From positions 1-49,898 of IMG/VR virus record IMGVR_UViG_3300046689_000033: 49,898 bases of DNA, one strand, 5' to 3'. The notes below the pieces were generated by a model. The model did no database searches. It was not told the origin of the DNA and saw only the letters and a list, made by a program, of their open reading frames with translations. This document shows, piece after piece, positions 1 through 49,898 of this stretch. The DNA is from a virus. Every line of letters starts with the position of its first letter. Positions within the stretch are counted from its first letter, which is position 1. The translations under genes were made by a program, and so were the position numbers.

Positions 1-1
1 C

Positions 2-121
2 ATCCACATGGTGCGCCACGAGATAGACAGGCGCAACCGTCGCATATTCCTCATGGATGCAGAAGAAAAAATACGCTCGTGGTCCCGCCTACACCCGAGA
101 GGGCGACTACTTGACAAGTAA
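2..121 (+). CDS. 3' end of an upstream gene, partial
   Basis: An open frame enters from the left edge and stops at TAA 119-121, giving 39 visible residues rich in Arg, Lys and Glu. It ends 23 bases before the polymerase start and has the same direction, so it is probably the preceding operon member. No family can be recognised from so short a tail. A start inside the window (ATG at 8) would give a 37-residue protein, but a longer gene beginning outside is more likely. Confidence 0.45.
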   Translation: MHMVRHEIDRRNRRIFLMDAEEKIRSWSRLHPRGRLLDK

Positions 122-127
122 GAAATA

Positions 128-144
128 GCCCCCATATATGGGGC
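128..144 (+). repeat. Palindrome directly before the polymerase start
   Basis: A perfect 14-base palindrome, CCCCATATATGGGG, lies at 130-143. GCCCC at 128-132 can also pair with GGGGC at 140-144. It touches the ATG of the polymerase gene at 145 and fills the place where a ribosome binding site would be. It could be an operator or a hairpin limiting translation. No U-run follows, so it is not a terminator. Confidence 0.5.
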
Positions 145-2004
145 ATGATTGTATTTGCAGATTTTGAGACTTACTGGGACAAGCAATTCACTCTCAGCAA
201 GCTCACTCCCCCAGAATATATCATGGACCCGCGCTTCCAAGTGCATGGATGCGCAATCCAAGAGGGCGTTAGCGGAAAGCCACGGTGGCTGAACGCTGGT
301 GCTACCTCGAAGTATTTCTCCGAGCTACCTGTTGACCTCACGGCCGTTGTCACTTTCAACGCTCTGTTTGATAGCGCCATCATGGCATGGCGATACGGTT
401 ATGTCCCCGAGTTGATGATAGACGTGCTTGGCATGGCGAGAGCCGTGATAGGCTCCCGTATGCCCGGGCGCAGCTTCTCGCTGGCCAAAGTTGCCGAGTT
501 CTTGGAGATAGGCGAGAAGGGCGGCGAGGTAGAGAACACCTGCGGGCGCACGACAGACGATCTAGTGGCCGACAAGGACGCATACAGCCGGTTAGCCAAC
601 TACGCCATCAATGACGTAAAGCTCACCGCAGCCGCATACGCTATGCTTAGGGCGGATATACCGGAGAGCGAGCTTCAGCTGTGCGATCTGGTGCTGCGTG
701 CTGCCATACGTCCGCAGCTGCACTTCGACAGAGAGACAATACGCAAGAACCTAGTAGACCAGCAGCAGCGCAAAGCGCAGCTTCTAGCGCGCTGTGGAAC
801 CACGATCCCTTCCCTCATGTCGGCAGAACGCTTTAAGGGTATGCTTGAAGGAATGGGCGTATCGGTGCCCAACAAGACATCGCCCACTGGGAAGCAAATC
901 CCTGCGCTCGCCAAGACCGACCTGTTCATGCAGGACTTATCAGAGCACCCGGACCCCGAGGTCGCGGCGCTTGCCGCCGCTAGGCTAGGACTCAAGAGCA
1001 CGCTGGAGGAGACACGATCACAGCGCCTGCTGACCATTGCCGACGTGAAGAACCTACCCAACGCCTCGTACCCGACCGGGTACGCACCCGTGCCGATAAA
1101 GTACGGGGCAGCGCGCACGCATAGGTTCGGCGGCGACTGGAGGATCAACCTTCAGAACTTACCTCGCGGTAGCGAACTCCGAAAAGCCTTCAAGGCTCCG
1201 AGGGGATGCAGCGTGATCGTTGCCGACCTCAAGCAGATCGAGGCGCGCATGGCCGCATGGTTCTGCAAGCAGCAGAACCTCGTAACCATATTCGAGCAGG
1301 GACTCGACCCCTACGCCCACTTAGCCTCTAAAATCTTCAACCGTTCGATTGACCCCAAGGTAGACAAGCTAGAACGCTTCATTGGTAAGACCGGCATCTT
1401 GGGGCTAGGCTACGGAGCGGGCGCACCTAAGTTCCATACGATGGTTCACATGCTCGCCAAGTCGCAGCTTGGCAAAGACATTCCATTTACGGAGCGCGAC
1501 GCGGTTCGGACGGTGGAGACATATAGAGAGACTTACCCACGCATCAAACAGACGTGGAACGAACTCAACGACGCGATCTCCACGACGCTCGTGAGTGGCG
1601 CTCTGCTTCACAGCTTCCCGGCCATAGAGATCGAGCGTGGCCAAATCGTGCTCCCCAACGGGCTGATACTACAGTACCCCGACCTAGTTAGGAACGGCAT
1701 GGGGGACTGGACCTACCGGGACAACAACACATTTCCCAAAATTTACGGCGCAAAATTGCTCGAAAACATAATCCAATCGCTGGCGCGCGTGGCGCTCACC
1801 ACTATGGCGTTGCGCTTGAACCGCAACAACCTTCGGTTCGCGATGCAGGTTCACGACGAACTGGTTTTCGTAGTCGCCGACTCGCAGGTAGCGCGGGCTA
1901 CACAGGTGATCGAGGAAGAAATGACGCGCGAAATACAGTGGGCCATAGGCTTACCTCTGGGTGTGGACATTCACCACGGCAAGACGTATGGGGACGCCAA
2001 ATGA
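145..2004 (+). CDS. Family A DNA polymerase with 3'-5' exonuclease domain
   Basis: This is the replicative DNA polymerase, 619 residues, of the Pol I-like phage type without a 5'-3' exonuclease. The N-terminal proofreading domain shows D6-x-E8 (Exo I), an N-A-L-F-D segment (Exo II) and Y-A-I-N-D (Exo III). The polymerase domain shows motif A with D361 in ADLKQIEAR, motif B R411-x3-K415-x7-YG, and motif C H570-D571-E572. Motif A has K where Pol I has S. Position 419 of motif B is Leu, where Pol I-type enzymes have the Phe/Tyr that discriminates sugars. It overlaps the next gene by ATGA. With the HD and MazZ-type genes downstream, a DpoZ-like role in Z-DNA replication is possible but unproven. 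Confidence 0.95.
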   Translation: MIVFADFETYWDKQFTLSKLTPPEYIMDPRFQVHGCAIQEGVSGKPRWLNAGATSKYFSELPVDLTAVVTFNALFDSAIMAWRYGYVPELMIDVLGMARAVIGSRMPGRSFSLAKVAEFLEIGEKGGEVENTCGRTTDDLVADKDAYSRLANYAINDVKLTAAAYAMLRADIPESELQLCDLVLRAAIRPQLHFDRETIRKNLVDQQQRKAQLLARCGTTIPSLMSAERFKGMLEGMGVSVPNKTSPTGKQIPALAKTDLFMQDLSEHPDPEVAALAAARLGLKSTLEETRSQRLLTIADVKNLPNASYPTGYAPVPIKYGAARTHRFGGDWRINLQNLPRGSELRKAFKAPRGCSVIVADLKQIEARMAAWFCKQQNLVTIFEQGLDPYAHLASKIFNRSIDPKVDKLERFIGKTGILGLGYGAGAPKFHTMVHMLAKSQLGKDIPFTERDAVRTVETYRETYPRIKQTWNELNDAISTTLVSGALLHSFPAIEIERGQIVLPNGLILQYPDLVRNGMGDWTYRDNNTFPKIYGAKLLENIIQSLARVALTTMALRLNRNNLRFAMQVHDELVFVVADSQVARATQVIEEEMTREIQWAIGLPLGVDIHHGKTYGDAK

Positions 2005-2138
2005 GCAGACCCGGCCTATATGTATTGGTGATACTTGGCACGCTGGCGTCGTGTGATGCCAACGACAAAGCGACCAAAATCTTAAACCGCACGGAAGTAG
2101 TGGCATGCGTGCCTGCACCTACGGTAGATGCCAAATGA
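2001..2138 (+). CDS. Small putative lipoprotein
   Basis: A 45-residue protein starts at the ATG that overlaps the polymerase stop (ATGA). Residues 5-17 form a short hydrophobic stretch ending in L-A-S-C, a good lipobox with Cys at about position 18, so the mature part would be a peptide of about 28 residues anchored in a membrane. The mature part is not Pro-rich, unlike typical Rz1 outer spanins. No function can be assigned. It is translationally coupled to both neighbours by ATGA overlaps. Confidence 0.6.
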   Translation: MSRPGLYVLVILGTLASCDANDKATKILNRTEVVACVPAPTVDAK

Positions 2139-2308
2139 GCCGGACAGTGGACCACGCGCACCAACAAGGCAGGCTATTCGACTTACTGCTGCCGCACGTA
2201 GAGGCAGAGGACAAGATGTTTTCCGATGCGGAGTTCGTTTACCGCGTGGGCCAACGGTTCCAGACCGAGTGGAACAAGAAGCAAACGCTGGTCGACCCCA
2301 ACGAGTGA
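2135..2308 (+). CDS. Small hypothetical protein
   Basis: A 57-residue acidic, helical-looking protein of unknown family. Its ATG overlaps the stop of the lipoprotein gene in the same ATGA arrangement seen throughout this operon. It has no Cys motif, signal peptide or membrane segment. The start is chosen because of this coupling. A longer version from 2105 would lie inside the lipoprotein gene and has no better ribosome binding site. Confidence 0.6.
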   Translation: MSRTVDHAHQQGRLFDLLLPHVEAEDKMFSDAEFVYRVGQRFQTEWNKKQTLVDPNE

Positions 2309-2315
2309 TAGCAAA

Positions 2316-2528
2316 ATGAGCAAGTACGACGAGATCGACCTCAAGATACTAAAAACGTACCAACTACTTGGGCCTATTGCGGACAAGGAAATGGCGCACC
2401 ATATAGGTCGTAGCATACGACCGACGCAGGAGCGCATACGAAATCTGCTAGCGAGCGGCGCTGTAAAACACACAGTGGTGACAGATAATGACACGGTTCG
2501 CTGCCCGCGCTGTGGGAAATTCAAATGA
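2316..2528 (+). CDS. Small winged-helix protein with C-terminal CxxC
   Basis: A 70-residue protein. Residues about 7-55 read like a compact helix-turn-helix or winged helix: a helical stretch, then ADKEMAHHIGRS, then a predicted recognition helix containing RPTQERIRNLL. A C-terminal C-P-R-C-G knuckle follows. It probably binds DNA and may regulate this operon. The ATG at 2316 follows the previous stop by 7 bases, and the gene overlaps the next by ATGA. The fold is inferred from residue pattern only. Confidence 0.65.
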   Translation: MSKYDEIDLKILKTYQLLGPIADKEMAHHIGRSIRPTQERIRNLLASGAVKHTVVTDNDTVRCPRCGKFK

Positions 2529-2641
2529 CACGAGCGGATTTGATAGCCTTCGGGGTAATACTGGCCCCGCTTGGCTACTTGGTGGTCTTGTTCGCGCTGG
2601 TATCCTTGCTAGCCGTGGTTGAAAAATGGTGGTTCAAATAA
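2525..2641 (+). CDS. Tiny single-span membrane protein
   Basis: A 38-residue protein starting in the ATGA overlap. Residues about 6-32 form one strongly hydrophobic segment, followed by a basic, aromatic end (EKWWFK). Its stop codon TAA overlaps the AAGGAGG ribosome binding site of the HD gene. A small inner-membrane protein is likely. Function is unknown; superinfection exclusion and lysis regulation are typical roles for such proteins but nothing here decides between them. Confidence 0.55.
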   Translation: MTRADLIAFGVILAPLGYLVVLFALVSLLAVVEKWWFK

Positions 2642-2647
2642 AGGAGG
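2641..2647 (+). promoter_or_regulatory. Strong ribosome binding site of the HD gene
   Basis: AAGGAGG lies 5 bases before the ATG at 2653. It sets the start there rather than at an in-frame upstream codon at 2626, which would place this site inside the coding region. Confidence 0.8.
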
Positions 2648-2652
2648 GCGGT

Positions 2653-3228
2653 ATGCCCCTAGACATTGAAGTGCAGCAAGACGCAGAGATCGGTGCCTAC
2701 AAGGACTGCTGGATGCAGACCTATACCGGCAAGAAATTCCACCTTCTCGCTCCGAGTCAGGACGAGATCGACATTGAGGACATTGCTGGCCCTCTGTCGA
2801 AGATGTGCCGCTACGGTGGCCATACCAAGTTCTTCTACTCCGTGGCCGAGCACAGCGTGCTCATAGCGCGCAAGGCCCCCACACCGTACAAGCTGGCCGC
2901 TCTGCTTCACGACGCCAGCGAGGCATACATCGCCGACATTATCCGTCCGCTCAAGCCCCACATGCCGGGGTACTACGAGAAAGAGGACATTGTGATGGAG
3001 GCTATTGCCAAGAAGTTCGGCTTCCAGTATCCAATGCCTCTGGAAATCAAGGCGCTCGACATTGCGATCCTGTCCGACGAGCGCGATGCCGTCATGGCCA
3101 AGACCGACGACGCACCGGGGCTGTGGGGCAACACGTCGCCAGCACTGGGCGTCAAGATCACCGGGTGGGCACCCAAGACCGCCTACCTCCACTTCATGAA
3201 CTCGTTCCTGAAGTACACCCGTGGTTAA
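2653..3228 (+). CDS. HD-domain phosphohydrolase (YfbR/DatZ-like)
   Basis: A 191-residue metal-dependent phosphohydrolase of the HD superfamily. Likely metal ligands are H67 in the AEHS segment and H86-D87 in LLHDASEAY; a conserved RPLK follows at about residue 98. Length and motifs fit the compact phage and bacterial group that includes the 5'-deoxynucleotidase YfbR and the dATP triphosphohydrolase DatZ of phage S-2L. Its substrate is probably a deoxynucleotide. Whether it removes dATP, as DatZ does, cannot be told from motifs, since similar proteins occur in phages with ordinary DNA. A MazZ-type enzyme is encoded 2.6 kb downstream. Confidence 0.85.
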   Translation: MPLDIEVQQDAEIGAYKDCWMQTYTGKKFHLLAPSQDEIDIEDIAGPLSKMCRYGGHTKFFYSVAEHSVLIARKAPTPYKLAALLHDASEAYIADIIRPLKPHMPGYYEKEDIVMEAIAKKFGFQYPMPLEIKALDIAILSDERDAVMAKTDDAPGLWGNTSPALGVKITGWAPKTAYLHFMNSFLKYTRG

Positions 3229-3400
3229 GTTCGAGGGCCAGCACGACGATTGGGTCGAAAGGCACGACTCAACGTACTGTAGACAGTGCGCGCACAGGTT
3301 CGTCGTGACGCCCCTGACAATAACGCGCATATCCAACCCGAGAGCTGATCTCGATGTGGGATACGCCGTCAAGGAATGGAAGCTCTTTCCCAATGGCTAA
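3221..3400 (+). CDS. Small CxxC protein, GTG start
   Basis: A 59-residue protein with a GTG start overlapping the end of the HD gene by 8 bases. It carries a C-R-Q-C knuckle at about residues 20-23 within a basic, aromatic context and has no partner knuckle, so it may bind zinc as a dimer or be only a half-finger. It overlaps the nuclease gene by 8 bases. It is one of several short CxxC proteins in this operon (see 5180, 6531 and 7016). Function is unknown. Confidence 0.5.
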   Translation: MVKFEGQHDDWVERHDSTYCRQCAHRFVVTPLTITRISNPRADLDVGYAVKEWKLFPNG

Positions 3401-4067
3401 ACCCTTCTCATGGAGCTTCTCGAAGCTCAAGAACTTCGAGGACTGCGCGTTCCGCCACCAGCAGGTGGACCTGCTCCGCACGTTCAAAGATGCCGAGGGC
3501 GAGCAACTCAAGTGGGGCAACACCCTGCACGAGGCGTTCGCAAAGTACTTGAAAAAAGAGATCGCGACATTACCTGTAAGTATGCTACCCTACCAGAACT
3601 GGTTGGACCGCGTGAACAAGGGAACAGGCCGCCTTTATGTGGAGCAGAAATACGCCATCACAGAGAAGTACCAAGGCACGGAGTGGTTTGCGCCTAACGC
3701 TTGGTACCGTGGCATTGGCGACGTTGTTCGCATTGATCCACCTGTTGGTCTTGTACTCGACTGGAAAACTGGAAAGCCACGGGTTGACAGCGACCAGCTT
3801 GGGCTCATGGCCCAGTGCATCTTCTCCCATTTCCCCGAAGTCAAGGTAGTACGGAGCGAATACGTATGGCTCGCGGACGACTGCTCGACGCCGGAAGTGT
3901 TCAAGCGGGAGGACATGGCGGACCTGTGGGTTCGTCTTCTCCCCCGCGTGGGAGCCATGAAGAAGGCGTGGGAGAGTACATTGTACCCGCAGAAACCTGG
4001 AGGGCTCTGCAAGCGGTACTGCCCGGTAGTGGCTTGTCCCTATCACGGGAAGGGATCGAAGCCATGA
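3393..4067 (+). CDS. PD-(D/E)XK nuclease, Cas4/RecB-like, with possible Fe-S cysteines
   Basis: A 224-residue protein of the RecB/Cas4-like nuclease group. Catalytic candidates are H46 (LHEAF), D110 (GIGD), D123-W-K125 and Q135 (DQLGLMA), in the order expected for this fold. One cysteine near the N-terminus (C18) and three near the C-terminus (C206, C210, C215) match the spacing logic of the 4Fe-4S cluster in Cas4 and AddB nucleases. The start at 3393 is chosen because the family begins with a short SFSKL segment; an upstream in-frame codon at 3354 adds residues without support. Likely role: DNA processing in replication or recombination. Confidence 0.85.
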   Translation: MAKPFSWSFSKLKNFEDCAFRHQQVDLLRTFKDAEGEQLKWGNTLHEAFAKYLKKEIATLPVSMLPYQNWLDRVNKGTGRLYVEQKYAITEKYQGTEWFAPNAWYRGIGDVVRIDPPVGLVLDWKTGKPRVDSDQLGLMAQCIFSHFPEVKVVRSEYVWLADDCSTPEVFKREDMADLWVRLLPRVGAMKKAWESTLYPQKPGGLCKRYCPVVACPYHGKGSKP

Positions 4068-4357
4068 GCGGCTTCACCTCGATGAGTAATAAAATCATAA
4101 CGGGCTCGGGGACCCAGCAGTCGCAACCTATACCGCAGCGTGTCCCGCAGGGCGCTTTGATAGAGCCAGAGGAATACCCCGCGCAGTTACTGATGGCGAA
4201 GCGCGACGAGCTACGCGACACCATCACTAGGCACGAAACTAACGTGAAGCACTTGGAGTCGGAGGCTGTGAAAGAGCGGGACCAACTCCATGCCGCGCAG
4301 CGCATACACGCCAACCTAGTATTCGCCATCAAGGTGTTATCGGAGACTGCCAAATGA
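4064..4357 (+). CDS. Small coiled-coil protein
   Basis: A 97-residue protein starting in an ATGA overlap with the nuclease gene. The first 40 residues are Ser/Gln/Pro-rich and probably flexible. Residues about 42-95 form a charged heptad-like helix (MAKRDELRDTITRHETNVKH and onward) typical of a coiled coil. No enzyme motif is present. It overlaps the endolysin gene by ATGA. A structural or accessory function is likely but not identifiable. Confidence 0.65.
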   Translation: MSGFTSMSNKIITGSGTQQSQPIPQRVPQGALIEPEEYPAQLLMAKRDELRDTITRHETNVKHLESEAVKERDQLHAAQRIHANLVFAIKVLSETAK

Positions 4358-5127
4358 AAGTCCCACAACTGCCGCTGAACACGCTGCGAGATTTGTGGCC
4401 GCGCGGCAACAGCAAAGTCCCACAGTTACTTGAGGGTATGTCGTTCACTGCGAGCGCCATCTTTATCAAGTACGGGATACTGACCAACGACGTCGCGGCT
4501 ATCGCAATGGCGCAGTTCAGCCACGAGTGCGGCGCAGGGACCGAAATGGAAGAAAACCTTAACTACACCGCGCAGCGCATCGCGCAGGTGTGGCCGAGCA
4601 GGCCCGGCGCAGTGCGGTACGCGCACGACCCGAGGGGGCTGGCCGACTTCGTGTACGGCTCCCGCATGGGGAACACCCCCGGCACCGACGATGGATGGAA
4701 CTACCGTGGGCGCGGCCTCGCGCAGACCACCGGCAAGGAAGAATACGCCGATATGCAGAAGGCCACCGGCATGCTTCTCGTGCAGCATCCCGAGCAGGTC
4801 AACGACCCGCACCACGCCCTTGAGATAGCGTGCGCCAACTTCATCAAGTGCGGCTGCTTGCCGTTCGCCAAGCGTGGCGACATATCTGCGGTCACAAAGC
4901 GCCTGAACGGCGGATACACCGGACTACAGGAGAGAGTAGTATGGACAATAAAGTGGCGTCGCGCCCTACAAAACGTACCGCTGGTGGACGTAATGCCGTC
5001 GCCAATCGCACCGCACCCAAGCGTCGACCCAAAATTGCAGCGCCTGCCGCCGCCGCTCCCAGAGCAGAAGCGGGAAGCGTTCGTGCCCGAGACGTGGGGC
5101 CAGTGGATAATCCGCAAATTCTTCTGA
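4354..5127 (+). CDS. Endolysin, glycoside hydrolase family 19
   Basis: A 257-residue peptidoglycan hydrolase of the GH19 (chitinase/lysozyme) family that would cleave the glycan backbone at lysis. The general acid is expected at E58 (SHECG) and the second conserved acidic site in EENLNY (residues 66-71). W-N-Y-R-G-R-G-L-A-Q and the late N-G-G-Y-T-G segment are also typical. The catalytic domain fills residues about 10-205. The tail is Pro-rich and ends in an aromatic, basic WGQWIIRKFF that could touch membrane. There is no signal peptide, so export would need a holin. It lies in the replication operon, far from the holin candidates at 33.5-34.3 kb. Confidence 0.9.
   Translation: MKVPQLPLNTLRDLWPRGNSKVPQLLEGMSFTASAIFIKYGILTNDVAAIAMAQFSHECGAGTEMEENLNYTAQRIAQVWPSRPGAVRYAHDPRGLADFVYGSRMGNTPGTDDGWNYRGRGLAQTTGKEEYADMQKATGMLLVQHPEQVNDPHHALEIACANFIKCGCLPFAKRGDISAVTKRLNGGYTGLQERVVWTIKWRRALQNVPLVDVMPSPIAPHPSVDPKLQRLPPPLPEQKREAFVPETWGQWIIRKFF
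4928..4936 (+). promoter_or_regulatory. Ribosome binding site inside the endolysin gene
   Basis: AGGAGAGAG ends 4 bases before an ATG at 4941; measured from its AGGAG core the spacing is 8. It is a good site and lies within the endolysin reading frame, which is the main evidence that a separate protein starts there. Confidence 0.6.
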
Positions 5128-5219
5128 GGGCGCGCAAGGCAATCGACGCTTTCAACTGGTGGAAACTGGAGATACCCGAATGGCTGCGCCGGTATCCGAA
5201 AAGCGACACCCGCACATAA
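4941..5219 (+). CDS. Basic protein overlapping the endolysin gene out of frame
   Basis: A 92-residue frame that starts behind a good ribosome binding site inside the endolysin gene, shares 187 bases with it in another frame, then continues 92 bases alone. The first two thirds are very rich in Arg, Lys, Ala and Pro. The C-terminal third (AIDAFNWWKLEIPEWLRRYP) looks like an aromatic amphipathic helix. It also overlaps the next gene. It could be a lysis-associated or DNA-binding peptide; no family is recognised. Without it, 5128-5179 would be empty in a tightly packed operon. Confidence 0.5.
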   Translation: MDNKVASRPTKRTAGGRNAVANRTAPKRRPKIAAPAAAAPRAEAGSVRARDVGPVDNPQILLRARKAIDAFNWWKLEIPEWLRRYPKSDTRT

Positions 5220-5389
5220 GAGCGTGCGGCAGCGGCGACTTCAACTGTAACGTATGCGGCAGGTGGTTAAGAGTCATAGAATACCACGGCCTCGTAAGCT
5301 CCAGAGAGAACGATAAGATGCAAGTAGCAACCCAACCAATCAACACATGGGGAGGGGTTCAATGCCCGCCACAAAAGACCAGCACGTAG
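5180..5389 (+). CDS. Small CxxC zinc-ribbon-like protein
   Basis: A 69-residue protein. The ATG at 5180 follows a GGAG site with 7-base spacing, which is preferred over a GTG at 5159. Cysteines sit at about residues 16, 22 and 25 (C-G-S-G-D-F-N-C-N-V-C) and may form a metal knuckle. The remainder is basic and aromatic. It overlaps the next gene by 28 bases. Function is unknown; it resembles the other short CxxC proteins of this operon only in that motif. Confidence 0.55.
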   Translation: MAAPVSEKRHPHIRACGSGDFNCNVCGRWLRVIEYHGLVSSRENDKMQVATQPINTWGGVQCPPQKTST

Positions 5390-5592
5390 CGTGGATCGAC
5401 TTCCACGAGAAGATGGAACTCATAAGCCTGCGGATCAAGAACACCGTGGCGCTGATACAGGCCAAGAAGGAAGCCAACATTCCGCTGACTGCGGACGACC
5501 TCGCCAAGATCGCCGCCATCCGGCAAACGGCCATCGACGCCACGCGGCGCGCACAGGACGAGTACTTCAAGGAGATGGAAGGCCACAAATGA
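5362..5592 (+). CDS. Small helical protein
   Basis: A 76-residue, almost fully helical, charged protein with no Cys or membrane segment. The ATG at 5362 follows a GGGGAGGGG site. An in-frame codon at 5347 would place that site inside the gene. Residues about 10-70 could form a two-helix hairpin or coiled coil. It overlaps the next gene by ATGA and ends in Lys, as many genes here do. Function is unknown. Confidence 0.65.
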   Translation: MPATKDQHVAWIDFHEKMELISLRIKNTVALIQAKKEANIPLTADDLAKIAAIRQTAIDATRRAQDEYFKEMEGHK

Positions 5593-5678
5593 GCACGCTG
5601 AGAAAAGTTTGGTTTAGCTTCGGCGTTGTACTGGCCTCGTGCGGTCTGATCATACTCTGTATAGGACTGTTCAAATGA
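5589..5678 (+). CDS. Tiny membrane protein
   Basis: A 29-residue protein coupled to both neighbours by ATGA overlaps. Residues about 8-26 are a single hydrophobic span containing two Cys; an L-A-S-C lies in the middle but the hydrophobic stretch continues past it, so a lipoprotein is less likely than a simple membrane span. It ends in FK like the 38-residue membrane protein at 2525. Function is unknown. Confidence 0.5.
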   Translation: MSTLRKVWFSFGVVLASCGLIILCIGLFK

Positions 5679-5845
5679 GACACAACCGAGTTGCTGCGCT
5701 ACTCTACGTAACCTTCATCGCGATGTTGTTCGTCATAGGGGTATTCCTGCTCGCCATAGGGCTGGTAGGTAAGACCTGCGCGAACACCATCTGCACCACC
5801 TTCTGCTCCAACGGGGTGTGCATAACCACATGCGTGGACCAATGA
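5675..5845 (+). CDS. Small membrane protein with Cys-rich tail
   Basis: A 56-residue protein with one membrane span at about residues 8-31 followed by a short tail with five Cys spaced C-x4-C-x3-C-x4-C-x3-C. The basic N-terminus (MRHNR) predicts the N-in orientation, which puts the tail in the periplasm where disulfides could form. It starts in an ATGA overlap and ends in another. No family is recognised. A role at the envelope, such as lysis control or blocking superinfection, is plausible but inferred only from topology. Confidence 0.6.
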   Translation: MRHNRVAALLYVTFIAMLFVIGVFLLAIGLVGKTCANTICTTFCSNGVCITTCVDQ

Positions 5846-6345
5846 GCATCGTCGATGGTTTCCCGTGGAAAGAGCCACCAACCACTAAACCGACCGTCAA
5901 CCCGAAGGATCAATGTGGTGTCCAAAAAGCGCCGATCTCCTACGTCTCGGGGCCAGTCCTATTCGAGCTTGGCCTTGGTATGGCCGAAGGGGGCTACAAG
6001 TATGGTGCCCACAATTACCGGGCGATGGGTGTCCAAGCGTCAATTTATTTTGACGCTACAATGCGACACCTTTGGGCGTGGTGGGAAGGCCAAGACTATG
6101 ACCCTGACAGTACGGCCAAGCTCCACCACGTCACGAAAGCTATCGCAAGCTTGGTTGTCATTCGCGATAGCATGCTCATGGGGAACCACACCGACGATAG
6201 GCCCATACGCCACCCGAGTGGAGAAAGAGCTGGCTGGCTGGATAGCGCGAACAAACTCATCAAAGTCTTGAACGAACAGTACCCGAAGCCACTCCAGCGT
6301 TACACCCAAGTAAGGAAGGAACACGACGATGCCGCTTCACAATAG
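5842..6345 (+). CDS. dATP/dGTP diphosphohydrolase-like (DUF5664, MazZ-type)
   Basis: A 167-residue protein matching the all-alpha family annotated dATP/dGTP diphosphohydrolase (DUF5664), related in function to MazZ of cyanophage S-2L. Diagnostic segments are G-Y-K-Y-G-A-H-N-Y-R at residues 51-60, the DATMRHLWAWWEG helix at 71-83 and the LHHVTKA helix at 94-100. Such enzymes turn dGTP or dATP into the monophosphate and pyrophosphate. In Z-DNA phages this supplies dGMP to PurZ. The family also occurs in phages without Z-DNA. It overlaps the Acb2-like gene by 17 bases and its neighbour upstream by ATGA. Confidence 0.8.
   Translation: MSIVDGFPWKEPPTTKPTVNPKDQCGVQKAPISYVSGPVLFELGLGMAEGGYKYGAHNYRAMGVQASIYFDATMRHLWAWWEGQDYDPDSTAKLHHVTKAIASLVVIRDSMLMGNHTDDRPIRHPSGERAGWLDSANKLIKVLNEQYPKPLQRYTQVRKEHDDAASQ
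6036..6057 (+). repeat. Inverted repeat inside the diphosphohydrolase gene
   Basis: AGCGTCAA (6036-6043) and TTGACGCT (6050-6057) form a perfect 8-base stem with a 6-base loop inside coding sequence. It may be chance, an RNA hairpin, or a protein-binding site. No terminator U-run follows. Confidence 0.4.
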
Positions 6346-6550
6346 CACGTTCAGCTACTTGAAGCCGACCGAAATCCAACTGTCGTTGATGAACGACTTG
6401 CGGGCTCTGACCCACGACTACGCTATGGAGCTAGATAAGTTGCTCCCTGACGGCGCGGACAAGACCTACATTCTCCGTCGCGTTCGCGAGACGGCCATGT
6501 GGATCAACGTGTGCATAACGCGGGAAGCCGATGGAACGCCTCGAAGTTAG
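6329..6550 (+). CDS. Acb2/Tad1-like cyclic-nucleotide sponge (putative anti-defence)
   Basis: A 73-residue protein with the layout of the Acb2/Tad1 hairpin family: an N-terminal TFSYLKPTEIQ segment, a first helix (about residues 17-38), an L-P-D-G turn with a following Asp-Lys, and a second helix with RRVRETAMWINVCITR, ending in DGTPR. Known members (Acb2 of Pseudomonas phages, Vs.4 of T4) assemble into oligomers that sequester cyclic dinucleotides, cyclic trinucleotides or cADPR-type signals and so silence CBASS or Thoeris. The ATG follows an AAGGAAGGA site with 8-base spacing. The assignment rests on remembered family patterns, so the ligand is open. Confidence 0.65.
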   Translation: MPLHNSTFSYLKPTEIQLSLMNDLRALTHDYAMELDKLLPDGADKTYILRRVRETAMWINVCITREADGTPRS

Positions 6551-6815
6551 GGCTGCGCACGGCAACACGGTTAGTGGTGTGTGCAGCAAGTGCAACCGCG
6601 CCTTTTTCGTCGACGACAACAGCAACGTTGGCCTGACGCGAGCGATGGCCGCCCCAACAGGAAGGTTTTATTACGCCTATGGCTACACCCGAAGGAAAGA
6701 TCAAATCGTACTTGAACAAGCGCCTCGCCGAGGTATTCGGCGCTCGTTGCTATCGCTTTATGCCCGTGCAGATGGGCTATGGCGCAAGTACGTTGGACTA
6801 CCTGCTCTGCGTTAG
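6531..6815 (+). CDS. Small CxxC protein overlapping the VRR-NUC gene
   Basis: A frame of 94 residues beginning 20 bases before the stop of the Acb2-like gene. It carries a C-S-K-C knuckle at about residues 18-21 followed by N-R-A-F-F-V. It fills the 128 bases between its neighbours that would otherwise be empty, but its last 137 bases run through the VRR-NUC gene in another frame, so the C-terminal third may not be conserved. Function is unknown. Confidence 0.45.
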   Translation: MERLEVRAAHGNTVSGVCSKCNRAFFVDDNSNVGLTRAMAAPTGRFYYAYGYTRRKDQIVLEQAPRRGIRRSLLSLYARADGLWRKYVGLPALR

Positions 6816-7026
6816 CGGCTACTTCGTGGGGATCGAGACGAAGGCCCCCGGCAAGAAACTTACTTCGCGGCAGGAAGTCGTGATGATGCAAATCCAGAAG
6901 GCTGGCGGCAAGGTGTATGTCGTGAGCAGTAAAGAGCAGGCCGACGAAGTGGTTGATAAACTATCGTGGTTGCCGGGTGTGTACGCAGCGCCGAGGAGCG
7001 GGTTCCCCGAAGCAAATGGCGACTAA
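6679..7026 (+). CDS. VRR-NUC family nuclease
   Basis: A 115-residue PD-(D/E)XK nuclease of the VRR-NUC type. The active site is read as D40 (STLDYL), E53-T-K55 (GIETKAPG) and Q66 (SRQEVV), in the order and size usual for stand-alone phage VRR-NUC proteins, which cleave branched or structured DNA. It sits directly upstream of a helicase gene, a common phage arrangement for replication-fork or recombination processing. A GGAAGG lies 13 bases before the start, so initiation may be weak or coupled. Confidence 0.85.
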   Translation: MATPEGKIKSYLNKRLAEVFGARCYRFMPVQMGYGASTLDYLLCVSGYFVGIETKAPGKKLTSRQEVVMMQIQKAGGKVYVVSSKEQADEVVDKLSWLPGVYAAPRSGFPEANGD

Positions 7027-7402
7027 CTTGATGCACCCGGACTTCCAGCAAAGCGGCAAATCATTCGGAGAAGTGACGTGCCAGTGCTGCAAAAGAGTGT
7101 TCCTAATTTGGCACGCCGGTCAAGCGCCAGCCATAGAGCCAACAACAAAAGCAGTAGTACATGAGCAAAACCCACATATCGAAACCAAACCAGACGATCG
7201 TGGTTCCCTCCACGGAGCTTACAGAAAACCTGTTTTCCAGCGCCCCTTCACTGGTGACTGGGGGTCGAAAGATGTTGCTGGTTCCGCACGACCTGCGCAA
7301 CACGGTGGTGCTCCGACGCCACGGGTACGAAGTCGAGAACCCAATGCTATCTTACTACCCGTGGAGTGGCTCACCCTTCCAGAGCCAGAAAGAGACGTGT
7401 GA
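7016..7402 (+). CDS. Small CxxC protein extending into the helicase gene
   Basis: A frame of 128 residues starting at ATG 7016, 11 bases inside the end of the nuclease gene. It has a C-Q-C-C-K-R-V-F knuckle at about residues 23-30, similar in shape to the C-S-K-C-N-R-A-F of the gene at 6531. If the helicase starts at 7272 the overlap is 131 bases, and this frame explains 7027-7271. Its C-terminal half is Pro/Arg-rich and may be poorly ordered. Function is unknown. Confidence 0.45.
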   Translation: MATNLMHPDFQQSGKSFGEVTCQCCKRVFLIWHAGQAPAIEPTTKAVVHEQNPHIETKPDDRGSLHGAYRKPVFQRPFTGDWGSKDVAGSARPAQHGGAPTPRVRSREPNAILLPVEWLTLPEPERDV

Positions 7403-8702
7403 CCTTCTGACGACAGAGCAGCGCGCCTACGTCCTCAACGACATGGGCACCGGCAAGACGAAGGCTGCACTCTGGGCGTGGGACTACCTCAAGGTAAGCG
7501 GGCTCTCCAAGAAGGCGCTTGTGCTTTGCCCGCTCTCGACCATGAAATTCACATGGCAGTCCGAGTGCTTCGCCACGATCCCGCACCGTAGCGTCAAGAT
7601 ACTACACGGTACGAAGGCCGAGCGCATAGCGCGCCTCAACGAGCCTGACGGCGAAATCTATATCATCAACCACGACGGCATAAGCACCATCTTCGATGAA
7701 CTGATGGCGTCCGACATTGACTGTATCATCGTAGACGAGCTAGCGGCGTTCCGAAACGAAAGCACGCGAACGAAGCTGCTGCGGCGATTGGCCGCAAAGA
7801 AAACGTGGGTGTGGGGAATGACCGGCTCTCCGATGCCTCGCAGCCCCACCGACGTGTGGTCGCAGACCAAGGTCGTCAACCCGAGCCTATCCCCCAAGTA
7901 TTTCTCGCACTTCCGCCAGCAGGTAATGACGAACCACGGCGTGCATGTGTGGAAGCCGAAGCCCGACGCGGTCGAGCAGGCGTATGCCGTCATGCAGCCC
8001 TCTATAAGGGTGAAACTCGAAGACGTTACCGAGTTGCCGGATTGCATCGAGAAGCTAGTCAGCTGCGACCTGTCGCCGCAGCAGGACAAAATCTACAAGG
8101 AACTCGTCAAGGAAATGACGGTGATGGTGAAGGACAAGCGGATCACCGCAGCCAACGCCGGGGCCGCCATGACGAAGCTACTACAGGTGGTAGGTGGTTG
8201 GGTCTACAGTAGCGAGGGGAAGGGTACTATCGCTATTCCGTGCAGCCAGCGCGTTGACGCCGCTATCGACGCGATCACCAGCACAGACCGCAAGGCGATT
8301 TTATTGTGCCCGTATCGGCACGCAATAGATGGCCTTGCAAAACGCCTCACGGATGCCGATATAAGGTTCGCAGTAGTTCACGGCGACACGCCACACCGAG
8401 AGGTGATATTCAACCAGTTCCAGCGCACCGACAAGTACGATGTCCTGCTGGCGCATCCACAGTGTCTCTCCCACGGACTGACCCTGACGGCTGCTGACAC
8501 GATAGTGTGGTACTTGCCGGTTACTGACTACGACGTGTTCTCACAGACCAACGCACGCATCCGGCGCGTTGGACAAAAACACAAACAGCAGATCATCTGC
8601 TTGACCGGATCACCAGTAGAGACGCACCTCTACAAGATGCTACGCAATAAACAGAAAATGCAGGACAGTTTTCTGTCCCTGTTTGAAGGTGACGACACAT
8701 GA
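7272..8702 (+). CDS. SNF2-type superfamily 2 helicase/ATPase
   Basis: A 476-residue SF2 DNA-dependent ATPase. Motif I is DMGTGKT at residues 58-64, motif II is D155-E-L, motif III is TGSP, and motif VI is QTNARIRRVGQ at 425-435. This layout is that of the small phage SNF2-like helicases that remodel DNA or assist replication. The start at 7272 is preferred because relatives begin with a similar LVPHDL segment. An in-frame ATG at 7161 would add 37 residues and is the alternative. It overlaps the next gene by ATGA. Confidence 0.9.
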   Translation: MLLVPHDLRNTVVLRRHGYEVENPMLSYYPWSGSPFQSQKETCDLLTTEQRAYVLNDMGTGKTKAALWAWDYLKVSGLSKKALVLCPLSTMKFTWQSECFATIPHRSVKILHGTKAERIARLNEPDGEIYIINHDGISTIFDELMASDIDCIIVDELAAFRNESTRTKLLRRLAAKKTWVWGMTGSPMPRSPTDVWSQTKVVNPSLSPKYFSHFRQQVMTNHGVHVWKPKPDAVEQAYAVMQPSIRVKLEDVTELPDCIEKLVSCDLSPQQDKIYKELVKEMTVMVKDKRITAANAGAAMTKLLQVVGGWVYSSEGKGTIAIPCSQRVDAAIDAITSTDRKAILLCPYRHAIDGLAKRLTDADIRFAVVHGDTPHREVIFNQFQRTDKYDVLLAHPQCLSHGLTLTAADTIVWYLPVTDYDVFSQTNARIRRVGQKHKQQIICLTGSPVETHLYKMLRNKQKMQDSFLSLFEGDDT

Positions 8703-9127
8703 CAGAACGACCACCGCTAGACCTTCGCGTTGGGCAACTCTTAAGGATCAGGGCGAAGCGGAAGGCGCTCAAAGAGGCAGCTGTCAAAGCTGACTTGCCT
8801 TTTGCCGAGCTAGAGCGTTTAGTCTCCGACGCAGTAATGGAGCACATCAAGGAACTTGGCGTAGACAGCGCCAAGACTGAAGCGGGGACTGTTTTCCTAT
8901 CCACGAAACGAACAGCCTCGCTCGCAGACGCAGACGCTTTCATGAAGTATGTGATTGGAACGGGGCAGTTCGATTTGCTTGACCGCAAGGCGAACGTCAC
9001 AGCCATCACCGACCACCTGAAAGAGCACAACGAGCTACCGCCCGGTGTGAACTACCACTCTTTCCAAACACTGAACGTCCGTTCCCCGAAGGGCGGACTA
9101 GCAAAGGACGATGCAGATGAGCAGTAA
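8699..9127 (+). CDS. Conserved phage protein of unknown function
   Basis: A 142-residue helical protein. The second half (TEAGTVFLSTKRTASL, then an FxxYVIxxGxFDLLDRKANV helix, then ELPPGVNYHSFQTLNVR) resembles conserved hypothetical proteins found in many phages beside single-strand-binding and helicase genes. It is placed between the helicase and a possible ssDNA-binding protein, which suggests a replication or recombination accessory. It overlaps its neighbours by 4 and 11 bases. No catalytic motif is visible. Confidence 0.7.
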   Translation: MTERPPLDLRVGQLLRIRAKRKALKEAAVKADLPFAELERLVSDAVMEHIKELGVDSAKTEAGTVFLSTKRTASLADADAFMKYVIGTGQFDLLDRKANVTAITDHLKEHNELPPGVNYHSFQTLNVRSPKGGLAKDDADEQ

Positions 9128-10097
9128 CCTTCCGTCAGTCTTCCAGAAGGCCGCGCCCAGCACACTGGTCGCAGGCAGGGAGTTTGAGAAGGCCAGTGCC
9201 GACGTTACCGGCGGGTATGGCGTTCTCAAGTTCAAGGGCAAGGTTTGGACCTTGCACTACAAGGGAAAGCGATACCCCTTCATGCGCCCCGATGGGGACG
9301 GCCCGCGCAACTCGCTCGACGTGATCGTCGTGCGCTCCGCAGGCACGAAATCCAAGACCTACTACCCGACGTTCAACGACGGCGACAGCGCCAAGCCGAC
9401 TTGTTGGTCGAACGACGCGCGCAAGCCGGACCCGTCCGTGCCGAAGCCGATCCACACCAACTGCCACGACTGCCCGATGAACGTCATTGGGTCCAAGACC
9501 AACACCGAGACAGGTGCGAAGTCCAAGGCGTGCGCGGATCAGAAGCGGGTTGCCGTGGTGATCGACCCCGCTATCGTGGCCTCCGTATCCGGGCTGCAAG
9601 TCAACGAGCCGGTGCTGTTGCGCCTGCCAGCCGCCTCGCTCAATCCGTTCGGCACCTACGGTGACGTGATGGAGACGCAGAAGTGGCCGCTCATTAGCGT
9701 GCTCACGCGCCTCAGCTTCGAGCCCGCGTTCGCATACCCCAAGCTGAAGTTCGAGGCCGTCCGGCCGCTGACCGACGACGAGGTATCCGTGGCGCTCGAA
9801 CTGCGAGACGGCGCGGAAGCCGTCCGCATCGTGTCGTCTGAAGTGGACGCACCAGCGGCCGCCGACGAAGGCGAGATAGCGCCGAGCGTGTTCATCAATG
9901 AACGGGAGGGCGTAGCGCCCGACCGCATCAAGGTGCTGGAAACAGCGCCAGCGCCGAAAGAGGAAGTGCAGCCGCCACCCCCGAAGGCGGCAGCACCGGC
10001 CCCTGCACCAAAGGAAAAGGTGGAGGAAGCCGAGATCGTAGCCGACGAGGCCGTTGACGACCTCGATGCGAAGATCAAGAACATTCTCGGGGAGTAA
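9117..10097 (+). CDS. Possible ssDNA-binding or replication accessory protein
   Basis: A 326-residue protein. Residues about 30-230 look like a globular beta-rich domain with Cys-containing segments (T-C-W-S-N-D, N-C-H-D-C-P-M-N, A-C-A-D-Q) that may bind zinc. The C-terminal 100 residues are Pro/Ala-rich and end in a strongly acidic tail, as in many ssDNA-binding proteins. Residues about 16-29 (LVAGREFEKASAD) recur in the adjacent primase. The start at 9117 is preferred over 9111 because AAAGGA has better spacing to it. The assignment as SSB is inferred from tail, size and neighbours. Confidence 0.55.
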   Translation: MSSNLPSVFQKAAPSTLVAGREFEKASADVTGGYGVLKFKGKVWTLHYKGKRYPFMRPDGDGPRNSLDVIVVRSAGTKSKTYYPTFNDGDSAKPTCWSNDARKPDPSVPKPIHTNCHDCPMNVIGSKTNTETGAKSKACADQKRVAVVIDPAIVASVSGLQVNEPVLLRLPAASLNPFGTYGDVMETQKWPLISVLTRLSFEPAFAYPKLKFEAVRPLTDDEVSVALELRDGAEAVRIVSSEVDAPAAADEGEIAPSVFINEREGVAPDRIKVLETAPAPKEEVQPPPPKAAAPAPAPKEKVEEAEIVADEAVDDLDAKIKNILGE

Positions 10098-10099
10098 CC

Positions 10100-13000
10100 A
10101 TGAAGGACGCGCGTCGCTTTCTAGCGCGCGTGGTCCCTTGGCCGGTAGACGACGGCACTGGGCTACGTGGGTGGGTTAACCTCCACTATTGGTACACCAA
10201 CAGGTTCGGGAGGGGTGGCATGCGTGGCCGCCCCTTCCAGACTGTTGATGACGCCATCGCGGGTGCCGAGAAGCTACTCAAGGACCCCAACGTCTCCGAC
10301 ATTTGGTACTGCACCTCGCTCCAGCAGAAGTGCGATGCGAGCAAGGGGTTCGTCACAGCGGCGAAATCCCAAGAGCACGCCATGCGCCTCAAGACGCTAC
10401 GCTGCGACTTCGACGTGAAGCCGGGCGAGCCCGAGAAGGGCTACGAGACTTTTGAGGATGCGCTGCGGGACACGCAGCGGTTCTACAAAGCTGCAAAGCT
10501 CCCACCGCCTAACGTTCTCGTGAAGTCAGGCGGCGGCTTACATATTTACTGGGTACTGGACGAGGAGCTTGAACCGTCGAAGTGGTACCCGCTCTCGCTG
10601 CGGCTCAAGGCGGCCCTCAAGCAGCTAGGCACCAAGGCCGACCCGACAGTGACCGCCGACAGCGCCCGCGTGCTGCGCCTGCCGGACACGATCAACCACA
10701 AGGGCGGCAAACAGCGCCCTGTGAAGATACTTTTCTGGGATGACAAGGACTATGCCACCAGTGACCTAGAGAAGCCCCTGTGGGCGTTTACCCCGGAAGC
10801 CGACGCGAGCCCCGGAAGTGCAGCGATTGCGCTACCCAAGGCGTTCGCTGGGGAGGCTCCCTCTCCCTTACTCGCAGGTATGGAGTTCGAGAAGGCATCC
10901 AACGACTGTGAGAACGAAGTTCCGGTGCCGGATACCGCCACGGTCATAAAAGAGTGCCCGTTCATGCGCGAGGCGCTGCTGACTGGCGGCGCGGCCTACC
11001 CCGAGCCGTTGTGGGACATGACCGTGCTAGCGGCGGCCTGCCTGCCGGAGGGCGTCAAGCTAGCTCACAAATTCTCGAAGGGACACCGTGACTATGACAA
11101 GGCAGCGACCGAAACGAAGTTCAACCAGAAAGCGGCGTTCGTCCAAAAGGGAGGTGGCTGGCCGTCCTGCGCAGCCATCGAAGGTCATGGAGCGCCGCAG
11201 TGTGCTGGCTGTGTACACAGAGGTAAGGTCAAAGGCCCGCTTAACCTCGGAGTGGGAGGACCTGTGGTTCCGGTGGTGGCTCAAGTCGCACATGCCGCAC
11301 TGCCCGCTATGCCAGCAAGTTCGTCGCTGTCGCTCCCCGATGGGTACGTCCTTGACCACACGGGGAAGATTAACAAAGAGGGTGTCAAGAAAGATGGCTC
11401 CCCGGACTATGTAAGGCTGTTCGATAGCATACTGTCCAATCCCGCAGTACACTACGACCCGCACGCGCTATCGTTCACCAGCAATGTGGGCGGGAAGCAC
11501 GGCGTTGACGAGCAAGTCTCGATCGAGAAGGCGAAGATCGCCTCGATGGACCTGCTCACGGCACTGGCCGAGCAGAACGTCTCGGTCAACTATCAGAACC
11601 CGCACGCATCAACAGACGTAAAGGCGTTTCTCATGAGTTGGATGACCCGCTGTCAGCAGCGCAAGCTGGCAATCGCCCACAAGAAACTCGGCTGGATACC
11701 TTCCGGCGGCGTAACTCATGAGAACGACGGTTTCATGTTTGGAGGACTCTACATGCACACGGACCTGACCAAGCCCGACACGCCAATCGGATACGCGGAC
11801 GCATCCATCAAGGAAGCCTACGCGCCGCGCGGTGACGCCAAGCCGTGGCACGAGGCCGCCAAGTTCACGCTTGATCAGCAACGCACGGACCTCGACGTCA
11901 TTCTGGCGTCGGCGTTCGCCGCACCGCTGATGGCCTACACCGGCGAGACGGGCGCGGTGATAAGCGTCTGGGGGACGAGCGGGCTCGGCAAGACCACCAC
12001 GCAGCAGATCGCGGCCGCAGTGTGGGGGCACCCCAAAATCTCCCGCCTACAGGTTGGCTCCACGGCCAACCACCTTGGCGGCAAGCTGCGGCTGGTGAAC
12101 AGCCTGCCGGTCTACTGGGACGAGATCAAGTCGCTGGCCAACATGAAAGAGCTTGAGATCGCCTGCTTCGCCATCGCGGGCGGCGTGGAGAAGGGGCGCA
12201 TGAACCGCGACCTCAGCCTCAGGCGGGCCGGGTACTGGCGGACGATCTTACTCGCGAGTAGCAACAAGAGCTTCATCGACCACCTTGAGAAGTCCATGAA
12301 GGACACCGCCGCTGGCATCTACCGGGTGTTCGAGTTCGAGGCCATGCAGACGCCAACCGACATATCCCACTGGGACGTCGGGGCGAGCATAGCTGCGCTG
12401 GAGAAGAACCACGGCGCGGTCGGCATCGAGTACTCGCGTATTCTCACATCGCTGGATACGAAACTGCGAGATCGCATAAAGGCCCGAGGTAAGGCATTTG
12501 ATATTCTCGCGGGCCTAGAAAAAGCGGAGCGCTATTGGTCCGTAGTGGCCGCCTGTGTACTGGTCGGCGCGGAGATCGCCCGCGACAGTTTGGGCGTTCC
12601 GTTTGACGTACAGCGTATCGAGGACTTCCTCGTGAAGGCCGCCAAGGACATGCAGAAGAAGGTGACAAACGCTGGCATCGACACCGCCGAGAATGTCGAG
12701 GCCCACGTCACCGCCTACCTGAAGACCATGATGAACTCGACGCTGGTTACCGACACCGCTTGGGACATCAAGACCAAGGGTAAGGCTGGCAAGCCAACCG
12801 GCAGCGACCTGTACATTTACGTGCATCCCACCGCGCCCGGAGGCAAGGCGGGAGCCACGAAGGTTCACTGGGTCAAGAACAACTCGCTATTGCGGCTGGA
12901 TGCCCGGTCGTTCGAGGACTGGCTGGTCGACCAAGACATTGGCAAGAGCTACATCTACGGAGTGCTGGAGAAGAAGTTCGGCATGATACGCCACAGGCGG

Positions 13001-13117
13001 CTTACGCTGGGCGCGGCTACCGTCTACAGCTGCGGCAACGAGCGCGTGATAGAGATACCGATTGCGGGAGGTTCCGAGTGGGATACGGTCCTAAGCTCTA
13101 TGGCCCCGTCGCCATGA
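10100..13117 (+). CDS. PrimPol-DUF927 replication primase/ATPase
   Basis: A 1005-residue multidomain replication protein. The N-terminal domain has the archaeo-eukaryotic primase signature: D103-F-D105, S-G-G-G-L-H148, and the R-L-P-D-T-I-N-H-K segment. A linker with a C-A-G-C and other Cys may bind zinc. The C-terminal half is a DUF927-type P-loop ATPase with Walker A G-T-S-G-L-G-K631-T and Walker B Y-W-D674-E. It would prime and probably unwind DNA for the polymerase at 145. A GGGGAG site precedes the ATG, 2 bases after the previous stop. Residues about 254-267 share the EFEKAS motif with the preceding protein. Confidence 0.88.
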   Translation: MKDARRFLARVVPWPVDDGTGLRGWVNLHYWYTNRFGRGGMRGRPFQTVDDAIAGAEKLLKDPNVSDIWYCTSLQQKCDASKGFVTAAKSQEHAMRLKTLRCDFDVKPGEPEKGYETFEDALRDTQRFYKAAKLPPPNVLVKSGGGLHIYWVLDEELEPSKWYPLSLRLKAALKQLGTKADPTVTADSARVLRLPDTINHKGGKQRPVKILFWDDKDYATSDLEKPLWAFTPEADASPGSAAIALPKAFAGEAPSPLLAGMEFEKASNDCENEVPVPDTATVIKECPFMREALLTGGAAYPEPLWDMTVLAAACLPEGVKLAHKFSKGHRDYDKAATETKFNQKAAFVQKGGGWPSCAAIEGHGAPQCAGCVHRGKVKGPLNLGVGGPVVPVVAQVAHAALPAMPASSSLSLPDGYVLDHTGKINKEGVKKDGSPDYVRLFDSILSNPAVHYDPHALSFTSNVGGKHGVDEQVSIEKAKIASMDLLTALAEQNVSVNYQNPHASTDVKAFLMSWMTRCQQRKLAIAHKKLGWIPSGGVTHENDGFMFGGLYMHTDLTKPDTPIGYADASIKEAYAPRGDAKPWHEAAKFTLDQQRTDLDVILASAFAAPLMAYTGETGAVISVWGTSGLGKTTTQQIAAAVWGHPKISRLQVGSTANHLGGKLRLVNSLPVYWDEIKSLANMKELEIACFAIAGGVEKGRMNRDLSLRRAGYWRTILLASSNKSFIDHLEKSMKDTAAGIYRVFEFEAMQTPTDISHWDVGASIAALEKNHGAVGIEYSRILTSLDTKLRDRIKARGKAFDILAGLEKAERYWSVVAACVLVGAEIARDSLGVPFDVQRIEDFLVKAAKDMQKKVTNAGIDTAENVEAHVTAYLKTMMNSTLVTDTAWDIKTKGKAGKPTGSDLYIYVHPTAPGGKAGATKVHWVKNNSLLRLDARSFEDWLVDQDIGKSYIYGVLEKKFGMIRHRRLTLGAATVYSCGNERVIEIPIAGGSEWDTVLSSMAPSP

Positions 13118-13395
13118 CCGTAGAAGTGAAGGAGAAGATTTGGTGGTGCCAGATAGGCGGCCAAGCTGTTCCGATCAAGAACTTAACTTGGCGGGAACTC
13201 GCCGACTTGCTGGACCACCTGCACTATGCAGTGGACTTTTCCCCCGGCCACACGGCCTTGATGGTCGAGGCGAACACGCGCCTGATACGGATGGGGTGCG
13301 AGCCTGACTACCGAAGCACAAGAGATCGACTGAGATCGCCCAAGGATCATCCTCATAGCCCGCCTCTCCAGAGCAATTATCACAGCCAGTCATGA
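13114..13395 (+). CDS. Small hypothetical protein
   Basis: A 93-residue protein beginning in an ATGA overlap with the primase gene. Its first 65 residues look folded, with a KIWWCQIGG strand and an LTWRELADLLDHL helix. The basic C-terminus seems disordered. The helix resembles T-L-T-W-A-E-L-M-N-F-L in the next gene, so the two may be distant relatives. Function is unknown. Confidence 0.6.
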   Translation: MTVEVKEKIWWCQIGGQAVPIKNLTWRELADLLDHLHYAVDFSPGHTALMVEANTRLIRMGCEPDYRSTRDRLRSPKDHPHSPPLQSNYHSQS

Positions 13396-13748
13396 TAAAA
13401 TACCCCCTAGAAGGAACGGTGGACCGAGCGATTGACGCGGGCCTGAATATTCTAGTCAGCAAAGGTTTGCAGACCCTTACTTGGGCTGAACTGATGAATT
13501 TCTTGGGTATTGTCGATAAATTAGGGATCAAAGAGGACTCCCACAAGTCTATACTGGATTTTAGGGGTGGAATATTGGACGAGATTAAGCGCCGGGAGAA
13601 GATATACCGCTCCCGGTTAGGGCTGGACGAGCTTATGCAGCTGTTTACCGAGGTGTCGGCAGGACCTTGTTCGATTTCCCCACAGGCCGCGCACCCGCAC
13701 CCGCTCCAGACTTGCCCCAAGACTCGTCTGTCGGAGTCCCAGTCTTAA
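13392..13748 (+). CDS. Small hypothetical protein, last gene of the plus-strand operon
   Basis: A 118-residue protein starting in an ATGA overlap. Residues 1-90 are helical with an LTWAELMNFLGIVDKLG segment like one in the preceding gene. The last 35 residues are Ser/Pro/His-rich and lie in the convergent overlap with a minus-strand gene (13645-13748), so they may be of little importance. No terminator hairpin is visible after the stop. Confidence 0.65.
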   Translation: MIKYPLEGTVDRAIDAGLNILVSKGLQTLTWAELMNFLGIVDKLGIKEDSHKSILDFRGGILDEIKRREKIYRSRLGLDELMQLFTEVSAGPCSISPQAAHPHPLQTCPKTRLSESQS

Positions 13749-13869
13749 GGGGTCCGCCACGGAACCGATCCGGGGTCTTCACGAAGTCACGACTACGGCC
13801 TAGCTGACCGCCGCCGCTTGCGCCTGTGTGGGCCTTATCGTAGCCCGGACGGAGTCCTTCGGAGGCCAT
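13645..13869 (-). CDS. Small Gly/Lys/Arg-rich protein, last gene of the virion block
   Basis: A 74-residue basic, Gly-rich protein without a recognisable family. The start at 13869 follows AAGGATAAGG and comes 4 bases after the previous stop; an earlier start at 13917 would overlap that gene. Its 3' 104 bases run convergently through the last plus-strand gene. Composition resembles the small basic virion genes near 44 kb. Confidence 0.55.
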   Translation of the reverse strand: MASEGLRPGYDKAHTGASGGGQLGRSRDFVKTPDRFRGGPLKTGTPTDESWGKSGAGAGARPVGKSNKVLPTPR

Positions 13870-13873
13870 AGCC

Positions 13874-14074
13874 TTATCCTTTCGCGTATCTGCTGGAGCG
13901 CCCCACCACGGGGCCACCCTCAGCGTAATGGGCCTTGTGGGACCCCTCGGCGCGCCGGGGAAGATGCTTCCCCTTGGTCGCGGCGTCCCACTCTCCCACG
14001 TTCACACCCTGAGCCGCAAGCTCCTTCTCGTGGGTATGGAAATACCCGGCCTGCGCCTGCGACACATACGGCAT
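13874..14074 (-). CDS. Small conserved phage protein with YAxGG motif
   Basis: A 66-residue protein. It begins MPYVSQAQAGYFHTH, continues with an EWDAATKGKHLP segment and ends near H-Y-A-E-G-G-P-V. Short phage proteins with this order are common in virion gene blocks, though their role is not known. The Y-A-E-G-G is one of several copies of an F/Y-A-x-G-G motif found in the virion proteins of this window. Confidence 0.75.
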   Translation of the reverse strand: MPYVSQAQAGYFHTHEKELAAQGVNVGEWDAATKGKHLPRRAEGSHKAHYAEGGPVVGRSSRYAKG

Positions 14075-14078
14075 CGTC

Positions 14079-14807
14079 TTACCCCGGAGTAACGAGCAAC
14101 GTCGAGCTGTCCGAACCGCCGCAGATGGCTGCGATGGTGTCGTGCCCGAACGGCACCGTTATGATGATCTGGCCACCGGCCACCAGCGGGGTTGCCCCCG
14201 TGTTGTCCGCGCCAGACGCCAGCGTAGCCGCGCCCCACGTACCGTGGGAATTTGGCGACGTCGAGGCCGTGGTGGCGATAGAGTTACCGGCCACCCCCGC
14301 TACGAGTGCAGTGACGGTCACCGTGGTGCCGGACGGGTTCGTAGCGACCACCTGCGTATTCGGCAGCGTGGAGGTGGCGTAGTCGGTACCGATGGTCCCA
14401 CCCGAACCGTTGATGGCGTTGAACAGATTGGTCATCGAGGCGGTGTTTGAGGCACCGCGCTTGACGTGTCCGTCAACGTCCGTAAGCGTGGACTGGAAGG
14501 TGTAGGTCTTGCTCCCGATGGTGACTGTGCTCAAATCGACGGGGTTCGTGCCGTCGTTCGTCAGGGTCTGCGCGCCAAGCGCCGGGGCCGTGGGGACCAC
14601 AGCCGTGATGTTGGCACCATTCAGGTTTTGCCCAGTCTCGAAATACAGGGTTTTGGTCCCTGTATTCGAGATCATGTAGCGTGGCCTGTTTCCGGCACCT
14701 TTCCCAACCACCTTAGGTGGAAGGCAAGTTCTGGCCGTAGTTGCTGTGACCGCTAGCAGTACACTAGCAGAAGAAAGCTGCGACAGGGTTGGGATGATGC
14801 TCGTCAT
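14079..14807 (-). CDS. Virion structural protein, beta-rich
   Basis: A 242-residue Ser/Thr/Ala/Gly-rich protein. Residues about 90-210 match a recurring phage virion module: T-I-G-S-K-T-Y-T-F-Q-S, a short helix (MTNLFNAINGS) and a V-T-A-L-V-A-G-V-A-G-N segment. Such modules occur in tail and decoration proteins. The gene contains a strong inverted repeat at 14636-14671. No enzymatic motif is seen. Confidence 0.65.
   Translation of the reverse strand: MTSIIPTLSQLSSASVLLAVTATTARTCLPPKVVGKGAGNRPRYMISNTGTKTLYFETGQNLNGANITAVVPTAPALGAQTLTNDGTNPVDLSTVTIGSKTYTFQSTLTDVDGHVKRGASNTASMTNLFNAINGSGGTIGTDYATSTLPNTQVVATNPSGTTVTVTALVAGVAGNSIATTASTSPNSHGTWGAATLASGADNTGATPLVAGGQIIITVPFGHDTIAAICGGSDSSTLLVTPG
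14636..14671 (-). repeat. Near-perfect inverted repeat inside a coding region
   Basis: TCTCGAAATACAGGG (14636-14650) and CCCTGTATTCGAGA (14658-14671) pair over 14 bases with one bulged A and a 7-base loop. It encodes part of a virion protein, so it would be a stable mRNA hairpin. No U-run follows. Confidence 0.75.
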
Positions 14808-14817
14808 AAGTCACCTG

Positions 14818-15039
14818 TTACGCGGCCGGGGCCGCTGGGGTGTCCTTGGTCACGGTTGTGTCCAAGTTGGCTTTGAGCGCCACGACGGATGCGTCGAGGG
14901 CGTCGATCTGGGCCTGCGTCACGGTGCCTACCTGCAACGCCGCGACCTGAGCCGCGAGGTTGTCGAGTTCGGCGTCTGCCGCGTCGACGCTGATTTTCAG
15001 GTCGGCGAGATCGGCAGTAAGCTTGGTCACGTCAGTCAT
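14818..15039 (-). CDS. Small coiled-coil virion-block protein
   Basis: A 73-residue protein with heptad-like hydrophobic spacing throughout (KLTADLADLKISVDAADAEL and onward), ending in an Ala/Pro tail. A GGAGG site lies 5 bases before the ATG at 15039, which rules out the longer frame from 15177. It is probably an oligomeric coiled coil. It sits between the polyvalent protein and a beta-rich structural gene. Function is unknown. Confidence 0.7.
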   Translation of the reverse strand: MTDVTKLTADLADLKISVDAADAELDNLAAQVAALQVGTVTQAQIDALDASVVALKANLDTTVTKDTPAAPAA

Positions 15040-15079
15040 AAGTACCTCCACAAAGCGTTCGAGACGGCTAACTCGACGC

Positions 15080-18000
15080 TCACTGGCTCCGAAGATTGTA
15101 ATCACCGGATAACTCCTTGAGCGCTTTCTTGCTGACCGGGCTGGTCGCCCTATTGTCTGACACAGCTCCGTTAACAACTCGTTTCTGCTGGTCGCGCTGG
15201 CGCTTCAAGGCGGACGTTAAATCCTTCATTTTCAAGCCGCCGTCCATAGCAGCCTGCCGAGCGGCTTCCTTTTGGGCGGCCGTGTCGGCGGTTATCCATG
15301 CGGTAGTCAGAGCCGAGCGGCGGTTCTGCTCCTTCTGGCGTAGCTGGGATGCTTGGTGCGCATAGGCGCTTTGCTCGCTCTCACGCGCCACCGGGATACC
15401 GGCCGCCCGCAGCCCCATCTCGTAGGGGGTGTACGGCGTGAACGTCTGCCGCCCACGGTCGGTCTTCTTGCCTTCGGTGCCCTCGCGCCACGCGCGGATC
15501 ATGTCGGACACCGCCTTGAACGGTATAAGCTCCTGAGCGGCTTTCAGGGGATCGCCGTGAACCGCGTCTCGGACACCCTTCAGGGTGTTGATGCCCATCT
15601 CGCCTGCGGACCCGAACATCTGGCTGAACAGCCACGACTTGAAGTTGTCGTCCATGTCGCGCTCTTGCCCCGCCTTGGGAGCACTGAACAGCAGCATGTT
15701 GTCTACGCCCAATCCGGATGAGAAGTCAGCGTTCAGGAGGCGCGGCAGGCCGCGATTGAACACCTCGGAGAACTTGGACGCGCCCTCTTTGCTCATGCCC
15801 AAGTTGAGCCCAGCCGCCTTGGCGCGATCTCGGAAGTAGCTCTCGACGTCGTCCCAGTCCTTGTCGGTGACGCCGATCTGGCGCGCCCCAATGAGGGCGG
15901 CGCGGAACGGCTCCCATGCCAGCCCGAGTGCTCCAGCCATCGCCATGTGCGTGACGGTGAGGCCCGCGAGCGCCTTCAGGCTGATCACGCGCTCCTCCGG
16001 GCTTTGGCCCGAGATAACGTTCCCGACATGGCGGACGATAGTTTCCCACGTCCTCATGCCGAACATCTTGAACTGGAGCGGCGGGCGCGCTAGCGGGTGG
16101 CGCATGAACGCGGGCTTGTCCTCGTCGGTGTAGCGGTACTGTGTCTGGTCGGCCGTGGTCATGGAGCGCGCCCAAGCCGCTTCCTTGTCGCCGGACTTCG
16201 CCATCTCCAGCCGGTGCGAGGCGAGGATCGTTACCGCGCGGTTGATCGCTTCCGCCGCCGTCGGCAGAGCGCGCCCGATCTCCTCGGTGCGTAGGAAGAT
16301 GCGGTCGCCTACGCCCAGCGCCCCTTCAGCGAAGTCCCTAAGTCGGCCCTCTCGTATATCCAGCTGCGGGTTCCCGGCGCGGCGCTCTGTGCGGCCGATT
16401 TGCAGACCAGCGTCGGCATCCAGCGTTTTGGCCGCGATGTGCTTCTCGAACAGCTCGCGCTCCTCCGGTCCCATTCTGGACATGATGCTGTCCATAAGCC
16501 GGAGTTGAATTGTCTTGTCGCCCTTGAAGGCGCGGCCGGTGCCCTTAATACCTTCAAGTAAGAGCTTGCCAGCCCCAATGTCGTTGTACGCCTGAAGCAT
16601 GAACTTCGTGGTCTTGGCGAAGCCGTATCGCGCCGCCAGTTCCGGGTACGTGTACATGAACGGCTGCGTCAGGTTCCTAATGGTGAACGCTGGGGTCGCC
16701 AAGTGCATCATGTAGGACGCCGACAGAATGCGTTGGATCGCCGGTTGCAGGTTGTACGCGCTGCTGCCGCTGTCCTTCAGGGCGGCCTCTCGCTTCAGCA
16801 TCTCGTTGTAGACCTTGCTGAGGGCGTAGCCACCTTCGCCCTTCTTGTCTACTTGCTTCTTTATGTTCTCCAGCGCCGCGTCGACGACCGGCTGTGTCTT
16901 CAGCGTGCCGAGGCGCTTGCCGTACTCGGAGGCGTATTCGTCAAAGTTGCGAAGCATGTCGTGCGGGGCGGTGTCGTAACCGGCGACGTTCTTGCGCGCC
17001 ACTCGCGTGGAGTGCGCGCGGGTAGCCGCCAGCACCTGCATGAAGTGCTGCTGGAGCGTCTCGCGAGCCGACTCCTGCTGCGCCTTGCTCATGCGCTTGA
17101 ACTTATCGTTCGCCTCCATGCGCTGTTCCATGCGCTTGTACTCGTTGCCCATCAGCGTCGGGTTGACCGGGGCGTGATACTCTTTCTCCTGCACGGCTAT
17201 GCTGTCCGGCTCGTACTTGCCGCTTGCCTTCATGTCGCGCTCAAGGTTCTCGGCGTCGGACAGACGGTGGTGCATGCTCATATGCTGGTCGTTGACGCCA
17301 ACGATCCACTGCTTGGCGAGGTCTGGGTGGAGGTCCGTAGCCTTCAAGTCCTCGGACGTGAACTTCGTCCCAGTCTCCGGGTCGTGGTCCAAGCCGGTCT
17401 TCGTGTTGAATATCTCGGTGCGCACGGACGGGTTCAGGTGCTGCTTCTCGGCGAACTCCTTGGCGTCGGCCTCGCTAGTGAACGAGAAGTCCTTGTCCTT
17501 GGGGTCGCCGTGAACCGTCTCCTTACCTGTAAGTACGGCCTTGATCTTGCCCAGCACGACATGCTTGCCGCTGCGGCCGAGGGGCGAGTACGGCCCCTGT
17601 AACCGTGAAATGTCCCCAGCGTCCTTGATGGTGTCGTACCAATCGCCGAGGTTCTGCTGGTCTAGCAGGGTGTCAGTGTTGCTCCACAGGCGCTCGGCCA
17701 TCGCGCGAGCTTCTTCTGGTCGGACCACGCCGAACTTGGTCATCTGATTGACCATCGTCTCGACGCCAAGCTCGTGCGAGCTTTCGTCGGCGAGGTTGCG
17801 CCACGATGCAATCACCGTCTTGGCGTCGTCGGGCAGCGCATCGTACACGGGGCGAAGCTCGGCGTCGCGCGCCTTCCTCTGCCACCACTTAGAGCCGCTC
17901 ATGGAGTAGCCTTGGCCCTTCTTGGTGAGCGGCTTGGACGGATCAATGCCGTTCACGGTGCTCTCGTTGAGCACTCGCGTGGCGTTGTTCATTACCTCTG

Positions 18001-21000
18001 GCTGGTCCTTGTACTTGCTCACGAGGTCCAGCCACTCCTTCTGGATGCCGTCGAACTTCTCGCGGCCGGACTGCGTCATGTGCGCGCGGAGGGCGTGAGC
18101 CTCTACCAGCTTGCTGACGGTGCGGTCGGGGTCGATGCCCATGCGGTGCGAGGCTTCGCCAATCGCGGACGACACGCGGGCGAACATCATCTTTGGTGCG
18201 CTTAGACGCTTGTTGAGCGCCTCGCGCGGCGACTCCTTGGACGCTTCCTCCTCTTTGACTACGAGGTCTGCCTTGGTATCGGCGCGGTTGCGCTCGACCG
18301 CCTCGTCAGACGGCAGGCTGGCTTTTACACGTAGCATTTCGCGGTCATGCTCGGTTCTATCGAGCGGCCTATCCTGCCAGTAGCGCTCGGACAGCTTGCC
18401 CTCTAGGCTGGTTTCTTTACCGGCGCTGTCATCGAACGCCTTCATGGCGGCTTCAAGCGCGCTGGTAGACTTCTCGGGGGACTTCAACATATCGCGAACA
18501 CGCGCCACGATGGCCTTCCACGCGGTAGGCTTATTACGCCACTCGGCTACACCAAGCTCCTTGGCAAGCTCCGGGCTGATCTCGTGGTTCATCATGAGTT
18601 CTTGGAAGTCTTTATTGGTCAAGCTCTCGGTTATGAACTCGTGCTCGTTGGACAGGCCGTACTCCTTTGCGTACTCGGGGCGCTTGCCAAGGACGTCGTC
18701 CATTATTTTGCGGATTTGCGCCCTTGCCACCGGATTGTCTTCAATGTGCGCCAAGGTGGCGGCGTGAATGGCCTCATGGAGAACGGCTCGTGCCTGCAAT
18801 CCATGTGACAGCCCATCTACCAGAACAATCTGCTTCTGCGTTGCGTCGTAGAACCCAATGTTCTTCTCGCCAGCCTTAAGGTTTAGGTCATACCGCAGAC
18901 GGTCTAGCTCTTTAGCGGAGACGAACCTGACCGGAATGTTGGGGACCAAACTGTTAACGATCTTGGCGATGTGCGGCATATACATGGCTAGGCGGCCGCC
19001 TATAGACGTGAAGTCGTGCTCTGCGAACACGTCCTTAACGGTGGTGCTACGCAGCGCGCTACCCACGCGATTTTCTTCAGTCTTGTCGTCAAACCACACG
19101 AACTTGTGCGGCTTGGTGGGATCGGTCGGCTCCGTGATGTCCTCGGTAGCCTCTTTCTTCACGCGAGCATCTAGGTTCGGCTTGGGCTCGCCAGCGATGC
19201 CGCTTTCGCCCGCGCTAACCACCTTGCGGGCGTTGTTGCCCTGATCCTTCACCTCGTCGTACACGGCCTGCACGCGCGACTCGTCGCCGCTGCGCAGCCC
19301 CTTGTCGTGCATCATGAACTCGGCGAAGGACATTTTCTTATTCACGAACCTATGCGCCAGCTGCACCCACTTGAACTCGGGTGTCGGATGCGCAGTCGGA
19401 TAGTAGAGCTTGCCCTCTGGGTTCTGCTTGCTCGGCGGGCTGCGGTCGTGGTTGTTCTTCACCTCGTCCTGATTGAGCACGTCGCGGATTTGGCCACGGA
19501 CGCCGTCTATCCACCTGTTGAGCTTCGCGCCAGTACCCGTACCTTTGGGTACTTCGGGGATAGCGGCGCGCGGGTCCTCGAACGCAGTCTTCACTGCGCG
19601 CAAATTCTTGTTGTGCTTGGCCTCCTGCTCGCCACCGGAGAATTGGCGCGGCGGGGCGCGCTCGGCCGGTGCGGCTTCCTCAACCTGCTTGATGGCTGGC
19701 TCGGCCTTTGTCTCGGCATCTCGCTTCTGACCACGACGTCGTGCCTCTGGCTCGGCCTTCGGCTCCGGCGCTGACCGTCGCGTGTACGCATCGCGAACGA
19801 TCTTAGCGGCTGTTAACCTGTCGGCGTCACTGACTTTCGGCGACAGTAGCTTGTTAAGCTCATCTATATACAGCTGATGTGTGGACTCTTGCAGCTTATC
19901 GCCACGGTTGGTGGCGTCCTGCTTGCCCTCTCGCAGGTTCCTAATGGCGTCTCGTATCTCGCCATGAGACGCGTTTTCTGATAAGTCGGGGGAGACATAC
20001 GGCTTTGCCTTTGTCTCCACCGACGCCTTGGGTTGTTCCTGCTGCGCCTGCTGTATCGGCTTCTCGGCTACCGGCTCTTGGGCGGGAGCGTCCTTCGCCT
20101 TCGACACCTTCTTGGCTCTAGCGGCCTTCGGCATAACCTGTACGGGTTCCACTGTCGCAGTGGGGCCATACGTGCGCGTGTCGGCTGTTTGTTTTACCGC
20201 AGGCTTCGCCAGTATCTCGTGCGCCTGCCCCGGCGTCATATTGAAGATTTCTTCTGGCGTATGCCCGCGCGCCCTCAACTGCGACTTCATCTTGTTGGTA
20301 ATCTGCGACGGCATGCCGGTCACGGGTTCGGCTACCGCAGGCTTCACCTCTTGAGTCGGTTCGGAGATAGGCCCTTCCGTAACCGTAACCGGCTCTGGCT
20401 TACGCGCTAACTGCTCATTGTTTCGCTCCGCGTACCCTTCAGCGCGAGCGGTGTTATCTCCGGGCAGAATCTCACCAACCACCTTGCGTATGTCAGTCAG
20501 TGACTTGCCCTGCCTTCCCATCTCTCGAATGGTAGCGAGGCGTGCCGGGTCGGGCGCTGCTGGCGCTGCTGCTGCTGCTGGCTCGGCCGCGCCAACCTCT
20601 GGTGTTCCCAGCTTGGGAACTTTGGAGCGGCGGCGGGACGTAGCCTTGGCTGCTTCGGCAGCGGGCGGCGCTGGTGCCTGCGGGTTTGGAGGAAGCTCCG
20701 GCTGCGTAGGCATGCTGCGTATATTGGACGGAACCTCCTCTGCGCCTACCGGAGGAGTAGGTGCAGCCCCTTCTTCCTGAACGATGCCCCTTTGGGCCGG
20801 TTGCTCTGGCGGCGCTGTTTCTGCTGGCTTTTCCACTGGCGCGGCAGTTTCCGGCGCAGGAGTGGAAACCTCAGGCTTTGCAGGCTGTTCGGCGTCTATC
20901 GCCGCTTTGATGGTCGGATCGAGGCCCGCTTGCATTGGCGCGCCTGCTTCTTCGTCGAGCGGCGTTTTTGCGTCTGGGCTTTCCCAGTCGTCTGCGAAGC

Positions 21001-22297
21001 GGTCTTGGCCGGGCTTCTTTGCAAATCGGCCATCATTACCGCTATCAGCTTCTCCAAGCCCGTTACCCACGTTTTCTTTGGCGCGGGCGCTCGTGTCCGG
21101 CTTCGCTCTCTCTGCGGCCGTGCCGACGGAGTTGGACATTTGGTCGATGTGCGGCGTCGCGGTGTCTTGCGCGGCTTTAGCATCGGCGTCACCTTTTGCT
21201 GGAGTGCCCGTGCCTTTGGAGTCAACGCCGTCGCCCGGCTTTGTGTCGCCCGGCAGTTTGTGCTGGCCCCTACCACCAAGTATCGCGCCGATAACCGCTT
21301 GGCCCGCCGCCGAAGTGAAGTCCGGGTGAAATTCCGCATCGGGGTCCACCATCTGTTTGTGGATTTCGTGTTGAACGTAGTCGTCAGCAACAGCCAAGCC
21401 GCCGAACGCCGACGCTTCCAGCGCCTTCGGGAGCACTACTTCCTTAAGCCAGCCAGCGGCCAGCGGCGCGGCCTTCGCGAACGGCGCGAGTATCTTGCCT
21501 ACGGAGCCCATCGCCAAGCCTTCGGCACCACCAACTAGACCACCAACTATGTTGGCTCCAGTGGACGTGTCCTCACCGGCGGCTCGTGCCTTGTCGGCCT
21601 GTGCGTTTATTCCCCCTGCCGCGCCGAGTACCCCGAAGGTTCCAAGTACGGCTGCACCTGCGCCAGCAGCTGCGACTTCCGGAGTTGCCGCGAGTGCGCC
21701 AGCGACAAGCGGGGCTCCGAGGACGGCGGCCACGATTGGCGCAAGACCAGAGCCTGCTGCGCCGAGTACCGTGTTCTGTTCCTCTGGAGTAAATCCGACG
21801 TTCTTGTCCGTCCACTCATTGATACCTTCTCCAGCTTTCGTCAGCGCGTTGTCGCCACCAAACAACTCGCCGAGCGCCTTCAGGGTGCTGCCGACTGCCT
21901 TGGGTACACCAGCTTCGAGGCCGTGTATAGCCGCCATCGGGCCGCCAATGTGGAAGCCGTCGTCTTGCTTGGCCTGCTTGACGTCAGGAGTAGTGTCCTC
22001 CACGAAGCCTTCAGGAAGTGCGTATTTGTGGTCGCGGTTCTCCGAGCCAAGCTCGGGCATCCCGAACTTGTTGTTGTAGCGCGCTCCGACTCGGTCGAGC
22101 ACGCTCTTACCTTTGGGTCCGATCTTGGGGGTGTCTTCTACGAAGCCTTCGGGCAAGGCGTAGATGTCCCTTTGCCCTACACTGGCGGCGTCCGTGCCGT
22201 GCGCCCTACCAATACGCTCCCTCGGGTTTACTTCCGGGGCCTGTACTGATTCGTCTTGGGTGCCGACTACGTCTTCGTTGTCGTCTTCCAACGCCAC
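15080..22297 (-). CDS. Giant polyvalent/internal virion protein with zincin motif
   Basis: A 2405-residue protein, the largest gene here. Residues 1-90 hold two copies of YALPEGFVEDT. Residues about 160-240 are Ala/Gly-rich and hydrophobic and could insert into a membrane. Residues about 350-950 are Pro/Ala/Lys-rich linkers. A zinc metallopeptidase motif H1174-E-A-I-H1178 is followed by E1220-F-I-T-E1224, a gluzincin-like pattern seen in phage polyvalent proteins. A PLARPPLQFKMFG segment near residue 2070 resembles the PLxRF domain of such proteins. It is probably packaged in the head and ejected with the DNA. GTG start with an AAGGAG site, directly after the previous stop. Confidence 0.75.
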   Translation of the reverse strand: MALEDDNEDVVGTQDESVQAPEVNPRERIGRAHGTDAASVGQRDIYALPEGFVEDTPKIGPKGKSVLDRVGARYNNKFGMPELGSENRDHKYALPEGFVEDTTPDVKQAKQDDGFHIGGPMAAIHGLEAGVPKAVGSTLKALGELFGGDNALTKAGEGINEWTDKNVGFTPEEQNTVLGAAGSGLAPIVAAVLGAPLVAGALAATPEVAAAGAGAAVLGTFGVLGAAGGINAQADKARAAGEDTSTGANIVGGLVGGAEGLAMGSVGKILAPFAKAAPLAAGWLKEVVLPKALEASAFGGLAVADDYVQHEIHKQMVDPDAEFHPDFTSAAGQAVIGAILGGRGQHKLPGDTKPGDGVDSKGTGTPAKGDADAKAAQDTATPHIDQMSNSVGTAAERAKPDTSARAKENVGNGLGEADSGNDGRFAKKPGQDRFADDWESPDAKTPLDEEAGAPMQAGLDPTIKAAIDAEQPAKPEVSTPAPETAAPVEKPAETAPPEQPAQRGIVQEEGAAPTPPVGAEEVPSNIRSMPTQPELPPNPQAPAPPAAEAAKATSRRRSKVPKLGTPEVGAAEPAAAAAPAAPDPARLATIREMGRQGKSLTDIRKVVGEILPGDNTARAEGYAERNNEQLARKPEPVTVTEGPISEPTQEVKPAVAEPVTGMPSQITNKMKSQLRARGHTPEEIFNMTPGQAHEILAKPAVKQTADTRTYGPTATVEPVQVMPKAARAKKVSKAKDAPAQEPVAEKPIQQAQQEQPKASVETKAKPYVSPDLSENASHGEIRDAIRNLREGKQDATNRGDKLQESTHQLYIDELNKLLSPKVSDADRLTAAKIVRDAYTRRSAPEPKAEPEARRRGQKRDAETKAEPAIKQVEEAAPAERAPPRQFSGGEQEAKHNKNLRAVKTAFEDPRAAIPEVPKGTGTGAKLNRWIDGVRGQIRDVLNQDEVKNNHDRSPPSKQNPEGKLYYPTAHPTPEFKWVQLAHRFVNKKMSFAEFMMHDKGLRSGDESRVQAVYDEVKDQGNNARKVVSAGESGIAGEPKPNLDARVKKEATEDITEPTDPTKPHKFVWFDDKTEENRVGSALRSTTVKDVFAEHDFTSIGGRLAMYMPHIAKIVNSLVPNIPVRFVSAKELDRLRYDLNLKAGEKNIGFYDATQKQIVLVDGLSHGLQARAVLHEAIHAATLAHIEDNPVARAQIRKIMDDVLGKRPEYAKEYGLSNEHEFITESLTNKDFQELMMNHEISPELAKELGVAEWRNKPTAWKAIVARVRDMLKSPEKSTSALEAAMKAFDDSAGKETSLEGKLSERYWQDRPLDRTEHDREMLRVKASLPSDEAVERNRADTKADLVVKEEEASKESPREALNKRLSAPKMMFARVSSAIGEASHRMGIDPDRTVSKLVEAHALRAHMTQSGREKFDGIQKEWLDLVSKYKDQPEVMNNATRVLNESTVNGIDPSKPLTKKGQGYSMSGSKWWQRKARDAELRPVYDALPDDAKTVIASWRNLADESSHELGVETMVNQMTKFGVVRPEEARAMAERLWSNTDTLLDQQNLGDWYDTIKDAGDISRLQGPYSPLGRSGKHVVLGKIKAVLTGKETVHGDPKDKDFSFTSEADAKEFAEKQHLNPSVRTEIFNTKTGLDHDPETGTKFTSEDLKATDLHPDLAKQWIVGVNDQHMSMHHRLSDAENLERDMKASGKYEPDSIAVQEKEYHAPVNPTLMGNEYKRMEQRMEANDKFKRMSKAQQESARETLQQHFMQVLAATRAHSTRVARKNVAGYDTAPHDMLRNFDEYASEYGKRLGTLKTQPVVDAALENIKKQVDKKGEGGYALSKVYNEMLKREAALKDSGSSAYNLQPAIQRILSASYMMHLATPAFTIRNLTQPFMYTYPELAARYGFAKTTKFMLQAYNDIGAGKLLLEGIKGTGRAFKGDKTIQLRLMDSIMSRMGPEERELFEKHIAAKTLDADAGLQIGRTERRAGNPQLDIREGRLRDFAEGALGVGDRIFLRTEEIGRALPTAAEAINRAVTILASHRLEMAKSGDKEAAWARSMTTADQTQYRYTDEDKPAFMRHPLARPPLQFKMFGMRTWETIVRHVGNVISGQSPEERVISLKALAGLTVTHMAMAGALGLAWEPFRAALIGARQIGVTDKDWDDVESYFRDRAKAAGLNLGMSKEGASKFSEVFNRGLPRLLNADFSSGLGVDNMLLFSAPKAGQERDMDDNFKSWLFSQMFGSAGEMGINTLKGVRDAVHGDPLKAAQELIPFKAVSDMIRAWREGTEGKKTDRGRQTFTPYTPYEMGLRAAGIPVARESEQSAYAHQASQLRQKEQNRRSALTTAWITADTAAQKEAARQAAMDGGLKMKDLTSALKRQRDQQKRVVNGAVSDNRATSPVSKKALKELSGDYNLRSQ

Positions 22298-25200
22298 TTA
22301 CTTCTTCTCCTTGAGCCGCCACCCCTGCTTCTCACTGAATATCAGTACTACTTCCTTACCAAACAACTTGCCCTTCTTCTCATCGCCTTCTGACGGCTTT
22401 CCCTCTGCCTGATCACCATCAGATGTAGACTTAGCGCCGCCCTTTGGCTGTCCGGTGCGAGCGTCAAGTCCGTGCTCATCGAACACCTTGGCGCGGATTT
22501 GCGCCAAAGTTAAGCCCTTGTCTTCATCCGACGGCTCTTTTTGGCGTTGTCGAGTTTCGCGTTCCGCGTTGTTGACTCTGTCCGACTGCGCCCGCGTACC
22601 GGCAGGATCGTTCTTGCCGCCCATAAGGTTCGTGGCGCGCTCGTTGAGATGCGCATCCCACTGGCGGGCGTTCGCGGCTGTCCTCGGCCCGAGAACGTCG
22701 TAAAGCTGCTTCTCGGTGTCGTTAAGCTCGCCGTAGGTTCGCCCCTTTGGACCACTCCGCTCCTCCTGTGGCGCGTACTGCGTCACTTGGCCAGCACGAA
22801 TGATGCGCGGGCCACGGTTCGGTATCTCGCCGGGACGGTCGTCGCCTGTCGGTGTTGGTGCTTTAGAGCGGTACTCATCGAACGTAGGCGGAATGGCGGA
22901 CGCCAATCCGGGCTTCTGCGGCGGCGGCGCGACGCCTCTCGGGGTCATTTGGTACTCGCGGTCTTGGCCGCCGTGGCCAGCCACCATGCCAGTGACCGCG
23001 TTTTTCTCGCCCTTGTACTTTACAGTAGCGTTCTGCGCCGGTCCATACGGAGGCGGCCGCGAAGTCTCAGACTGCGGCAGTGGATATGTACCCGGTGGGC
23101 GCGGCTGCTGCTGCGGCGGCGTGTAGGGGATGCCCTGCATCTGCGGCGACACTTGCTGTGTCTTAACCGGAGTTGCACCGGCGTTCGCTCCACCCTGAAA
23201 ATCAGGCGTGCGTTGACTCTGTTGCGTCTGAACCGGAGTTGCGCCCTCGCGCGCCCCACCTTGCAAAGTAGCGGGAGCGTTCGGAGAACCCGGCATTGCC
23301 TCGGGGGTGTTAGCGCCGCCGTATCCGGCTGCGGGGGGATTGGTGCTTCCAGAAGGCTGTAGCTGTGCTTCTCCAGTGGCATCCTGCCCCGGAGCCTGCA
23401 TCTGCTTGCTGCTGTTAACGCCAGCGGCCCAGTCCTTGACGCCCTGCGGTAGCGCCTTGTTTATCTGCGCACCGAGGCCGGTTCCTTCGCCAGCGCCGGG
23501 CATCTTGCGCCCGCCGAGCTTGTTGCCCTGACCGGGCGGCACCTTTTCGGCTTTGTCGAGCACCCTCTCCGGACCCTTCAACAACATCTCGTCGAAGTTG
23601 GTGGCGAGCGCGTGCTGGAACTGCTCCACGCCCAGATTCTTCTCCATGATAGGCTCGCCGGATTTCTTGTCGACGACGGTCGCCGTGAAGCCTTGGTCGC
23701 CGTTCGGCTTGAACCGCACTAGGTTCTGACCAGCCACGTAGTCGGAAGCGCTGTTCGCGAACGCCGCTGCCTTCTCGGGGTCGCCGTTGTCGAGCGCGAC
23801 TGTAGCGTGCGCCGTATTGCCCATGTACTTCTGCGCCAGTGCCTGCACGGTGCTGTAGAGCGGGTGTTCGTCGTGGTGCTCAGGGCTGAACTTGGTCTTC
23901 TGTGTGGCGTCACCAACCATAGTCATAGCCTGATCGACGTTCGCCCAGTACGGCTGATTGTTGCCGTCCTTTTCGTTTTGCAGGCGAATTGCCTCAAGCG
24001 ACGCCCCGAGGAAGGGGTCGGCGTTGTTGCGGCTAAGATGGCTCATGACCTTCTGCTTGCGAACTTCGGGGTCCTCGGTCGGAATGGGACCCTGCATAAG
24101 GCGTCGATGGCCCTCGTAGAGCCCCTCCTGCGCGTACATCTTCGCCTTGTCGAGGAACTGCGGCGGGCCATTGCGCTCGTCGCCCTGCTGAGTATCTGGG
24201 GCGGGCGCGTTCGGCTGCTGCGGAGCGGGAGCATCAGGAGATTCCACTTCGCCGCCGTCTGCGAACTTCTGTATTGCCGGGATCGGGCCGCCGCTAGCCG
24301 CCTCAGCCATCGGGGCTGCGCCGCCGCCGTCAGCAAGCGTGGGGCCGCCGCCGCCGTCAGCAAGCGTGTCACCGCCGCCACCACCGGCCAGTGTCCGCCG
24401 GTGCATCTGGTCGTCAGCTATCGACGGGCCGCCAGCGTCACCAGTATGTGGTTCGGTACCTATGGAAGCCATCTGCGTGCCGCTGGCGCTAGCATCGCCG
24501 CCTGCGTCTGAGGTTTTCCCGCTGTTGCGTAACATCTGGGTGTTTTCCGCGCCATCGTTAGAGAGTTGCTGGCGCTGCAAAGACGCGGTGTTGCTGTCTT
24601 GGGCCATAGCTCGCGCGTTGTCTTGGGCGTATCCAGCGCCGCCGCGATCCCATTTATCGAAGGACTGCTGCTGCATCTGGCGAAGGTTCTGGCCGTCCTC
24701 GTGTATGCGCGCAGCATCAACCTGCGCCGCCGCCGAGGAGTCCGCGCCGTACATGGCCGCTTGCGCGCCCCAGCCAGCAATAGTCTCGGCGCTCTGGTTC
24801 TTCAAGCTCTGCATGCGCATTTCGTGGTCTTGAGCTGACGGGTCCGAGCCAACAATTCCGCCGCCTTTAATCCCGCCGCCGCCGCCGGGGAAGCCGCTTG
24901 CGCCGTGCCCGCCGCCGCCCCAGTAGTAGGCGCTCAAGCCTTTGGCCGATCCAGCGTTGTTGGTGCCGCCGCCAGCGCTACCGCGAGCACCGATTTGCGC
25001 AACAGACGGAGCAACAACACCGCCGCCCGCGTAGCCGGGAACTTTAGCCTGCGAGGGCATTGGCGCTGCTTGCGCGGGCATAGACGGGCGCTGCGTTGCC
25101 TGTGTTGGAATGCCCATAGGGCGAGGCGCGGCTTGCGCGGGCATAGATGGACGACTCGCGCCAATAGCTTGGGCGGCACGGGGCGCTGCTTGAGCAGGTA

Positions 25201-26191
25201 GTGACGGACGAACGGTGCCACCGGCCGCGTAGCCGGGAACGTCATCAAGGCCAGCGTCCTTGGACATCTTGCTGCCCTCGGCAGTTCCTTTCGCGCGTGT
25301 ACCAAATACAGGAACACCTAGCTGGTTCATTCCTTCGCGCATGCCACCTTGAAAGTGGCGAGCGGCGTCCTGTGTCTTGGTCCACCACGGCGCGCTGTCG
25401 CCAGCGTACTGCACGTTTTCGGACGGACGAGTGGTATCCATGAACTTGTCGGTGTCCATCTTCATACCGCCGGTCGCCTTATAGGCATCCTTTGCGGCGT
25501 GTCCGAACTGCGCCTGCTCGCGCGGGGTTTTGCCGTACTTGGAGTCGGGGTTTTTGTATGCGCTATCCACTTCGCCCTTGGTGGCTACCAAGGACGGGTC
25601 GATCTTGTCAGAGTCGTACCCCGTTGCTTTGCTGACCATACCCATCGTGGCGGGATCGGGCGTGTCGTCATCGCTGACCGGCCCGCCGTCGGCGTACTTC
25701 TTGACCTTCTTCTTTGGCTTGCTGCGGCCAGACCTGTCTGGGATCGCCTTAACGACGCCTCCGGCTGCGTAGCCGCTAGAGCTTGACGTATCGGAGCTTG
25801 AGATAACGTCGCCGCCACCGCCGCTGTCGCCCGGATTGCTGTAGGGGTCCGCGTACTGGTTATTCGGGTCGGCGTTGGACGTCGTCTGCTGGTCGATAGC
25901 TGTCTGGTCCCTGATTATCTGGTTCTGATCAGGGCCGCGCGGAGCAGAGTAAACCATCCTCGATGTATCGGCAGTATCGCCTGAGCCTTGGTCTGGCGCT
26001 GGCGGCGGGGCCACATCCTGTTGCTGCCCCTGCCCCTGCTGCTGTGCTGATAGCGGCGACGCGGCCACGGAATCGCTGCCGGACGACGTGGTGCCGGTCG
26101 GCATATCAGGCATCTGCGTCTGCTTGAACGCCTTCATGTCGTTACCTGAGAGTAACGAGCTGGCGAGCGAGGCGAGCGGGGAACCCTTCAT
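22298..26191 (-). CDS. Very large low-complexity virion protein with FAxGG motifs
   Basis: A 1297-residue protein dominated by Gly, Ala, Pro, Gln and Asp. It carries at least five F/Y-A-x-G-G motifs (for example G-Y-A-A-G-G-V-V, K-Y-A-D-G-G-P-V, K-F-A-D-G-G-E-V), RPSMPAQAAP repeats, and a folded segment at about residues 690-900. The charged C-terminus is helical. It is coupled to the giant protein downstream (stop directly followed by its GTG) and is probably a partner in the same ejection assembly. The ATG follows AGAGGA. No enzyme motif is seen. Confidence 0.65.
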   Translation of the reverse strand: MKGSPLASLASSLLSGNDMKAFKQTQMPDMPTGTTSSGSDSVAASPLSAQQQGQGQQQDVAPPPAPDQGSGDTADTSRMVYSAPRGPDQNQIIRDQTAIDQQTTSNADPNNQYADPYSNPGDSGGGGDVISSSDTSSSSGYAAGGVVKAIPDRSGRSKPKKKVKKYADGGPVSDDDTPDPATMGMVSKATGYDSDKIDPSLVATKGEVDSAYKNPDSKYGKTPREQAQFGHAAKDAYKATGGMKMDTDKFMDTTRPSENVQYAGDSAPWWTKTQDAARHFQGGMREGMNQLGVPVFGTRAKGTAEGSKMSKDAGLDDVPGYAAGGTVRPSLPAQAAPRAAQAIGASRPSMPAQAAPRPMGIPTQATQRPSMPAQAAPMPSQAKVPGYAGGGVVAPSVAQIGARGSAGGGTNNAGSAKGLSAYYWGGGGHGASGFPGGGGGIKGGGIVGSDPSAQDHEMRMQSLKNQSAETIAGWGAQAAMYGADSSAAAQVDAARIHEDGQNLRQMQQQSFDKWDRGGAGYAQDNARAMAQDSNTASLQRQQLSNDGAENTQMLRNSGKTSDAGGDASASGTQMASIGTEPHTGDAGGPSIADDQMHRRTLAGGGGGDTLADGGGGPTLADGGGAAPMAEAASGGPIPAIQKFADGGEVESPDAPAPQQPNAPAPDTQQGDERNGPPQFLDKAKMYAQEGLYEGHRRLMQGPIPTEDPEVRKQKVMSHLSRNNADPFLGASLEAIRLQNEKDGNNQPYWANVDQAMTMVGDATQKTKFSPEHHDEHPLYSTVQALAQKYMGNTAHATVALDNGDPEKAAAFANSASDYVAGQNLVRFKPNGDQGFTATVVDKKSGEPIMEKNLGVEQFQHALATNFDEMLLKGPERVLDKAEKVPPGQGNKLGGRKMPGAGEGTGLGAQINKALPQGVKDWAAGVNSSKQMQAPGQDATGEAQLQPSGSTNPPAAGYGGANTPEAMPGSPNAPATLQGGAREGATPVQTQQSQRTPDFQGGANAGATPVKTQQVSPQMQGIPYTPPQQQPRPPGTYPLPQSETSRPPPYGPAQNATVKYKGEKNAVTGMVAGHGGQDREYQMTPRGVAPPPQKPGLASAIPPTFDEYRSKAPTPTGDDRPGEIPNRGPRIIRAGQVTQYAPQEERSGPKGRTYGELNDTEKQLYDVLGPRTAANARQWDAHLNERATNLMGGKNDPAGTRAQSDRVNNAERETRQRQKEPSDEDKGLTLAQIRAKVFDEHGLDARTGQPKGGAKSTSDGDQAEGKPSEGDEKKGKLFGKEVVLIFSEKQGWRLKEKK

Positions 26192-26200
26192 GGTGTCCTC

Positions 26201-28201
26201 TTAGAACGAGTTGCTGCTAGTGCCGCCATATAGGTCAATGGCGGTTGATAGCTGTATGTGCGGCGTGCTGTACATGCCGCCGCTATAGACTAGGTTGTAC
26301 GCTGGGGGAACCGGATAACCCGGCTGCCAAAGCGACACAAGCTTCGCATTTTCGGCTGGCGTTAGCGCATGGCCGTCAATCTTATTCCAGTTCAGCGTGG
26401 AGCCGTCCGTCAGGTTCATGAAGTCGGCCGCCGACACGCCACCTACTGAGCCAGCGCCGCTGCTGCTACCTATCTGCGGGATTTGGCCACCCGTAGTGCT
26501 AGTGCCGCCGATCGGAGTCGTCCCGCCAGTCGTGCCACCCGTAGTTCCGCCAGTCGTGCCGCCCGTAGTGCCGCCCGTAGTGCCGCCTGTAGTTCCACCA
26601 GTTGTGCCGCCCGTAGTGCCGCCCGTAGTGCCGCCCGTGAAGCCTCCCTGATTGATGCCGGTGACGCCGCCTGCGCCGTTCCACGGCTGGTACGCAGGGA
26701 TGTTCTGCGGCTGGAAGTAGCTACCGCCTGTTTGGTCGCGACCGGCCATCGACATGGCATTGGACATCCAATCCGCTTGAGAGGCGTTAGTGGCTAGGCC
26801 GGGCTGCTGCGAGCCTGCACCGGGGTTTGCGTTCCACGGGGCGGGCGCGGGCGCTGAAGTGCTGTCGGGCGGTATGCCGCTTGTTGGCGCGGGTGCAGGA
26901 GCCGGGGCGGGCGCGGGAGCCGTCGGGTCAGTAGCGGGGGCACCGCCGTCCGCGAACGACTGCACGGCACCTCCGTAGAAGTGCATCGGGATGCCGCCTT
27001 TTATCGTCGGGTGAGAGTTGTTGGGGTCCTGCCGCCCCTTGCGCGCCATCTGAATGTCTTTTTGGAACTTGGCGTGGCCGTACCACTCGACCACGTCGCG
27101 CGGAATGACGAACTCGCCAGCGTTCAGGCGGGCCGGAATGTCGTCTACCTTGGCTCCGTTGCTGGGGCTATCGCCGGGGGGCACGTAGCCGCCCTTCGCG
27201 AAATAGTTGGTTGAGGACGGAGACGTCGACCCACCCATGCCGTTGGTTGAAGACGTGCCTGCTATGCCGCCGCCGCCCCAGCCGCCCATCCCGTTGCCGC
27301 TAGTGCTGCCGCTAGTGCTGCCAGACGTCACCCCTCCACTATACCCAGAGTACGGGTTTACGGTGGACGGAACTTCCGGGGTTGGGCCGGGGGAAGGGAG
27401 CGCCCTTTCGGAGTCGAACGTGCCAGCTTGGTTGGTTTCGGAGACGTTGCCGCTCTCGCTTAGGGTGCCAAGCGGCTGGAACTTCACGTCATTTACGCCC
27501 GTGTTGAGGTAGTCCTTGGTCGTTCCGAGGGTGAGCGCGCCAGCGGAGGTGTTTCCGAGGGCCGCGTTCTCCGCGCCGGTCGTGCCCTGATAGGCGACGT
27601 TCTGCTCGGAGGCGGCCTGACCCGGCAGAGTGCCGAGGTCCTGTTCCGCCTGCTGCATGAGCGCGCGGCCGGTAGCCTGCGTGTTCTGTCGAGCCGTGAC
27701 ACCAGCCGCTGCCTCGCCCGCGCCAGCCTGCGTGGCCATATTGGCCTCGATGCCAGCGAAACGGCCCGCGCTCGGGTCGATGCCGTAGCTCTGGAGGTTC
27801 TGTTCGAGGTTCTTGCGCTGCGCGTCCATCGACTGCGCAGTACCCGCCTCTGCTTGCCCCATCTCTTGGGCAACCCGGTTCGGGCTGGAATACGAGTTCG
27901 CGGTATTGATGATGTTCCCGAGGACTCGGGGGTTGTAGGCGTTGTACGTCTGCGCGTCCCGGCCAGCCTGATTGGCCATAAGGCCGCTGCCGCCCTCGTA
28001 CTGGCCAACGTTATAGCCAGTCAGCTGGCTATCCGCGCCGAACTGGTTCTGCGCCCATGCGTACTGGTTCGCGCCAAGTTGGTTGGCTTCGTTGCCAAAT
28101 TCCTGCAAAAACGCCAGTTGAGGCTCGTAATCAGGTACGAAACTCGTGCTGCTAGACTGGCCGAGGCTGACGGATGAATTGTCACCAATAGGTGTCGGCA
28201 T
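26201..28201 (-). CDS. Gly-rich virion protein with FAxGG and GEFVIP motifs
   Basis: A 666-residue Gly/Ser/Ala/Gln-rich protein. The N-terminal 230 residues are Gln/Ala-rich and helical. The middle has Y-F-A-K-G-G-Y-V followed by DDIPARLNAGEFVIPRDVVEWYG, an arrangement like the FAxGG...GExxxP ends of siphophage tape-measure proteins and other phage proteins. S-F-A-D-G-G follows. A run of about ten T-G-G-T units is encoded by the 12-base repeat at 26521-26640. It is probably an internal or tail virion protein acting with the next two large proteins. Confidence 0.65.
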   Translation of the reverse strand: MPTPIGDNSSVSLGQSSSTSFVPDYEPQLAFLQEFGNEANQLGANQYAWAQNQFGADSQLTGYNVGQYEGGSGLMANQAGRDAQTYNAYNPRVLGNIINTANSYSSPNRVAQEMGQAEAGTAQSMDAQRKNLEQNLQSYGIDPSAGRFAGIEANMATQAGAGEAAAGVTARQNTQATGRALMQQAEQDLGTLPGQAASEQNVAYQGTTGAENAALGNTSAGALTLGTTKDYLNTGVNDVKFQPLGTLSESGNVSETNQAGTFDSERALPSPGPTPEVPSTVNPYSGYSGGVTSGSTSGSTSGNGMGGWGGGGIAGTSSTNGMGGSTSPSSTNYFAKGGYVPPGDSPSNGAKVDDIPARLNAGEFVIPRDVVEWYGHAKFQKDIQMARKGRQDPNNSHPTIKGGIPMHFYGGAVQSFADGGAPATDPTAPAPAPAPAPAPTSGIPPDSTSAPAPAPWNANPGAGSQQPGLATNASQADWMSNAMSMAGRDQTGGSYFQPQNIPAYQPWNGAGGVTGINQGGFTGGTTGGTTGGTTGGTTGGTTGGTTGGTTGGTTGGTTGGTTPIGGTSTTGGQIPQIGSSSGAGSVGGVSAADFMNLTDGSTLNWNKIDGHALTPAENAKLVSLWQPGYPVPPAYNLVYSGGMYSTPHIQLSTAIDLYGGTSSNSF
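26521..26640 (-). repeat. 12-base tandem repeat coding for TGGT units
   Basis: About ten degenerate copies of a 12-base unit (plus-strand form near CCGCCCGTAGTG) encode successive Thr-Gly-Gly-Thr blocks. It is a candidate for copy-number variation by slippage, giving a linker of variable length. Confidence 0.85.
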
Positions 28202-28217
28202 AGGGCTTCCCCGATTG

Positions 28218-28244
28218 AACCGTTAGCACTACGCCAAAACGGTT
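28218..28244 (-). repeat. Inverted repeat between two virion genes
   Basis: AACCGTT (28218-28224) and AACGGTT (28238-28244) form a 7-base stem with a 13-base loop in the 49-base gap between the genes at 28251 and 28201. No U-run follows, so it may be a regulatory hairpin rather than a terminator. Confidence 0.4.
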
Positions 28245-28250
28245 AACGAA

Positions 28251-28445
28251 TTACCAGCGTATTCGCCACGATATGGCCTGACTTCGTGTCGGGTTACGAA
28301 GCACCTCCCTTACCACCAAGCTTATACTTAGCAGCTTGACGCCAGAACACAGCGTCTCGCGCACCAACTCGGTCACACTCGTAATCGGCGTACCGTCGCA
28401 CAGAGTCTCCCGCACTACCTCGGATACGACTACGGACGTTGTCAT
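28251..28445 (-). CDS. Small protein of three VVRE(T/V)L repeats
   Basis: A 64-residue protein starting in an overlap with the stop of the fibre gene. It is largely three copies of a short motif: S-E-V-V-R-E-T-L, T-E-L-V-R-E-T-L and S-L-V-V-R-E-V-L, spaced about 18 residues apart. Similar VxxVVREVL segments are known from phage and bacterial small or tail-associated proteins. It may form stacked beta strands. It is presumably a fibre accessory, judging from its place. Confidence 0.6.
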   Translation of the reverse strand: MTTSVVVSEVVRETLCDGTPITSVTELVRETLCSGVKLLSISLVVREVLRNPTRSQAISWRIRW

Positions 28446-29914
28446 GACGCTATCTTATACCCAAAGGTGGCGCTATTCACCGCCGAACTAAGCCACGCGG
28501 CCGACGTATGCGGGTCAAGCTCGTAGTACCCGGAGTTCCATCCATAGGACGTGGACGGCGTGTATGAGCTTGAAGCCCCGTCGGTGCCGCTGGACTTGGC
28601 CTGCGACGTTACCGTGCGAGCGCCGCTGTCGCTGTCCTTGCCGTAGAACTTGACCGCAACGATGTACACGTTTGAGGCCGAGATGTTCAGGTTGGGGAAC
28701 CCGTAAAGGTCCTCGTCGCTAACGTTGCTGCTGGAGACGTAAGTCTGATCGACGGGACCCGGTGGGTTCTGGTCCACGCAAACCCAGTTGGCGGCCGGGC
28801 TGCTGCATTGTCCGTATATCAGACCGTTTGCTTGGTTGCCGGTCATGGCCGGTGCCGGGCTAGGCGCTCCGGACCCATACGTGTTGCTGGCTATGTCGCG
28901 CGTAGTACCTGTCGTACTTTGATGCAACGACACGGCCGTGTCTGTTATGAACCCAAACCAGTACGGAGTGCCGCTGGTTAGAGCCTGCCCTGACGAGAAC
29001 GGCAGGTCCAAATATGTGGCAGCTGTAGCACCCACGACTTCGGTGCCAGTGGCGATAAGGGTGTTGGGAGCGCCCGCGCTGTCACTATACAGCACCGCCT
29101 TGAACTTGGCTCCGGCGCTGGTAGTCGAGGGTAGGATGGTGACCTTCTGCAAAGTCATGTTCGCGCCGGGCGTGCTGGTGCGCAAATACAGCTTGTTCGC
29201 GCCGGGCGTGGTCGTGCTGTTCGTTTGGGACTCCGCAGCACCAAGAAAAGACGCAGTAGCCGTGAACGCCACCGAGCTGTCGCTGTTGGGAAGCTGCGTG
29301 TCAACGATCGGGTTGGTGTTCAGCGCTGCGTTGCAGGTAGAGCCGCTATCGTTGAATACGTATATGTCGTCTATAGAGGGGTTCACAGCCCCGCTCGCGC
29401 CGAACACAACCGAGTTGGCGGTAGCGTTCGCGGATTGGAGCGTGTCGGCGGTGCCGGATAGTACGCTAACGCCGTCCAAATAGACGTTGTAGCTTCCTGA
29501 GTTGTCGAAGTTCGAGGTGAACTCTAGGTAATGCGTGGCGTTTGTAGACACACCGACAACAGAAGTGCCTCGCAGAGTTCCGGCATTGTTGCCAGATCGC
29601 ACCTCGATAAGCCCCACGGAGTTAATAAGGACAGTAACTTGCGCCGTAGACGTGTCAAAGTACGTAAGATACAGCACACTACCTGTCCAAGAGAACCGGA
29701 ACCCAGTGATGAGGCGCGACTGGTTTCCTACTGATCTGGCTATGAAGGCGTTTCCGGCAAGCTGTAGCGATTGACCGTAGGTGCTGAGAGAAGCAACAAT
29801 GGCGTTAGCGCCAGTCGTAGTAGTCCACTCGCCAGACATAAGCGTCTGAAGTCGCGTGTTGACGACGGACGGCGAGCCATACTTGTCGAACCCTTCGATG
29901 AACAGGCAAGTCAT
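28442..29914 (-). CDS. Lectin-like tail fibre or receptor-binding protein
   Basis: A 490-residue Ser/Thr/Asn-rich protein. The N-terminal 200 residues begin with FIEGFDKYG and contain F-R-F-S-W-T-G and H-Y-L-E-F-T-S-N-F-D strands, as in the concanavalin/LamG-like domains of phage fibres. The rest looks like further beta-sandwich modules. A GAGGAT site precedes the ATG. A role in host recognition is inferred from fold pattern and location among beta-rich genes. Confidence 0.65.
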   Translation of the reverse strand: MTCLFIEGFDKYGSPSVVNTRLQTLMSGEWTTTTGANAIVASLSTYGQSLQLAGNAFIARSVGNQSRLITGFRFSWTGSVLYLTYFDTSTAQVTVLINSVGLIEVRSGNNAGTLRGTSVVGVSTNATHYLEFTSNFDNSGSYNVYLDGVSVLSGTADTLQSANATANSVVFGASGAVNPSIDDIYVFNDSGSTCNAALNTNPIVDTQLPNSDSSVAFTATASFLGAAESQTNSTTTPGANKLYLRTSTPGANMTLQKVTILPSTTSAGAKFKAVLYSDSAGAPNTLIATGTEVVGATAATYLDLPFSSGQALTSGTPYWFGFITDTAVSLHQSTTGTTRDIASNTYGSGAPSPAPAMTGNQANGLIYGQCSSPAANWVCVDQNPPGPVDQTYVSSSNVSDEDLYGFPNLNISASNVYIVAVKFYGKDSDSGARTVTSQAKSSGTDGASSSYTPSTSYGWNSGYYELDPHTSAAWLSSAVNSATFGYKIAS

Positions 29915-29921
29915 TTTATCC

Positions 29922-30659
29922 TCACGCGAATGTGGCCAAGAAGCCGAACGATATGTCTTTAATCGTAGCGTCAGCAGACGTCTGCCCGCGCAGCTCGAAC
30001 GTGTCTCCGGGGCTTAGGCCGATACCGGCAGAGAACGTGATGACCGGCACGCCTGTCGACGCCGTGAACTTGACCGAGCCAATGCTAGCTCCGTTCTGGT
30101 AGAACGTGACCGTGTAGTCGGCGGTTGGCGCGATTTTGCACGAGAACTGGCTGCCGGACAAGTTGATCGGTAAGTCAATGGCGCGCGTCTGCACCATGTA
30201 CATTATTTGCTGCGACGTGCCGACGTTACCCTCGAAGTAGAACCCGAAGTCTGCGGGGGTTCCGGCGGCCCCGGCTGGAGCACCCGGCGCACCGTCAATT
30301 CCAGCGGTCCCGTCTGGGCCTTGGAGTGCATCCGGTCGGTATATGAACGACGCGTTGGCCGCGACGGACTTGAGGAGCTTGCGCCGGACGGTCCCGCCGT
30401 TGTTGAGCTGGAGGATGATGTTGTGCGCGACCGTGTCCCGGTTGTTGACAAGTATCTCTTTGACCTGTCGGACAACGCCAATCCCAGCAGCTGCAACCGC
30501 AGTAACGGCAGTAGTTCCGGAGGTAACTGTGTCATTAGAAGCAGGAGAGAACGTTGACTCCGTAATATCGACATAATCAGCGGTGATGTCGCACTCGGTG
30601 GTGATGGTTGCCTCGCCAAGCTTGATCTCCGCGCTTTTGGTGACTGTGTCTAGGATCAT
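29922..30659 (-). CDS. Virion protein with short collagen-like segment
   Basis: A 245-residue protein in three parts: a beta-rich N-terminal domain (1-110), a short Gly-x-y collagen-like stretch (about 113-131, GPDGTAGIDGAPGAPA), and a beta-rich C-terminal domain. This build is usual in trimeric phage fibres or appendages. It lies between the fibre gene and a small structural gene with tiny gaps, so it is probably part of the same tail assembly. Confidence 0.65.
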   Translation of the reverse strand: MILDTVTKSAEIKLGEATITTECDITADYVDITESTFSPASNDTVTSGTTAVTAVAAAGIGVVRQVKEILVNNRDTVAHNIILQLNNGGTVRRKLLKSVAANASFIYRPDALQGPDGTAGIDGAPGAPAGAAGTPADFGFYFEGNVGTSQQIMYMVQTRAIDLPINLSGSQFSCKIAPTADYTVTFYQNGASIGSVKFTASTGVPVITFSAGIGLSPGDTFELRGQTSADATIKDISFGFLATFA

Positions 30660-30660
30660 A

Positions 30661-30891
30661 TTACACCCCCAGCGAGACGCGAGCTAGAACCTGAGACTGC
30701 GTCAGGCCGCTGGTAGATGTAGTGCTGGTGCCGGTGGATGTGGTCGAGAACAGAGCCGCGCCAGAGCCGCGCAGCCCGATCAATATCTCGAACGCCGCCT
30801 TGAGCGCCACCACGGCCGCCCACACGGACGTCGGGTTGTTCAGGAACGGCTGCGGGATGGCGGGGTACGTCGCCTTCTGGTTAGTGGCCAT
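30661..30891 (-). CDS. Small virion-block protein
   Basis: A 76-residue protein with a helical centre (TSVWAAVVALKAAFEILIGLRG) followed by a Ser/Thr-rich stretch and a short C-terminal helix. It starts one base before the stop-bearing end of the tail gene upstream and stops one base before the fibre gene. No family is recognised. The hydrophobic helix could bury in an oligomer. Confidence 0.6.
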   Translation of the reverse strand: MATNQKATYPAIPQPFLNNPTSVWAAVVALKAAFEILIGLRGSGAALFSTTSTGTSTTSTSGLTQSQVLARVSLGV

Positions 30892-30892
30892 G

Positions 30893-32677
30893 TTACACCG
30901 TCATCAGTTCTTTGACCGACGTGGCGGTCTGCATGTTGCTGATCTTCACTACGCCCTCGAACTCCCACTGCCAGAACTCGTATTTCTGTCCAGAGAGAAT
31001 CCGTAGTAGCTCCCCATTGTTACGAATTTCGCGTGTCGTGAATACAGCTCCATCTCCATACACTCGGACAATCCCGTACTGACCGGGGGTGTGCGGGAAA
31101 GTTGGTTGTGATGCGGTTGTGTCGCGCGGATCGTTCTGGGCAGCAGTGCCAGAAGGAATATCGAACCAAATGCGCATAACTTCAAAGTTCTTCTTGCTCG
31201 TTTGCTGATAGATGCGAGAACGCCATTTGAACGGCTGGAGAGTGGGGGCCGAGTCGTAAAAATCATAGAAAACAACTTTCTGATTTTGGATGAGGTAGAC
31301 CGTTCCGGTCCAAGGATCGGTGAGCACATTGTCAATCGAGAGTGCGCCATTGGGGGCAGTGAGGAGGCCAAAGCCAGCCTGCGGAAACTGGGTGTCGCTG
31401 TCGACGGTGAATCCGGCGCTGGCATAGGTCGCATCCATCAATAGAGTGTCGGGGTTCAGGTACACGGTACCGAACGCGAAGTAAATGTTGTCGATGGTGG
31501 CAGCGCGAGTGCTTACCGGGGGAGTAAGCTGCGCCCACTTGTCGCGCTGTATCCAGTCCTTTGTCTTGTTCATGACCGCACCGCTCGGGTCGATGAACAC
31601 AAGCCCCATCGGGCTGTGGTAGTACACGCCAGCTGGCGTGCTAACTATAGAGCCACGAGAAGTGCAGGGTAGCGCGGTCTTCACAGAAGTTTGTGTGGCG
31701 CTGTCCGGGCTTATCCCCTGCACGATAACTGGGTTGCCGTCCGTAGCCACTACAATCGTCTGCCCACACACTCCCAGTCCCACAATAGGGAACTCGGTAG
31801 TCAGCACGTATTTCCCCGGCCACGCATGTGGTCGGAACGGTTCGCAGAACCAAATCTCGTTCGTTCGGAAACCCACAATCATCCCATTGGGTGCTTGAAC
31901 AAAACCCTGTAAGTCCGTCGGCGGTCCGGTCCATTCTGCGCTCTCTAGCTGGTTGTTGAGGGCGATGATCGCATCCGAAATAATGTCGTCGTAGGTGACA
32001 GTGGGAGCGGAGACTTCCGCCACCAAGAAATACGTCGCCACGCCCGCCGTAGAGACGACGGTACGATAAATGCGCGTGACGGAGATATTTCTATCTGTAC
32101 CTTGGTCCGCAGAATCAGGGGCTGTGAGCCCAATGGTCCACGTATCGTCAGTGTATCCATTTTGGACCAATGCAGCTGAAGGGGGACCTTCTTCACCGTA
32201 CGCAGTGACATAAGTGTATACGTAAGAGCGTGTGTCTGGCAGACCGAAGCCTCCTCCAGCAGGCGATACGCTCGGCGCAGATGCTGGTCGCGGAACTCCC
32301 AAGAGGAAAGCCGGGCTCGACGCGGCGATGCGAGCCGTAGTATTGTACGACGGCTGGACACTAGGGCTAGCGAAATAGTAGCGCCCAAACGTGTCATCCA
32401 CGACCGGGCCACGGATAACGTTGGTGTCGGCATCTGCGAACTCTAGCCAGTAGCTGGCCGCAGTCATCGCGTCGCTCGCGAGGTTCTGCGGTATACGGTA
32501 CGCCATCATAGTCGTAGGGCTTACAAGGTTAAAGAGGTCCTTCGGTGCCCGCCAACCAGTTAGCGTACCGTCATAGAGGAATGCGTCGCGGGAGTAGGAC
32601 GCGGCGCTATCGGGGAGCAGCCTGTCATCGAGTGAGGGCTGCATCCCCCCGAACTTGTCCAGCTTGAAGACCGACAC
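30893..32677 (-). CDS. Large tail structural protein, nozzle-like
   Basis: A 594-residue protein that starts GTG with a GGAG site 8 bases upstream. The beginning (KLDKFGGMQPSLDDRLLPDSAASYSRDAFLYDGTL) and the Y-V-Y-T-Y-V-T-A-Y-G-E-E-G-P-P-S segment at about residue 155 match a widespread group of phage virion proteins. By size, beta-rich composition and position it may be the tail nozzle (like T7 gp12 or P22 gp10), but this is inference. Confidence 0.65.
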   Translation of the reverse strand: MSVFKLDKFGGMQPSLDDRLLPDSAASYSRDAFLYDGTLTGWRAPKDLFNLVSPTTMMAYRIPQNLASDAMTAASYWLEFADADTNVIRGPVVDDTFGRYYFASPSVQPSYNTTARIAASSPAFLLGVPRPASAPSVSPAGGGFGLPDTRSYVYTYVTAYGEEGPPSAALVQNGYTDDTWTIGLTAPDSADQGTDRNISVTRIYRTVVSTAGVATYFLVAEVSAPTVTYDDIISDAIIALNNQLESAEWTGPPTDLQGFVQAPNGMIVGFRTNEIWFCEPFRPHAWPGKYVLTTEFPIVGLGVCGQTIVVATDGNPVIVQGISPDSATQTSVKTALPCTSRGSIVSTPAGVYYHSPMGLVFIDPSGAVMNKTKDWIQRDKWAQLTPPVSTRAATIDNIYFAFGTVYLNPDTLLMDATYASAGFTVDSDTQFPQAGFGLLTAPNGALSIDNVLTDPWTGTVYLIQNQKVVFYDFYDSAPTLQPFKWRSRIYQQTSKKNFEVMRIWFDIPSGTAAQNDPRDTTASQPTFPHTPGQYGIVRVYGDGAVFTTREIRNNGELLRILSGQKYEFWQWEFEGVVKISNMQTATSVKELMTV

Positions 32678-32680
32678 CGA

Positions 32681-33208
32681 TTACTCCGCATTGGGTTTGT
32701 TGTTGGGGTTCCTCGGGGGCGGGGCGAAGCGGATAGTCGCGCCAGTGACAGGGTCCTTCTGCGCGACGAAGTGCTCGGTCGGCCTATACACAGGCGTCAT
32801 GTCGACCTTGGCCGGGGGCGGCCGATAGTGCTCGGCGCGGGCGGCGTGCTTGGCGAGTGCCGCACGGCCAGCGGCTTGCTCGGCCTCCAGCTTCGACTGC
32901 ATTCGCTCGGTAAGGGGCGGCGCGGGGCGCGGCTCCGGAGCCAGCGACAGCTCGTTCACCAGCTTGCCATCCTGCACGCGCAGGCGGTGCCCGGTGACTT
33001 CCCTCTGCGGCGCGGGCTCGAACGGCTCCGTGTGCGGCAACAGGGTGACGCGCGGTGCCGGGGGCTCCGCGATCTTAATAAAATCGTCGATTGGGGCGGA
33101 AACGCTTTCGGGGGGTGTCGTCGGTTCCGGCGTGGGCGCTGCCACGATTGGTTCCGAGGGCTTCGCCACCGGCTTGTCGGCTGCTTCCAGCGCTTTGATT
33201 CTGGCCAT
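32681..33208 (-). CDS. Pro/Glu-rich protein in the virion block
   Basis: A 175-residue protein rich in Pro, Ala, Glu and Arg, mostly unstructured in appearance. The C-terminus has P-V-T-G-A-T-I-R-F-A-P-P-P. AGGAG lies 7 bases before the ATG at 33208, which rules out an extension to 33274. No domain is recognised. It may be a linker-like virion or morphogenesis protein. Confidence 0.6.
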   Translation of the reverse strand: MARIKALEAADKPVAKPSEPIVAAPTPEPTTPPESVSAPIDDFIKIAEPPAPRVTLLPHTEPFEPAPQREVTGHRLRVQDGKLVNELSLAPEPRPAPPLTERMQSKLEAEQAAGRAALAKHAARAEHYRPPPAKVDMTPVYRPTEHFVAQKDPVTGATIRFAPPPRNPNNKPNAE

Positions 33209-33341
33209 TTTTAGCTCCTGATAAGGCGGCTCGGGCCGCCACCTGCGCGCCACCATCGGCGCTACTAGACCCACCTCCGGTAACTTGACCGCTACCTAGC
33301 CGGTGGGGGTAGACAGTACTGCGGAACGAGTTACGGCTCAC
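33075..33341 (-). CDS. Possible small overlapping gene, GTG start
   Basis: A frame of 88 residues starts at a GTG overlapping the stop of the upstream gene (GTGA), covers the otherwise empty 33209-33337 and then runs 134 bases into the Pro/Glu-rich gene in another frame. It is Ser/Gly/Arg/Gln-rich, like other small virion genes here. There is no clear ribosome binding site. If it is not real, the 129-base gap holds nothing I can identify except the site for 33208. Confidence 0.3.
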   Translation of the reverse strand: MSRNSFRSTVYPHRLGSGQVTGGGSSSADGGAQVAARAALSGAKNGQNQSAGSSRQAGGEALGTNRGSAHAGTDDTPRKRFRPNRRFY

Positions 33342-33544
33342 CTAACGACCTCCACGTCGTCATCCTCGCACTTGATTACCACTTTTGCGCCCGATTTAGA
33401 AATAGGGCTCTCCCCGGCGACGACCGTGATCTCACCGCGAAGTATGACTTCCTTATGGACGTGCGGCTCGTCGAGCCCCTCGTACCACAACTCGATGCAC
33501 GGCTCATTGCGGCGCATCGCCTTGGTGTCGACACAAATGATCAT
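33338..33544 (-). CDS. Small beta-rich protein
   Basis: A 68-residue protein starting in an ATGA overlap with the membrane-protein gene upstream. It has strands such as PCIELWYEGL and KEVILRGEITVVAG and an acidic end (KCEDDDVEVVR). It could be a small OB-like or Ig-like fold. No family is recognised. Confidence 0.6.
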   Translation of the reverse strand: MIICVDTKAMRRNEPCIELWYEGLDEPHVHKEVILRGEITVVAGESPISKSGAKVVIKCEDDDVEVVR

Positions 33545-33984
33545 GCTTTGCTCTTTTGGATCGTGTTGAGGGCCATGTTCGCGATCCCCATGATTGAGGG
33601 GGTCCCGAAGACGAAGACCATTATCATGTTCATCCAGTCGGCCAGCTGGCCGTGGATGGCTGGGGTGGTGCATGTGTATCCGTACCACCACGGGCACCAG
33701 ATGTTATCGAACAGGACGCCCTTGGTGTAGTAGACGGCAAGGGGCAGGGCGAAGATGAACAGCATGGCCGCGAGGTACTTGCTGCCCGCGACGACCGCCA
33801 GCTTGGCGGTGCCCTCGTGGGCTAGGACGGCCTGCGCGTTGATGGCGGCGACCGCCACCTCCTTGGTAGCGCCGGTGCGCGCCATGTAGATGCTGACCTT
33901 CGCGTCTTGGATTTTGTTGATCCAGCCGGTGAAGAAGTTCAGCAGAGGCGTAATACCTCCAAGTAAGCCGAGGAGGAACCCCAT
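33541..33984 (-). CDS. Membrane protein, holin candidate
   Basis: A 147-residue protein with hydrophobic spans at about residues 4-20, 70-90 and 110-135 and a charged helical region between the first two. Three spans with a basic C-terminus (IQKSKA) fit a class I-like phage holin that would release the cytoplasmic GH19 endolysin. The following gene also encodes a membrane protein, so which of the two is the holin is open. They overlap by one base. Confidence 0.6.
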   Translation of the reverse strand: MGFLLGLLGGITPLLNFFTGWINKIQDAKVSIYMARTGATKEVAVAAINAQAVLAHEGTAKLAVVAGSKYLAAMLFIFALPLAVYYTKGVLFDNIWCPWWYGYTCTTPAIHGQLADWMNMIMVFVFGTPSIMGIANMALNTIQKSKA

Positions 33985-34337
33985 CAGAGGGTCCGCCCGC
34001 GATACGCCATCGTGATTAGTGACGCGCCGATCAGCAGCGCAGCCACCACGTTGGGGGACAGATACTGCTGAATGAGAGCGCTAACCTGCGGGTCGCCGAT
34101 TGCGCCAGCCAGCCAAACTAGGCCGCTGGTAAGGGCGCTGGCTATGATAAGGGCGTTCGACCAGAGCATGACGGCGCTGCCCCATGCGAGCATGCGCGCC
34201 TTACCCCAGAAGCCAAGACCGGGCCACGCCGGGTCCTTTCGCGCCTTGAAGAAGGTCACGATCATGTCGAATACGAAGAAGCCCGCAATCGCAAGGCTGA
34301 AGATCGTCAGTACCGAGTTGAATATGTGGAAGGCCAT
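33984..34337 (-). CDS. Membrane protein, second holin-region gene
   Basis: A 117-residue protein with spans at about residues 7-29, 48-75 and 90-110 and a basic loop (FKARKDPAWPGLGFWGKAR) after the first. A GGAG site precedes the ATG. It is paired with the holin candidate downstream; holin and antiholin, or two parts of a pinholin system, are possibilities that the sequence does not separate. Confidence 0.6.
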   Translation of the reverse strand: MAFHIFNSVLTIFSLAIAGFFVFDMIVTFFKARKDPAWPGLGFWGKARMLAWGSAVMLWSNALIIASALTSGLVWLAGAIGDPQVSALIQQYLSPNVVAALLIGASLITMAYRGRTL

Positions 34338-34347
34338 ATCGGGCTCC

Positions 34348-34644
34348 TTATGGGGCGAATAGGACGAACTCTACGTGGTCGTTCTTTACCTGACCGACCG
34401 AGGAAGTCATGGCGATATTCACGTCAAGCACGGTACCTGCCACGGTCGTACCGGCCGTAATGAAGAAGATCACTTGCGAGGACGTCGTGCTGTGGCTGGA
34501 GATGCTGGCGTCGCCGCTCCCGCTCTCGTAGGTGATGGTGAGGGCCACGGACGACACGGTTTCGCCGTCGTCCAACCAGTCGCTGTAGTCGACGGTGTAC
34601 CGCTTCACGTCACCCGGAGAGATCGACTTCTTTGCTAACAGCAT
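34348..34644 (-). CDS. Small beta-sandwich virion protein
   Basis: A 98-residue protein with alternating strands (DVKRYTVDYSDWLDDGET, SSVALTITYESGSG, QVIFFITAG) in the style of the small Ig-like phage proteins that accompany fibre or tail genes. The ATG at 34644 overlaps the stop of the repeat protein (TGATG); a GTG one codon earlier is possible. Confidence 0.6.
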   Translation of the reverse strand: MLLAKKSISPGDVKRYTVDYSDWLDDGETVSSVALTITYESGSGDASISSHSTTSSQVIFFITAGTTVAGTVLDVNIAMTSSVGQVKNDHVEFVLFAP

Positions 34645-35516
34645 CACCGCACCCGTCTGTTTCTACCCGGCTCGTGTATGTCGCCGTCCGTCTGAACTCC
34701 CCGACCAATGTGCGGCCTGTGTAGGGTTGCCGCTTGGATGAAGACCGGGACCGTCTGCGCCGCCTCCATTTGCCGAAGGTGCGCAAGGACAGAGTTAGTC
34801 GTAAAGTCGTTAATAGTCTGTGAAGCGGTTAAGTGTTTGACGTGTACCAGCAACCCGCTCTGAGTGAAGTCTGGTATTGTCTGGGCCGCTACCGCCTGTC
34901 GCGGGAACGCTAAGACAGCAGACTGCGTGAAGTCGGGTATCGTCTGCGCCGCCGTCAGCTTATCCACGTTACCGAGCGTAGCCGACTGCGTGAACGCGGG
35001 CACCGTCTGCGCGGCCGTCAGGTGATCCTTTATCCCGAGCGTGGCGGTCTGCGTGAACGCGGGCACCGTCTGCGCGCCAGCTAGCTTCGGGTCGCCGCCC
35101 TTTAACGTCGCGGTCTGTGTGAAGACCGGGATAGTCTGCGCGCCCAGTATTCCGTCAACGGCATGTATAAGCGTGCTGGTCTGCGTGAAGACCGGGACAG
35201 TCTGCGCCGCCGCCATCGTATGAAATTCGACCATCGTCGCGGTCTGTGTGAAGACCGGGATCGTCTGCGCCGCTGCTAGCTTCTCGATGTTCTTTAGCGT
35301 GGCGGTCTGCGTGAACGCAGGTATCGTCTGCGCCGCAGTAGCCTTCTCTATGTTCTTGAGCGTGGCGGTCTGCGTGAACGCCGGGATAGTCTGCGCCGCA
35401 GTGATCAGCGACAGATTCTCAAGGCGCAGGTTCTGGAGGTCTTCAACGCCGGGAGCCCAGAAGTCTTGGGCGAACCCGAACTGCTCTAGACCCGAATTAA
35501 CTGAACGGACGGCCAT
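34644..35516 (-). CDS. Eleven-fold 21-residue repeat protein
   Basis: A 290-residue protein. After a 38-residue leader it consists of eleven consecutive units of about 21 residues with the core A-A-Q-T-(I/V)-P-x-F-T-Q-(T/S)-A-x-L followed by a variable 6-8 residue segment, then a basic tail. The regular alternation suggests a beta-hairpin stack or solenoid. It sits between two paralogous virion genes and the holin region and probably forms part of a fibre or capsid surface. No known domain is recognised; the regularity is read directly from the sequence. Confidence 0.8.
   Translation of the reverse strand: MAVRSVNSGLEQFGFAQDFWAPGVEDLQNLRLENLSLITAAQTIPAFTQTATLKNIEKATAAQTIPAFTQTATLKNIEKLAAAQTIPVFTQTATMVEFHTMAAAQTVPVFTQTSTLIHAVDGILGAQTIPVFTQTATLKGGDPKLAGAQTVPAFTQTATLGIKDHLTAAQTVPAFTQSATLGNVDKLTAAQTIPDFTQSAVLAFPRQAVAAQTIPDFTQSGLLVHVKHLTASQTINDFTTNSVLAHLRQMEAAQTVPVFIQAATLHRPHIGRGVQTDGDIHEPGRNRRVR
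34719..35402 (-). repeat. Tandem repeat array of 63-66-base units
   Basis: Eleven units of about 63-66 bases code for residues 39-266 of the repeat protein. The part coding for QTxPxFTQ is most conserved, while the intervening bases vary, so the array is old or under selection in its core rather than freshly amplified. The first two units are nearly identical. Confidence 0.85.
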
Positions 35517-35520
35517 AGGG

Positions 35521-36645
35521 TCACCCGCAAATTACGTTGACATATCCCATGCCACCTAGGTTGACCGTGGTGCCGCCGCTGGTTGGTATGATGTAGCTTA
35601 GGCACGCGCCGTCAAATATGCGGGTCATGTTGAACGCCGACGTTACACCTCCAATGTCGTGCATCGCCGCTGTGGGCAGGGTGGGTATCCACGCAATGGG
35701 ATGCCCAACGACGAAGTTAATTGTGCCCGTCACTACCGCCGAGCACTGCATCTGCGTGAGAGCGGTCATGCCGGTGTCACCGGCAGCAGGGAAAAGGAAC
35801 CACTGGCCGTTTGGTACGTCGATTACGCCCGTTACGCCGCCGTTGAAGCCTGCGGCTGACGCAAACGACGACGTGCCAGTGCCGGATTGCGGTGTGTACT
35901 GGCAAACAGTCCAGTTATGGTTGGTGGCCCCGAGCGAGGCCGTACACTCGGGGAAACAAAAATTGCCAACGCAAGAGGCAGGGTCGGTGGTCGTGGTCGA
36001 GGTGTACCGCGACAGCGTGCCGGTAACCGCTTCTGTGGCGCTGCTAGACATGGTCTTCGCCACGTCGAACAGGCGGTCGTACATCAAAATGCACTCGCCG
36101 GGAGCTATAAGAGCAGAATAGCTTGGCTGGAACAGGCCGCCGCCAAAAAACGACCGCATGCCTGTAGGAGCGTTCGGCAAATAGTGCCCGCCGTCAGTTC
36201 CGCCGACGGGATTGCGCCCGGCAGCAGCAGCCGAAGCGTCGGAACCGGAGATCGGTACACCGCCGCCGGTCTTCCAGAACGACGACGGTTTTGCTCCTGT
36301 GGCTTGCGCGACGAACACAAACGGCAATACGCGCATGGGGCCGTTGTACCCGGCCTGTCGCAGCGCAGTAAGGGTAGCGAACCCTGCGTTGAACTGCACA
36401 CCGTTGGAGCTGATGCGTATCCTACGATTGAGCCGCTTTACCAAGTCGCGAAGGCGATCATGCACGCTGGCGAACTCGCCTGCTTGGCAGTGCCCTACGA
36501 AGTCGTCTTTGGTCGCATACACCTCGCCGGGTACGCCAGCCAAAGCTACGGGGCCGCCGTACCAGTCCTTCATGTTGAAGACTAGCTCATCGAATGCCTT
36601 CTGGCCCAGAAACCGTTCCAGACGATGTGGGTTTACGCTGCGCAT
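35521..36645 (-). CDS. Virion protein, paralogue of the next gene upstream
   Basis: A 374-residue protein clearly related to the product at 36649-37782. Shared blocks include the N-terminal N-P-H-R-L-E-R-F-L-G/N-L-N-R-L-E-T-W-L-G, Y-D-R-L-F-D-V-x-K-T-M-S-S-S-A-T-E-A-V, N-H-N-W-T-V-C, a T-A-L-T-Q-M-Q-C-S stretch, and F-V-V-G-H-P-I-A-W. Many Cys and aromatic residues suggest a compact, possibly disulfide-containing fold. It is probably a major or minor virion component; the exact role is unknown. Confidence 0.65.
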   Translation of the reverse strand: MRSVNPHRLERFLGQKAFDELVFNMKDWYGGPVALAGVPGEVYATKDDFVGHCQAGEFASVHDRLRDLVKRLNRRIRISSNGVQFNAGFATLTALRQAGYNGPMRVLPFVFVAQATGAKPSSFWKTGGGVPISGSDASAAAAGRNPVGGTDGGHYLPNAPTGMRSFFGGGLFQPSYSALIAPGECILMYDRLFDVAKTMSSSATEAVTGTLSRYTSTTTTDPASCVGNFCFPECTASLGATNHNWTVCQYTPQSGTGTSSFASAAGFNGGVTGVIDVPNGQWFLFPAAGDTGMTALTQMQCSAVVTGTINFVVGHPIAWIPTLPTAAMHDIGGVTSAFNMTRIFDGACLSYIIPTSGGTTVNLGGMGYVNVICG

Positions 36646-36648
36646 GGC

Positions 36649-37782
36649 TCACCCCGCCAATGCGATAAGGTTACCGGCGTAGGTACATGCGGTAGTGGTC
36701 GGCTTCGTTACCTCAAGAAAAGCGAGGCACGCGCTGTCAAAGATGCGAGGCATGCTAAACATCGTGTTTATATAGTCAAACGCCTGAAACTGAAGCGCGA
36801 TGGGGAATGGCATGAACGCCAATGGGTGCCCGATAACGAAGTTGATGGTGCCGGTTAGCGCGTTGGACGAGCACTGCATCTGCGTCAGCGCCTTGATGCC
36901 AACGTCACCAGCTTCAAGAGGCGCGAACCACTGGTTGACTGGGTGATCAATGCGCTTGGCTATGTTGGCCGAGTTGCCTGTCAGTGACGGCAGTGTTGAG
37001 CTTGAACCGCCTTGGTCGTTGTAAAGACATGTGGTCCAGTTGTGCGACGTGCCGGACAACACGGCTCCGCACTCTACGAACAGGAAGTTGCCGCCAATAT
37101 AGTCGGGGTCCGTGCTAGTCTGCGACTGGTAGCGTGTCGGCACGCCGGATACAGCCTCGGTAGCAGACGAAGACATGGTCTTGAGTACGTCGAACAGGCG
37201 GTCGTACAGCAGTAGCGTGTTTGATATAACGGAAGCAAAAGCGTTGGCGCTGACGAGGTTCAGATGCAGGCTAGCCGCGTATGTGGTCCCGTTGACCAGC
37301 GAGTTCATAGCGCCGGTGGTGCTAGACGTGCATGCGCGCCCGGCGGCAGCCGCCGAAGCGTTGCCTCCAGCCTGCGGCAAGTTGCCTTCGTACCACAGAG
37401 TATTGGTCGCGTTGGCGACGCCAGTGACGCCGAGTTTCTGGAACGTCATCTCGTTGCGGTACTGGTTGACGGTGGCAGCATTGATCAGGTCGGAAAGGGA
37501 CGCGAACCCTACTTGTAGACGCGTCCGGTGGTCACCTGACGCGATACGCGATGCGCGCCCAAGGCGCTGCACCACGTCGCGAGCCCTGTCCATGAATGTG
37601 TAGTAGTAGCCCTCGCGGCACTCGCCAACGAAGTCGCCATCCGGCGTTACGCGCACATTGCCGGGAACGCCAAAGACATGGATTTCGGGGCCGTACCAGC
37701 CGTTCATGGACTTGGATAGATGTTCGACTTTGTCTTTGCCGAGCCAAGTCTCTAGGCGGTTAAGGTTGGTAGCGCGGTACAT
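36649..37782 (-). CDS. Virion protein, first of a paralogous pair
   Basis: A 377-residue protein and tandem paralogue of the gene at 35521. The start at ATG 37782 is chosen because GGAG lies 6 bases upstream and the paralogue also begins near R-x-x-N-x-x-R-L-E. A TTG at 37800 would add six residues without support. Conserved blocks are as described for the paralogue. Divergence is greatest in the middle (about residues 110-200), as expected if the two copies face different partners or ligands. Confidence 0.65.
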   Translation of the reverse strand: MYRATNLNRLETWLGKDKVEHLSKSMNGWYGPEIHVFGVPGNVRVTPDGDFVGECREGYYYTFMDRARDVVQRLGRASRIASGDHRTRLQVGFASLSDLINAATVNQYRNEMTFQKLGVTGVANATNTLWYEGNLPQAGGNASAAAAGRACTSSTTGAMNSLVNGTTYAASLHLNLVSANAFASVISNTLLLYDRLFDVLKTMSSSATEAVSGVPTRYQSQTSTDPDYIGGNFLFVECGAVLSGTSHNWTTCLYNDQGGSSSTLPSLTGNSANIAKRIDHPVNQWFAPLEAGDVGIKALTQMQCSSNALTGTINFVIGHPLAFMPFPIALQFQAFDYINTMFSMPRIFDSACLAFLEVTKPTTTACTYAGNLIALAG

Positions 37783-37825
37783 GAGTGCTCCAGCAGCCAA
37801 ATACTATTGAGGAAAAGGAACAACA

Positions 37826-38242
37826 TCACACACCCGGCGCTGTCTTCGTGAACCCCGTGATTTGCACGGTCTGACCCGAAACGATTGTGGTGTTGTCGAT
37901 GGTGAAGTCCCCGCCGCCGCCGGTCGCCGTGATCGAACCTTGTTCGTGGCAAGTAGTGCCGTCGGATGCGTACATGCGGTAGTGCGCAGCGGTGCCGCTG
38001 GCTCCCGCTGTCGCGGAGACGGGCAGAGATGCCGTCTTACATATGTTCTTGGTGCCGCTCGACGCTGCGTCGGAATAGGTCGACGCGAGATCGAACTCGA
38101 CCAGCAACGTGCCTGCTTCGGAAGCCGCGACGTTGGCGGGCTGTGAGCCGGTATAGACCATGATCTTGGCGCTTGTGCCAATCGTCGTGGCGATCTGGTC
38201 GAGCAGTGCGTTGCGGAGTGTGGTGGACCATTGAACGGTCAT
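37826..38242 (-). CDS. Small beta-rich virion protein
   Basis: A 138-residue protein. The N-terminal half has a helix (TTLRNALLDQIATTIGTSA) and a strand pair (KIMVYTGSQP, LLVEFDLASTY), and the rest is Gly/Thr/Ser-rich with many predicted strands, ending in G-Q-T-V-Q-I-T-G-F. Proteins of this pattern are frequent in phage tail regions but have no named function. Confidence 0.6.
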   Translation of the reverse strand: MTVQWSTTLRNALLDQIATTIGTSAKIMVYTGSQPANVAASEAGTLLVEFDLASTYSDAASSGTKNICKTASLPVSATAGASGTAAHYRMYASDGTTCHEQGSITATGGGGDFTIDNTTIVSGQTVQITGFTKTAPGV

Positions 38243-38252
38243 TTGGAAGCCC

Positions 38253-40037
38253 TCAGAACCATGAGCCAGATTCGACTGGCGGAACGTATATCAGCTTGAT
38301 GTCTGCCGGGACAGTCACCGAACGGTCCTCGCTATTCACCGTCAGTTCTGCATCGTTTGTCCTAAGGATCGGTAAATCCTGATCCCAGAACGGCTTGTAC
38401 ACCTGATTCTCGAACGGAACGTAAATGTACTCCCCAATCTCGGGGCTGGACACGCCGTGCCCGTAGCCGCCGCTGGCGAACACGTCTGGCTCCTCCAGCG
38501 AGGTCATAGTCACGTCGTCTGTAATTACCGTGGACCCACCGAATATGTCCGGCAGCTCAGTGACGGCGAACGATATGCCAGCGAAGTCGGCGAACGCCGA
38601 GCCCTCAAACACGTCCGGGGCCTCCACGTCGGTCATGGCGGCAGTGTTATTCAGGACCCCAACGTCATTGGCCAGCGCCAGATAGGGCCACGACTGGTTG
38701 CGCGGCGGGTGGGTCAGGAAGCTCACAGTGATGCCGTCGCCATCCCACGACGTCACGTCCATCTGCGTGTTGACAGTCACGCCGTCGCTGTCGAGCAGGG
38801 TGTAGTGCGCCGACAGGCGGATCGCCGTGGCGATTGTCGCCGTGGCCAGAGGCAGAGACGGGTTGCCATCCGGCGTGCCGGAATACGTCCAGCCACCAAC
38901 CGTAGACGGGTCTATGGCCGCCACGGCCCAAGACTGCGGGTTCGTGTCAAAACTGCCGCTGGTAGTGCTGTCTATACCCTGAAGTAACAGGAAGCTCGGG
39001 TGCGCGTGGCCGGACGGATTGGTGTCTACGTGCGACGAGTTGAACGTTCCGCCCCACTGCCCGAAGGAGCCACCGCTTGAGCCGCTCGGTATCGGCATGA
39101 AGCCAGAGACGAAGCGCCCGGAGTCCCAATTTAGGGCCAAATACCCGTTGGTGTTGCTAGAAGACCCGGTGACGAGCTTCACACAAAAGCCGTCGCTGAA
39201 GTGCTTAATAGTGGCGCTGTTGGTGTTCCCATACGGCACATTGTGCGTGAAATACCCTTGGATGCACGAAAGGCCAGCGCCCGCTAGCGTCTCCGACCCT
39301 ACAGTCTGCTGCCCGAAGCGCGTTGTGTTTGTGGTGCCCGCCGCGCCCGTGGCCGGGTCAAACGCGGGCTCGGGGAAGGTGGCCCAGCCGAAATTGAGGG
39401 TCGCGAAGATGCCGGTGTCTTGGCTAGGGGCGGCCGTAGCGAACGCCTGCGGGACGTTGCCGCGAGAATAGTCGGACATGATAACGCAGCCGGGGTCGAA
39501 CGTGGTCGTGATCTTGGCGCTGTCGTCGGCAGACGACGCGCCGCAGACACCTGCTTTAGCTGTGAACATGGGGCCGTAGAATATGACCATCGTGAACTGG
39601 TTGACGGCCACGGTAGTCCCGCCAACGGTGGCGAATATGTTCCCGCTGCCGTCCGCGCCGCCGCCCGCCGTGCCAAGGCCGTCCCAAGTCAGGTTGATCT
39701 TGTTCGAGGCGAAAGAGGTGACGTGGCAGGATGTGTCGAGCCCGACAACACGGGTGGTTGTGCCAGTGATACCAAGCAACGCGAGGCATCTATCCGTTCG
39801 CGTCGCACCGCCGAACCGGCCGCCGTCTGCACTAAATCGTGATATAAGACTGGCCCGCCGCCAGTCAGAGCAGGACCACTGGCTCGTTCCGTCGCTAGCC
39901 CCGAAGCTTCGCGTGCCCCCGGCCGCGTCCGCGTAGCTCGCTAGGAACAGCACCGCCTTCGGAGTGTACCCCTGAAGGTCCTCCGTAATGACAGCCGTTC
40001 CAATCGGATATTGGACGATCTTCACGCCAACGGTCAT
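38253..40037 (-). CDS. Large beta-rich virion protein with C-terminal EAPDVF repeats
   Basis: A 594-residue protein with a strong site (AAGGAGGGG) before the ATG. Residues 1-440 are beta-rich with several FGxxT and GxG turns, and match no family I can name. Residues about 455-530 hold three copies of an (E/L)-x-P-D-(V/I)-F motif, each preceded by a short strand. The end is a normal-looking domain (IYVPFENQVYKPFWDQDL). It is likely a fibre or tail component. Confidence 0.65.
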   Translation of the reverse strand: MTVGVKIVQYPIGTAVITEDLQGYTPKAVLFLASYADAAGGTRSFGASDGTSQWSCSDWRRASLISRFSADGGRFGGATRTDRCLALLGITGTTTRVVGLDTSCHVTSFASNKINLTWDGLGTAGGGADGSGNIFATVGGTTVAVNQFTMVIFYGPMFTAKAGVCGASSADDSAKITTTFDPGCVIMSDYSRGNVPQAFATAAPSQDTGIFATLNFGWATFPEPAFDPATGAAGTTNTTRFGQQTVGSETLAGAGLSCIQGYFTHNVPYGNTNSATIKHFSDGFCVKLVTGSSSNTNGYLALNWDSGRFVSGFMPIPSGSSGGSFGQWGGTFNSSHVDTNPSGHAHPSFLLLQGIDSTTSGSFDTNPQSWAVAAIDPSTVGGWTYSGTPDGNPSLPLATATIATAIRLSAHYTLLDSDGVTVNTQMDVTSWDGDGITVSFLTHPPRNQSWPYLALANDVGVLNNTAAMTDVEAPDVFEGSAFADFAGISFAVTELPDIFGGSTVITDDVTMTSLEEPDVFASGGYGHGVSSPEIGEYIYVPFENQVYKPFWDQDLPILRTNDAELTVNSEDRSVTVPADIKLIYVPPVESGSWF

Positions 40038-40046
40038 GGCCCCTCC

Positions 40047-40445
40047 TTACGGGTGGGTGATCGTCGCGCTTACCAACCGGATAGGACGGCTGGTCGTAAT
40101 AGCCGTGGTGTCCATGATGATGTTTGCGCCGGAGCCTGTCAGGCCGATAGTCAGGCCGCTCACGATTGTGTTGCCCGAGAGCCCGTCGCGTATCTCAGCT
40201 TTAGCCGCGACCCCGTTGGCTGACGCCGTGGTGTCGATCGGCACGCCAGCGAAGGTCAACACGCGGCCGGTAACCGTGGCCGACGGAAAGTCGAGAGGAA
40301 TGGACGCGAGGATGCCGGTAATGCCGGACAGCGCTGACGTACCGAGTATCAGCGAGCCGTGCGCGCCGGAGCCCCCGGCGTCGATCTTGTCGATGACCGC
40401 GTTGAGGCGCGCGGTCGCCGTTACCGTGGAGTAAGAGGTGCTCAT
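40047..40445 (-). CDS. Small beta-rich virion protein
   Basis: A 132-residue protein starting in an overlap with the stop of the connector-like gene (ATGA). It has a helix near the N-terminus (TATARLNAVIDKIDAGGSG) and a Gly-turn-rich series of strands thereafter. Phage structural genes of this type often lie between connector genes and fibre genes. No function is assigned. Confidence 0.6.
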   Translation of the reverse strand: MSTSYSTVTATARLNAVIDKIDAGGSGAHGSLILGTSALSGITGILASIPLDFPSATVTGRVLTFAGVPIDTTASANGVAAKAEIRDGLSGNTIVSGLTIGLTGSGANIIMDTTAITTSRPIRLVSATITHP

Positions 40446-41086
40446 GAGTTGAAGCTCGTGCCAGTGGTTCCAACCCCGCTACGTTGGGTGCTGGTCGAGA
40501 AGCCACGCGGGAACCGCCACGCGTTAGTACCGTAGGTGTTCAGGTGTAGAGCGGCCGTGCGCGCCTGCTGCATGGCGCTGCGGAACCGCTTCAGATGGAA
40601 CATGGCCATCGTGTTGTCGGTGTATGGCTTGTTGGGCTGCAACTGTAGCCGCCCGAGGACGCCCTCGAATATGCCGTCGCCCCATTTGGCCAGCAGCCAG
40701 TCGGGGATTTCGGGGAAGGCGTTCTTGTCGATGGGGGAGCCGACCGTCTTGGCCACGACGACCGTGAGGACTTCGCCGGTGTTCGGCGAGTCGCGCAGCA
40801 CGAGCGTGCTAAGGTCGCCCGGCAGGAAGCACGGGCGCGGGTTACGGTTGCCGTCTGTGACGCCGATAAGCTGGCAGAACTCGCCCGGCTGGTCGCTTAC
40901 CAGTGGGTAATCCGTCTGCGCCTCGACTGTCGTGATGGAGATAGTCTCCTGCCACACCAGCGAGAAGTCGAAAAACTCCTTGAATATCGGGAACATAGCC
41001 TGCTTGATGCCCGCCTGTGACGCGCCGGGAAGCTCGACTATCACCTGTCCGAGGAGGCGGTTGTAGTCCGCTTTTTGCGAGGCCAT
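40442..41086 (-). CDS. Connector/tail adaptor-like protein
   Basis: A 214-residue protein with the feel of a podovirus head-tail adaptor (like T7 gp11 or P22 gp4): a helical N-terminus (GQVIVELPGASQAGIKQAMFPI), a beta-rich middle with D-Y-P-L, a helical segment (WLLAKWGDGIFEGVLGRLQL) and an F-R-S-A-M-Q-Q-A-R-T helix near the end. Its location between the connector gene and the tail genes fits this. The fold is inferred. Confidence 0.6.
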   Translation of the reverse strand: MASQKADYNRLLGQVIVELPGASQAGIKQAMFPIFKEFFDFSLVWQETISITTVEAQTDYPLVSDQPGEFCQLIGVTDGNRNPRPCFLPGDLSTLVLRDSPNTGEVLTVVVAKTVGSPIDKNAFPEIPDWLLAKWGDGIFEGVLGRLQLQPNKPYTDNTMAMFHLKRFRSAMQQARTAALHLNTYGTNAWRFPRGFSTSTQRSGVGTTGTSFNS

Positions 41087-41090
41087 AGGG

Positions 41091-41459
41091 TTACACCTTG
41101 TTCGTGGTCAATTTGGCGGTGAACAGCGCCATATACGCCTGTGAGCGCTGATCTTGCACGTCTTCTTGGTCGCGCGCCAGTGCATGGGCGCACATACCGA
41201 AGACTACGGCAAGACGGAAGGGGGCTTCTATATCCACCGGGGTGCTGTCGGACACTAGGAACGCGTCGACGCCGCCGAAGTCGGTGGTCGTGCCGTCGCC
41301 GAGATAGAGGTCGGCGCGCAAGCGTAGGACGTCCAAAAGGGTGACGTTGAGCGCGGTACACAGTTCCGGATCGGTGTATCGGTACGGGGCGATGACGTCT
41401 TGCAGAAGGACGCGAGCGTCAGCGACGTAGTCTTCAACGGTAGCGAGAGCTAGAGCCAT
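41091..41459 (-). CDS. Head-tail connector-type helical protein
   Basis: A 122-residue, mostly helical protein (VEDYVADARVLLQDVIAPYR, PFRLAVVFGMCAHALARDQED) that resembles the short adaptor proteins encoded just after the major capsid gene in many phages. It begins the gene set that follows the terminator at 41471-41511, which lies just upstream of it. GGGGAT precedes the ATG. Confidence 0.6.
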   Translation of the reverse strand: MALALATVEDYVADARVLLQDVIAPYRYTDPELCTALNVTLLDVLRLRADLYLGDGTTTDFGGVDAFLVSDSTPVDIEAPFRLAVVFGMCAHALARDQEDVQDQRSQAYMALFTAKLTTNKV

Positions 41460-41470
41460 AGCGATCCCCT

Positions 41471-41511
41471 AAAAAATGGGGCGGTGGGGTGCCCGAACAT
41501 CCCCACCGCCC
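41471..41511 (-). terminator. Rho-independent terminator after the major capsid gene
   Basis: On the minus strand, GGGCGGTGGGG (from 41511 to 41501) and its perfect complement (41489-41479) form an 11-base stem with an 11-base loop, followed two bases later by six T's (41476-41471). The stem is GC-rich and the layout is textbook. It lies 24 bases after the stop of the capsid gene. Confidence 0.92.
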
Positions 41512-41534
41512 ACTAAACCGTCACGGTCGGGGTC

Positions 41535-42530
41535 TTACGAGCCCTGTGTGACGATGGCTTGGGTGAGCGCCTGTCCGTCGACGACCTTGTAGCCGTACAC
41601 CTGCAATCCGCGCAGGATTTGGCCGAAGGTCAGCTCGGAACGGAGCGTTTCCACCTTGCTGATCTGGGAAGCGAAGGTCAGCGCGTGGGCATGGCCCGCG
41701 TACAGAACCCACTCACCAGCAGCGACACCACCAGCCGTACCATTCGGCAGGAGGTTGGAGATGTAGATCGTGAACCGATCAACCATCCCGAGGCGGCCGT
41801 TACGGAGCATCGTGACTGCGTCGCCCGAGAGGTAGGTCTGGCGCAATTCCGACTGCTTGATCATGCGACCAGCCCACGCCGGGAGGACGACCCATCGGCC
41901 GACTTCCGGAATGTTCTGCTCGTCGAGGACCTGACCGAAGCGGAGCAGGACGTCGAGGATTTCGACTTCTGCCGAGGTCGGGTCGCGGCCGATAACCGAC
42001 AACGGACCCGAGGAGGTCACGCCGAGGTTGATGTTGGCCGTCAGTTTGCCAGCGGTTGCACCACGGTTGTACGTGGCGGTTGCGCCGTTGAGGATGCCAG
42101 CGAGGACAGTCGTGTCCACGTTGATCTTCATTTGCTGTGCAGCGTCGTCGCTCCACATGCTTAGGATGTTCAGGTCCGACTGAACTTCCATGACGTCATC
42201 GAGGATCAGGGAGAAGTAGATGCCCTGGTCGATGTACAGCTCGACGTTCGAGCCAGCCGGACGATCAAGTCCGAGCAAGCCGTCTGCATCGTAGGTGTGG
42301 ATGCTGATGGTCGGCTTCGTGCGAATCTTGACGCGGTCGCCCTTGTCTTTGATTTCGCCTTCGTAGTCGGTGTTCGAGATCGCCGCGAGAACGGTGCTCG
42401 CGTAGAACTTCTCGACCAGCTTGCCCGACCAAATCTCAGGGATAAACCCATCGGTCTGGAGGGTGTTGGCCGTCGAGTTTACCGGATAAAGGGCCGGAAC
42501 CGTCATGCTTGTGGCGACTGGAAAGGACAT
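41535..42530 (-). CDS. Major capsid protein (HK97-fold type)
   Basis: A 331-residue capsid subunit. Recognisable segments are W-S-G-K-L-V-E-K-F-Y-A-S-T-V-L (about residues 34-48), D-K-G-D-R-V-K-I-R-T-K-P and Y-I-D-Q-G-I-Y-F-S-L-I-L-D-D, typical of phage major capsid proteins of podovirus type, with R-F-T-I-Y-I-S-N and a C-terminal beta segment. It follows the scaffold gene, has the best ribosome binding site of the block (AGGAGGA) and is followed by a strong terminator, all consistent with very high expression. Confidence 0.88.
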   Translation of the reverse strand: MSFPVATSMTVPALYPVNSTANTLQTDGFIPEIWSGKLVEKFYASTVLAAISNTDYEGEIKDKGDRVKIRTKPTISIHTYDADGLLGLDRPAGSNVELYIDQGIYFSLILDDVMEVQSDLNILSMWSDDAAQQMKINVDTTVLAGILNGATATYNRGATAGKLTANINLGVTSSGPLSVIGRDPTSAEVEILDVLLRFGQVLDEQNIPEVGRWVVLPAWAGRMIKQSELRQTYLSGDAVTMLRNGRLGMVDRFTIYISNLLPNGTAGGVAAGEWVLYAGHAHALTFASQISKVETLRSELTFGQILRGLQVYGYKVVDGQALTQAIVTQGS

Positions 42531-42534
42531 GGAG

Positions 42535-42541
42535 TCCTCCT
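42535..42541 (-). promoter_or_regulatory. Strong ribosome binding site of the capsid gene
   Basis: AGGAGGA on the minus strand lies 4-5 bases before the ATG at 42530, the closest match to the consensus in the virion block. The 55-base gap 42531-42585 holds only this site and no other clear element. Confidence 0.85.
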
Positions 42542-42585
42542 ATGTTCGGAGGTCCATGCGTCATGCGCAATGAGAGCCCCCAGAG

Positions 42586-43629
42586 TTAACCTCTGACGCG
42601 ACCTTCCCGCTGTGCTGCGAAGATTTGGTGCTCGATGGCCACCTTGTCGGGCTCGCGCCCGGCGTAGTAACCCTTCCGCACATCATCGTAGAATTTACGG
42701 ATGTCCGCGACGGTGAACGCTGGCTTGTCGGCCGCTGGAGTAGTCGGGGCCGTTCTGGCTCTACCGGGCGCAGCGAGGGAGTCCAAGCTCATCGCAGGTT
42801 GCCGGGCTTGTGGCGCGGGCTGCGGCGGTGGGTCCGCTGGGTTCACAGTAGCTTCGTCAGACAAGAAGCCTTTGAAGAATGCAATCACCCGAGGGGCATC
42901 TGCTGCCTCGAACGCTGCACTCAGCATCTGATGCTTGATAGCACCAGAATACGGATCACGCAACTTAAGCCACTGCACGAAACGGGGATGCTGGTTTATG
43001 TCCCGCCAGTTCGGCACGGACTGATCGAGCCGATCATAGATCGTCTGGATGGACGTCTTGCCTAATTCTAGTTCAAGTTCAGCTACTTTGCTGGTGAGGG
43101 CCTGCACCTGAGGCTCGGCAATATCGCGCGCCGCGCGGCGCACTACGTCGATAAAGTCGCTCCCGTATTCCTTCTCGTCTTCAGGGGTGATTAACCGTCC
43201 GCGCTGCCGAAGCTCCTCGTTCGTGGGCGCGCGTTCCTGATTCTGACGCTGCATGTCGGCGACGACTGCCTGAAGCGCCATGACCTCGCCAGCGTTCTGG
43301 CTGATCTGGCTCTCAAGATTCTGGATGACGCCAGCGGCCTTGTCGTACCGGCCCTTCATGGACTTGTACGCCTGCTCCCAGTTCTGCTGCTGGGGCGCTG
43401 GCTCTGGCTGGGGAGTTGCGGGCGGCGCGGCGGGCGGCGGCGCTGGCGCTCCTGCGGGAACTGTCGGAGGTGCTGCGCCCGGTGCGGCCGCTTGCGGGTC
43501 GCCCGGTGGCGGCTTGTAGTAAGCGTTCGCCTTCTCGGCGGCTGCGCGCACATGGCGCGGCACGACGACGCTCTCGTCTACGGGGGCAAGCTGGGCGGAT
43601 TTGGCGGTGACTTCGGTAGTTGTGGGCAC
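42586..43629 (-). CDS. Capsid scaffold protein
   Basis: A 347-residue protein with the usual scaffold build: an unstructured, Pro/Ala-rich N-terminal third (about residues 38-80), a long coiled coil (about 85-140, with YKSMKGRYDKAAGVIQNLES), a second helical region, and a charged C-terminal domain (FTVADIRKFYDDVRKG). It is encoded directly upstream of the capsid gene. GTG start with AAGGAGAG four bases upstream. Confidence 0.8.
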   Translation of the reverse strand: MPTTTEVTAKSAQLAPVDESVVVPRHVRAAAEKANAYYKPPPGDPQAAAPGAAPPTVPAGAPAPPPAAPPATPQPEPAPQQQNWEQAYKSMKGRYDKAAGVIQNLESQISQNAGEVMALQAVVADMQRQNQERAPTNEELRQRGRLITPEDEKEYGSDFIDVVRRAARDIAEPQVQALTSKVAELELELGKTSIQTIYDRLDQSVPNWRDINQHPRFVQWLKLRDPYSGAIKHQMLSAAFEAADAPRVIAFFKGFLSDEATVNPADPPPQPAPQARQPAMSLDSLAAPGRARTAPTTPAADKPAFTVADIRKFYDDVRKGYYAGREPDKVAIEHQIFAAQREGRVRG

Positions 43630-43633
43630 GGGG

Positions 43634-43641
43634 CTCTCCTT
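43634..43641 (-). promoter_or_regulatory. Ribosome binding site that fixes the scaffold GTG start
   Basis: AAGGAGAG lies 4 bases before GTG 43629. No ATG with a comparable site is nearby, so the GTG is taken as the start. Confidence 0.7.
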
Positions 43642-43646
43642 CGGGT

Positions 43647-43865
43647 TTACTGTCGGGTAAGCGTCTTCAGCAGGTGCGCGACGCGCCGGGCATGCCCTTG
43701 CGCTTCGAGGACCTTGTCCGCGTCAGCCATGACCACGTTATGAGAGAGTTGGTCGTAAAGTCGGGCTAATTCGGAGTAGAACTGGTCCCATTCCCTCGGT
43801 GCGGCCCGCATAAGCTTGGCGGCGGCGAGTTCAAGGCCCGTTAGCTGCTTCGGCTCAGATACCAT
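43647..43865 (-). CDS. Small helical protein before the scaffold gene
   Basis: A 72-residue, almost fully helical protein (LTGLELAAAKLMRAAPREWDQ, ARLYDQLSHNVVMADADKVLEAQGHARRVAHLLKTL). It may be a short coiled-coil head-assembly or DNA-binding factor. It overlaps the previous gene by 11 bases and lies 17 bases before the scaffold start. Function is unknown. Confidence 0.65.
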   Translation of the reverse strand: MVSEPKQLTGLELAAAKLMRAAPREWDQFYSELARLYDQLSHNVVMADADKVLEAQGHARRVAHLLKTLTRQ

Positions 43866-44076
43866 CCTGATCCATATCCATGATGCCGGGGGTCTGGTCT
43901 TCGGGACCCGGCGTTGCTTTGGCGTAGTTGTTCATGCTTCTGGCGAGGGGCGAACCCTTCGTCAGGTTATTAAGTGCTCCGCGTTGGGGTAGTTGGGCCT
44001 CAGTTGAGCCCTTGCCGACGTGCTTCGTGATCGGGCCACGCTTGGAGAGGGGGGTCAAGTCCTTCTTAAATACCAT
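43855..44076 (-). CDS. Small basic virion-block protein
   Basis: A 73-residue protein, basic at the start (MVFKKDLTPLSKRGPITKHVGKG) and acidic at the end (GIMDMDQDGI). It contains KGSPLARSMNNYAK, close to the KGSPLASLASS at the start of the 1297-residue protein. GGAG lies 8 bases before ATG 44076; the longer frame to 44184 lacks support. It is probably a small virion or packaging-related protein. Confidence 0.6.
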   Translation of the reverse strand: MVFKKDLTPLSKRGPITKHVGKGSTEAQLPQRGALNNLTKGSPLARSMNNYAKATPGPEDQTPGIMDMDQDGI

Positions 44077-44311
44077 TTTTCGGCACTCCAAAGTTCTGGA
44101 ACTTGCTCGGGTCCTCGCCGGTGGCTTCGCCTTCCTTCGAGTAGATACGCGTCTGCATTGGCTTAATCCGGGGCGCACTGTCAAGGATAGCCCTGCTGTG
44201 GCCCGGATTGTAAACCTTACCCGGCGGGGCTACCGACGGGGACTTAACGAGTTCGGGCGCTGCCGTCCGAACTTTGACCTTGTTGGTCGCGACGTTAATG
44301 CCGCGAGCCAT
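44066..44311 (-). CDS. Small basic virion-block protein
   Basis: An 81-residue Lys/Arg/Pro-rich protein starting one base after the stop of the FAKGG protein. It has a V-Y-N-P-G-H-S-R-A-I-L-D segment and ends in P-S-K-F-Q-N-F-G-V-P-K. No clear ribosome binding site is present, so translation may be coupled. Function is unknown. It overlaps the next gene by 11 bases. Confidence 0.6.
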   Translation of the reverse strand: MARGINVATNKVKVRTAAPELVKSPSVAPPGKVYNPGHSRAILDSAPRIKPMQTRIYSKEGEATGEDPSKFQNFGVPKNGI

Positions 44312-44312
44312 G

Positions 44313-44531
44313 TTAGCGAGCCGACGTGCGGCCGGGCTGTTGGCTCTCTGAACCGCAGAAGCCGAACATCTTGCCAGAGCCGCCCTTCGCGAACTCGCCA
44401 CCGGAGCCACCCGTCTTGTGCGCAGTGCCGCCCGGAGTCTCCGGACCGGCCTTCTGCGGGCCAAACATATGGTTGTTGCCACCTTTGGCGAACGTGACGT
44501 TGGTTTCCTTGACTTCCTTTTGCTTGGCCAT
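44313..44531 (-). CDS. Small Gly/Lys-rich protein with two FAKGG motifs
   Basis: A 72-residue protein made of two similar halves: T-F-A-K-G-G-N-N-H-M-F-G and E-F-A-K-G-G-S-G-K-M-F-G, joined by a Gly/Pro-rich linker. GGAGG is placed 6 bases before ATG 44531, which rules out the ATG at 44543. The internal repeat of F-A-K-G-G-x-x-x-M-F-G is the clearest instance of the motif found across the virion block. No known domain. Confidence 0.7.
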   Translation of the reverse strand: MAKQKEVKETNVTFAKGGNNHMFGPQKAGPETPGGTAHKTGGSGGEFAKGGSGKMFGFCGSESQQPGRTSAR

Positions 44532-44546
44532 GTGGCCCTCCATTAC

Positions 44547-44560
44547 GCCCCATTAGGGGC
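44547..44560 (-). repeat. Short hairpin before the FAKGG gene
   Basis: GCCCC (44547-44551) pairs with GGGGC (44556-44560) around a 4-base loop in the 31-base gap between the decoration-like gene and the FAKGG gene. There is no T-run after it on either strand. It resembles the GCCCC/GGGGC pair before the polymerase at 128-144. Confidence 0.4.
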
Positions 44561-44562
44561 TA

Positions 44563-45051
44563 TTAGACGTGAGAGAACGGCGTGGAGAACGCACCGGCCG
44601 AATGCTCAAGCATGCCGTTGACGATCCACACACCAGTGCGAACATCGGTGAACTCGACATACTCGCCAGCGGCGACTGCGCCGTTGGTGCCGTCGAGGGT
44701 GACCGTGTTGTTGTTCGAGGCCGCAGCGCCAGAGAACGTCAGGGTTGCACCAGAGCTTGAGTTGAAGCCGCTGACGCCGCCTTGGAACACGTCCGTGCCC
44801 GCTGCGCTGATCACGTAGGACCCGCCGGAAGCCGCTGTCTTCACGACGAAGCGCTGCTTCAGACCAGTGCCCGTGGCTGCTGGCAGGGTGACTGCCACAC
44901 CGAGTGCGCGATCAAGGATGTAGGTTCCGCCGCCCGTGGGCGAGGAGCTAGCGCCGGTCAGAGCAGTCGTGCCCTGAAGCGCGCTCAAAATCGAGTAGAT
45001 CAGCGTGCCGAAGGACTGCCGATCCGGGTGGCGCGATGTACGAATAGCCAT
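44563..45051 (-). CDS. Capsid decoration-like protein
   Basis: A 162-residue protein. After a helical start (AIRTSRHPDRQSFGTLIYSILSAL) the rest is beta-rich and Gly/Ser/Thr-rich, including T-Y-I-L-D-R-A-L-G-V-A-V-T-L-P and Y-V-E-F-T-D-V-R-T-G-V-W-I-V, a pattern frequent in phage decoration or head-fibre proteins. GGAG precedes ATG 45051. It is encoded between portal and scaffold, which suits a head protein. The role is inferred. Confidence 0.6.
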   Translation of the reverse strand: MAIRTSRHPDRQSFGTLIYSILSALQGTTALTGASSSPTGGGTYILDRALGVAVTLPAATGTGLKQRFVVKTAASGGSYVISAAGTDVFQGGVSGFNSSSGATLTFSGAAASNNNTVTLDGTNGAVAAGEYVEFTDVRTGVWIVNGMLEHSAGAFSTPFSHV

Positions 45052-45129
45052 TTCACTCTCCATCAGGGCTTTTAAGGCCCGCTCGTGTTATCTTGCGCCC
45101 AGATATAGACCGGCCTGATTACGAACTAG

Positions 45130-45246
45130 TTAACGTCGCGGGCGTTTGAAATGCCTGCGAAGATGCACGCCGCAGAACCCGCAGAACGCTGTGACGGTGC
45201 CGAGAACTCCAACTACTCCCCCTAGGGCCACGTAGATCGCCCACAT
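45130..45246 (-). CDS. Tiny membrane protein after the portal gene
   Basis: A 38-residue protein whose ATG shares one base with the portal stop codon (TAATG). Residues about 2-25 form a hydrophobic span (MWAIYVALGGVVGVLGTVTAF) followed by C-G-F-C-G and a strongly basic tail (LRRHFKRPRR). It would be anchored with its basic end in the cytoplasm. The 78 bases after it (45052-45129) hold only the site of the next gene and a weak hairpin. Confidence 0.55.
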   Translation of the reverse strand: MWAIYVALGGVVGVLGTVTAFCGFCGVHLRRHFKRPRR

Positions 45247-47567
45247 TAGGCGGGACCCGGCGATACACCTTTAGGTGCCGCGTTGGTGACCGTGTTGACC
45301 TGAGGCGGCCCCATGTTCGGCGCTGGTTGCTGCATTCCCTGTCCTTGAGCGCCCATCTGCTCCGCGCTTTGCGGAGGGGCACCGGGCGGACCCGAAGTGC
45401 CCGCGCTCCCCGGCTGTTGCACGGGATTGCCCGGAGGCTGTCCCGGTTGCCCCGGCTGGGGAATACCTTGAGGTAAGGCGGCCTGCGCCGCCGCCTGAAC
45501 CTGCTGAGGCACCTGCGCTTCGACGATGCTCTTGACGACGTCTTGCGTGCCGATAGTGACGCCAGCTTGGATGCCCTTCTTGACTGCATCCTCGATGGGC
45601 TGGCTCTGCGCGGCAGCTTCCTGCGCCTTCTGCATCTTCTCGATAGTCTCGTCGTTCGGAACGATGCGCTCGCCGGGAAGTCCGATTGTGGTTGCGACAC
45701 TCCGGAGCACCGCAGCACGTCCGGGCATCCCGACGATCTTGCTGTCCATCGGGTTCATGGTTGCTTGCAAGAACTCGATTTGGCGCTGACGCAGTGTCTC
45801 GCGCTGGATTGCGACCTGAACGCCCTCGACGCTGACTTTCTCCTCGCCTGTGAGGAGGCCAGTGCTGTCGGTGAGAAGCATCAGGTCAAATAGTTGCAGG
45901 AGAGCGGGCTCCAGTATGTCGCGGTCTATGTTCGCCGACACCGTCTGAAGGAGTTTACTCGCGTTGCCCATAAGCATGGCCAACCCAGAAGCTGTTCGAC
46001 CGGCTCCGCTTCCGGCTCCACCCTGCATGTATTTCGGAATAGCCGACACGTCGTCTGCCATTTCCGAGAATTGCTTGAAGACCGCCATCAATTCCTGCGC
46101 GTTTGACGCAGGCATGAAGAAGGAGACAGGCGGTTGTGCGCTGTTGGAAGTGGGATCGCTAACCGCGTTCCACCGCTTCCACGGATACATATCCTCGGCG
46201 TTGTCCGTCGGGTCCATGCGGTCCTTGTTGATGACCACCTGCGGCCCCGAGGCCATCGCCATGTTGTTGACAAGCGAGCGCAGCGTGCTGTTCGCCACGC
46301 TCTGGAGGTCGGCGAGAATGTCGATAAGCGCGTTGCCCACGGGGGTTCCCGGCACTTTCTCGAACGACGTAATGAAGTATGGGTGCCGCGTGCGCGGGCT
46401 GGGCGACAGCTGCGCCTTGATGACGTACTGGCCGATCATCCACACCTGAACGTGGTAGTCGCGCAGTTCGTCCTCTACGGCGAGGCCATACTCCTGAAGT
46501 AAGCGGCCCTGACAGTTGCCGTTGAACTCCATCATGGAGATCAGGCCAGAGCGGTTCCATGCGGGGTTTTCTCGACTTTCCAGAACGGCTCGCTCGGCGT
46601 CGGTGCTGTCCCAGTTGTCGTATAGACCACCTCGTCCATAGGCTTCGAGGACGTTACGGATGGCCTGAACATCGTACCCCGGCAAATCGAGCATGTCGTT
46701 GATCTCTGCGCGGGTAATACGCTGTTTCTCGATGATATTCGCGTTCTCAATGTCGCTAACCCCCGGTGTAAACCAGATGTCGAAGGGCGCAACGCGGTAC
46801 CAGTGGAGCTTAGGAGTGGGAGTTGAAGTTGGCATTCCTCCACCGGGCGGCCAAGAAATAGTCGGGACAACCTTGACCACAGGGCCTTTGATGATCGCGA
46901 TAGGGAAGATCGGAAGGTCGACCAGAAATTCGGCCAGAGCATGGTAGAACCCTCCCTCACGCATGTACGTTTCGATTTTGTCCTCGGCAATGTCGGACTG
47001 CTGCTCGGCGCGCTTCGTCGCGGCCTCGCGTGCGCCGTCCATCAACTGGAGGCGGCGGTCCTCTAGCTCGTCGTCGTTGGGCGGCTTGCCCTGCTGCGCG
47101 AGCGTCTGCACCTCTAGGTCGAGCAACTGCTTGATGCTGTCGACGATATGTTGCGGCACCTGCGGATCATCCGGCGGCTTGAGCGACCACGGGCGGTCGG
47201 CACCGAGATACACGTCGCGGAGCAGCGAGCTGGCGGCGCGGCACTTCTGCGCGCTCACCCTAGCGTAGATTTCTGAGCCGCCGAACTTGCGGATTTCCTG
47301 TAGGACGCTCGCGTCGTACTGGCCGTTGACGGTGCGCAGCGCGGCGAGCAGCCGGTTGCTCCAGCCTGCCACGGTGTTGCGGTGGTTCCTGAAGATTTCG
47401 TACTGCCCGCGAACGTATCCAGCGAGCGAAGAATAGTCCTGACCGGGGGCGGGCCGGTTGGCCGCGTCCTCAGCTTGTGCGTTCATGGTGGCGTTCTTGC
47501 CGAGTTGAGCTTCGAGTGCTGCTGGCGGGATAACCTGCATGTTTCCAGCGTTGCCAAGTCCGGCCAT
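45246..47567 (-). CDS. Portal protein
   Basis: A 773-residue portal, the dodecameric head vertex through which DNA is packaged and ejected. Helical regions around residues 40-110 (GYVRGQYEIFRNHRNTVAGW) and the long N-glutamine/alanine-rich C-terminus match podovirus-type portals in size. The start at 47567 is preferred since AAAGGA lies 6 bases upstream; an ATG at 47573 would touch that site. It is the first gene of the virion block and lies 36 bases from the oppositely directed terminase block. Confidence 0.8.
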   Translation of the reverse strand: MAGLGNAGNMQVIPPAALEAQLGKNATMNAQAEDAANRPAPGQDYSSLAGYVRGQYEIFRNHRNTVAGWSNRLLAALRTVNGQYDASVLQEIRKFGGSEIYARVSAQKCRAASSLLRDVYLGADRPWSLKPPDDPQVPQHIVDSIKQLLDLEVQTLAQQGKPPNDDELEDRRLQLMDGAREAATKRAEQQSDIAEDKIETYMREGGFYHALAEFLVDLPIFPIAIIKGPVVKVVPTISWPPGGGMPTSTPTPKLHWYRVAPFDIWFTPGVSDIENANIIEKQRITRAEINDMLDLPGYDVQAIRNVLEAYGRGGLYDNWDSTDAERAVLESRENPAWNRSGLISMMEFNGNCQGRLLQEYGLAVEDELRDYHVQVWMIGQYVIKAQLSPSPRTRHPYFITSFEKVPGTPVGNALIDILADLQSVANSTLRSLVNNMAMASGPQVVINKDRMDPTDNAEDMYPWKRWNAVSDPTSNSAQPPVSFFMPASNAQELMAVFKQFSEMADDVSAIPKYMQGGAGSGAGRTASGLAMLMGNASKLLQTVSANIDRDILEPALLQLFDLMLLTDSTGLLTGEEKVSVEGVQVAIQRETLRQRQIEFLQATMNPMDSKIVGMPGRAAVLRSVATTIGLPGERIVPNDETIEKMQKAQEAAAQSQPIEDAVKKGIQAGVTIGTQDVVKSIVEAQVPQQVQAAAQAALPQGIPQPGQPGQPPGNPVQQPGSAGTSGPPGAPPQSAEQMGAQGQGMQQPAPNMGPPQVNTVTNAAPKGVSPGPA

Positions 47568-47603
47568 AACCATTCCTTTACTTATCGGAGCTACCTAAGG
47601 CGC
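47568..47603. other. Divergent gap between the two transcription blocks
   Basis: Only 36 bases separate the starts of the portal gene (minus) and the small-terminase-like gene (plus). They hold both ribosome binding sites (AAAGGA for the portal and TAAGG for the plus-strand gene) and no -35/-10 pair in either direction. Promoters must therefore lie inside the flanking genes or elsewhere. Confidence 0.7.
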
Positions 47604-48146
47604 ATGACAACGCCCGCGCTTCTTCCTGATCGTACTGCTCTTGTCGCGCTTGCTCGTGAACTCGCGATGGACATTCAGCCTCAAGACGTGATCCTCGCCA
47701 AGCGAGGCGTCACGGATGAGATGTACGCAGAGATTATTAAGAATACCTTTTTCTCGAAGGTGCTGACCGACGCGAAGGCCCAATGGCACTCCGCGATCAA
47801 CACGCCAGACCGCATCAAGGTCGAGGCTGCGGCGCTTCTCGAAGACTGGCTCCCCGATCTGTACGCGCAGATGAACAACGTCGAGACGCCTTTGTCCGCG
47901 CGCATAGAGGGTGGAAAGCTACTGGCTAGGTTGGCCGGGGTTGGCGAGCATGCTGTGGCTCAGGGTAGCCACGAGAAGTTCGTCATCCAAATCAACCTAG
48001 GTGACGAGGCAAAGACCCTTGAAATAAAAGAAGTACCCCCCATATCACCTGTGATTAACGAACCATTAACAATAGAGGTTGACCATGAGCAGCGGACCAA
48101 CGGCGGGAAGACTGATCCCGACAGAGGAACTTCAGGCAGCAGTTGA
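47604..48146 (+). CDS. Small-terminase-like helical protein
   Basis: A 180-residue, mostly helical protein. The first 110 residues (TALVALARELAMDIQPQDVILAKRGVTDEMYAEIIKN, then KVEAAALLEDWLPDLYAQMN) resemble a DNA-binding helical domain; the C-terminal 60 residues contain one short strand pair and a polar tail. Position ahead of the large terminase suggests a small terminase, but the pattern is not specific. It overlaps the next gene by 62 bases. Confidence 0.5.
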   Translation: MTTPALLPDRTALVALARELAMDIQPQDVILAKRGVTDEMYAEIIKNTFFSKVLTDAKAQWHSAINTPDRIKVEAAALLEDWLPDLYAQMNNVETPLSARIEGGKLLARLAGVGEHAVAQGSHEKFVIQINLGDEAKTLEIKEVPPISPVINEPLTIEVDHEQRTNGGKTDPDRGTSGSS

Positions 48147-49374
48147 CACATGGAACGAGGAGCGCGCCATAAGGCGGCACGGCTCCCAGCGGCGGGCGGC
48201 CAAAAGGCTCGGCATACCAGAGCCAACATTTAGCCGGTTCCTCAAGCACGCGGCCGAGCGCGGCCTAATCCCCCGAACACCAGTCATGCCGGGCTTCGTT
48301 ATCACGAAGTCCTCCGTAACGTTGGACGACAGCGGCGACCTGTTCCGCGAGCACATCACGCAGAAGCCAGAGCCGGGCGGCCAGTTCGAGATGCCCGCCG
48401 GTCACGTAATCAAGGGCGTATCGTCGCTCCTCGACGAGGACGGCAACGTCAAACAGCAGTGGATAAAGACCAAGGAGGGCGAGCTTGACCCGCTCAAGGT
48501 GGCCGAGTGGATCAAGGAGGCGTTCGACGACTACGCGCCACAAGCCGGGCTACCGAAGCCGGTAGCGTTCCCCGCCACGCTCAATAAGGACCTTCTGACA
48601 GTCATCCCCTGCGGCGACTGGCACTTAGGCATGTTCGCTTGGGAGCGCGAGGTGGGCTCCAACTGGGACATTAAGATCGCGGAGCGCGAGATCGGCAACG
48701 CGATGGCAGACGTCATCGCCCGGTCGCCGCAATCCGGAACCTGCGTGCTGTTGAGCGGTGGAGACTTGTTCCACACCGACGACAGCAGCAACCGAACGGA
48801 GAAGTCCGGCAACCCGCTGGACGTCGACGGCCGCTACCCCAAGATCGCCGAGGTGGCGTGCAAGCTGATGGTCCGCTGCGTAGAGGACTCTCTCAAGCGC
48901 CACGGCAAGGTCATCGTCCGCATACTTAGAGGTAATCACGACCCGCACTCCTCGATGGTAGTAAGCTTCTTCCTCTCCGCGCACTTCCGCCTCGACCCGC
49001 GAGTGTCGGTCGACCTGTCGCCGGACCTGTACTGGTGGTACCGCTTCGGGAAGGTCCTGCTCGGAGCAACCCACGGCCACATGGCAAAGCCGCAGGCAAT
49101 GCCCGGCATCATGGCGCACCGCTGCGCCGAGGACTGGGGCAAGACCAAGTTCCGCTACGTGCATACGTTCCACCTGCACCACAGCGCGAAATACGCTACC
49201 GAGGGGATGGGTGTGGTATCCGAGATACACCAAGCGCCAATCCCGCAGGACGCGTGGCACCACGAGAGCGGCTTCTTGTCCGGGCGAAGCATTCAGGCTA
49301 TTACGTACCACGAGGACGCAGGCGAAGTCGGCCGCGTGCGCGTAGCCCTGATCAACCCCGGCAAGGTCAAATGA
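48085..49374 (+). CDS. HTH-metallophosphoesterase fusion
   Basis: A 429-residue protein. Residues about 28-58 (RRHGSQRRAAKRLGIPEPTFSRFLKHA) form a helix-turn-helix. Residues 170-420 carry the calcineurin-like metallophosphoesterase motifs in order: D178-W-H180, G-G-D227, G-N284-H285-D, and T-H330-G-H332. It could cut or dephosphorylate DNA, RNA or nucleotides at a recognised site. The start at ATG 48085 follows AGAGG; a TTG at 48079 is unlikely. It overlaps the terminase gene by ATGA, so it may act in packaging. Confidence 0.85.
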   Translation: MSSGPTAGRLIPTEELQAAVDTWNEERAIRRHGSQRRAAKRLGIPEPTFSRFLKHAAERGLIPRTPVMPGFVITKSSVTLDDSGDLFREHITQKPEPGGQFEMPAGHVIKGVSSLLDEDGNVKQQWIKTKEGELDPLKVAEWIKEAFDDYAPQAGLPKPVAFPATLNKDLLTVIPCGDWHLGMFAWEREVGSNWDIKIAEREIGNAMADVIARSPQSGTCVLLSGGDLFHTDDSSNRTEKSGNPLDVDGRYPKIAEVACKLMVRCVEDSLKRHGKVIVRILRGNHDPHSSMVVSFFLSAHFRLDPRVSVDLSPDLYWWYRFGKVLLGATHGHMAKPQAMPGIMAHRCAEDWGKTKFRYVHTFHLHHSAKYATEGMGVVSEIHQAPIPQDAWHHESGFLSGRSIQAITYHEDAGEVGRVRVALINPGKVK

Positions 49375-49898
49375 GTATCAAGTACACGCCCCCGAAGACG
49401 TGCGCGAAATTCATGAAGTCGCAAGCCTTCGGGCGCATGATCGCGGGGCCAGTCGGCTCTGGTAAGACGACGGCATGTGTGATGGAATTGCTTCGCCGCG
49501 CGATGGAGCAGTCGCCGGGGCAGGACGGGCTCCGACATACGCGCTTCGCCATCGTGCGGCAGACGTTGAAGCAGCTTAAGGATACCGTCCTCAAGGACTG
49601 CCGCCAATGGCTGGGACAATTAGGCGAGTGGCGCGTCTCAGAGGGCGTATTCCACCTAAAATTCCACGATGTCGTATCAGAATTGATTTTTATCCCCTTG
49701 GAGAACGAGGAGGATCAAGCACGCTTGTTGTCGATGCAGCTGACGGGGGCATGGTTATCCGAAGCGATAGAGATGGATATATCAGTGATCGCACCACTCT
49801 CCGGACGTTGCGGGCGCTATCCGAGTGGTGGCGACGGCAATCCAACGTGGTTTGGCCTGATCGCCGACACGAACATGCCTCCGGAGGGCTCGGAGTGG
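49371..49898 (+). CDS. terL: Large terminase subunit, N-terminal part
   Basis: The frame runs off the right edge after 176 residues. It carries the P-loop A-G-P-V-G-S-G-K-T-T at residues 25-34, as in phage packaging ATPases, and a T-G-A-W-L-S-E-A-I-E segment near residue 125 where Walker B and its catalytic Glu would be expected. The nuclease domain lies outside the window. It starts in an ATGA overlap with the metallophosphoesterase gene. Confidence 0.85.
   Translation, partial: MSIKYTPPKTCAKFMKSQAFGRMIAGPVGSGKTTACVMELLRRAMEQSPGQDGLRHTRFAIVRQTLKQLKDTVLKDCRQWLGQLGEWRVSEGVFHLKFHDVVSELIFIPLENEEDQARLLSMQLTGAWLSEAIEMDISVIAPLSGRCGRYPSGGDGNPTWFGLIADTNMPPEGSEW

Follow-up and report, generated by a model that had tools for sequence, protein, structure and literature searches.

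A short Acb2-like hairpin protein encoded in a phage DNA-metabolism block is a candidate cyclic-oligonucleotide sponge

Criteria for Acb2 include a hexamer with three cyclic-dinucleotide pockets, nanomolar affinity for cyclic di- or trinucleotides and in vivo protection against CBASS. As a hexamer, Acb2 acts as a sponge for cyclic di- and trinucleotides (PMC10097602, PMC12043709). In the T4 protein Vs.4, Y8 and F82 stack on bases, polar contacts come from H11, K23 and R79, T12 is a helix cap and S74 lies close to the ligand (PMC10097602). Tad1 also contains the hairpin domain; its ligands include gcADPR as well as cyclic oligonucleotides, and its gcADPR pocket is built partly by an N-terminal beta-sheet domain (PMC12043709). 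Acb2 triggers the Panoptes defence (PMC12657218).

The gene described here is located on a virus contig (IMG/VR record IMGVR_UViG_3300046689_000033). The window, the whole stretch of DNA that was analysed, comprises 49,898 nucleotides. The genome is of the podovirus type, and the gene sits in a DNA-metabolism block on its forward strand. The features of the locus are:

5842..6345, + strand: upstream DUF5664/PF18909 gene of the dATP/dGTP diphosphohydrolase type (dNTP-pyrophosphohydrolase type; Pfam E 3.4e-19)
6312..6319, + strand: Shine-Dalgarno-like AAGGAAGG, 9 nt before the ATG, within the end of the upstream gene (direct sequence reading)
6329..6550, + strand: acb2-like gene, 73 amino acids, assigned as a short-form Acb2/Tad1 hairpin protein (ORF, PF24729, decoy-controlled profile, structure model)
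6356..6358, + strand: Y10 codon; Y10 aligns with the Tyr that stacks on a base, T4 Vs.4 Y8 and PaMx33 Acb2 Y11 (alignments; PMC10097602)
6401..6403, + strand: R25 codon, aligned with the basic contact K23 of T4 Vs.4 (alignments; PMC10097602)
6497..6523, + strand: codons 57-65, M-W-I-N-V-C-I-T-R, closing part of helix 2; the conserved core includes N60 and R65
6524..6547, + strand: tail EADGTPRS, with the clade-specific conserved x-ADG-x-PR, ordered in the deeper model
6531..6815, + strand: small CxxC-motif ORF that starts inside acb2 and ends inside VRR-NUC; may be a gene
6679..7026, + strand: downstream VRR-NUC-type endonuclease (PHROG endonuclease E 2e-18; syntenic in Rhizobium phage RHph_TM27A)

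The ORF is intact from ATG to TAG, and the upstream gene runs 17 nt into it. On the 3' side follow the small overlapping ORF, the VRR-NUC-type nuclease and an SNF2-type helicase. A sequence-only reading had called a 73-residue gene with exactly these boundaries between two DNA-metabolism genes. Both points held, the first with the addition of a ribosome-binding site of its own, the second by the PF18909 and VRR-NUC matches of the flanking genes. The motif quoted in that reading, TFSYLKPT...RETAMWINVCITR, is present as well.

The small ORF at 6531-6815 had no family match in Pfam or PHROG. It resembles by eye the ORF at 7017-7160 after the VRR-NUC gene; both carry CxxC-like motifs and are possibly small zinc-binding proteins. 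PHROG 2252 names the DUF5664 family of 5842-6345 'endolysin; inhibits RNA polymerase'. This name conflicts with the Pfam match and is repeated in several mycobacteriophage records. An HD-type deoxynucleoside monophosphate phosphatase (PHROG 318) is encoded at 2626-3228, in the same genome as the PF18909-type gene. The two are reminiscent of parts of base-Z pathways; next to the dNTP pyrophosphohydrolase there was no recognisable PurZ gene. Elsewhere in the window, 15080-22297 (-) encodes a 2405-residue protein matching only PHROGs of unknown function, and 26201-28201 (-) a protein with a low-complexity run of about ten GGTT repeats. The window has no tRNA or known RNA family. The portal protein shares 56% identity with the RHph_TM27A portal and is a distant relative of those in HMO-2011-type phages; no relative of it turned up in the GTDB genomes. 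An alphaproteobacterial host would be a guess from these sequences, and no more.

The family assignment rests on profile comparisons. The 73-residue protein matched PF24729, the Acb2/Tad1 hairpin family, with 26.6 bits (E 7e-6; curated cutoff 27), the sole Pfam family with a low E-value; NCBIfam had no model for it. All 15 relatives scanned matched PF24729 with an E of 0.01 or better (best 3.2e-9), and the PF24729 records of four relatives exceed the cutoff with up to 35.1 bits. Phage proteins intermediate between the clade and Acb2 match PF24729 strongly, as do the proven sponges T4 Vs.4 and PaMx33 Acb2. Because helical hairpins give chance matches, the assignment was tested with decoys. A profile of seven intermediates, with the clade of the 73-residue protein left out, scored this protein at 44.9 bits and none of the 81 clade members below 35.6 bits. 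Reversed relatives reached at most 4.3 bits and shuffled ones at most 7.9. A halves-swapped set scored high too, since local matching preserves each helix, and is not usable as a negative control.

The direct match to Acb2 is weak: an Acb2-only profile gave the protein 4.0 bits, so that the relationship rests on the intermediates. The hhalign comparison of the clade with the single T4 or PaMx33 proteins was also weak. For the widened family against the Acb2 branch, hhalign yielded 92% probability (E 5.6e-7) and paired Y10/Y8, R25/K23 and M57/M75. F8, Y10, R25, M57 and N60 are common to the protein and PF24729 members. The widened profile matches PDB 9PTQ, 'Acb2 homolog 43' (E 3.5e-5 to 5.1e-5). 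A designed helical bundle matches the clade profile about as strongly (E 4.5e-6), and the 9PTQ match is thus supporting only; 9PTQ was not retrieved by the profile of the 54-member clade alone. Neither the single-sequence search of the PDB nor the first clade profile returned Acb2 or Tad1; the designed helical bundle found by both was put down to composition. Taken together, the profiles and the model support homology to the Acb2/Tad1 hairpin family beyond helical composition, as the sequence-only reading had proposed. The position of Vs.4 R79 is taken by V61, and the protein is therefore assigned to a clade of its own within the hairpin family and not to Acb2 proper. It is a new clade within a known kind.

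The predicted structure supports an Acb2-type monomer architecture. The AlphaFold2 model from 54 viral-contig sequences has a mean pLDDT of 93.7, helices at residues 5-8, 15-38 and 43-64 and an ordered tail; with 15 sequences the pLDDT was 87.7 and the tail less certain. The two-helix build first seen by eye thus appears as one short and two long antiparallel helices, modelled as a stand-alone monomer without another domain in the ORF. In a library of viral structure models, the top seven matches were all named Acb2/Tad1 hairpin proteins. A Foldseek search of the PDB (about 350,000 chains) placed T4 Vs.4 with cGAMP at rank 2, with the highest probability listed and an E of 2.4; the monomer model had no significant PDB match. 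An N-terminal beta-sheet domain is absent: the ORF starts nine residues before Y10, the model has no N-terminal strands, and the sequence upstream is another gene in another frame.

The residues of the binding pocket are partly conserved. When hhalign was run between the widened family and the Acb2 branch, Vs.4 Y8, F82, H11, K23, R79, T12 and S74 aligned with Y10, T64, P13, R25, V61, T14 and A56. These ligand-affecting positions all fall on invariant or nearly invariant columns (7/7; p about 0.001, with small numbers and dependent on the alignment), and none of five Vs.4 hexamer-interface positions falls on a conserved column. Y10 and R25 are invariant or nearly so in the clade, with R25 invariant across 81 relatives, and the spacing from the Tyr to the basic residue is identical to Vs.4. 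V61 and T64 occupy the places of Vs.4 R79 and F82; an Arg at the R79 position is invariant in the Acb2 branch sampled, compared with V61 in the clade. Further features of the clade are a TRxADGxPR tail and two invariant residues, N60 and R65. Conservation counts for the C-terminal motif from the alignment scan are inflated because that scan selected on the motif; a second set of counts comes from the single-sequence scan, which used six patterns along the protein.

The protein is probably a short-form Acb2-like sponge for cyclic oligonucleotides, with CBASS as the most likely target. During infection, the product would most likely oligomerise as hexameric Acb2 does. Pockets between protomers would hold cyclic oligonucleotides from a host CBASS cyclase; the invariant Y10 would stack on a base, and R25, likewise invariant, would contact the rest of the ligand. 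N60, R65 and the ADGxPR tail may assist in place of Vs.4 R79 and F82. The signal would be kept from the CBASS effector and the infected cell spared self-killing. A counter-defence role is supported indirectly by homology, the kept Tyr and basic pocket positions and the mobile accessory behaviour described below. CBASS and Thoeris had been proposed side by side from the sequence. The Acb2-like architecture of the model favours CBASS, and Thoeris appears less likely because the beta-sheet domain of the Tad1 gcADPR pocket is absent. Carrying the gene may also come at a cost, as Panoptes is triggered by Acb2 (PMC12657218).

The replacement of two Vs.4 pocket residues, R79 and F82, means that the ligand may differ. 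The clade may even be a sponge type of its own, with the Tyr and basic residue kept, the pocket rebuilt by N60, R65 and the ordered ADGxPR tail, a signal foreign to Acb2 and Tad1, and a gene that travels alone between unrelated phages. We hold this reading tentatively and consider it rather unlikely.

A related proposal is a hairpin sponge for a signal outside CBASS, such as the cyclic ADP-ribose isomers of Thoeris or a cyclic oligoadenylate of type III CRISPR. The altered equivalents of R79 and F82 and the clade-specific conserved tail are in line with it, and Tad1 with the same hairpin domain binds gcADPR as well as cyclic oligonucleotides (PMC12043709). The missing beta-sheet domain of the Tad1 gcADPR pocket and the Acb2-like architecture argue against it and make it improbable.

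The distribution of the gene bears on whether it acts in counter-defence at all. The first scan found 22 close homologs with 51-68% identity, and the alignment scan at least 261 viral stretches encoding relatives, of which 80 were kept. A close search of the GTDB genomes found no close relative, and the best relative from a cultured phage is 35% identical. The gene is clearly under purifying selection, with dN/dS of 0.04-0.17 in close pairs with unsaturated dS. Together with the close homologs and the PF24729 match, this speaks against a chance ORF. The 80 loci and the gene's own locus fall into about 37 backbone groups, defined by common neighbouring ORFs within about 3 kb; with such short flanks the number is approximate. 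In locus L008 (4926-8781) the order is terminase, acb2 and portal, confirmed by Pfam. By eye, acb2 is flanked by an ATPase and an ssb-like gene in L007, L014 and L012, and lies upstream of a primase in another context.

In phages unrelated to one another, genes of the Acb2 family repeatedly adjoin those for terminase, portal or scaffold (L008, L041, L043, L048). Vibrio phage D460 and Gordonia phage FlyingTortilla have such a gene after the portal, and Thiohalocapsa phage MD04 has one before the scaffold.

Loci with the same backbone as the window were found in viral contigs by an alignment query of the common helicase (n=80); a single-sequence helicase query gave no match there. VRR-NUC and RecB-like neighbours are kept in 76-77 of these loci. 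An acb2 copy is present in 3/80 (two distinct), directly before VRR-NUC as here, counted over stretches of at most about 6 kb on each side. These copies are 31-33% identical to the 73-residue protein, and copies in unrelated backbones up to 68%. A search of the corresponding site in RHph_TM27A, the cultured phage nearest in backbone, found no copy. A distribution of this kind marks a mobile accessory gene, and counter-defence cargo would be expected to show it.

The hairpin might instead be reused for another phage function in replication, packaging or regulation. The gene does lie inside core modules in several lineages (L008; L007, L014 and L012; nucleotide-metabolism genes here), and the Vs.4 hexamer-interface residues are not kept. 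We give this reading little credence: the contexts vary among some 37 backbone groups, the near absence of copies around this locus in the gene's own backbone fits cargo, the conserved positions are those of the pocket, and relatives of the Acb2 branch also adjoin portal or scaffold genes (D460, MD04). A mere likeness of low-information helical hairpins in an ORF unrelated to Acb2 could draw on the score of a 73-residue protein below the Pfam cutoff and on the designed bundle matching the clade profile, and is hardly credible given 44.9 bits compared with the low decoy scores and the five residues from F8 to N60 common with PF24729 members.

If the Acb2-like protein is a working sponge, the known anti-CBASS proteins would gain a large and mobile branch, carried by phages whose bacterial hosts are uncultured and mostly environmental. 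The altered pocket would be a natural test of the residues that set the ligand, and CBASS-type signalling defences would be suggested to press on phages beyond those of the well-studied enteric and pseudomonad hosts.

Among the known systems, Tad1 shares the hairpin domain with the 73-residue protein by Pfam definition and differs in its beta-sheet domain. The core F-x-Y...R25...N60 is common with PF24729 hairpin proteins of actinophages and of Paenibacillus and Lactococcus phages (ScoobyDoobyDoo gp210, Phabba, phage 1706, GIW2016). The closest, ScoobyDoobyDoo gp210, is 35% identical (hhalign 97.5%, E 5.5e-12). All four are without the ADGxPR tail of the clade. PF24729 proteins are named 'putative phosphomannomutase' in Brevibacillus and Paenibacillus phages (L039, Jenst, Vegas and others), which for a protein of 68 amino acids looks like a misannotation. 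Rhizobium phage RHph_N2_6 (L044:196-531) encodes a homolog of the Acb2 branch (PF24729 E 7.9e-18) that has both the N and the R, in MWLNRAV, and bridges the two branches.

'Acb2 homolog 43' (9PTQ; 76 residues, six chains deposited), for which no paper was found, has a gapless profile match over residues 7-61 and shares the LPxGxxK turn. Within the aligned stretch, the position of Y10 is not occupied by a Tyr.

The comparison with Acb2 itself (T4 Vs.4, PDB 7UQ2; PaMx33 ORF24, PDB 8H2J/8IXZ series) shows differences in length and pocket. The 73-residue protein is 15-20 residues shorter, with a hairpin shortened around a G-[AP]-D-K turn, and direct identity is 16-21%. R79 is replaced by V61, F82 by T64 and H11 by P13, and the conserved TRxADGxPR tail is added. 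Both are small stand-alone PF24729 proteins with a short N-terminal helix and two antiparallel helices, a Tyr and a basic residue 15 positions apart and a Met at the equivalent helix-2 position.
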